34,604 bases of DNA from an uncultured Opitutia bacterium. GTDB taxonomy: Bacteria; Verrucomicrobiota; Verrucomicrobiia; Opitutales; Opitutaceae. The stretch covers positions 1 to 34,604 of the forward strand of contig CAIJFT010000045.1 of the NCBI GenBank assembly GCA_903820035.1, read 5' to 3'. The notes under the pieces are model-generated. The model searched no databases and was not told the origin of the DNA. It was given only the letters and a program-made list of their open reading frames with translations. Made by a program: the position numbers and the translations under genes. Below are positions 1-34,604 of the stretch, one piece after another. Each line of letters begins with the position of its first letter. Positions within the stretch are counted from its first letter, which is position 1.

Positions 1-2
1 AG

Positions 3-536
3 GGCCTGATCTACGTGCGCGTGCACCAGTTGCCGGCCGACTTGCCGGCCAATCCCGAGGGGCGGGCTCCCGCGTGCGTCGTAGATTTGCGTTACGTGGA
101 GGCCGACCCGGCGACGGCGACAGCTTTGGGTGCATGGTTGAAGTTCCGGGCCGGACCGCGCGCGCCGGTATTTGTGCTCGTGAACGGCAAGACGGCGCCG
201 GCGCTGCTCTTGACCCTGCGGGCGCATGACCCGCGAGCAGGCATTGTGCTGATCAGTGCGGCCGCCGGATTGGCGCGGCCGGATCTCACGGTCCCAGCGA
301 CGGCGGAGGCGGAGCGCAAGGCCTACGATGCCTTCGAGACCGGGACGGCGTTGACGACGCTGACCACGGACTATCCCGACAAGGTCCGGATTGACGAGGC
401 GAGCCTCAATCATGAGCGACCGGCCGAGGGGGAGCCCGACAACGGCGATGCGCCGCAACCCACTCAAGTTATCGATGCCGCGCTGCAGCGGGCGATCCAC
501 CTGCACCGGACCTTGGTCGCGTTGAAGCGACTCTAA
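3..536 (+). CDS. S41 peptidase-like protein, 3' part, probably catalytically inactive
   Basis: The reading frame is open from the window edge (codon phase begins at base 3), so the true start lies outside; an internal GTG at 15 is not convincing as a start. About 178 C-terminal residues are visible. The pattern of a strand ending in VVDLRYV, then FVLVNGKTAPALLL, then IVLISAAAG resembles the C-terminal protease core of S41 (CtpA/Tsp) proteins, where these segments are DLRxNxGG, vLvnxxTASASE and a glycine-rich strand holding the catalytic lysine. Here the serine position reads TAPAL and no GKG-type lysine follows, so peptidase activity is unlikely if the alignment is right. It lies just upstream of the phosphatase gene on the same strand. 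The family assignment is by eye and only moderately secure. Confidence 0.4.
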   Translation, partial: GLIYVRVHQLPADLPANPEGRAPACVVDLRYVEADPATATALGAWLKFRAGPRAPVFVLVNGKTAPALLLTLRAHDPRAGIVLISAAAGLARPDLTVPATAEAERKAYDAFETGTALTTLTTDYPDKVRIDEASLNHERPAEGEPDNGDAPQPTQVIDAALQRAIHLHRTLVALKRL

Positions 537-629
537 GCCGCAATGGCCTGGGGCCGTGAGCGAGCCGAAAACCCGGCTCCGACTGAATCCAGCTTTGCGT
601 TTGGAGAAAAATCCTTTCCCTTCACCTTC

Positions 630-1121
630 GTGTCCGCACTCGGCAACATCGTCACCGTCTGCACGGCGAACATCTGTCGCAGCCCCATGGCAGCCGCGCT
701 GCTCCAGCATGCCCTGGCGGCCCAGCCCGAGCCGCTGCGTTCGGTGCAGGTAATCTCTGCCGGCGTGGCGGCCCGCAATGGCGAGCTGGTTTCGGAAAAC
801 TCCGTGCTCGCGCTGAAGAAAGTCGGCCTTGATCTCGCCGGGCACCGCAGCCGTGCCCTGACGCAGCGGATGCTCGACGAGGCGTTGGCCGTGATCTGCA
901 TGACGGAGTCCCACCGGGCGATGATCGAGGTGCAGGCCGACCCGGTGCCGAAGCATCTGTATCTTTTTCGCGAGTTCCTGCCGGGCGCCGCCGACCGTGA
1001 GATTGGCGATCCTTACGGTGGGCCGATCCGGACTTACGAGGCGGCGCGCGACGAGATGGTTGAGTCAATCCCGGCGCTGGTCGCCCACCTGAAGACCCTC
1101 GTCGGGCCCAAGCGGGTTTAG
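630..1121 (+). CDS. Low-molecular-weight protein-tyrosine phosphatase
   Basis: This is a cytoplasmic phosphatase of the LMW-PTP fold, which removes phosphate from tyrosine (or, in relatives, arginine) residues. The P-loop signature C-x5-R-S appears as VCTANICRSPMA, and the general-acid loop appears near the C terminus as DPYGG. The GTG at 630 is chosen because it places the catalytic cysteine at residue 11 and gives 163 residues, both normal for the family, and a pyrimidine-rich leader precedes it. An in-frame ATG at 543 would add 29 residues with no family resemblance. The gene follows the S41-like gene and precedes glyA. In bacteria such enzymes often act on tyrosine kinases of polysaccharide export, but no such kinase is in the window, so the substrate is unknown. 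Confidence 0.85.
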   Translation: MSALGNIVTVCTANICRSPMAAALLQHALAAQPEPLRSVQVISAGVAARNGELVSENSVLALKKVGLDLAGHRSRALTQRMLDEALAVICMTESHRAMIEVQADPVPKHLYLFREFLPGAADREIGDPYGGPIRTYEAARDEMVESIPALVAHLKTLVGPKRV

Positions 1122-1220
1122 GTCTGCGGGTTTCGCGCCGCTCGTTTCGAGGCTTGCTGAGGGTGCCCGCCCGCAGTCTACGCTCGGGGTACAACTGTAA
1201 TCTCCAATCGACGTCACTCC

Positions 1221-2489
1221 ATGTCCATCGCCGCTGCTCCGCTCCGCACCCTCGACCCCGAAATTTTCGCCGCCATTTCCGCCGAACTCGGCCGTCAGCA
1301 AAGCCATATCGAGCTGATCGCGTCGGAGAATTTCACCTATCCTGCGGTGATGGAGGCCCAGGGCAGCGTCTTGACCAACAAGTACGCCGAGGGCTACCCC
1401 GCCAAGCGCTGGTACGGCGGCTGCGAGCACGTTGACAAGGTGGAGAACCTCGCGATCGAGCGGGCGAAAAAACTTTTCGGCGCCGAACACGCCAACGTGC
1501 AACCGCACTCAGGTTCACAGGCGAATTTCGCCGTTTACACCTCGGTGCTGCAACCCGGCGACAAGGTGCTCGGGATGAACCTGAGCCACGGCGGTCACCT
1601 GACCCACGGAAACCCGGCAAACTTCTCCGGCAAGCTGTATAATTTTTGCCAGTACGGCGTGCGCGAGGACAACGGCCTGATCGACTACGATGAACTCGCC
1701 GTCGTGGCCGCCCGGGAGAAGCCCAAGATGATCACCGTCGGCGCCAGCGCGTACTCCCGCGTGATCGACTTCGCCCGCATGGGTGAGATCGCCCGCAGCG
1801 TGGGCGCGTTGCTCTTTGCCGACATCGCCCACATCGCTGGCCTGGTGGCCTCGGGCATCCATCCGTCGCCGGTGCCGCACGCCGATTTTGTCACGACCAC
1901 GACCCACAAGACCCTGCGCGGTCCGCGCGGCGGCCTTATCTTGTGCCGGGCGGTGCACGCCAAGGCGATCGACTCGGCGATGTTCCCGGGCGGGCAGGGT
2001 GGCCCTTTGATGCACGTGATTGCGGCCAAGGCCGTGTGTTTCGGCGAGTGCCTCAAGCCGGATTTCCGCACGTACTCCGAGCAGGTGGTGAAGAACGCCC
2101 GCGCCCTCGCCGCGGCGATGACGCAGCGCGGTTACAAGATTGTGTCCGGTGGGACCGACAACCACCTCATGCTCGTCGACCTGCGGCCGAAGTTTCCCGA
2201 GCTTACCGCCAAGAAGGCGCAGGAGACCCTCGATCTGGCGCACATCACCTGCAACAAGAATACCGTGCCGTTCGAGACCCGCAGTCCCTTCCAGGCCTCC
2301 GGTATCCGCCTCGGTACGCCGGCGGTGACCAGCCGTGGTTTTGTGGAAGCGGATATGGCGGAAATCGCCGGTTGCATCGACAGCGTTCTGGCCGCCATCG
2401 GCACCCCCGGCGAAGCCGTCTCCCTCGAAGCGGTCAAGGGTCGGGTGGCCGCCGTCACGAGCCGGTATCCGTTGCCGTATTCGTTGTAA
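1221..2489 (+). CDS. glyA: Serine hydroxymethyltransferase
   Basis: GlyA is a PLP enzyme that converts serine and tetrahydrofolate to glycine and 5,10-methylene-tetrahydrofolate, the main one-carbon source. The 422-residue length is normal. Visible hallmarks are IELIASENF near the N terminus, [15 protein letters not shown] (substrate and PLP contacts), and the PLP-lysine segment [14 protein letters not shown] with Lys230 as the Schiff-base residue. The C-terminal folate-side segment [19 protein letters not shown] is also intact. The ATG at 1221 is preceded by a pyrimidine-rich leader and no purine-rich ribosome site. A TGTAAT hexamer at 1196-1201 could serve as a -10 element, but I see no matching -35. 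It is probably expressed with or just after the phosphatase gene. Confidence 0.97.
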
Positions 2490-2569
2490 CGGACGGAGGC
2501 GGCCGCCGCACCTTCCTGGTCCGGCGCGACGGGTGGGGAGCGGAGTAGAAACAATCGTTTGCGGTTGCG

Positions 2570-5230
2570 ATGACCGCCCGTACCTTACCGCGTTGCCGCA
2601 TGCCCGTAACTCGTCCGACTTCGCTATCCTCGCATCGCCTCTTGGCGGGGGCGTTTCTGATTACCGGGATCGTGGCGGCCGCTTTCCTCTACCGGCAGGG
2701 CGTCGCGCAGGAGTTCGCCGAGGCTGAGGCGGATTTCAGCAATCGTGCCCTGCATCGCCATGCGCTGAGCCGTGAGATTCTCGGTCATACTGAGGACGCC
2801 CTGTTCGGGCTCTCGGCGCTTTTTCAGTCCGGCGGAAAGGTGGAGTATCCGGATTTCGTGCGGGTGACGGGGGGCCTGCAGAGCAGGATTGAGGGCGTGC
2901 AGGCGGTCGAGTGGGTGCCGGCGATTTCCCAGGGCGAGCGCAACGCATTTGAGGCGTCGCTCCGGCTCGCGTATTCACCCCGGGATTTTTCGGTCACCGA
3001 GCTCGGGCCCGATGGTAAATTGCGCCGGGCCGCCGAGCGGCCGGTGTACTACCCGATCGCTTTTCTTCTGCCGGTCAAGGGCAACGAGGCGGCGCTCGGC
3101 TATGACTTGATGCTTGGGCCTACCCGCGACGTACTCGAGAGCGCCCGCTCGAGCCGGCAGATGCGCGTCACACCGCAGTTCCGCCTCGTGCAGGAAGCCT
3201 CGGATCAATTTGGCGCCGTGTTGATCTGGCCGGTGTCGCGCCCGGCCGCAGGAGCGACGGGCGAAGTCTTTGCTGGTTTTCTACAGTGCGTCTTCCGGAT
3301 CAGCGATCTGCTGGAGACGATGCGGAGTCGCGAGCCTGATACGTTTCTCGATATGCTGTTTATCGATGCATCCGAGTCGGAGCCGGCGCGGCGTACGCTT
3401 TATCACCGGCCGGCGGTGGGAGCGGCCTCGAACGGGGCGGCGCTGGAAGGGGAATTCCGGCGCGGGCTGCATCGGGAGTACAAGTTGCCCTTTGGCCAGC
3501 GCGACTGGCGCGTGCTTTTTCGGCCGTATTCCGGCTGGGTGGAGAGTCAGCGCAGCTCCGTGCCGCTGGCCCGTTCGGCGAGTATCCTGATGCTGGCAGG
3601 TCTGTTGGCGGGGCTCGCGGAAATTGCTGGCCGCCGCGCGGACTCGATCAGGCGGCAAGTGGCGAAACGCACGGCCGAGCTCGCGGAGAGCCGGCGGCAG
3701 ATGGCCCACATGCTGGAGGTACTGCCGGGGATGAGCTTTCGGTGCGCCTACGACGAACACCTGACGGTTCTTTTTGTCAGCGAAGGCGCGCTTGGGCTGA
3801 CCGGTTGGACCGCGGCCGAATTCCTTTCCGGCCGGGTGCATTTTCGCGACTGTATTCATCCCGATGATCTCCACCGGGTGCGGGAGATCACCCGCAGTGC
3901 TTTGCAGGACCGGCGGGCTTTCGAGGTCGAGTACCGGGTGCTGATGAAATCCGGAGCGGAGCGGTGGGTTTTGTCGCGAGGGAAGGGTGACACCGGTCCC
4001 GATAGCCAGGTGTTGGTGGAGGGGCTGGCGATCGACATTTCGGCGCAGAAAAACGCGGAGTCCGCCCGGCTTGCACTCGAGCGCAAGATGCTGGAGGGGC
4101 AGAAGCTGGAAAGCCTGGGTCTGTTGGCGGGAGGCCTCGCCCACGATTTCAACAACCTTCTCAGTGCAATTCTCGGCAGCGCCAGCATGGCGCGGATTTC
4201 ATTGCCGGAAAACGACCCGCTGGAATCACAACTGCGCACGATCGAGACGGCCTCGCTGCGGGCGGCGGAATTGTGCCGGCAAATGCTGGCCTACACGGGC
4301 AAGAGCCAGTTCGTCACCGAGGAGGCTAATTTATCGGCGCTCGTGGAAGACACCCTGCCGCTGTTGCAGGGCTCTTTGGGCCGGCAGGCCAATCTCCGTT
4401 TTCAGCTGGTGCGCGAGCTCTCGCCGGCCCGCGTAGACGCCACGCAAATCCGGCAAATCATCATCAACCTCGTGCTCAATGCCGCCGACGCGACGCGCGA
4501 GCGCGGCAGCGAAATTACCCTTTCCACCGGAATGATGGAGGCGGATCTCGCGCTGCTGGCCGGTTGCTCCGCGGGCGCGGGTTTGCCGCCGGGGCGGTAT
4601 GTTTACCTCGAGGTGGGAGACAACGGGGTCGGGATGAGTCCGGATGTGCTGGCCAAGATATTCGACCCCTTTTTCACGACCAAGCACTCTGCCCGCGGCC
4701 TAGGCCTCGCCGCCGTGCTAGGCATTGTGCGCGGTCACCGCGGCGCCATCTGGGTCCAGAGTGCGCCCTCGGCCGGCGCCCGCTTCCGGATTTTGCTCCC
4801 ACCCGCGCGCAAAGCCGCCGGCATGGTGCGGCCGTCGGAATTGACTAGCTTGCGGTTGCGGCACGAGCCCGTGCAGGTGCTGCTGGTCGAGGACGAGGAG
4901 CAGGTCCGCACCGTGACGCTCGAGATGATGAAGTTGTTCGGCTACACGGTTACGGCCGTGCCGGACGGCCATGCGGCGGTCGCCGCCTACCGCGAAAATC
5001 CCGGCCGATTCGACGTAGTCCTGCTGGATCTGATCATGCCCGGACTTTCCGGTGAGGAGACGCTCGCCACCCTGCGGATTCTTAATCCGGATGTCCGGGT
5101 ATTGCTTATGAGCGGTTACGGGGAAGCCGACCTACTGCGCCGGCTGGGCGGCGGGCCGACGCTGGGTTTTCTCGCCAAACCGTTCTCCCGCGAGACCCTA
5201 GAAAGCGGCCTGCGCCGTTTGGTGGGCTGA
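2570..5230 (+). CDS. Hybrid sensor histidine kinase: CHASE-PAS-HisKA-HATPase-REC
   Basis: This 886-residue membrane sensor kinase carries its own receiver. TM1 is at about residues 22-42. An extracytoplasmic CHASE-like sensor spans about 75-270 (the segment IEGVQAVEWVPAIS is typical), and TM2 is near 340-358. A PAS domain follows at about 385-495. The HisKA box LAGGLAHDFNNLLS has the phospho-acceptor His525. The ATPase domain shows the N box (NLVLNAADA), G1 (DNGVGM) and the GLGLA G2 box. The C-terminal receiver has VEDEE, phospho-acceptor Asp820 in LLDLIMPG and Lys in AKPFS. All catalytic residues are present. CHASE domains in other proteins bind small extracellular ligands; the ligand here is unknown. 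No partner regulator is adjacent, so phosphate must pass to a distant phosphotransfer protein. An ATG at 2600 is an alternative start. Confidence 0.93.
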   Translation: MTARTLPRCRMPVTRPTSLSSHRLLAGAFLITGIVAAAFLYRQGVAQEFAEAEADFSNRALHRHALSREILGHTEDALFGLSALFQSGGKVEYPDFVRVTGGLQSRIEGVQAVEWVPAISQGERNAFEASLRLAYSPRDFSVTELGPDGKLRRAAERPVYYPIAFLLPVKGNEAALGYDLMLGPTRDVLESARSSRQMRVTPQFRLVQEASDQFGAVLIWPVSRPAAGATGEVFAGFLQCVFRISDLLETMRSREPDTFLDMLFIDASESEPARRTLYHRPAVGAASNGAALEGEFRRGLHREYKLPFGQRDWRVLFRPYSGWVESQRSSVPLARSASILMLAGLLAGLAEIAGRRADSIRRQVAKRTAELAESRRQMAHMLEVLPGMSFRCAYDEHLTVLFVSEGALGLTGWTAAEFLSGRVHFRDCIHPDDLHRVREITRSALQDRRAFEVEYRVLMKSGAERWVLSRGKGDTGPDSQVLVEGLAIDISAQKNAESARLALERKMLEGQKLESLGLLAGGLAHDFNNLLSAILGSASMARISLPENDPLESQLRTIETASLRAAELCRQMLAYTGKSQFVTEEANLSALVEDTLPLLQGSLGRQANLRFQLVRELSPARVDATQIRQIIINLVLNAADATRERGSEITLSTGMMEADLALLAGCSAGAGLPPGRYVYLEVGDNGVGMSPDVLAKIFDPFFTTKHSARGLGLAAVLGIVRGHRGAIWVQSAPSAGARFRILLPPARKAAGMVRPSELTSLRLRHEPVQVLLVEDEEQVRTVTLEMMKLFGYTVTAVPDGHAAVAAYRENPGRFDVVLLDLIMPGLSGEETLATLRILNPDVRVLLMSGYGEADLLRRLGGGPTLGFLAKPFSRETLESGLRRLVG

Positions 5231-5300
5231 GCGCGAAATCCCGGCGCGGTTTGCGCCTTGGCGTCGCCGACGGAAATCCTTTTCGTCCCTTTCTTTTCCT

Positions 5301-6626
5301 GTGTCCAAAGCCCCCACGTCCTCCGATGCGCCGCGTCCCCTGTCCTTGGGGGTCATTTTTCTTACGCTCTATATTGACCTCATCGGATTCTCGATCGGCT
5401 TCCCGCTCGGACCTGACCTACTTGACCATTACCTGAAGCAGGAGGGTCGGGCCGGGATTCTGGGTTGGATCCTGGGGCAAACGGACCAGCTGGCGCACGG
5501 TCTTGGTATCGGCAATTATGCGCCGGTCCTGTTCGGCGGAATCGTGGCGTCGGTTTTTTCCATTTTGCAGTTTGTGTTCGCGCCGTTTTGGGGCGCCCTG
5601 AGCGACCGCCGTGGCCGTCGCGGCATCCTGCTGTTTACAGTCGCGGGCACGGGCGTGAGTTACCTGCTCTGGGCGCTGTCCGGATCGTTCTGGATGTTTT
5701 TGGTTTCCAGGGTGGTGAGTGGAGCCTTTAGCGGTAATCTTTCCGTCGCCACGGCGGCGGTGGCGGATGTGACCACGCGGGCTGAACGTTCGAAGGCGAT
5801 GGGTCTGGTCGGTGCGGCGTTCGGCCTTGGCTTGGTGACGGGTCCAATGCTCGGGGCGTTTGCCGTGCAGCTCAATCTCGCCGTGCGTTTCCCCGCGCTG
5901 GAACGATTCGGCGTCAATCCCTTCTCCGTTCCGGCGCTGTTGGCGTTGGTCTTGTGTCTTGTAAACTTGGTTTGGATCACGGCGAAATTCCGCGAAACGC
6001 TCTCGCCCGAGGCTCGGGCCGGGGCTCAGGAGCCGCGGTTGCGCAATCCGCTAATGGCTATCCTCGGCCTGGAGAACGCCGCCGTCCGTCGGGCCAACGT
6101 CGTCGCTTTTGTGTTCTCGGTGGCGTTTGTCGCAATGGAAGCGACCCTGACGTTTCTCGCGACGCAGCGTTTTCACTATACGGCGCGGGAGAACGGACTG
6201 CTCCTCGGCTTCCTCGGGCTCTGCGCGATTGTTACCCAAGGCTATGTTGTCCGGAAGATGCTCAAGGTCATGCCGGAGCTCAAGGTGCTCGGGCTTGGTC
6301 TCGCGGCATCAAGCATGGGCTTCGTGCTGATCGGATTCGCGTCCGTGCCGTGGCAGTTGTACGTTGGTGTCGCCGTGCTTGTATTTGGCTCGGGCTTGGT
6401 GAACCCGTCGACCACCGGGCTGATTTCACTCTATGCCAGCCCCGCGGAGCAGGGCAGGGTGCTCGGAATCTTTCGTTCGCTCGGATCCCTGGCCCGGGCC
6501 ATCACCCCGCTGCTCGCCGGGATCTTATTTTGGTCGGCTGGCTCCCTAAGCGTTTACCTCGCCGGCGCCGGATTGGTCGTCGTAGCCCTCGTGCTGAGCG
6601 GCAAGATGCCAAAGCCCGAACAATGA
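5301..6626 (+). CDS. MFS transporter, TetA/DHA1-like
   Basis: This 441-residue polytopic inner-membrane protein has about 12 hydrophobic segments. The MFS motif A is clear in the loop between TM2 and TM3 as GALSDRRGRRGILL, and a motif-C-like stretch GLGLVTGPMLGAF lies in TM5, which is characteristic of drug:H+ antiporters such as TetA. A long loop follows TM6 (around RETLSPEARAGAQEP). The GTG start at 5301 is supported by the N-terminal length and by a strongly pyrimidine-rich leader at 5286-5300. The stop overlaps the next gene's ATG (ATGA), so the two are translationally coupled. The substrate cannot be read from sequence; it could export a drug, sugar or metabolite. Confidence 0.9.
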   Translation: MSKAPTSSDAPRPLSLGVIFLTLYIDLIGFSIGFPLGPDLLDHYLKQEGRAGILGWILGQTDQLAHGLGIGNYAPVLFGGIVASVFSILQFVFAPFWGALSDRRGRRGILLFTVAGTGVSYLLWALSGSFWMFLVSRVVSGAFSGNLSVATAAVADVTTRAERSKAMGLVGAAFGLGLVTGPMLGAFAVQLNLAVRFPALERFGVNPFSVPALLALVLCLVNLVWITAKFRETLSPEARAGAQEPRLRNPLMAILGLENAAVRRANVVAFVFSVAFVAMEATLTFLATQRFHYTARENGLLLGFLGLCAIVTQGYVVRKMLKVMPELKVLGLGLAASSMGFVLIGFASVPWQLYVGVAVLVFGSGLVNPSTTGLISLYASPAEQGRVLGIFRSLGSLARAITPLLAGILFWSAGSLSVYLAGAGLVVVALVLSGKMPKPEQ

Positions 6627-7870
6627 GCGCGGTTCGCCCTCCCAGCTTCGAACCTCTCGCGCGTCCGGTGAATCGGGCGGAAGGGGCGCCGTCGAGGCGG
6701 TGGCTTGGATTGGCCTTCGTTCTTGCGTTGTTGGTCGGGTGCTCAACGGGTGCGCCGCGCTCGGTCAGCCCCCCACCTGGGCGCGCCACTCTCCCGGCTG
6801 CGGCGGTGGTGCTGCCGGCGCAAATCGTCGGCAACTTCTTCCTGATTGAGGGCAAGGCTGACCGCGCCGGAACGCCGCGCTTCCTCATCGACACGGGCTC
6901 CTCCGTTAACCTGTTCTCGCCGGGCATGGTTCGGCGTCTCCAAGGCCGCGAGGCGCCGACGTCGTCCCCCGGAGTGCGCGTGGCAGGCGCCGACGGTACG
7001 GTCTTGGAATTGCAGCGCGGGACTTTGCGCCGGCTCGATTTGGGCGAGGCGCGCTTCGATGAGATCGAGGTGTTGCTTTACGATTGTGCCGCGCTCTCGG
7101 CGCACCTGGGAGTTAAGGTCGACGGGGTGCTGGGTTTCCCGCTGTTCCGGGACATGATCCTAACCTTGGATTATCCCGGCGGTCGCTTGGTTTTGCAGCG
7201 GGGGCAGGAAGTGCCGCCGATGGTCGGGACGGTCATCCCGTTCGACGATGCGCGCAAAACCCCGCTGGTGACGGTGCGCCTTGGCGACCGCTCGCTCGTG
7301 GCGTTGATCGATTCGGGCAGTGATGCTTGGTTCAGCCTAAACCCGGTCGGCGTGGCGCCGGTCTACGTGGCCGGTCCGACCGTGGGGGCGACCGTGGGTA
7401 CAATCTCGGGGGATCACACGCAGAAGGTAGCGCGCTTGGCCGAGGATCTCACGCTGGGTGATCAGGTTTTTCAGCAACCGATCGTTGATTTGACTGATGA
7501 ACTTTCCTCCATCGGCGGGGCGATGTTGAGGCACTTTGTGGTGAGCTTCGACCAGCGGCGGGACCGGGTGATTTTTTCGCGCGGGGCGCAAGGGCCGATT
7601 GTGACGCCACCTTTGCGCAGCGCCGGAGTGAGCTTCAGCAAGACCCCGGCCTATTGGCGCGTCGCGGGGGTGGTGCCGCGATCCGGCGCCGAGGCCGCCG
7701 GCATCCAGCGTGGTGACTTGGTGACCCGCATCAACGGTGAGCCGGTGTCGCGGTGGGATTTCCGCCGTTACGAGAAGCTTATGGCCGCGTCAGCCGAGCT
7801 CACCTTCAGTTTGCTTAACGGTATCACGGAGGCCGAGAAACGCGTGCGTGTCTTCGATTTAATCCCTTGA
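6623..7870 (+). CDS. Retropepsin-like aspartyl protease lipoprotein with PDZ domain
   Basis: This predicted 415-residue lipoprotein has a basic N region and the hydrophobic stretch LGLAFVLALLVGC, giving a lipobox with Cys40. Two retropepsin-type aspartyl motifs follow: FLIDTGSSVNLF (Asp90) and ALIDSGSDAWFS (Asp230), each with a later hydrophobic-Gly segment (VDGVLGFPLF for the first). A PDZ-like domain occupies about residues 335-400 (WRVAGVVPRSGAEAAGI, then GDLVTRINGEPV). Two DTG/DSG lobes in one chain could form an intramolecular dimer active site as in pepsin. The ATG at 6623 overlaps the transporter stop by four bases, so the genes are coupled and may work together at the envelope. The protease assignment is by motif; activity and substrate are unknown. 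Confidence 0.82.
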   Translation: MSAVRPPSFEPLARPVNRAEGAPSRRWLGLAFVLALLVGCSTGAPRSVSPPPGRATLPAAAVVLPAQIVGNFFLIEGKADRAGTPRFLIDTGSSVNLFSPGMVRRLQGREAPTSSPGVRVAGADGTVLELQRGTLRRLDLGEARFDEIEVLLYDCAALSAHLGVKVDGVLGFPLFRDMILTLDYPGGRLVLQRGQEVPPMVGTVIPFDDARKTPLVTVRLGDRSLVALIDSGSDAWFSLNPVGVAPVYVAGPTVGATVGTISGDHTQKVARLAEDLTLGDQVFQQPIVDLTDELSSIGGAMLRHFVVSFDQRRDRVIFSRGAQGPIVTPPLRSAGVSFSKTPAYWRVAGVVPRSGAEAAGIQRGDLVTRINGEPVSRWDFRRYEKLMAASAELTFSLLNGITEAEKRVRVFDLIP

Positions 7871-7892
7871 GCGGGGGGCTCGGCCGCGCCGG

Positions 7893-9203
7893 TCAATCGA
7901 CCCCGCGGCGCAGGAGGAACGCCGCCCCGCCGTCGTGTCCGGTGGTCCACGGTCGGCTGATGACGCTCTTATCGAGTGCGAATGGCCCGCCGGCTTTGCT
8001 TGCGAGAAACGCGCGCACGACCTGCTCGTTTTCCTCGGCGTCGATACTGCAGGTGGAATACACGAGGCGTCCACCGGGCGAGACCATCCGGGCGGCCGAA
8101 TGTAATAAACTCAGCTGCTGTTGCGGGTGCTTCTTGAAGTCTCCGGCCTGCAACCGCCACTTGACGTCGACGCGGTGACGCATGACCCCCGTGTTGGAGC
8201 ACGGGACGTCGACGAGCACGGCGCTGTACTCTAAAGGTAAACGGTGCTCGCGCAGAACGACGGCTAGATTTTCGAGCGCGTCGGCCTGAACGAGCGCGGC
8301 TTCGACCCCGACTATGCGCGAGAGGTTTTCCTTGAGGCGGTCGATGCGGGGACCCGGCAAATCTACGGCGACCAGCCGGCCGGACTTCATCGTGTCGGCC
8401 AGCAAAAGACTCTTGCCGCCCGGTGCCGCACAGAGGTCCAGCACGGTTTCACCGGCTTGTGGTGCGAGTAGTTTAGCCGGCAGTTGGGTGGAGGGATCTT
8501 GTAGATAAAGTTTGCCGGCCTTGAGCAGCGGTTCGACCTCCGGCCAGTGGCCCGAGGTGACTTCGTAAGTCCCCTCCCAGGCGGTCGGCTTGAGGAAATC
8601 GGGTGGTGGCTCCGTCGAAACGTCGGCCCGCCAGCGGGCGTAGACGGTGGCGGGGCGTTGGTTCCACTCCAATAGCGCCCTCGTAGATTCGGGTCCGAAT
8701 TGCGCTAACCAGCTTCGCACGAGCCAAGCGGGGTGGGAGAAATATTCCCCGAGCTCGTCGGGACTGAGATTGAGCGTCGGCGCAGGCGTCGCCATCAGGG
8801 GCGCGAGTTTGCGTACAACCGCGTTGACCAGGCGGGCCTCGGCCGGACTCGCTAAAACCTTGGTCTGGTCTACCGCGTGATGGACGATTTTCGCCACTCG
8901 GCCAGAATCGTTGTCCGCAGTGGCCTCGATTAATTCAAATCCCGCGATGAAAAGTACGGCGCGGGTGGAAAAGCGGGGCGGATGCGAGATGAGTCGACCA
9001 AGGGCGGCGTCGATTCGTCCCGAATGGCGGATCACCCCGAGTACGAGGTGCTGGGTGCGGGCCCGCTCGCTGCCGGCGATTGTGCGCGGGAGTGCGTCCA
9101 GCAGGGCGTCGGCCCGCTCGCGCCGGTCAAGCCACCGTGCGATGAGGTTGGCGGCGTTGGTCCAGGCCGGGGAAGGCCGGACCGCCGATGCGGGCGCGCT
9201 CAT
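7893..9203 (-). CDS. rsmB: 16S rRNA m5C967 methyltransferase RsmB (Sun/Fmu)
   Basis: RsmB methylates a cytosine of 16S rRNA using S-adenosylmethionine. The 436-residue product has an N-terminal NusB-like helical domain (about 1-140) and a C-terminal NOL1/NOP2/Sun methyltransferase domain. The SAM motif reads VLDLCAAPGGKSLLL. The cysteine that assists release lies in VDVPCSNTGV, and the catalytic nucleophile lies in VYSTCSIDAEENE. The start is the ATG at 9203, because an AGGAGG sits four bases upstream; the frame stays open further upstream but those residues are not family-like. The gene converges with the lipoprotein gene (22 bases between stops) and diverges from the greA fusion. Confidence 0.93.
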   Translation of the reverse strand: MSAPASAVRPSPAWTNAANLIARWLDRRERADALLDALPRTIAGSERARTQHLVLGVIRHSGRIDAALGRLISHPPRFSTRAVLFIAGFELIEATADNDSGRVAKIVHHAVDQTKVLASPAEARLVNAVVRKLAPLMATPAPTLNLSPDELGEYFSHPAWLVRSWLAQFGPESTRALLEWNQRPATVYARWRADVSTEPPPDFLKPTAWEGTYEVTSGHWPEVEPLLKAGKLYLQDPSTQLPAKLLAPQAGETVLDLCAAPGGKSLLLADTMKSGRLVAVDLPGPRIDRLKENLSRIVGVEAALVQADALENLAVVLREHRLPLEYSAVLVDVPCSNTGVMRHRVDVKWRLQAGDFKKHPQQQLSLLHSAARMVSPGGRLVYSTCSIDAEENEQVVRAFLASKAGGPFALDKSVISRPWTTGHDGGAAFLLRRGVD

Positions 9204-9207
9204 AGAA

Positions 9208-9213
9208 CCTCCT
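9208..9213 (-). promoter_or_regulatory. Shine-Dalgarno site that fixes the rsmB start
   Basis: On the minus strand this reads AGGAGG and is followed by TTCT and the ATG at 9203. It is one of only two perfect ribosome-binding sites noticed beside a start in the window, and it decides the rsmB start over upstream in-frame codons. Confidence 0.8.
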
Positions 9214-9257
9214 GTCGGGTGGGTAGGAGGCGTTTGGTGATCAGATCGACACTCGGT

Positions 9258-9287
9258 TTGACAAGATAGAACATTGTCCGCTCTACT
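9258..9287 (+). promoter_or_regulatory. Candidate sigma-70 promoter for the greA fusion
   Basis: A perfect -35 hexamer TTGACA (9258-9263) is followed after 18 bases by TCTACT (9282-9287), a 4-of-6 match to the -10 consensus. Initiation would fall near 9294, about 23 bases before the ATG. It lies in the 113-base region between the divergent rsmB and greA genes. The -10 is weak, so this is a candidate only. Confidence 0.4.
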
Positions 9288-9316
9288 CTCCCGTTCAGGT
9301 CCTCCCACACGCAATC

Positions 9317-11158
9317 ATGAATTCCGAAGCCGTTTCCGCGCTCATCGCCAAATCGCCGTCTCTCAAGGCGGCCAAGCCCAAGTTAGAGGCCATGGAACCG
9401 GGCGCTTATGTGGTCCACCGCAGCTGGGGATTCGGTCAGATCAAGACCTACGACGAGGGCGCTCAGCGCCTGATCATCGACTTCAAGGGCAAGAAGGCGC
9501 ATCCGATGGATCCGGCCTTTTGCATCAACACCATGGATGTGCTTCCGGAAAAGCACCTGCTCGTGCGTAAGGAGACCGACACCAAGCGGATCGCGGAGTT
9601 GGTCGCCGACAATCCCGCACAGCTGGTCGTGGAAGCATTGGAGGCTTATCCGAACAAGGCCGCCACTGTGATTGAGTTGGAGATCACCCTCGCCCAAGTG
9701 ATCGGCGAAGATAAATTCAAGAAGTGGTGGTCGGCCGCCAAGAAATTGGTGGCAAAAGACCCCCGTATCGCCGTGCCGGAGAAAAAGACCGAGTGCTACA
9801 TCGTGCGGGAGACACCTGTTTCGGCGGAGGATGAGATTCTGGAACAATTCATCGGCACGCGTTCGGCCCGTCGTCGGATTGCGTTGGCTGAGGACTTGAT
9901 GTCCGCCCTCGGTCGAAAGGACGTAAAGGCGGATTTGACGGTTGTCCTCAAGGGTGTGGCTGACGCGGTCAAAGATTCGAATCAGCTGGATTCTGCGGAG
10001 CGCCTCTACGGTGCCGCGGTGCGTGACGATCTGGCCAAGGCGGTCGGGGCGGAGAATAATTTTGAGCCGACGCAGGCGACGATCATCGCCAATATTCGTG
10101 ATCTGGTTGGAATCTCGGAGAAGATTCCGGTGCAGTTCCAGTCCCGCTTCCTCGACTTGATCCAGGTGACCCACCCGATCGAAGCGCGCGATGTGCTGTT
10201 CAACCTGCTCAAGACCTCTCAGGGCAAGTTCACCACCGAATGTATCAACTTCCTGATCGAGCACGATCACGCCGACGAACTCGCCGCCACGCTCAAGCGT
10301 TGGCAGACGGAGCAGAACCTACGTGCCCCGGTGTTGCTTTGGATTGTTAAGAACCGGCACTCGAAAAAATTTGCCAAGCTACTGAATGACCTGATTACCC
10401 CGCGCCTCCTCAGCGCGATCTTCTTCGCGATCGACTACGAGGCGCTGCAGGCTTCGAGTGCCCGTCGCATTCCGCTCGCGGACATCCTCAGCGAGGATAC
10501 TGATCTTATTTCCGATTTGCTCTCGACTGCAGATCCGGAGACTGCCCGCGATCTGGCCAACACGTTGATGCTGAACCAAGGCTTCGAGGAATTGACCAAG
10601 AAGTCCCTCCTCGCGCGGTTCATCAAAATCTTCCCGAAGATCCAGTCCCTTGTCGCCGCCGATGCGGAGAGCAAGGAGGAGCAGTTGTTGGTTTCCCGCG
10701 TCAGTTACGACCGTAAACGCGAGGAGTATGAGACGATCGTCTCCAAGAAAATCCCGGAGAACTCCAAAGCAATTGCGACCGCGCGAGAGCACGGTGACCT
10801 CAAGGAAAACTCTGAATACAAGATGGCGAAGCAGGACCAGCAGGTCCTGATGGCGCAAAAGACGCTGCTCGAGCGCGACCTCGGCCGGGCCCGGGTGACC
10901 GATTTCAAGGAAGCGTCTACGGATCAGGTCGGCGTTGGTACGATCGTTGACGTCCGCCATGCCAACGGCTCTTCGACGACTTATTCTGTGCTGGGTGCTT
11001 GGGATGGTGATCCGGAAAAGCACATCATTTCTTACAAGACCGCGCTTGGCGCGGCGCTTCTGGGTAAGAAGCCGGGCGAGACCGTGAAGGTAAAGGCGGG
11101 CGGCACCGAGGAAGAGTACACGATTGTCGGTATCACCCGTTACGCTAATCGCGCCTGA
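9317..11158 (+). CDS. greA: GreA-type transcript cleavage factor with long N-terminal extension
   Basis: The C-terminal ~150 residues (about 460-613) form a complete GreA. The coiled-coil finger has the acidic tip in AREHGDLKENSEY, whose Asp and Glu stimulate RNA cleavage by backtracked RNA polymerase. The FKBP-like domain runs from GVGTIVDVRHANG to the end, including the GAALLGKKPGE turn. About 460 extra residues precede it. The first 75 include EPGAYVVHRSWGFGQI and look like a small CarD/Tudor-type barrel; the rest is helical and unassigned. E. coli GreA has 158 residues, so this is a large fusion, comparable in kind to the long GreA of Chlamydiae. The ATG at 9317 has a pyrimidine-rich leader and a candidate promoter upstream, and a strong terminator follows the stop. 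Confidence 0.92.
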   Translation: MNSEAVSALIAKSPSLKAAKPKLEAMEPGAYVVHRSWGFGQIKTYDEGAQRLIIDFKGKKAHPMDPAFCINTMDVLPEKHLLVRKETDTKRIAELVADNPAQLVVEALEAYPNKAATVIELEITLAQVIGEDKFKKWWSAAKKLVAKDPRIAVPEKKTECYIVRETPVSAEDEILEQFIGTRSARRRIALAEDLMSALGRKDVKADLTVVLKGVADAVKDSNQLDSAERLYGAAVRDDLAKAVGAENNFEPTQATIIANIRDLVGISEKIPVQFQSRFLDLIQVTHPIEARDVLFNLLKTSQGKFTTECINFLIEHDHADELAATLKRWQTEQNLRAPVLLWIVKNRHSKKFAKLLNDLITPRLLSAIFFAIDYEALQASSARRIPLADILSEDTDLISDLLSTADPETARDLANTLMLNQGFEELTKKSLLARFIKIFPKIQSLVAADAESKEEQLLVSRVSYDRKREEYETIVSKKIPENSKAIATAREHGDLKENSEYKMAKQDQQVLMAQKTLLERDLGRARVTDFKEASTDQVGVGTIVDVRHANGSSTTYSVLGAWDGDPEKHIISYKTALGAALLGKKPGETVKVKAGGTEEEYTIVGITRYANRA

Positions 11159-11187
11159 GTTCTGGTTTAAGCGTTAGATCGTTCGCC

Positions 11188-11218
11188 GGCTGGGCCCAAA
11201 CGGGTCCGGCCTTTTTTT
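11188..11218 (+). terminator. Rho-independent terminator after the greA fusion
   Basis: A 10-base-pair stem (GGCTGGGCCC with GGGTCCGGCC, two G-T pairs) encloses the loop AAAC and is followed by seven T residues. It lies 30 bases after the greA stop. The rest of the 232-base gap (11219-11390) holds the pilin leader, in which I could not find a convincing promoter. Confidence 0.9.
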
Positions 11219-11390
11219 CGGCCCCATGGGAGCATTCGAGATGGTTGGATCGGGTCGAGTCACGCGGGGAAATTGAAACCTTTATTACCCTGCTGCGTCT
11301 CGCTCTTTGCATCAGAAACGGTAATGTTTCTTCAGGTTGCTAGAGCGTTCCTACGTATTAATCCGCCACTGATTCCAAACCGAACAGAAT

Positions 11391-11756
11391 ATGATCTACA
11401 CCATTCAATCCCCTCGCCGGCGCACCCGTGGCTTCACACTCGTCGAGATCATGATCGTAGTGGTCATCATCGGACTCCTGGCAGCGATGGCGATTCCCGC
11501 CTTCCAGAAGGTCCGGGTTGCGTCCCAAGACAAGGCCGTGCTCAACAATGCCCGGCAGATGGCGGCCGCGGCGGATCAATATTATCTCGAGAATGGAGCA
11601 TCTTACGCTAACTCTTCGAGTTTGGTCGGGGCCACGAACTACGTGAAGGCCCTGAACACAGTTGCCAGCGAGGCCTATCCTTTGGCCTACACCCAGGGTA
11701 TCACGATCACCATCGACGGTGTCGCGGGCGCCCGCACGATCACCTACGCTCCCTGA
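11391..11756 (+). CDS. Type IV pilin-like protein (prepilin)
   Basis: This 121-residue secreted fibre subunit or pseudopilin has a 14-residue basic leader ending in RTRG, followed by FTLVEIMIVVVIIGLLAAMAIPAF. This is the class III signal cut by prepilin peptidase between Gly14 and Phe15, with the conserved glutamate at mature position 5 (Glu19). The C-terminal head is short (about 80 residues) and has no cysteine pair. The gene stands alone between two terminators, which fits an abundantly made single-cistron pilin. Length and architecture would fit either a type IVa pilin or a type II secretion pseudopilin (GspG-like). No assembly genes are nearby to decide between them. Confidence 0.9.
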   Translation: MIYTIQSPRRRTRGFTLVEIMIVVVIIGLLAAMAIPAFQKVRVASQDKAVLNNARQMAAAADQYYLENGASYANSSSLVGATNYVKALNTVASEAYPLAYTQGITITIDGVAGARTITYAP

Positions 11757-11774
11757 TTTTTTAGTTTTGAGCCC

Positions 11775-11802
11775 GCCGCCCGAGCAATCGGGCGGCTTTT
11801 TT
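11775..11802 (+). terminator. Rho-independent terminator after the pilin gene
   Basis: A perfect 9-base-pair stem (GCCGCCCGA with TCGGGCGGC) closes a GCAA loop and is followed by six T residues, 18 bases after the pilin stop. This is the strongest terminator in the window and would isolate the pilin transcript from the ArsR-methyltransferase gene. Confidence 0.93.
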
Positions 11803-11832
11803 GGGTCTGCTGACAGCTGACTGCGTCGTCGT

Positions 11833-12825
11833 GTGCACCTCCTTGTTGCAATCGAACTCCGCCGGCTTCAGCGTTTTGCCGCTTTGAATCCCTCCTGGGA
11901 CATCCTAAAGGTCATTTCCGACCCTACCCGCCTCCGTTTGATCGCTTTGGTCTTGAGGGAGGAGTTGTCGGTGGCCGAGTTACAGGAGATTCTTGGCATG
12001 GGCCAATCGCGAATCTCCTCCCAGTTGGGGCTGCTCCGCACCGTCAACCTCGTCTCCGATCGTCGGGAGGGAAAGAACGCCTTTTACTCGGCGCGTGGCA
12101 ATCTTCCGCCCAAGGTGCTTGTCCTGATTCGGGCTGCCATCGATTCCGTGCTTGATCTGCCCATGATGGCCGAAGACCGGGAGAATCTTGAACGTATTCT
12201 GCAGAAACGGCGCCGGACGCAGGAACAGTATTTCAACCTGATTGCCGGCCGGCTGGGGAAAAACTACTGCCCGGGACGCTCATGGGAGGCGATCGGTCAT
12301 TTGGCCCTGCGGCTAACTCCGGCGATTGATATCGCCGACCTCGGGGCAGGTGAGGGGCTTCTCTCCCAGCTGTTGGCGCACCGTGCCCGTCAGGTGTGGT
12401 GTATCGATAATTCTGCGCGGATGGTTGAAGTGGGTTCAGATCTGGCCCGAAAAAACGGCTTGGAAAACCTCACGTACAAGTTGGGCGACATTGAAAATGT
12501 GCCGCTGCCGGACAAGTCGGTCGATCTCGCCATCCTGAGCCAGGCCCTGCATCACGCGCAACATCCGCAGACGGCTGTGGACGAGGCGTTTCGTATTCTT
12601 CGATCGGGTGGACAACTTCTCATCCTCGACCTCAACGAGCACACCTTTGAAAAAGCCCGGGAGGTGTACGCCGACATTTGGTTGGGTTTTAAGGAAAGCG
12701 CGTTACACTTGTTTCTCAAGAAGTCGGGCTTCACCAAAGTTGAGGTCACGGCGGTATCGCGGGAACCGGCGGAACCGCATTTCGAAACCCTGCTTGCGAG
12801 CGGCTTTAAGCCGGCGAGGACCTAG
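11833..12825 (+). CDS. ArsR-family regulator fused to SAM-dependent methyltransferase
   Basis: The 330-residue product joins two domains. An N-terminal ArsR-type winged helix (about 22-95) includes ISDPTRLRLIALV, the recognition-helix segment MGQSRISSQLGLLR and a wing ending in GKNAFYS. A class I methyltransferase (about 150-290) has the SAM-binding motif IADLGAGEGLLSQLL, an acidic strand end WCIDNSARM, and a ubiE-like LPDKSVDLAILSQALHH. Proteins with this architecture are widespread; some regulate methionine or SAM metabolism genes, but I see none beside it. No cysteine metal site typical of ArsR sensors is visible in the helix. The GTG at 11833 is the upstream-most start; initiation slightly downstream is possible because the first ~18 residues are not family-like. 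Confidence 0.85.
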   Translation: MHLLVAIELRRLQRFAALNPSWDILKVISDPTRLRLIALVLREELSVAELQEILGMGQSRISSQLGLLRTVNLVSDRREGKNAFYSARGNLPPKVLVLIRAAIDSVLDLPMMAEDRENLERILQKRRRTQEQYFNLIAGRLGKNYCPGRSWEAIGHLALRLTPAIDIADLGAGEGLLSQLLAHRARQVWCIDNSARMVEVGSDLARKNGLENLTYKLGDIENVPLPDKSVDLAILSQALHHAQHPQTAVDEAFRILRSGGQLLILDLNEHTFEKAREVYADIWLGFKESALHLFLKKSGFTKVEVTAVSREPAEPHFETLLASGFKPART

Positions 12826-12926
12826 CCAGCTAAATAAGGTCCCCAAGAGTTGCGCCGTCGGTTGCGTCGTATTCCGATGATCGATGCGCGTTATTGCGGA
12901 CGTCCTTTCCCTCTCCTGTCTGTCCT

Positions 12927-13496
12927 ATGAATATGTGGCTCCGCCATTCGGTTATTTTCATTCTCAGCGGGTTGATGATTTCTGCCGCTGGGTTGGTCCG
13001 CGAGGAAAGCGTGCTCATTTTTGGCTCGCGTAAAATTTCAGTGGTTCCTCCGATCGGATTTACGGTGGCGAAGGGCGGGGACAATACGGGGGAAATTGCA
13101 CTCCGGCTCTCTGACGCCAAGGAGCGCCACAGCTTGGAAATTGCGTTTCTGCCCGATGCCGAAGCGCGCCAGAGTAGCCCGCGCGCGCGGCGGGAAATGA
13201 TGAACGATCTGTTCAGGGAATACGTTGGCTCCTCCCAGGAGAAGGGGATGCAATTTGAGGAACTTGAGCCGCGAACCGGTGCGGGGACCTACTGCGTTTT
13301 TACAGACGCCAATTTGATCGGGAAAGCGGAAGTCCCAGCAGGGGAGTACCTGCACCTCACGGCCGGACTCAAGGCGTGGCCTGGGGTCGTGGCGGTCTTT
13401 CGTTTATTCTCCAACGAGACCGACTCGCCCGAGTATCAGGCCTTGATGAAAACGCTGCGGGAGAGCCTGCTGGAAAGGCCGGTCCCCTTGCGCTAA
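12927..13496 (+). CDS. Exported protein of unknown function
   Basis: The 189-residue product begins with a likely signal peptide (MNMWLRHSVIFILSGLMISAAG). The mature part starts with several strands (SVLIFGSRKISVVPPIGFTV) and contains a charged middle region around EARQSSPRARREMMNDLFREYV. I do not recognise the family. The pattern of a short strand-rich start, a helix and a final helix (PEYQALMKTLRESL) recalls small periplasmic proteins of the PsbP/Mog1 shape, but this is only a resemblance of layout. The ATG at 12927 is chosen for the signal peptide and follows a strongly pyrimidine-rich leader; an ATG at 12933 is also possible. It converges with the alpha-oxoamine synthase gene, 33 bases apart. 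Confidence 0.7.
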   Translation: MNMWLRHSVIFILSGLMISAAGLVREESVLIFGSRKISVVPPIGFTVAKGGDNTGEIALRLSDAKERHSLEIAFLPDAEARQSSPRARREMMNDLFREYVGSSQEKGMQFEELEPRTGAGTYCVFTDANLIGKAEVPAGEYLHLTAGLKAWPGVVAVFRLFSNETDSPEYQALMKTLRESLLERPVPLR

Positions 13497-13529
13497 ACTG
13501 GGAAACTGCGGCCGGCCCGCGCCCTCGGG

Positions 13530-14726
13530 TCACATCTTCTTCACCGCGTAAGCCATGGCCTCTGCGATCTTCTCCAACTGTTCATCGCTGTGCATCGCCG
13601 AGATGGCGGTGCGGATCAAATCCTTGCCGGCTGGTACCGCCGGAGCGATGGACATAACGGTGAACACTCCCTTCTCGAGTAGTGCCTTCCAGAAGGGATA
13701 GACGCGCTCCTTCGAGCCGAGCACGATGGGCACGGCGGGGGTTTCACTCTCCCAGGTATCCAATCCGAGTGATTTCAGCATTGCCCGGTACTTGCGGGTG
13801 TTCGCCCAAAGCCGCTCCAGATGCTCCGGCTCGGTTTGCATGATCTCCAAAGACGCCTGGGCGCACGCCGCCTGACTGGGGCTGATCGCGGCGGAGAAAA
13901 TGGTCTGCTTGGAATGTGTGCGGAGGTATTCGATGATTTCGCTGGAAGCGGCGACAAAACCGCCGGTGCTGGCGAGTGACTTGGACATGCTCCCGCAGAC
14001 TACGTCGACTTTGTCGTTCAGACCGAAGTGGTCGACGGTGCCGCGCCCTTGCCTGCCGAGTACCCCGAAACCGTGGGCGTCGTCCAGGACCGTGAAGCAG
14101 CCGTGTTCCTCCGCGATCTCGGTGAGTTCCGGCAACCGGGCGATATGGCCCTCCATCGAATAAACGCCTTCGACCACCATCATCTTGGTCGAGTCGGCGC
14201 TGACCGCTCCGAGGACTGCGCGCAAATCGTCCGGACTATTGTGCGAAAAGCGTTCTACCGTCGCCATCGAAAGGCGGATGCCATCCCACAAACAGGAGTG
14301 GATGTTCTTATCGGCCAACACCACGTCACCTTTCTGCGCGAACGAAGCGACGCTCGAGAGGCAGGACAAATACCCGGCCACATGAATGTGGCAGGCCTCG
14401 CGACCGAGGAACGTAGCCAACTTTTCTTCCAATTCGGTATGGAAGCGGCGCGAACCGTTTGAGGTCCGGGCCCCGGTCGTACTCGTACCCCACTTCAGCA
14501 TCGCGGCCCTGCCGGCCTCGATGACCTTCGGGTGGAACGAGAGCCCAAGATAATCGTTGCTGGACAGCATGATCGTGTCCTTGCCATCCAACTTCACTGT
14601 CGTGCCCTTTTGGGCCTCCATGGCGTGATAGTACGGAGCGTACTTCAGTCGCATTTTTGTCGCATAGTCGTCGCGACAGCGGGCTTGAAGAGCCTTCTTG
14701 TTTCTCGTGAAAAAGGATAACGCCAT
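13530..14726 (-). CDS. Alpha-oxoamine synthase, serine palmitoyltransferase-like
   Basis: This 398-residue PLP enzyme belongs to the family that condenses an amino acid with an acyl-CoA (BioF, Kbl, serine palmitoyltransferase). Landmarks are SSNDYLGLSFHP, the glycine-rich GTSTTGARTSNGSRRFH, a PLP-stacking histidine in KNIHSCLWDG (His143), the cofactor aspartate in LDDAHGFG (Asp215) and the Schiff-base lysine in GSMSKSLAS (Lys249). Several stretches (RFSHNSPDDL, EGVYSMEGHIARL, LERLWANTR) recall from memory the Sphingomonas serine palmitoyltransferase more than BioF, suggesting a sphingoid-base role. No biotin gene is nearby. It is the last of three minus-strand genes, 67 bases after the GT4 gene. 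The ATG at 14726 is preferred over a TTG at 14735. Confidence 0.85.
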   Translation of the reverse strand: MALSFFTRNKKALQARCRDDYATKMRLKYAPYYHAMEAQKGTTVKLDGKDTIMLSSNDYLGLSFHPKVIEAGRAAMLKWGTSTTGARTSNGSRRFHTELEEKLATFLGREACHIHVAGYLSCLSSVASFAQKGDVVLADKNIHSCLWDGIRLSMATVERFSHNSPDDLRAVLGAVSADSTKMMVVEGVYSMEGHIARLPELTEIAEEHGCFTVLDDAHGFGVLGRQGRGTVDHFGLNDKVDVVCGSMSKSLASTGGFVAASSEIIEYLRTHSKQTIFSAAISPSQAACAQASLEIMQTEPEHLERLWANTRKYRAMLKSLGLDTWESETPAVPIVLGSKERVYPFWKALLEKGVFTVMSIAPAVPAGKDLIRTAISAMHSDEQLEKIAEAMAYAVKKM

Positions 14727-14793
14727 GAGCGACAAGACCGTGAGTCGCGGCGAGATCTATTGCAAACGGAAAGGCGGGTTTGCCACCCCGGGA

Positions 14794-15969
14794 TCACCTG
14801 ATCCTGACCGCTGGCTGCAGTTCGTGCATCCAACTCACCAGCGCGTCGGCGTACTCCTGCCAAGAGCGGAAACGCCGCTTCCGGGCTGCCGCGGTCAGGC
14901 TGGCTAGTCGGTTCACGTCAGCGAGCAAAGTATGGATGGCCGTAGCGAGCGTCGGGGCGTCGACCCGGCCGAGTAGCACGCAGCCGCCGCCGAGGCCGGA
15001 TTCGCCCAAGGCGCCGCTTCCCGAGCAGAGACAGGGTTTGCCGTGGCGTAGACTTTCTATGATCGGCAGGCCGAAGCCTTCCATCAGCGAGGGATAAACC
15101 GAGAACGAGCATCCGGCATACGCGGCTTCGACGATGGCGTCGTCGACCGGACCGTCGTACCGAATCGGCCGACCGCTGTTCCGCAAGGCTTCCAGCCTTG
15201 CGCGTGCCTTTGCCCCGGTTTCCAGGTGGGTGAGTCCGATCAGGTGGAGCGTGAAATCCGCGCCGCCCGCCCAGAGCGTTTCGCATGCTTCCAGTAGCGC
15301 GAGATGGTTCTTGCGCCCCTCAATGCTGCCAACGCAAAGCACGACGGGCCGGATCGGAGTTGAGGGCGTGGCGCCCTTCGGCAGGGAATCAACCCCGAGC
15401 GGGAATGTTTCCACGAGCGGAGTCCGGCCGACCCCGAGCCAGCGCCAGTAATCGATCAGCGCCTCGCGCGAATCCGCCGACACGGCGGCGATACCGTCAA
15501 ACGCCAGCAATTCGGTGAGATATGCGGGAAAGCGTGCGACCGTTTTGGGTGGCGACAACTCGGGCAGCTTAAGGGCGATGGCGTCGTGAAAAAGGGCCAC
15601 CCTCGGTCCGCGGGTGGCGGCAAAAAGCTTCGGTAGAGCGGCCGCGACCGCTGGAGAAAATACCTCGGGCACTAGCACGCCGGAGTTCTCCGGCAAGGGG
15701 GCCGAAGAACCGAGCCAATGGCCAACCCGGCCACGGACCAGTGCGGTCAGCGGCCATTTTGCGCCACGCTTTGACGTGGGTGCAGTCGCCCCGAGATTAG
15801 CCTCCTCCCAGGGTTCCAGTTGCCGCCACAACTTGCGAAAGGGATCATGCGTCACGGTGTGGGCGTTCGAGCCCAGCGTGAGTGCGAGTGAACGCGTCAC
15901 GCGTTGAATACCGGTGCGCGCCCGCGTATGGCAGGTGTGGGAAAGGTCGAGGAGCAGGGGCGCGGGCAT
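14794..15969 (-). CDS. GT4-family glycosyltransferase
   Basis: This 391-residue cytoplasmic GT-B glycosyltransferase retains the sugar donor configuration. The C-terminal donor lobe has PVVLCVGSIEGRKNHLALLEA and the E-x7-E signature in MEGFGLPIIES, both typical of GT4. The N-terminal acceptor lobe opens with LLLDLSHTCHTRARTGIQRV, a form seen in mannosyl/rhamnosyl transferases of O-antigen type clusters. It starts at the ATG at 15969, five bases after the stop of the membrane protein gene upstream, so the two are very likely co-transcribed; an in-frame TTG at 15999 would overlap that gene. Donor and acceptor are unknown. Confidence 0.9.
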   Translation of the reverse strand: MPAPLLLDLSHTCHTRARTGIQRVTRSLALTLGSNAHTVTHDPFRKLWRQLEPWEEANLGATAPTSKRGAKWPLTALVRGRVGHWLGSSAPLPENSGVLVPEVFSPAVAAALPKLFAATRGPRVALFHDAIALKLPELSPPKTVARFPAYLTELLAFDGIAAVSADSREALIDYWRWLGVGRTPLVETFPLGVDSLPKGATPSTPIRPVVLCVGSIEGRKNHLALLEACETLWAGGADFTLHLIGLTHLETGAKARARLEALRNSGRPIRYDGPVDDAIVEAAYAGCSFSVYPSLMEGFGLPIIESLRHGKPCLCSGSGALGESGLGGGCVLLGRVDAPTLATAIHTLLADVNRLASLTAAARKRRFRSWQEYADALVSWMHELQPAVRIR

Positions 15970-15974
15970 GGCGG

Positions 15975-17486
15975 CTACGGGCGTAGGGCGAGTTGCCAAA
16001 GTCCGACATTACGGACGGTTCCGATCCGTGTCCATTCGCCTGCGCAACGGCGGAAAGCGTCTTCTTGTTCCGAATCAAAAAGAACTGCGCAGACGGGGCG
16101 GCCGGTTCGCGCTGCCGCCGCGGAATATCTCTTGAATGCATCCGTGTTGATTTGGTCCCAGCGCATCACGGTAAATTCCGTGCTGAAATAGAGCGCTCCG
16201 CTGAACGCTTCGCAGAGCACCGCGGCGTTGGTCGGCAGTTGTTGTTTTGCCGCGATCACGCCGTCGGCGTAGGCCTGTTCGTAATGTCGCATCAGGTAGA
16301 TGCTCAGGCGGGGTGACCAGTACCACGACGCGCCGACGGCCCAGAGTGCCAGCGCCCCGGCCGCGATCGGTCGGAATGTCACCGGCCACCGCTGCCCGGG
16401 TCCGCGCGCGAGTGCCTCGACGCCCAGCAGGGCGGCAAGGACCAAGGCGGGCACGCCGGGCAGGATGAATCGCAGGCACCACCACACTTCGTGCGATACT
16501 TCGTAAAATGCGTAGCAGCCGGCGATCGCACCGAATGCGAGGGCGAGCCCGAGCAGTTCCCGGCGGCGGAAACCGCGTTGGGTCAAGGTGGCCAGCGGCA
16601 GCACGAGTACGACGGACGGCAGCAGCATGGCTAACCATTTGGCAAAGTGCAGGGTGGTCGGTCCAGCGAAGTGGATGCCGAACGATTCGGAAATATTGCC
16701 GTAGCCGGACCGCAACGCGTGACCGTAGAGATGCTGGTTGTAGAAAGCCTGCCACGCGGCACCAGGAACTCCGCCGAGTCCAAACCTGAACCAGCGGCGC
16801 CAATCCCAGCCGATCAGGACAAGGAGTGCGGGTGCCAACAGGAGATTGCTGGGCCGTACGAGGACCGCGAAAGCGAGCGCCGCCCCGCTGGTGACGGCCC
16901 AGCCGTTTCGCCCTTCCGCCGCGCGCAGCCCGCTGTAGATGGCGGCGAGCGCCCATGCGGTGGCCAGCGTGTCGCTGAGCGGTTGCACCGCGGTGAAGAG
17001 AAATACCGGGAAAGCCCCGAGCATGATCGCGCCCGCACCGGCTAGGACCGGCGTTAGACCCAAGCTTCGCGCCGAGAGGTAGGTCAGCCATACGGCTCCG
17101 AGGGCGGCCCCGATAAAGACCACGTGCGCTCCGTACTCCCAGCCCAAGAGCTCGGCCGCCGGAGCCAAGTGCAGCGGCAGTCCGGTCGGATAAGTGGGGT
17201 TTAGGATCGAACGATCCGCCGCCGGCATAAATCCGAGCGGCAGAAAATGCAGGGGTTCGAAATTGCCGCCGTCGAGAAACTCCGGCGGCACGCGCAGCGG
17301 GGTGGCGAGCCGGCCTTCGGTGAAGAGCTTGGCGCTGTTGAAATAGCCAGATGAGTCCGCGCCGCCGGCCACCACGGTGCCGTGGTGCGCCAGAAACCAA
17401 GCGTAGAGCGCGAGGGCCAGGCAACCCAACCAAACCAGTCGACGCGACGGCCGTGGGGCGGGGGCGGGGGGATTCGGATTTGACAT
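15975..17486 (-). CDS. Polytopic membrane protein, GT-C glycosyltransferase-like
   Basis: This 503-residue protein has about ten hydrophobic helices followed by a soluble C-terminal tail of about 110 residues. After TM1 comes a periplasmic loop with GGADSSGYFNSAKLF, where the acidic residue sits as in the first-loop catalytic motif of GT-C enzymes (ArnT, PMT, GT39/83 types) that use lipid-linked sugars. It also has NPTYPTGLPLHL and an EVWWCLRFILPGVPAL segment in late helices. The C-terminal tail (from about ARTGRPVCAVLF) is soluble. The ATG at 17486 is used; the frame extends to a TTG at 17528. It heads a minus-strand operon with the GT4 and oxoamine synthase genes and diverges from the membrane protein at 17596 across 109 bases. 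Confidence 0.8.
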   Translation of the reverse strand: MSNPNPPAPAPRPSRRLVWLGCLALALYAWFLAHHGTVVAGGADSSGYFNSAKLFTEGRLATPLRVPPEFLDGGNFEPLHFLPLGFMPAADRSILNPTYPTGLPLHLAPAAELLGWEYGAHVVFIGAALGAVWLTYLSARSLGLTPVLAGAGAIMLGAFPVFLFTAVQPLSDTLATAWALAAIYSGLRAAEGRNGWAVTSGAALAFAVLVRPSNLLLAPALLVLIGWDWRRWFRFGLGGVPGAAWQAFYNQHLYGHALRSGYGNISESFGIHFAGPTTLHFAKWLAMLLPSVVLVLPLATLTQRGFRRRELLGLALAFGAIAGCYAFYEVSHEVWWCLRFILPGVPALVLAALLGVEALARGPGQRWPVTFRPIAAGALALWAVGASWYWSPRLSIYLMRHYEQAYADGVIAAKQQLPTNAAVLCEAFSGALYFSTEFTVMRWDQINTDAFKRYSAAAARTGRPVCAVLFDSEQEDAFRRCAGEWTRIGTVRNVGLWQLALRP

Positions 17487-17595
17487 GAGGCGGTCGCGTT
17501 CTGTGATGCCGCAACCTGTCCGTGACAAAATTGGAAGACAAGCGCCCGCATGGTCCGAGTCGTTCCGCCAGCCTCCGCGGCGTGCGGCGCGGCGG

Positions 17596-19197
17596 ATGAG
17601 TACCCCTTCGGCTACCCGCTCCGGGTTTCGGTTGTACCGCGTGCTCCGGCTCCGACCCTCGCTGGCCGCTATCGCCGCGGTCTTGGTGTTCCTGTGGTGC
17701 GTTTCGCGCTTTTATCAGCCGGATACCGGCTTCTCTAGTCTCATCTCCATCGGCGATATTCTGGAGGAAACCAAGGTTACTTCGCTCCGCCAGACGCCGC
17801 ACCACGTCTATGAGAAATCCGCGGGCTACGACGGCGCCTATTACGTGCAGCTCGCGTTGTACCCGACGCTCGACAATCCGGAGCTGACCAAGGCGATCGA
17901 CAACCTCCCGTATCGGGCCAAACGCATCCTCTTTTGTTGGGCCGCGTGGCTGCTCGGCGGCGGGCAACCGGGGGCTGTGGTGCAGGCGCATGCGTTGCTC
18001 AATGTGGCCTGCTGGCTCGCGTTGGCTTGGGTCCTGTTGCGCTGGTTTCCGCCCAATACCTGGGAGAATTTCCTCCGCTGGGCGTTCGTCTTGTTCTCTC
18101 ACGGACTCTGCATGAGCGTGCGCCACTCGCTCGTCGACGGGCCGAGTCTCCTGCTCGTCGCGTTGGCACTCCGCTGGCTGGAAGACGGTCGGCGCGGCGC
18201 GGGGGCGGTGACGCTTGCGCTGGCCGGCCTTGGCAAAGAAACCAGTCTTCTGGCCGGTGCCGGCCTTGAGGTCGATTGGCGGGCCCCGCGCTCCTGGTGG
18301 CGCCCGGCTGCGACGCTCCTCATGTCTGCCCTGCCTCTGTTCCTCTGGATGGGCTATGTGCGGTGGAAGTTCGGGCCTGCCGACGATCCGGGTATGGGCA
18401 ATTTCACGCTGCCATTCGTCGGTTTCGCGGAAAAATTTCGTTACGCTTGGCGCGAGGCTACGGGACCTGATGGAGGACAACTTGCGTGGGCGTCGCTGGT
18501 CACGATCGTGGCACTCGCGGTGCAGTGGACGTTTTTTGTTCTGCGGCGTCGGCCGGGGGAGCGCTGGTGGCGGGTCGGCGCGGCGTTCGCCCTGATGATG
18601 ACTTTTCTCTCCACCCCGGTTTGGGAAGGTTTCCCGGGGGCGTCGACCCGCGTGCTGCTGCCGATGACCCTCGCGTTCAACGTGCTTGTGCCGCGCGGCC
18701 GTCGTTGGCTGCCGGTTTTGCTGGCGGGCAATCTCACGGTCGCAGCCACGATCTTTGAGTATTCTCCCCCGCATGAATTTTTCGCTCTCAAGGGCGACCC
18801 CACGACCCAGACGCTCATTCGCGTGAAGCCGCTCAAGGGGTGGTATGCGCCGGAGCAACACCTCGCGCAGCAGTGGCGCTGGACTACGGGCGCGGCCGAA
18901 TTACGACTCACCAATGCCGCGGATGTGGCGGTGACCGTGACCATTCGCGGCCTCGTCAGCGCGGCGGACGGCGAATGCCGCATCCGCATCGGTTCAGGCG
19001 ATCGTTTGCTGTGGGGCGAAAGCGCCGGGGTCAAACCTCGCGAATTTCGGTTCGGGCTCACTCTGGCTCCAGGGGAGACCCGGTTGTCCTTTACCGGTGA
19101 TCAGCCGGCGAAGAAGATCGGGGCCGATCCGCGCGAGCTGGCATTCCGGATCGCAAATTTGGAAATCGTCGTCCCGCCCGCGGGTATGCGACCGTAA
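17596..19197 (+). CDS. Polytopic membrane protein with C-terminal beta domain, GT-C-like
   Basis: The 533-residue product has one N-terminal TM (about 20-38), a loop with the striking SAGYDGAYYVQLAL, then about eight more membrane segments up to residue ~390, and a soluble C-terminal domain (about 405-533). AGYDG(Q/A)(F/Y)Y loops are seen in membrane proteins of surface-glycopolymer clusters thought to be GT-C glycosyltransferases; the role here is inferred. The C-terminal domain carries RVKPLKGWYAPE, then RWRWTTGAAEL, and is shared with the protein at 22710. I chose the ATG at 17596 because the 37 codons upstream are arginine-rich and overlap the divergent gene. The methyltransferase gene follows after six bases. 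Confidence 0.8.
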   Translation: MSTPSATRSGFRLYRVLRLRPSLAAIAAVLVFLWCVSRFYQPDTGFSSLISIGDILEETKVTSLRQTPHHVYEKSAGYDGAYYVQLALYPTLDNPELTKAIDNLPYRAKRILFCWAAWLLGGGQPGAVVQAHALLNVACWLALAWVLLRWFPPNTWENFLRWAFVLFSHGLCMSVRHSLVDGPSLLLVALALRWLEDGRRGAGAVTLALAGLGKETSLLAGAGLEVDWRAPRSWWRPAATLLMSALPLFLWMGYVRWKFGPADDPGMGNFTLPFVGFAEKFRYAWREATGPDGGQLAWASLVTIVALAVQWTFFVLRRRPGERWWRVGAAFALMMTFLSTPVWEGFPGASTRVLLPMTLAFNVLVPRGRRWLPVLLAGNLTVAATIFEYSPPHEFFALKGDPTTQTLIRVKPLKGWYAPEQHLAQQWRWTTGAAELRLTNAADVAVTVTIRGLVSAADGECRIRIGSGDRLLWGESAGVKPREFRFGLTLAPGETRLSFTGDQPAKKIGADPRELAFRIANLEIVVPPAGMRP

Positions 19198-19203
19198 TCG
19201 AAA

Positions 19204-20148
19204 ATGAGTTCAGGCCTTCCTTCCTTTCTCCGTTGGTTGCCGGTGTTCGGCCGACTCGCCCGGGACAACGACAAGTTGCGCGCGGAGGTTGCCTCGTTGC
19301 GGGCTGCGCAAAGCGACTGGGCCCGGTTTTTTCCGCCGGGGCACTTCTACTCCCCGCTGCCGTCGACGGCCGAAGTGACCGAAGCGTTTGCCCGCGGTGG
19401 ATTTGGCCCGCCGTTTCCGGCGATCGATTTGAACGAGGCCGGCCAGAGCGCGCGGTTGGAGCGATTCAGGGGATTGTACGCCGAGCAGCCGTTCCCCGAA
19501 AAGGAGACGCCGGGTCGGCGCTTCTACTTGGATAATCCCTCCTACGGTCACTACGACGCGATCATGCTCTACAGCATGCTGCGCGAGGCGCGGCCGCGGC
19601 GGATCATTGAGGTCGGCTCGGGTTTTAGTTCGGCCGCGATGCTCGACCTCAACGATACGGTGCTCGGCGGCGGCCTGCAGCTCACGTTTATCGACCCCGA
19701 CATGAGGCGGCTCCGCCAGCTGCTTCGACCGCAGGATGAAAGTCGGGTGACGCTGATTGAGAAACGCGTGCAGGAGGTGCCGCTGGAGATCTTTGCCGCG
19801 CTCGGTGAAAACGATGTGCTCTTCATCGACTCATCGCACGTGAGCAAGATCGGTAGCGACGTGAACCGCCTCTACTTCGACGTTCTCCCCACGCTCGCGC
19901 CGGGTGTGTTGATCCACATCCACGATGTGGCGGGCAACCTCGAGTATCCACCCGAGTGGTTCGCCGAGGGTCGGGCGTGGAACGAGCAGTACCTCCTTCG
20001 CGCGTTCCTGATGAACAACAGAGACTATCGCATCGAACTCTTCACCGGCTGGCTGTTCAACACTAGGCACGCGTGGTTCCGCGAGCACATGCCGTTGTGT
20101 GCGCGGGGTGGCGGCGGACAGATCTGGCTGCGCAAACTTGCGCGCTGA
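19204..20148 (+). CDS. Class I SAM-dependent methyltransferase, Methyltransf_24-like
   Basis: In this 314-residue cytoplasmic protein a short helical start precedes the Rossmann domain. The SAM motif is RIIEVGSGFSSAAML (about residue 135), the acidic end of strand 2 is LTFIDPD, and the strand-4 region is VLFIDSSHVSKIGSD followed by PGVLIHIHDV, a combination typical of the Methyltransf_24 family found in polysaccharide clusters. A C-terminal RAWNEQYLLRAFLMNN segment is also common in that group. The likely target is a sugar or sugar-nucleotide, inferred from context. It lies six bases after the GT-C-like gene (so co-transcribed) and converges with the GT gene, with 12 bases between stops. Confidence 0.85.
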   Translation: MSSGLPSFLRWLPVFGRLARDNDKLRAEVASLRAAQSDWARFFPPGHFYSPLPSTAEVTEAFARGGFGPPFPAIDLNEAGQSARLERFRGLYAEQPFPEKETPGRRFYLDNPSYGHYDAIMLYSMLREARPRRIIEVGSGFSSAAMLDLNDTVLGGGLQLTFIDPDMRRLRQLLRPQDESRVTLIEKRVQEVPLEIFAALGENDVLFIDSSHVSKIGSDVNRLYFDVLPTLAPGVLIHIHDVAGNLEYPPEWFAEGRAWNEQYLLRAFLMNNRDYRIELFTGWLFNTRHAWFREHMPLCARGGGGQIWLRKLAR

Positions 20149-20160
20149 GTCCGCGTCGCG

Positions 20161-21804
20161 TCAGAACGCCGCGATGGCTTCCAGTCGGCGCCGGTAGCGG
20201 GCGCCGATTGCCGCGGGCGAAAAGTCGGACTTGATCGTCGCGCATGCCGCGGCCCCGAGCCGGGCCCGGAGCGAGCGATCGGCGAACAGCGCCTGCATGT
20301 ATTCCGCGGCGTGCAACGGATCCGGATCGGCCCAAGTTGAGCCCTTGGCGTAGGGGCCGTGGTTGCGTTCTAGGGTGACGAGCCGGGCGCGCACCGGGCA
20401 CCCGTTGTCCGCGTTGACGAACTCGGCGGTCGCCGACCAGTTGGTTGAGATGACCGGCTTGCCGAGGTACATGCACTCGGCGACCGCGAGACCGAAGCCC
20501 TCCGAACGGTGGAGTGAAACAAAGGCATCGCAGGCCGCCTCCAGCGCGTAGAGGTCGGCGCGGGAGAGCGTGTTGGTCAGCAGTACGGTCCCCGGAAGGT
20601 CATGGACGCTGGCCTGGAGCATCCCGAAGTCGGCTTCGTTGCCGGTGACATTCTGCACTTTGAGCACGAGCGCTGCGCCGCGTTCCGCCAAGCCGGAGGC
20701 ACGGAACGCCGCCACGACGGCGCCCGGATTCTTACGCTCGGCGTAGGAGTTCAAATCGAAGAGCGTGAGAAACAGGAAGCGGTCGGCGGGCAGGCCCAGT
20801 CGCGCCCGCAGCGCGCTGGCGGTCTCGGTGGGTGCCGGAAACGCAATCGCGTGCGGCATGGTCAGGACTGGCACGGGAGCTTTTTCCCGGATCGCGGCCG
20901 AGGTGAAATCACTCGGGCACCAGATCTCGTCGAAATAATCGAAGCTCGGCATCCAGGCGTCGGGGAACTCGGGGAGCTCCCACGCGAAATAACCGATGTT
21001 GTACTTGTCCGCCCGGAAAGCCGGGCCGTGGTGATGATCGAGGTCGCGGGCCGCCGGCGGATCAATGTGCACCACATTGATATCATGCGGGTTCGCTTCC
21101 TGCAGCCGCTCGGCGTAGCTCTGATCCCCGAGGCGGTTGCGGCAATTGAGCTTAAGCGGAACCAGCGCGGGCGTGAGCCCGGCGGCATCCGCGGCACGGA
21201 CCATGCAGCGGGCGGATTCGCCGACCCCGAGGTCCGCCGTGAGAAAGCCCACGATGTTGAGTCCCAACTTGGCGTGCCGGCGGGCGTAGTCGGGCGAGTA
21301 CGGCGCGTCGCGCCGGGAAAAATCAAACACGACTTCGCCGGCATCGGTGGTAATCGAAGCCACACGGAGTTGCCGGTTCTTATTTTGGGCCCGGAAACGC
21401 TGCCAAGCGCCGAGGCCGCTCACCCGGCCGGCCCAAGCAAGCGTGTTTGTGACGCCGACGCCAGTCAGCCGAAACGAGAGCGCTAGTGACTCCGCTGCCG
21501 GTAGCGGTACGCGCAGTTCCCACGCTCCGATGCTTCCAGCGGGTAGAGTGCACACGAGCGTCCCATTGACGGCAATTTCCAGACCCGGCGCGCCGGCTTC
21601 CGCACCGCGGGCGTCCGGGTGGGCGTGGATTTCGCCTCGGACTAAAAGCGCACTGACGCCGACCAAGGGCGGCAGAGTGACGCCGGCCGATTCACGAATC
21701 CAAGCTGAGCCCGGATCGAATTCGTCGAAGAACAGCCCCGCGTATGCGGTGAAGCGCCGGGAGAAGGCGCCCCCGACGGGCGGCGAGCGATGGCGGGTGG
21801 GCAT
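20161..21804 (-). CDS. GT4 glycosyltransferase with N-terminal accessory domain
   Basis: The product has 547 residues. The C-terminal ~365 residues are a GT4-type transferase: LNIVGFLTADLGVGESAR opens the GT-B fold, KYNIGYFAWELPEFPDAW is typical of large multi-domain GTs, FLFLTLFDLNSYAERKNP marks the donor lobe, and EGFGLAVAE gives the E-x7-E signature. The first ~150 residues are strand-rich (LEIAVNGTLVCTLPAGSIGAWELRV is part of it, here cited in pieces: LEIAVNGTLV and GAWELRVPLP) and resemble an appended beta-sandwich. The ATG at 21804 is chosen because upstream codons are arginine/serine-rich and not family-like. It is transcribed alone, divergent from the methyltransferase at 21936. Confidence 0.88.
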   Translation of the reverse strand: MPTRHRSPPVGGAFSRRFTAYAGLFFDEFDPGSAWIRESAGVTLPPLVGVSALLVRGEIHAHPDARGAEAGAPGLEIAVNGTLVCTLPAGSIGAWELRVPLPAAESLALSFRLTGVGVTNTLAWAGRVSGLGAWQRFRAQNKNRQLRVASITTDAGEVVFDFSRRDAPYSPDYARRHAKLGLNIVGFLTADLGVGESARCMVRAADAAGLTPALVPLKLNCRNRLGDQSYAERLQEANPHDINVVHIDPPAARDLDHHHGPAFRADKYNIGYFAWELPEFPDAWMPSFDYFDEIWCPSDFTSAAIREKAPVPVLTMPHAIAFPAPTETASALRARLGLPADRFLFLTLFDLNSYAERKNPGAVVAAFRASGLAERGAALVLKVQNVTGNEADFGMLQASVHDLPGTVLLTNTLSRADLYALEAACDAFVSLHRSEGFGLAVAECMYLGKPVISTNWSATAEFVNADNGCPVRARLVTLERNHGPYAKGSTWADPDPLHAAEYMQALFADRSLRARLGAAACATIKSDFSPAAIGARYRRRLEAIAAF

Positions 21805-21861
21805 GGTCGAGGGGCGAGACAACGGATAGCAGCGCTGGTTGGCAAAACTTTCCAGAGTAGG

Positions 21862-21880
21862 CCGGCGTGGCGAGCGCCGG
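21862..21880. repeat. Short inverted repeat in the divergent GT/methyltransferase region
   Basis: CCGGCG and CGCCGG are perfect inverted arms six bases long around a seven-base centre, without a T run. It lies in the 131-base gap between the divergent genes at 21804 and 21936 and could be a protein-binding site or a leader hairpin; in such GC-rich DNA it may also be chance. Confidence 0.25.
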
Positions 21881-21920
21881 GAGAATGAACGTTGAAATCC
21901 TCGGCGGGGACTGGCGGTGT

Positions 21921-21926
21921 AGGAGG
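21921..21926 (+). promoter_or_regulatory. Shine-Dalgarno site that fixes the methyltransferase start
   Basis: A perfect AGGAGG stands nine bases before the ATG at 21936. It overrides an upstream in-frame GTG at 21867, whose extra 23 residues do not look like a methyltransferase N terminus. Confidence 0.75.
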
Positions 21927-21935
21927 ACGCTCCGC

Positions 21936-22670
21936 ATGAACACCGACGAATACCTGAAGCTTGCCGAGGTCGAGGACCGCATGTGGTACTTCCGGTCCTT
22001 GCACGCACACATTCGCCGCGAGTTGGCGCCGGTGCTCAAGCCCGGAGCCAGGGTTCTGGATGCGGGGTGCGGCACCGGTGGGCTCATCCTCCGTTTTCAA
22101 GACTGGCACCCGGAGTGGAATTACGCCGGCATCGATTTTATGCCGATCGCATGCGACTTGGCGCGGCGGCGGTGCGGATCAGGCGTCGACCTGCGGGTCG
22201 CCTCGATCACGGCGCTTCCGTTTGCCGACGCCAGTTTTGACGCGGTGATTTCAGCCGACGTGGTGTGCCAAGTGGAAAATCCTGAGGTGGCGGCAGCGGA
22301 GTTTTTCCGCGTGCTGAAGCCCGGCGGAGTGGTGGTCATCAACGTACCGGCCTACATGTGGATGTGGTCGTACCATGACGACTCCTGTCAGACGAAGCAC
22401 CGCTACACGCGGCCGGAGATCGCAGGACTCCTGCGGGGGGCGGAATTTTCCGGAGCGCACACCACCCATTGGAACGCGCTGCCGCTTCCGGTCGTGTGGT
22501 CCAAGCGGAAGCTTTTTCGAACCCGCCGCGACACGAGTGATGTGAAGGACTATCCGCGGGCGGTTGACGCGGTCTTCGGCGGGCTGATGGCGATCGAGCA
22601 CGCGTGGCGGCGACTTGGTGGCAACTGGGCTTGGGGCACATCGGTGTTTGGAGCGGCGCGCAAGCCGTAA
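21936..22670 (+). CDS. Class I SAM-dependent methyltransferase (Methyltransf_11-like)
   Basis: The 244-residue product has the complete UbiE/COQ5-like order: VLDAGCGTGGLIL (SAM motif I), YAGIDFMPIACDLA (acidic strand-2 end), VASITALPFADASFDAVIS (motif II), and FFRVLKPGGVVVINVPAY (motif III). The N terminus YLKLAEVEDRMWYFRSLH and the segment DDSCQTKHRYTRPEI after the core are shared by small methyltransferases found beside glycosyltransferases. The function is probably O- or C-methylation of a glycan or lipid intermediate, inferred from neighbours only. It starts a plus-strand group with the membrane protein (40-base gap) and epimerase. Confidence 0.88.
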   Translation: MNTDEYLKLAEVEDRMWYFRSLHAHIRRELAPVLKPGARVLDAGCGTGGLILRFQDWHPEWNYAGIDFMPIACDLARRRCGSGVDLRVASITALPFADASFDAVISADVVCQVENPEVAAAEFFRVLKPGGVVVINVPAYMWMWSYHDDSCQTKHRYTRPEIAGLLRGAEFSGAHTTHWNALPLPVVWSKRKLFRTRRDTSDVKDYPRAVDAVFGGLMAIEHAWRRLGGNWAWGTSVFGAARKP

Positions 22671-22709
22671 CAGGGCAAACGGCGGCAACGTGACGCGGCT
22701 GCGCCGAAT

Positions 22710-24914
22710 ATGATCCACTTTCCCGTCGCCTTCGCGCTCTTGCTGCACGTGCTGTTTTGGGGCGCGGGCGCGGCGATGCTAACGATGCCTCCGCGCTGGC
22801 GCCGATTCTGGCCGGCGCTGGTGGTTCCCGCCGGTCTCGCCTTGCAGTCCGCGATGGTTTGGGCCGGGGCCCATGCAGGGTGGCGCGGCACGAATGCCTA
22901 TGGACTTTGGAGTGAGTTCATTCCGCTCGTTCTGTTGGTGGTGGCGGTGGCGCGAAACGGGATCCAAAGGACGTGGGTCGAAGTCGGCCGGTTCGGCCTC
23001 GTTTGGGCATTGGTGGTCGGATGTCTCGCTTTGCTGGTGATGCCGTTGGCTTTGGCTTCAAAGTCACTGACGACCCTCTCCCTCGGCAGTTGCGATGCGG
23101 CCGACTACGCGGCGGGAGCGCGGGTTCTCATGGAGTTCGCGCAGACGGACCGGGAGGGGTTCCTCGGGCTCACGGAGGTCGTGCGCGTGCAATCGGTCGA
23201 CAACTTCTTCGACTACTGGATTTACCTGAATCATTTTACGCCTTCGGCGTTGATCGCCCTAAACGGCTCCGTGCTGCGCTGCGCGCCGCATGAAATCACG
23301 ACCGTGTTCACGGGGGTTTTGGTGGCGGGACTGTTGCCGATCGTGTTTTGGGTTTCGCGTGCGGTGGTCGGGCACAGCGGCGGGGTGAGCCTGATCCTCG
23401 CGGGATTATTCGGGTTGAGTCCCGTCCCATGGTACGCGTACGCCCACGGGGCACCCGGTCAGCTGCTGGCGGCGCAGTCCGTTGCATTGCTCACCTGGTG
23501 TGGTGTGGCGCTTTGGCGGATACGGCTGTCATGGCGTCGCGGGCTGGAGTTTGCCGCGGTGGCGGGAATCGGCTACTGGCTCGTGCTGGGCAGTTACAAT
23601 TTCTTTCTGCTGGTTTGCCTCGTGCCGGCGGTGGCCTACGCCGGCGGACTGGCGCTCTGGCGGAGGGAGTGGGCTAAGTTCGCGCGTTGGACCGGGGTTC
23701 TCCTGCTCCCGTTACTGGCATGTAGCGGACTGTTATGGGCGCGGGTCGAGGGCTTGGCGGAACGATTCTCCCTGCTCCGTGCATATGATTTCGGTTGGCG
23801 CGTTCCGGCACTATCCGCCGAGGGTTGGCTCGGGATGGTCCGGGGGCCAGACCTTGAGGCGTGGGAGGCATTCGGATTGCGCTGGATTTGTAGTGCCGGC
23901 GTCGTGGCCCTGTTGGTTTGGGTCTTGATCCGCGAGGCCTCCCGCCGCCCGCGCGCGGTGTGGACTGTCTTTGCGCTGACGGTGCCGGTCCTGGCGCCTT
24001 ACTTGGCGTTGCAAGCCCGCGGGGTGATGTTGGGCACGAATGCCAGCTACGACGCCTATAAGGTTTTCGCGGTCTTTCAGCCGCTGTTGTTGCCGGCGCT
24101 TTGCTGGTGGGCGACGCTGCGTTTTGGGCGGCGCCTCCACGAGTGGCTGCTCGTCAGCGCGGCCGGCGGCGTAGTGGTGCTCTTTAACGTGATGGCGTGT
24201 GGCATGTTCGTCTGGCACCTGAGCGCCCCGTCGCTCCGGGTGGATGGGCAACTGGTCCAATTGCGCCGGATCGAGGCGATGGCTGACGTGAAATCGGTGA
24301 ACATGATTTTCGCGGAGCGCGACATGTGGTCGCGGCTGTGGGCGAGCGCTTTTCTTCTGCGGAAGGAGCAATATTTCCTCACCGATACGTATGAGGCGCG
24401 TTGGAGCACGCCGCTGCGCGGCGAATGGGATCTTGAAGCCGGCTTGGTGTCCTTGCGCTTGGCGGGAGAAGGCCGGCGGCAGATTACTCCCCGCTACGCC
24501 CTGGTCGATACGCGGCATCCCGGTTTCTTGCGAGTAAGCCCGAAGGACGGATGGTATCCCGAGGAATCGGCCGGCCGCTCGGTGGAGCGTTGGCAGTGGA
24601 CGAAGGGAGACGCTACTTTGCAGGTGGAGAACCCTCAGCCCTATGCACTGGAGCTCAGCTGTGCGATCGATGGATGGAGTCCAGTGCCGCTCGTTATATC
24701 GATGAGCGGGGAATCCAGTGCCGCCGAGGTCGATACTGAAGTGAGCGTCAGCCGTGGCGTGCGCCAATTTAAGCCGATTTCGGTTCCGCCTGGTAAGTCG
24801 CTCCTGAAGCTAAAACTTTCCCGACCGCCGACTGCAGTGTCGGGTGATCCGCGGTTACTCGGCGTATCGGTATTTTGCTTTTCGGTCACCCCAGCGGTGC
24901 CAATGGCGCGTTGA
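22710..24914 (+). CDS. Large polytopic membrane protein with C-terminal beta domain
   Basis: The 734-residue product has about twelve hydrophobic segments up to residue ~510, then ~225 soluble residues. A long extracytoplasmic loop after the third or fourth segment contains LGSCDAADYAAGARVL and NFFDYWIYLNHF, acidic loop motifs of the kind seen in GT-C enzymes and related glycan-assembly proteins. The C-terminal portion (about 605-734) carries RVSPKDGWYPEE, RWQWTKGDATLQV and RQFKPISVPPG, and matches the end of the protein at 17596. I do not recognise a named family for the membrane part; a glycosyltransferase or polymer-assembly role is inferred. It follows the methyltransferase gene and precedes the epimerase gene by 48 bases. 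Confidence 0.75.
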   Translation: MIHFPVAFALLLHVLFWGAGAAMLTMPPRWRRFWPALVVPAGLALQSAMVWAGAHAGWRGTNAYGLWSEFIPLVLLVVAVARNGIQRTWVEVGRFGLVWALVVGCLALLVMPLALASKSLTTLSLGSCDAADYAAGARVLMEFAQTDREGFLGLTEVVRVQSVDNFFDYWIYLNHFTPSALIALNGSVLRCAPHEITTVFTGVLVAGLLPIVFWVSRAVVGHSGGVSLILAGLFGLSPVPWYAYAHGAPGQLLAAQSVALLTWCGVALWRIRLSWRRGLEFAAVAGIGYWLVLGSYNFFLLVCLVPAVAYAGGLALWRREWAKFARWTGVLLLPLLACSGLLWARVEGLAERFSLLRAYDFGWRVPALSAEGWLGMVRGPDLEAWEAFGLRWICSAGVVALLVWVLIREASRRPRAVWTVFALTVPVLAPYLALQARGVMLGTNASYDAYKVFAVFQPLLLPALCWWATLRFGRRLHEWLLVSAAGGVVVLFNVMACGMFVWHLSAPSLRVDGQLVQLRRIEAMADVKSVNMIFAERDMWSRLWASAFLLRKEQYFLTDTYEARWSTPLRGEWDLEAGLVSLRLAGEGRRQITPRYALVDTRHPGFLRVSPKDGWYPEESAGRSVERWQWTKGDATLQVENPQPYALELSCAIDGWSPVPLVISMSGESSAAEVDTEVSVSRGVRQFKPISVPPGKSLLKLKLSRPPTAVSGDPRLLGVSVFCFSVTPAVPMAR

Positions 24915-24962
24915 TTTTCGGATTGGCGCGTTGGGCCGGGTCGGTCTTTCCTTCGAGGACCG

Positions 24963-25964
24963 ATGCGTCCCATCACGAATGTCAGCCGCGTGTTTGCGGG
25001 TAAGCGCATCCTGATTACCGGAGGTTTGGGCTTCATCGGATCCAATCTCGCTCGTCGGCTCGTCGGGATGGGGGCTCGGGTCTCAATTGTTGACAGTCTG
25101 GTCCCCGAGTACGGCGGTAACCGGCGGAATCTCGCGGGCGTTGCCGGCCGGATTAAGGTCCATGTGGCGGATGTGCGCGATTGGCCGAGGCTTCCGAGCT
25201 TGGTGCGTGGTCAGGACTACCTGTTCAACTTGGCGGGGCAGACGAGCCACATGGATTCGATGTCGGACCCGCAAACGGATCTGGATATCAATTGTCGGGC
25301 GCAGTTGGCGATTTTGGAGGCCTGCCGACTGCATAATCCGACGATTCGTATCGTGTTTGCCAGCACCAGGCAGATTTACGGTAAGCCGGACTACCTGCCC
25401 GTGGATGAAAAGCACCCGCTCCGGCCGGTCGACGTCAACGGCATCAACAAGATGGCGGGCGAATCATTTCATCTCTTGTACTCGCGGGTCCACGGTATCG
25501 CGGCAACGGCCTTGCGGTTGACGAATACGATTGGACCGCGGATGCGGATCAAGGATGCCCGGCAGACGTTTGTGGGGGTTTGGATCCGGTGCTTGGTTGA
25601 GGGTCGGCCGTTCGAGGTTTGGGGTGGTGAGCAGTTGCGTGACTTCACCTATGTCGATGACGCGGTGGACGCATTCTTGCTTGCGGCGGCTCGGCCCGAG
25701 GCGGTGGGGCAGGTTTTTAACCTCGGTGGACCGCCTCGAGTCACGCTTCGGCGACTGGCCGAGTTCCTGGTCGAGCTTAACGACGGCGGCGTTTTTTCGG
25801 TCCGAGAGTTTCCCGGCGAGCGCAAGAAAATCGATATAGGCGACTACTATGCGGACGACAGGCTGATTGGGCGAAAACTGGGCTGGGTGCCTCGCACCGG
25901 GTTGCGTGAGGCATTACAACAGACCATCGCCTATTACCGCTCAGAGCTGAGGCACTACGTCTGA
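24963..25964 (+). CDS. SDR-type NAD-dependent nucleotide-sugar epimerase/dehydratase
   Basis: This 333-residue extended short-chain dehydrogenase binds NAD through ITGGLGFIG (Gly20, Gly23, Gly26). The active-site region reads FASTRQIYG, and the helix that normally carries Tyr-x3-Lys reads DVNGINKMAGE, so the lysine (Lys163) is kept while the tyrosine position holds Asn159. Downstream RLTNTIGPR and the substrate-side RDFTYVDDAVDAF are typical of UDP-glucose 4-epimerase relatives. It would supply a modified nucleotide sugar to the neighbouring transferases. A weak ribosome site (GAGG at 24955-24958) precedes the ATG. It ends the plus-strand glycan group and converges with rmuC. Confidence 0.88.
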   Translation: MRPITNVSRVFAGKRILITGGLGFIGSNLARRLVGMGARVSIVDSLVPEYGGNRRNLAGVAGRIKVHVADVRDWPRLPSLVRGQDYLFNLAGQTSHMDSMSDPQTDLDINCRAQLAILEACRLHNPTIRIVFASTRQIYGKPDYLPVDEKHPLRPVDVNGINKMAGESFHLLYSRVHGIAATALRLTNTIGPRMRIKDARQTFVGVWIRCLVEGRPFEVWGGEQLRDFTYVDDAVDAFLLAAARPEAVGQVFNLGGPPRVTLRRLAEFLVELNDGGVFSVREFPGERKKIDIGDYYADDRLIGRKLGWVPRTGLREALQQTIAYYRSELRHYV

Positions 25965-26013
25965 TGGGCTCTAATTGTTCCGGATATATTCGGGGTTATG
26001 GGGCCGCATAGTC

Positions 26014-27312
26014 TCAGGCCTTCTTGACCACTTCTCGCGGGGCAATTTCGACTTGGCTGGGAGCTGATAGCTCTTTGGCTCCCTTGGCGCCGAGTTCAGC
26101 GAATTTTCGGGCGCCGGGAAGAAGCGCGCCCTCAAAGGAACCGACTGCAGTGTTGTAACCACGAAGCGCGCTATCGAGGCCGCGTCCGATCTTGTCGAGG
26201 TTGTCGGCGAAGCCGGCCACGCGATCGTAAAGAGCGCGGCCCAAAGCACTGATTTCGTCTGCGTTCTTGGATACTGATTCCTGGCGCCAGCCGTAGGCGG
26301 CGGCCTTGAGCAGGGCGATGAGGGTTGTGGGGGTTGCGAGCAAAACCCGCCGGGTGAGCGCACGGTCGATCAATTGGTTGTCGGTCTGCAGTGCGGCGGT
26401 AAGGAAGTGGTCGCCGGGAAGGAATAGCACGACAAACTCCGGCGCCGGCTGAAATTGCTCCCAATAGTTCTTTGCTCCGAGTGCATCGATGTGCGCCCGA
26501 ACTTTGGCGGCATGTTCGATCATGCGGGTTGCGCGTATGGACTCGTCGGTCGTGTCGCCGGCTGCTCGGAATGACTCGAGCGGGGCTTTGGCGTCGACGA
26601 CGATACGTTGACCTCCTGGTAACCGCACAACCAAGTCGGCGCGAAGGCCACCGGATGTTTCCTGTTCGGTAAAGTCGCAATACGGCAGCATGTCCGCCAT
26701 CTCCACGACGCGCCTTAGTTGTAGCTCGCCCCAACTGCCGGCATAGGTTGAGGAGCGAAGGGCTGTGGAAAGTTTGGTGGCTTCGCTTTGGAGCTGCATT
26801 TGGGCTGTATTGAGTGCCTTCAGCTGCTCGCCGAGAGCACCATACGCTCCGGCGCGGGCTTTCTCGATTTCATTGATCTTGTTGTCCACCTTCTCGAGGG
26901 AATCGCGGAGCGGTTTTATAAGGGCTTCGACCGCTTGTTTCCGTTGTTCGAGATCACCGGCGGACTGTTGCTGGAGTTGGCCGAACGACTGCGTCGCCAG
27001 CTCAAGAAAGTCGGCGCGGTTGGTTCTTAGGGCGTCGGCCGAGATTGCCTTGAATTCATGGATTAGTCTTTCGCGGGCGGACTTCTCCGCTTCAAGTTGT
27101 GTGCTGACTTGGGCGTTAAGTACCGTGAGTCGGGTGCATTCATTCCGCAGGTGCGCTAGTTCGGAGTTTAGCCGTTGCCCATCGGTTTCGCGGGCCCGAA
27201 CGCGCTCGAGCAAGGCGGCCTCACGGGCCCGGAGAAAAAACCAGACTAAGGCGGCGGTAAAGAGTGCGGAGGCAACGGCGGCCAAGAGCTGATTCACACG
27301 GGCAAAACTCAT
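26014..27312 (-). CDS. rmuC: RmuC-family protein (putative recombination-limiting nuclease)
   Basis: The 432-residue product has an N-terminal membrane anchor (about residues 9-27), a long coiled coil (about 28-185) and the RmuC domain. The domain shows STYAGSWGELQLRRVVE, then TSGGLRADLVVRLPGG, the nuclease-like core IVVDAKAPLES with Asp and Lys, and FLPGDHFLTAALQTD. RmuC limits inversion at short inverted repeats in E. coli and its core resembles PD-(D/E)XK enzymes; the molecular role here is taken from that family. The ATG at 27312 is preferred over a TTG at 27333. It diverges from the signalling operon across 129 bases. Confidence 0.93.
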   Translation of the reverse strand: MSFARVNQLLAAVASALFTAALVWFFLRAREAALLERVRARETDGQRLNSELAHLRNECTRLTVLNAQVSTQLEAEKSARERLIHEFKAISADALRTNRADFLELATQSFGQLQQQSAGDLEQRKQAVEALIKPLRDSLEKVDNKINEIEKARAGAYGALGEQLKALNTAQMQLQSEATKLSTALRSSTYAGSWGELQLRRVVEMADMLPYCDFTEQETSGGLRADLVVRLPGGQRIVVDAKAPLESFRAAGDTTDESIRATRMIEHAAKVRAHIDALGAKNYWEQFQPAPEFVVLFLPGDHFLTAALQTDNQLIDRALTRRVLLATPTTLIALLKAAAYGWRQESVSKNADEISALGRALYDRVAGFADNLDKIGRGLDSALRGYNTAVGSFEGALLPGARKFAELGAKGAKELSAPSQVEIAPREVVKKA

Positions 27313-27441
27313 GGGTGAAATCGTGTAGGGCAACCTTCGATGCGCGCCTTGACACCTATGAGACCCCGCTGCAAACAGCGTTATGCTGTGCAGCCGTCAG
27401 CTGCGCGCTCGATTTAGAACCACTTCACCACCAATCCTAGC
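27313..27441. promoter_or_regulatory. Divergent intergenic region between rmuC and the signalling operon
   Basis: This 129-base region must hold the promoter for the operon starting at 27442, since all later gene junctions overlap. It contains a perfect TTGACA at 27349-27354 on the plus strand, but no good -10 at 16-18 bases; a TATGCT at 27382-27387 is 27 bases away. The element is not assigned. Confidence 0.35.
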
Positions 27442-28593
27442 ATGCTGACCCAGAAATCCACGGCTTTGGCGCCGACGGAAGGTACCGAAAAACCTCCCGT
27501 TCTGGTGGTTGACGACGAGTATGGTCCGCGTGAGTCGATCGCGTTCAGTCTTTCGGGCGAGTTTTCTGTGGATACGGCGGAACGAGCCAAGGAGGCGCTG
27601 GGAAAGCTCAAGCTGCGGCAATACTCCGCGGTCGTAATGGATATCCGAATGCCCGAGATGGATGGGATCAGGGCGCTGGAGGAGTTACGCAAAATCGACC
27701 CGTATGTTTCGGTGATCATGTTGACCGGATACGGCACCCTGCAAACTGCGCAACAGGCCATGGTGAACGGCGCCAACCAATATTTGCGCAAGCCGCCGGA
27801 TATTGCAGAGTTGGTCGAGTCGGTGCGGAAGCAAACGCAGGCAACGCGATTGCGTCGCACGCAGGCTCAAGCCGCGGCTGAGGCTCAGGGGATGAATGAG
27901 ACGCTCCGGCGCGAAATCGAGCAAAACGAGCCCCAGATTTGGCAGGCGCGGGCATCCGTAGAGCTCGTTCATGATCTGAACAACCCTTTGACGGTTGTCA
28001 TCGGTTACGCGGCGTTGGTTGCCGATGAGGCTGCGGTGCTTGCCCGACGCGATCCTGAGGCGGCAAGGAAGGTGATCGAGTATGCTACGATGGTGGAAAA
28101 GGCGGCTGAGTACTGTCACCACCTGTCAGAGAATTGGCGGCATGCGTCCAAGCAGGCTCTGGAGTTTCAGCGCGTGGATTTGGTCAAGATTGCGAAGGAA
28201 GTAAGGGACGTAATCTTCTTCGGTAATGCTGCAATTGAATGCATCGGTTTGGATGAGGCTTGGGTGCGTGGCTCCAAGTTCGAGCTCATGCGCGTGCTCC
28301 AGAATTTGTTTAAGAACTCCCTGGAGGCGGGAACCACCCGGTTGATGGCTTCGTTTACCCGCCAGGGTGATCAGCTGGAAATGACGATCGCCGACAATGG
28401 TGCCGGCATGGATCCTGACCGGGTAAAAAAAGCGCTTCATGGAGGATATAGCAGCAAGGCTACAGGCACCGGACTGGGCTTGAGTATTTGCCGCCACCTG
28501 GCCGGTACGCATGGCGCGACTTTTTCACTCGAATCTGCACTCGGCAAGGGAACGACGGTTCGCCTCGTTTTCCCCGTGGCTTCGCAGGGATGA
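27442..28593 (+). CDS. Receiver-first histidine kinase (REC-HisKA-HATPase)
   Basis: This 383-residue soluble signalling protein has a receiver domain at about 20-135 with acidic pair VVDDEYGP, phospho-acceptor Asp67 in VVMDIRMPEMDG, the switch Thr in MLTGYG and Lys in LRKPPD. A linker helix (about 135-165) leads to the kinase part: the H box ELVHDLNNPLTVVIGY with His177, the N box LQNLFKNSLEAG, G1 DNGAGMD and G2 GTGLGLS. Every catalytic residue is present. With no membrane segment or sensor domain, it probably takes its signal through its own receiver. The stop overlaps the next gene's start (ATGA at 28590-28593). The ATG at 27442 gives a 20-residue disordered start. Confidence 0.9.
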   Translation: MLTQKSTALAPTEGTEKPPVLVVDDEYGPRESIAFSLSGEFSVDTAERAKEALGKLKLRQYSAVVMDIRMPEMDGIRALEELRKIDPYVSVIMLTGYGTLQTAQQAMVNGANQYLRKPPDIAELVESVRKQTQATRLRRTQAQAAAEAQGMNETLRREIEQNEPQIWQARASVELVHDLNNPLTVVIGYAALVADEAAVLARRDPEAARKVIEYATMVEKAAEYCHHLSENWRHASKQALEFQRVDLVKIAKEVRDVIFFGNAAIECIGLDEAWVRGSKFELMRVLQNLFKNSLEAGTTRLMASFTRQGDQLEMTIADNGAGMDPDRVKKALHGGYSSKATGTGLGLSICRHLAGTHGATFSLESALGKGTTVRLVFPVASQG

Positions 28594-29792
28594 AGCGACG
28601 GCGAGTCAAAATCACCGGGCTTGGATTTGTAACACCGGCGGGCGTGGGCCGAGATGAGTTTCGTCGGGGGATTTTGGAACCTATCAGCCGGGTTGGGTTG
28701 CTGAGCCGCTTTCCGGATGAGGCGGGCGCGTTTGTCGGCGCCGAGGTCAAAGGGTTTAAGCTCGAGCGCTATTTGAAGGGAGTGAACAGTAAGCGCATGC
28801 CGCGGCATACGCAGTTTGCGCTGGTCGCGGCTGTGCAGGCGGCGGAGGATGCGGGTCTGACGTTACCTATGCTGCGTAATCGTGGCGCGCTGGTAATGAT
28901 AGGCGCGACTCTGATGGATTTCGGGACGATCAATAAAGGTGTGGACTTGATCCTGCGCCATGGGCCTGTCAGTGCTCTGCCCACTTCGGTGGCGAGCGCA
29001 TTGGTGAGCGGAATTGGCGCGGCGGTGGGGGAATTGATCGGCGGCACGACGCGGACGTTGTCGCTACAAAGCGCTTGTTGCTCCGGCTTGGATGCAATTG
29101 GAAAGGCGGCAGACATGATCGCCACGGGAGAGGTGGATATTGCGGTGTGTGGCGGCACGGAGGCGCCATTGCATTTCCACCCAATGCTCGAGCTGAAGTT
29201 GGCGGGATTGGCACCGGGAAACCCGGAATTTCCGGAACGGCAGTGCCGCCCATTCGATCAGTGGCGGACTACGGGCGTCATCGGCGAAGGCGCCTGTGTG
29301 ATGATTCTCGAGGCCGAGGGACAGGGCGGGGCAGCGTACGCCCATATCGAAGGGCATGGCTATGCATCCGATGCTTCGGATCAGCCGTGTGGCGGGTTAC
29401 TTGAGGCAATGCGCCTTGCGGTGGGTAATGCCGGGTTGAGACCGCACGAAATCGAAGCCGTCAGCGCGTGGGGGCCGGGGCATAAGACGATTGATGCCGC
29501 CGAGGCCATGATGATGATGCGTTTCTTCGGCAAGAATTTGGGGGAATTACCGGTATACTCGTTGAAAGGAGCGGTCGGTAATCCGCTTGGAGCGGCAGGT
29601 GCGATTCAGGCCGGTTGCGCTGCGTTGGGATTGAAGGAAGGGTTCCTCCCTCCGACGGTAAACTGGACGTATCCCGATCCAGCGTGTGCATTGAATCTAA
29701 GTCCGGTCGCCCGATTTGTTAGCCACGATAACGTACTCATAAACGCCCACGGCTTGTCCGGCACGAACGCATGCTTGGTGCTTCATCGCTAA
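28590..29792 (+). CDS. Beta-ketoacyl-synthase-like protein with altered active site
   Basis: The 400-residue thiolase-fold protein resembles FabF-type condensing enzymes: MKRRRVKITGLGFVTPAG start, nucleophile elbow SLQSACCSGLDAIG (Cys163), CRPFDQWRTTGVIGEGA, LKGAVGNPLGAAG and the final NAHGLSGTN. The nucleophile Cys163 and the structural Lys326 are kept, but the two histidines that decarboxylate malonyl-ACP in FabF are replaced: the AHGT-type motif reads SAWGPGHK (Trp294) and the GH(L/P)xGAAG motif reads GNPLGAAG (Asn331). Normal FabF chemistry is therefore unlikely; acyl binding or acyl transfer remains possible. It sits within a signalling operon, coupled by ATGA overlap upstream and a 22-base overlap downstream. 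No acyl carrier protein gene is adjacent. Confidence 0.87.
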   Translation: MKRRRVKITGLGFVTPAGVGRDEFRRGILEPISRVGLLSRFPDEAGAFVGAEVKGFKLERYLKGVNSKRMPRHTQFALVAAVQAAEDAGLTLPMLRNRGALVMIGATLMDFGTINKGVDLILRHGPVSALPTSVASALVSGIGAAVGELIGGTTRTLSLQSACCSGLDAIGKAADMIATGEVDIAVCGGTEAPLHFHPMLELKLAGLAPGNPEFPERQCRPFDQWRTTGVIGEGACVMILEAEGQGGAAYAHIEGHGYASDASDQPCGGLLEAMRLAVGNAGLRPHEIEAVSAWGPGHKTIDAAEAMMMMRFFGKNLGELPVYSLKGAVGNPLGAAGAIQAGCAALGLKEGFLPPTVNWTYPDPACALNLSPVARFVSHDNVLINAHGLSGTNACLVLHR

Positions 29793-31789
29793 ATTTTAGT
29801 TCGACTGTCGTGATTGCGGTCGCGGCCTCAATCGTGGGCTTTGCCGCTTTCTGGTCGAATCCGCAGCGCGCCGTCAATCGCGCATTTTTCGCGGCCTCAC
29901 TTCATGTCGCGCTCTGGCTGATCTGCTTGGATCAGGCGCTTCAGGGGGGGGTGAATGGGCAGTTCTGGATGCGTACGACCTCGCTAGTAGGAGCATACAT
30001 TGCTCTTCCGATATGGTTCATTAAAGAAGCCATCGCGAGTGAAGTGTGTTCGGTGCTGAGTGTATTCATTAAGGGTGCTGCATGGGTTGTTTCATGCACT
30101 ATGCTCGCTGCTATTACGTTAACTGAGTGGTTTGTGGCATCAGATCAAAAAGAAGGGAGGTTGTCGTTTAATTTAGGATACTATGCATATATGGCTGGTT
30201 TGCTGATTGTATATGCGCTTCTTTGCCGACAAACTCTTCGGCAAATGCGCGCAAAAAACGGAGTTAGGCGTATGGAGTTGCAGATTATTCTGCTTGGTGG
30301 AAGTGCGGCAGCTTTCGTCGTTATTTTGCTTATGGCGATGCGTGCCGTATTGCATATGCCGATATTGGTTAGAATTCAGCCTTTTATTGTCATGGTTTTT
30401 TACACCGTCACAGTAATAGCTATCACGACAAGCCGGGTGTTTAACGCGCGTCAGATATTGATGGTTGCCATCCAGAAACTCTGTTTGGTTACGATCGTGG
30501 CGGTAGCAGCGTATGCTATTGATATGCTATTAGCGGAAATGTTGTCTGGGCCGGTAGCGTTGATGGTAACCGTTTCGTTCGCGCTTTGGCTGGCTGCGAT
30601 GGTGAAAGAGTCGCTGGATAGGATCTTCGAATTCTATCCGCAGGGGAATTCGGCACGGCACGCCGCCTACGCCGCGGCACAACGGGAACGCCGAATTGAT
30701 AAATTGGAAGAGGCTTTTGTGGCGGTTCTAGCTGGCTGGGGTCATTCTGAAAGGGCAATTATTCTCTCGGGAAATAGGCGGTCAGTCATTGGCGGATCAA
30801 TTGAGCTATTGGACACTAGCACGGAATTGAAGGCGATCCAGCAATTGCGGTGGGCAACTCCTGAGCGGTTGGCCCGCGAGCGACCAACCCCCGAGCGCCT
30901 CGCGCTTCAGCGCTTTTTGCATGAGAAACAGCTCGGGGTAGTTGTTATAGAGGAGGGACTTGCTTTAACCGTTGTCTTGGGAGTGGGAATTAGTGCATCC
31001 CGACGTCCATTTACCTATCCGCAGGTCACTCAGTTAATGGAGTTGGCTTCGATTATCGAAGGCGCACTTGAACGGGCTCACTTTTCGGCCAAAATTCAGC
31101 ATACCGAGCAACTCGCCACGGTGGGGTTGCTCGGCGCCAGCCTTGCCCACGAAATTCGCAATCCATTGGTGTCGATAAAGACATTTGTGCAACTCTTGCC
31201 GACTCACTATCAGGACCCCGCCTTCCGTCAGAAATTCTTTCGTTTGATCGGGGATGAGGTCACTCGAATTGATCAACTTACTGACCAGCTCTTGGATCTG
31301 GCCGCTCCGCGGGCCTATTCTGCGCAATTGCTCGAATTGCATCCATTGCTAAGTGCCAGTATCAATTTGGTTGCCGCAAGAGCAGCGAATCGCGAAATAG
31401 AGCTGCTTACGGATTTTAAGGCCGAGCCAGACCGAGCGTTTACTGACGCATCTGCAGCTAAGCAAGTAATGCTCAATTTATGCTTTAATGCCATGCAAGC
31501 GGTCGATGAGGCGAATTCGAAGGAGAGATGGGTTAAGGTTTCAACGCGGAATACCTCCGTCGGGCTTGAGATGTCAATTTCGGACAGTGGACCGGGAATT
31601 TCACCGGAAATTAGGCCGAAATTATTCCAGCCATTCCAGACAACAAAGTCATCAGGATTTGGACTCGGACTTGCGATTTGTAGCGATATTCTCGGCAATG
31701 TTCATGCTTCCATTTCAGTCGACCCTCATGAAGTCGGTGTTGGGGCTGTTTTCCGAGTAAATTTCCCATGTCAACCCTTGTCATCCTAG
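29771..31789 (+). CDS. Membrane histidine kinase with multi-TM N-terminal sensor
   Basis: The 672-residue product has an N-terminal half (about 10-265) with eight or nine hydrophobic helices. The opening NPQRAVNRAFFAASLHVALW recalls the HisKA 7TM sensor region also seen in PrsK-type kinases of PEP-CTERM systems. A GAF-like region (about 300-430) follows. The kinase core has H box GASLAHEIRNPLVSIKTF (His460), N box VMLNLCFNAMQAV, G1 DSGPGISPE, the F box KLFQPFQTTKSSG and G2 FGLGLAI, all intact. It should autophosphorylate. Its stop lies 22 bases inside the next gene, mirroring the 22-base overlap at its own start. Base composition is lower in GC than in the preceding genes. No purine-rich ribosome site precedes the ATG. 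Confidence 0.9.
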   Translation: MLGASSLNFSSTVVIAVAASIVGFAAFWSNPQRAVNRAFFAASLHVALWLICLDQALQGGVNGQFWMRTTSLVGAYIALPIWFIKEAIASEVCSVLSVFIKGAAWVVSCTMLAAITLTEWFVASDQKEGRLSFNLGYYAYMAGLLIVYALLCRQTLRQMRAKNGVRRMELQIILLGGSAAAFVVILLMAMRAVLHMPILVRIQPFIVMVFYTVTVIAITTSRVFNARQILMVAIQKLCLVTIVAVAAYAIDMLLAEMLSGPVALMVTVSFALWLAAMVKESLDRIFEFYPQGNSARHAAYAAAQRERRIDKLEEAFVAVLAGWGHSERAIILSGNRRSVIGGSIELLDTSTELKAIQQLRWATPERLARERPTPERLALQRFLHEKQLGVVVIEEGLALTVVLGVGISASRRPFTYPQVTQLMELASIIEGALERAHFSAKIQHTEQLATVGLLGASLAHEIRNPLVSIKTFVQLLPTHYQDPAFRQKFFRLIGDEVTRIDQLTDQLLDLAAPRAYSAQLLELHPLLSASINLVAARAANREIELLTDFKAEPDRAFTDASAAKQVMLNLCFNAMQAVDEANSKERWVKVSTRNTSVGLEMSISDSGPGISPEIRPKLFQPFQTTKSSGFGLGLAICSDILGNVHASISVDPHEVGVGAVFRVNFPCQPLSS

Positions 31790-33546
31790 CAACAAAGGAC
31801 GATACTCTTGCTGACGCTTGGGAGCGGCAATTGTTGCCAGGGAAGATTGCGTTAAGACTCTCTCAGCAAGATTTTCCTTCGGGTGTTTCGGTCTCTTTTA
31901 GCGCGGTAGTTGTTCTGGACGCCGCGATGGAGAACCAACTGCCAAGGTCACTTGTTCAATGTGCGACTATTTTCGTTGGAGAGCCAAGTACGTTGCCTTT
32001 CGAACAAGCGCGAATGGCCGGTAGAGCTAAAATATATCTTTCCTACCCAGAAAGTTTGATTCGCCTACGAGAGCTGCTCCCCCTCGTTGAGGAGGTAGCC
32101 GAAAAGCATTCGTTAATTGCAATGCTTAAGGAACAGGGTGTGCGAGGTCATCAAATGACGCAGTTTCAGCGATCGACCTCGGCTGAAACTGTGGAACTTT
32201 GGGATTTCTTCGAAAGTGCAGTCGAATGTATCGATGATCGTAATAGACTACTTATCGAATTTAGGCGGGCGACACGGCAGTCACTGCGTGCGTCTCATTC
32301 GGTGCTTTTTCTCCGAGGGCCGGAAGGCTTTCAGGCCGATCTTGGAACATCATTTTTCCCATTAGATGATCCATTGGTTCGATATTTCGAGTTTCAGCCC
32401 ATGATTGTTGATGGAATGACATGGCCTGGAGCAGTAGATCCTGTTGCAGAGATGGCGATACGGAATCGTCTGGCGCTTTGGGTGGCGCGAATGCTCGTGC
32501 CCATACACGATAATGGTCGTCTCTTAGGCTTGGTGGCACTAGGCGTAAGAGAGGATGGTCAGAATTATGACGAAACGGACAGAGAGCGCGCAGTATATCT
32601 GGCTAGGTTGCTCCGGCATCTACTGGGGAAATCAGCTCAATTTACCCGCTTAAGCCAAGCCGTGGAAAAGGCGACAATTGGAGTAAGATACCTACCTGGG
32701 ACATTGGTTTTGGGATCAGAAGAAAGCGCTCCGCGTAATGTGCCACTTGTTGTGAGAGACATTATTGGGCGCGCACGTCGATCCAGAGATATTTGTCGTG
32801 TCGCACCAGCTGAAGGACAGCCGTTTCGAGTTAGTGCAGGTATAATTACTGAGAACGGGGGTGTTTGGGCGTATTGGGAAGAGGCTAGCAATGAAGTTCA
32901 TGAATCGTTGCAGCGCGAACGCGCAAGTCGGCGAGATTTATTGCGTGAACTTGCACTTACCTTAAGTCACGAGCTGAGTAATTCACTAGTATCCCTCGCA
33001 AGTTTTCGTCAGTCAAATGGTGATCTCGCTCTGCCGCGTAGCTTTATCGAAACCATGAAGGCTGATGTATCACGGTTGGAAGCGCTAAATAATAACATTT
33101 CAGTTATGCAGGCACTTCATGAGGCTGTGCCTACCTCAATTGATGCTAGGGATTTGGCTCAGCGGGTTGGAATTCCATTGGGTGTTTCGGTTGAAGTAGG
33201 TCCCGATCCAATAATGATCAGAGTGAGTGCGCAACTTTTGGAGTATGCTATTAGTGCATTGCTTCAGGCGATTTTGGCTGGATCTGAGCACATCCAATCA
33301 AACCAGTTAATAATGAAGGTGCGATTTGCGGGTGTGGCTGAAGATTCCTCTGCCTTATTTTCAATCAGAGGCAAATTCATTGAACTCGAAGGGGTTTTCC
33401 CGGAACCGACAATAAATGCGGTGCCAAGTCAGGGGCGTTTAAGCGTATTTATAGCTAAGGAGATATTGGCAATTCATCGAGGTGAAATTCATGCTGGGCC
33501 GGGTATCGATAGAACTGAGATTTTGTTTTCAGTCCGCGGCATGTGA
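31768..33546 (+). CDS. Histidine-kinase-like protein with GAF domain and degenerate ATPase domain
   Basis: The 592-residue product has no membrane segment. Residues 1-120 look like a receiver fold (TLVILATKDDTLADAW, VVVLDAAMEN) without a full phosphorylation site. A GAF-like domain spans about 150-290 (RQSLRASHSVLFLRG to PIHDNGRLLGLVALG). The dimerisation helix keeps an H box, LALTLSHELSNSLVSL (His401). The ATPase domain is eroded: the N-box position reads YAISALLQAILAG without the metal-binding Asn, and no DxGxG or GxGLG box is found, though the closing helix IAKEILAIHRGEIHA remains. It is probably a phosphotransfer or allosteric partner of the intact kinases in this operon rather than an active kinase. 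It overlaps both neighbours. Confidence 0.78.
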   Translation: MSTLVILATKDDTLADAWERQLLPGKIALRLSQQDFPSGVSVSFSAVVVLDAAMENQLPRSLVQCATIFVGEPSTLPFEQARMAGRAKIYLSYPESLIRLRELLPLVEEVAEKHSLIAMLKEQGVRGHQMTQFQRSTSAETVELWDFFESAVECIDDRNRLLIEFRRATRQSLRASHSVLFLRGPEGFQADLGTSFFPLDDPLVRYFEFQPMIVDGMTWPGAVDPVAEMAIRNRLALWVARMLVPIHDNGRLLGLVALGVREDGQNYDETDRERAVYLARLLRHLLGKSAQFTRLSQAVEKATIGVRYLPGTLVLGSEESAPRNVPLVVRDIIGRARRSRDICRVAPAEGQPFRVSAGIITENGGVWAYWEEASNEVHESLQRERASRRDLLRELALTLSHELSNSLVSLASFRQSNGDLALPRSFIETMKADVSRLEALNNNISVMQALHEAVPTSIDARDLAQRVGIPLGVSVEVGPDPIMIRVSAQLLEYAISALLQAILAGSEHIQSNQLIMKVRFAGVAEDSSALFSIRGKFIELEGVFPEPTINAVPSQGRLSVFIAKEILAIHRGEIHAGPGIDRTEILFSVRGM

Positions 33547-34457
33547 AAACTAGTTCTTCCGAAATCATATCCCGTTTCGGTGATTGGGTTGTGCGAAGTC
33601 GGGCCATTCAGGCAGCTCTTATTTTCGGCTCAAGGGCACGTGGTCTTGATAGCTGTGCACGAATGGACAGCTATTCTGATGTGGATTTTCAGGTTGTAAC
33701 TTATCAACCGAGTATTTTCGCTGAAAGCACTTGGGTGCCAATCATTGACACCTCTGGGATATTAACCTACGTATATCGTTCTGCTTCTGGGGGAGTTTCG
33801 AAGGCAACGATCTTACTGAAATCGGGAATCGAAGTTGATGTGGTTGTCGTCCCGGCGATTCGTCTGCATATTGCTCGAATTGCTGTTAAGTACGGTTTGC
33901 ATCACCGTATTCCTGTTATTGCCGCTTCACTCGATGAAATGGCCACTGTTATGAGTGGAGGATATCGAATGTTAAAGGGTGGACGACAGTGGGAGAAATT
34001 TTATTCGGCTGTCGTTTCGGAAATTCGTGGTGCGCGCCTTACCGATTGCGATGTGTGCAAAATTGCTGATGAGTTTGTATGCGATTTTCGCTGGATATCT
34101 AAAAAAGTGATGAGAGGAGAGTTAATCGCTGCCCAGCGTGTCCTTCATGCCTCGTTGCTAGAGAAAAACTACCGTATTCTACATGAGCTCCGGCTTAGGA
34201 GGTCTTTAACTTCTTTTCGTGATGCTCGACGAATTGAAATACTATTGCCGCCGGATGATTTGGAGATGATCTCGATTGGTTCAACCTTGCGATCCGATGA
34301 TCTACAAGTATCTGCGCGAAAGGCAGCTCAGGCTATGCGCGTGTTAGTTGCAGAAATTGTTGGGGACCGTTGGATTTGGCCACAGGAAATTTATCAGGAG
34401 CTGCTTGGTCCTACTCGGGAAGCCGGCGGTTCGATCGACTTGCGTACAGGACCCTAA
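33543..34457 (+). CDS. Nucleotidyltransferase, ANT(6)-like fold
   Basis: The 304-residue product has the polymerase-beta-type nucleotidyltransferase signature: LIFGSRARG (Gly29-Ser30), the paired acidic residues YSDVDF (Asp46, Asp48) and a third carboxylate in IEVDVVVVP (Asp99). The helical C-terminal half, with DEFVCDFRWISKKVMRGELIAA, resembles aminoglycoside 6-adenylyltransferases (ANT(6)/AadK). The catalytic triad is complete, so it should transfer a nucleotide. Its place at the end of a signalling operon makes antibiotic modification only one possibility; AMPylation of a protein or small molecule is equally open. The GTG start overlaps the previous stop (GTGA). Its stop overlaps the convergent ABC gene by four bases. 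Confidence 0.82.
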   Translation: MKTSSSEIISRFGDWVVRSRAIQAALIFGSRARGLDSCARMDSYSDVDFQVVTYQPSIFAESTWVPIIDTSGILTYVYRSASGGVSKATILLKSGIEVDVVVVPAIRLHIARIAVKYGLHHRIPVIAASLDEMATVMSGGYRMLKGGRQWEKFYSAVVSEIRGARLTDCDVCKIADEFVCDFRWISKKVMRGELIAAQRVLHASLLEKNYRILHELRLRRSLTSFRDARRIEILLPPDDLEMISIGSTLRSDDLQVSARKAAQAMRVLVAEIVGDRWIWPQEIYQELLGPTREAGGSIDLRTGP

Positions 34458-34604
34458 TTTCGGGCGGTAAAGAGTTCCGCGATCACGTCTTCCAGCGGCA
34501 CATCCTCAATCGTGATGTCGGCGACTGGGCCGGTGCCGAGGATTTCCTGGGAAACGGCCACCACGTCTTCCCCGGATACGCAAAGCGTGAACTTGCCGTC
34601 CGGC
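34454..34604 (-). CDS. ABC transporter ATP-binding protein, C-terminal fragment
   Basis: The final 49 codons and stop of a minus-strand gene run off the window edge. The sequence ends in ADITIEDVPLEDVIAELFTARN. The pattern of a short beta segment followed by an I(E/D)DVPLEDVI helix is typical of the C-terminal tail of ABC-2-type export ATPases (daunorubicin/NodI-like relatives). The catalytic motifs lie outside the window, so the assignment is from the tail alone. GC content returns to the high level of the rest of the window, in contrast to the gene it converges with. It overlaps the nucleotidyltransferase stop by four bases. Confidence 0.6.
   Translation of the reverse strand, partial: PDGKFTLCVSGEDVVAVSQEILGTGPVADITIEDVPLEDVIAELFTARN

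Follow-up and report, generated by a model that had tools for sequence, protein, structure and literature searches.

Introduction

The described systems closest to the locus analysed here are the HisKA/NtrB-NtrC (sigma-54) systems, with which it shares its kinase domains. In a wider form found in other families of the Verrucomicrobiota this likeness extends to a regulator with REC, Sigma54_activat and HTH_8 domains and to sigma-54-like sites before fadL, whereas the operon of the Opitutaceae is devoid of the regulator; the locus differs further in having a ketosynthase-like protein (KS) as a fixed extra partner and two or three kinases. KS shares its full-length fold and the catalytic Cys and Lys with FabF (KAS II) and type II PKS ketosynthases including AmcF, but it lacks both catalytic His, branches apart from FabF in a tree and scores 114 bits with the AmcF model against a cut-off of 325.

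Other parts of the locus have described counterparts of their own. Spo0B, ChpT and PhyT are kinase-derived proteins with a retained phospho-acceptor His and a degenerate ATPase domain. The third kinase-like protein of the operon (pHK), a candidate of this kind, adds a degenerate receiver and a GAF domain. In the synthase-sensor pairs CqsA/CqsS and LqsA/LqsS the gene of an acyl-enzyme-like protein adjoins that of a multi-TM kinase, as is the case for KS and the membrane kinase memHK, but the enzyme fold is a different one. CqsA and LqsA are PLP synthases. The last protein (NT) is 12-15% identical to the ANT(6) streptomycin and LinB lincosamide nucleotidyltransferases. The open-licence literature searched contained no account of such a locus.

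Results

The window is the whole of contig CAIJFT010000045.1 (34,604 nt, forward strand) of assembly GCA_903820035.1, from an uncultured Opitutia bacterium of the Opitutaceae (G000:C45 in our numbering). It carries a five-gene operon at 27442..34457 on the plus strand, and the contig ends 147 bases past NT. The features are:

26014..27333, minus strand: rmuC-like gene, a conserved syntenic neighbour
27334..27441, no strand: divergent gap of 108 bases from the rmuC-like gene to RecHK
27442..28593, plus strand: RecHK, receiver-first histidine kinase (REC, DHp and HATPase_c), 383 aa
28590..29792, plus strand: KS, FabF-fold protein, 400 aa
29771..31789, plus strand: memHK, multi-TM sensor histidine kinase with H460 and the kinase boxes kept, 672 aa
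31768..33546, plus strand: pHK, degenerate receiver, GAF, DHp and CA-like domain, 592 aa
33543..34457, plus strand: NT, nucleotidyltransferase of LinB/ANT(6) fold, 304 aa, GTG start

An earlier note on this DNA had described overlapping junctions, the domains of the five proteins and the lack of a DNA-binding regulator among them. The overlaps of 4 (RecHK/KS), 22 (KS/memHK), 22 (memHK/pHK) and 4 bases (pHK/NT) were confirmed from the open reading frames, with KS taken to start at ATG 28590 rather than at TTG 28488, where the mechanical reading frame begins. Pfam and residue checks agree with the domain make-up, and no DNA-binding regulator is encoded by the five genes. Dozens of loci share their order, as expected of one conserved unit, and memHK and pHK overlap by precisely 22 nt in 48/75 distinct loci measured; together, these observations show that the arrangement is not due to chance. 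The upstream gene, which we read as RmuC-like, and a downstream gene with the features of an ABC ATPase in our reading were considered as parts of the system, but despite their conserved synteny both are taken as neutral neighbours.

RecHK has the REC domain, DHp His and HATPase_c of a HisKA sensor kinase (Response_reg 89.7 bits, HATPase_c 73 bits). Its HisKA score of 25.1 bits is just under the cut-off of 26.9, and H177 is invariant in 26/26 orthologues, as are D67, T95 and K117 of the receiver, so that receiver and kinase residues are kept; in five of the wider, non-Opitutaceae loci the His is replaced by Arg. The second HisKA sensor kinase, memHK, exceeds the Pfam cut-offs for HisKA (45.1 bits) and HATPase_c (69 bits), and its H, N and G boxes are intact. 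A simple hydropathy scan located seven hydrophobic segments within residues 1-280, and a relative outside the Opitutaceae has PAS, HisKA and HATPase_c domains and a sub-threshold match to HisKA_7TM; the earlier suggestion that the membrane kinase senses is plausible. In its cytoplasmic kinase part memHK resembles PrsK of the XrtA/PEP-CTERM system (TIGR02916), but assignment to PrsK was rejected at 82.5 bits, under the cut-off of 300.

For pHK, Pfam returned a sub-threshold GAF match alone, and one orthologue (L106) exceeds the GAF cut-off. This domain, and an N-terminal receiver-like fold in which the receiver Lys is lost and D51 is kept in most rows, are additions to the first description, which had correctly reported a lost ATPase domain: the CA-like domain lacks the ATP-binding N, G1 and G2 boxes of an active histidine kinase. 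In 28 relatives outside the Opitutaceae the counterpart is intact. The DHp residues H401, E402 and N405 (H-E-x-x-N) are invariant in 34/34 rows, and a phospho-acceptor His in a DHp hairpin beside a degenerate CA domain is the structural arrangement of the DHp-type phosphotransferases. The earlier idea that RecHK and the pseudo-kinase relay or modulate phosphate is plausible, since RecHK keeps its residues and pHK, which has no usable ATPase, still has the phospho-acceptor His. One may alternatively regard pHK as a purely allosteric, DivL-like pseudokinase, which would serve as a scaffold or gate for RecHK or memHK without itself carrying phosphate, but a scaffold would not need the invariant H-E-x-x-N motif, and we consider this doubtful.

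KS matches both ketosynthase domains of Pfam (ketoacyl-synt 98.8 bits, C-terminal domain 56.9 bits), and C163, K326 and H298 are invariant in the Opitutaceae alignments (24-25 rows). The fold and domains are those of FabF/KAS II; of its Cys-His-His triad, however, the Cys alone is kept, the first His being W294 and the second N, S or T331. Both are replaced in 25/25 Opitutaceae KS, as the absence of decarboxylating histidines noted earlier implied, whereas FabF controls have C/H/H in 14/14. The invariant Cys163 and Lys326 argue for some retained chemistry, as do the GS, DxD and D residues of NT, where G29, S30, D46, D48 and D99 are invariant. Pfam gave only sub-threshold nucleotidyltransferase matches for NT, with 13.1 bits for the window protein against a cut-off of 22 for PF04439 (Adenyl_transf, ANT(6)); among its orthologues 10/25 match PF04439 at E<=0.01, and one orthologue scores 48 bits. 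A full-length structural match to the LinB/ANT(6) fold, together with the catalytic residues, supports the initial naming as ANT(6)-like. NT evolves fastest of the operon proteins (median identity 36%). A role in anti-phage defence was rejected, PADLOC giving two weak matches for NT (19.6 and 18.8 bits) and zero for the other four proteins.

A contig scan with a single window protein matched nothing, and its alignment-based repeat yielded 72 loci; for other phyla the search used two peptide patterns of pHK. In the Opitutaceae, with 82 distinct loci, all five genes occur in the order of the window in 54, and with NT inverted in 7; the three kinase genes stand alone in 2, contig ends cut 18 and 1 is anomalous. 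Outside the Opitutaceae, 29 loci in other Verrucomicrobiota families carry KS, and 28/29 continue with a 7TM-PAS kinase and a REC/GAF/PAS kinase (HK3). These data bear on the explanation that KS and NT travel with an ordinary kinase set as co-transcribed cargo, functionally unconnected to it. The genomes G030 and G191, with the kinases but without KS or NT, and the NT genes on the opposite strand could be read in this way, but NT holds its place in the locus even when inverted, the order KS, memHK, HK3 recurs in distant families, and no operon-type KS or NT turned up in the genomes searched other than at the operon or on fragments of it truncated by contig ends. We hold cargo to be improbable, and homologues with unrelated neighbours everywhere, the pattern that the earlier note had set against a functional unit, were not found across these genomes. 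Strict coupling of KS and NT is weakened by L195, where NT and pieces of pHK were found without KS or memHK.

A sister system, made up of memHK2, a REC/pseudo-kinase and a winged-helix protein, adjoins the operon in 8 loci (L108, L110, L112, L116, L117, L118, L126 and L145); the genome of the window also has it, at another place (C176). As supplier of the DNA-binding regulator it was rejected: it is present without an operon match in G005, G007, G011 and G026, and the operon or its kinases occur without a strong sister-system match in G001, G017, G020, G029, G030 and G032. It is therefore taken as separate though related. In G007 a 78-residue pHK-like remnant lies beside it.

In the wider form RecHK, and usually fadL, are divergent and upstream of KS. 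FadL mediates outer-membrane uptake of fatty and hydrophobic compounds, and members of its family carry other hydrophobic molecules too. fadL is nearby in 20/30 wider loci. An NtrC-type sigma-54 regulator follows the third kinase in about half of the wider loci: a gene of its protein cluster is present in 14/30 stretches, with none in the stretch examined in 16/30. Sigma-54-like sites before wider-form fadL are well above chance, while 10 of the 20 fadL genes have no site at <=2 mismatches. At the same threshold the Opitutaceae operon genes gave 1/26 (RecHK), 2/27 (memHK), 2/33 (pHK) and 1/32 (NT) against about one expected each, and KS was slightly over chance with 4/25 against about one; no sigma-54-like site was found in the 108-base gap before the window's RecHK. 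The window operon, with no sigma-54 regulator in its locus, is not an NtrC system. Compared with the wider form, the Opitutaceae locus contains neither regulator nor fadL, its third kinase is devoid of working ATPase motifs and its KS of both catalytic His, and NT is present; on parsimony, these differences would be losses plus the gain of NT. Absence of the regulator and decay of the kinase do not always go together, since an NtrC-like gene occurs in L303, whose third protein has no ATPase domain. Elsewhere in Opitutaceae genomes fadL was found in 3/9 operon-bearing versus 4/5 operon-free genomes, and thus does not track the operon; it was absent at threshold in the other 6/9, including that of the window.

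Wider-set KS mostly have Asn in place of one catalytic His, and keep the other His and the Cys. A Cys, His and Asn triad is known from KAS III enzymes, and one may speculate that the product of KS, tailored by NT, is a diffusible acyl-derived signal, perceived by memHK and, in the wider form, imported by FadL. KS lies immediately 5' of the multi-TM kinase in complete loci, 5/30 wider loci have beyond RecHK a gene from a cluster whose tested member combines a FeeM (N-acyl amino acid synthase) domain with a class V aminotransferase, and rapid evolution of NT might befit a signal-diversifying enzyme. Set against this are the loss of both decarboxylating His in the Opitutaceae, the absence of a carrier protein among the five genes, and G030 and G191 with kinases but no KS or NT. 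By analogy with the described pairs the idea is conceivable, but we regard it as unlikely.

Discussion

The reading that we favour, with a probability of roughly 0.55, is that the operon represents, in the Opitutaceae, a locus spread across the phylum Verrucomicrobiota and built around an operon-specific KS-like protein and two adjacent kinases, an acyl- or hydrophobe-responsive two-component network in which pHK has been rewired as a phosphotransfer hub. What is observed is the order of the genes and their residues, while the biochemistry is what these suggest. Acyl sensing is proposed from the KS fold, Cys163 and the link to fadL. KS would be a cytosolic acyl-binding or acyl-transferring partner, with an acyl thioester on Cys163, that either informs the kinases of the acyl supply or produces a ligand to which they respond; memHK may start a relay through the receiver of RecHK, in a putative order, and pHK may be its hub, working as a phosphotransferase or phosphatase in the manner of ChpT and PhyT. 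Judged from the promoter-like motifs, the wider form would turn on fadL via sigma-54, and the probable role of the wider locus is to control how fatty or oily molecules are taken up. The output in the Opitutaceae could be enzymatic, KS and NT acting on a small molecule as was proposed earlier, or could pass to a regulator elsewhere in the genome.

A more specific version is offered tentatively: KS would have turned into a sensor of acyl thioesters in the cytosol, in contact with the kinases and driving sigma-54-dependent fadL in the wider form; the Opitutaceae would then have given up the DNA-binding output, with the last kinase converted to the hub and the LinB/ANT(6)-fold NT taking over as a non-transcriptional output. 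The composition is as odd as first described, but the phylum-wide relative with NtrC and fadL was not foreseen, and the resemblance to it gives the oddness an evolutionary explanation.

Bacteria must couple acyl supply to regulation, and to our knowledge few proteins directly read the acyl state. KS is a protein of enzyme ancestry that many families of one phylum consistently pair with sensor kinases. Its catalytic residues differ between the form with transcriptional output and the form without, which provides a natural series for the change from enzyme to sensor, and likewise for how a two-component system loses its regulator. A testable function is thereby offered to several protein families without an assigned role.

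An operon found in Verrucomicrobia

The earlier note had described an operon of five overlapping genes, and the five ORFs were found where it placed them, with successive overlaps of 4, 22, 22 and 4 bases.

27442..34457, + strand: RecHK (receiver-first histidine kinase), KS (ketosynthase-like protein), memHK (membrane kinase), pHK (kinase-like protein lacking the ATPase domain) and NT (nucleotidyltransferase of LinB/ANT(6) fold)

Pfam and NCBIfam recognized RecHK as a receiver (REC) joined to a kinase, KS as a ketoacyl synthase and memHK as a membrane kinase, and gave almost no match to the window's copies of pHK and NT. NT has the residues of a GS/DxD motif. The window is the entire contig C45 of an assembly totalling 6.05 Mb, and the contig ends 147 bases past NT. 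Two further ORFs of the window were recorded.

2570-5230: 886 residues, with weak kinase-like resemblance to memHK (28% identity, 68 bits)
22710-24914: 734 residues, unmatched in Pfam and NCBIfam at the cut-offs applied, and with an epimerase-like gene downstream

By protein searches of 57 genomes, the window's own included, NT was recovered from 23 and pHK from 25; in G007, one of these 25, the match was weak and covered 78 residues only. This short pHK-like stretch (L254:9435-9827, 57 bits) lies beside the sister system described below in a genome without the operon and is a possible remnant. Thirty-three relative loci and 72 named ones were compared and deduplicated on a 200-base stretch of pHK, leaving 82 distinct loci, two of which (L192 and L210) are pieces of a single assembly. 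With gene presence scored by BLAST thresholds, all five genes stood in the window's order in 54 of the 82, and 7 had all five, NT lying in reverse orientation between RecHK and KS. RecHK, memHK and pHK occurred alone in two (G030, G191), 18 were judged truncated at the end of a contig, and one (L195) had pieces of pHK together with NT, without KS or memHK. At L195 a rmuC-like gene, the usual upstream neighbour of RecHK, accompanies a pHK split in two and NT, reflecting either decay or assembly error. In 48 of 75 loci memHK and pHK overlap by 22 nt; another 22 have an overlap of 13 or 16 nt.

KS and NT are also present or absent together: the same 3 of 25 family genomes chosen for this test carry both, and NT and operon-type KS (at least 621 bits) were found in the same 12 of 288 sampled phylum genomes. 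All 72 named loci are titled Verrucomicrobia (Opitutaceae, Opitutae/Opitutia, Opitutus, Cephaloticoccus, Lacunisphaera, Oleiharenicola or unspecified), the reach into other phyla having been probed with two pHK peptide patterns only. No description of such a locus was found in the open-licence literature searched.

A three-gene sister set, taken as a related but distinct system and often beside the operon, encodes memHK2, a REC/pseudo-kinase and a winged-helix protein (Trans_reg_C).

L117:15399-19555: memHK2, REC/pseudo-kinase, winged-helix protein; also at L108, L110, L112, L116, L118, L126 and L145

It is present in the window's own genome too (contig C176, L248), and matches at E<=1.7e-58 were obtained in 22 of the 57 genomes searched, all in the window's genus.

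A wider form in other families

Searching the 288 phylum genomes with a KS alignment (E<=1e-85) yielded relatives outside Opitutaceae in 25 genomes (293-363 bits), nine of which had a weak pHK match less than 5 kb from KS on the same contig. Together with five loci picked through weak pHK matches, these make a wider-form set of 30. KS is followed by relatives of memHK and then of HK3, the third kinase and counterpart of pHK, in 28 of the 29 loci with KS, the five added loci being by design enriched for linkage; at the remaining locus, L286, the contig breaks off. At L301 memHK is in two pieces. The most frequent memHK/HK3 overlap is 4 nt. By motif, HK3 is an intact kinase in 28/28 aligned rows, L303 standing outside the set, and the one member tested has GAF, PAS, HisKA and HATPase_c domains. 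The memHK relative tested has PAS, HisKA and HATPase_c with a 7TM match below cut-off.

A cluster of NtrC-type (sigma-54) regulators is present in 14 of the 30 loci, and FadL, for outer-membrane uptake of fatty or hydrophobic compounds, in 20 (183.5 bits to PF03349 for the member tested). In 19 of these 20, FadL adjoins RecHK and is divergent from KS.

Several loci depart in detail. The same-class locus L303 (7916-9445) has an NtrC-like gene next to a third protein with neither an ATPase domain nor the usual His motif, possibly an intermediate state. In L277, L285, L289, L293 and L304 the phospho-acceptor His of RecHK is replaced by Arg (VRDLRNP) and the receiver residues are kept. Beyond RecHK, L285:13247-17197 encodes a FAD-linked oxidase and a protein in which a FeeM/GNAT domain (N-acyl amino acid synthase) is fused with a class V aminotransferase, possibly a signal-making pair; cluster c7 of this region recurs in L277, L280, L286 and L289.

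Possible ketosynthase function and a likely fadL output

The catalytic Cys of KS is kept in 29/29 wider-form rows and the first His in 27; the second is kept in none, 26 having Asn. The resulting Cys-His-Asn resembles that of KAS III enzymes. The two exceptions at the first His, the same-class loci L275 and L276, carry Tyr, and have an intact HK3 and a receiver protein of 146-148 residues a few genes on. In a maximum-likelihood tree limited to FabF and operon KS, and so placing no root, a 100/100 branch split 14 housekeeping FabF rows from all 54 operon KS, and the Opitutaceae rows formed one group (100/100). Because Opitutaceae KS lacks the His residues, acyl binding or transfer is a more likely role for it than decarboxylative condensation. 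AmcF, a distant relative, works as a heterodimer in cispentacin synthesis, where it is joined by a partner and by a carrier protein, neither of which the five operon genes encode (PMC10698177).

A -24/-12 consensus was used to look for sigma-54 sites on the coding strand, in a stretch of at most 300 bases before each gene, with dinucleotide shuffles as the control. Upstream of fadL, 10/20 had at most two mismatches (0.66 expected) and 5/20 at most one (0.06 expected). No comparable excess was seen before wider-form KS (3/29), memHK (1/28), HK3 (0/28), the regulator (0/13) or RecHK (2/24); in Opitutaceae, sites preceded RecHK in 1/26 and KS in 4/25. The excess before fadL suggests that the wider locus most likely turns on fadL through sigma-54, and, given the association with fadL, the simplest assumption is that the cue is fatty or hydrophobic. 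Elsewhere in Opitutaceae genomes, fadL does not track the operon (3/9 operon-bearing versus 4/5 operon-free genomes tested).

A probably derived signalling operon

In Opitutaceae the operon is most readily understood as a derived version of the wider locus, the direction of change being argued from parsimony. The transcriptional arm would have gone, HK3 would have become a non-kinase retaining its phospho-acceptor (pHK), KS would have lost its last remaining catalytic His and NT would have been gained. Decayed kinases are known to work as phosphotransferases, as reported for PhyT (PMC5898713) and ChpT (PMC3433190), and therefore a relay through pHK is favoured by analogy. Phosphate from memHK would pass to the receiver of RecHK and on to pHK, from which candidate recipients may be the activity of NT or KS, or a regulator elsewhere, such as that of the sister system.
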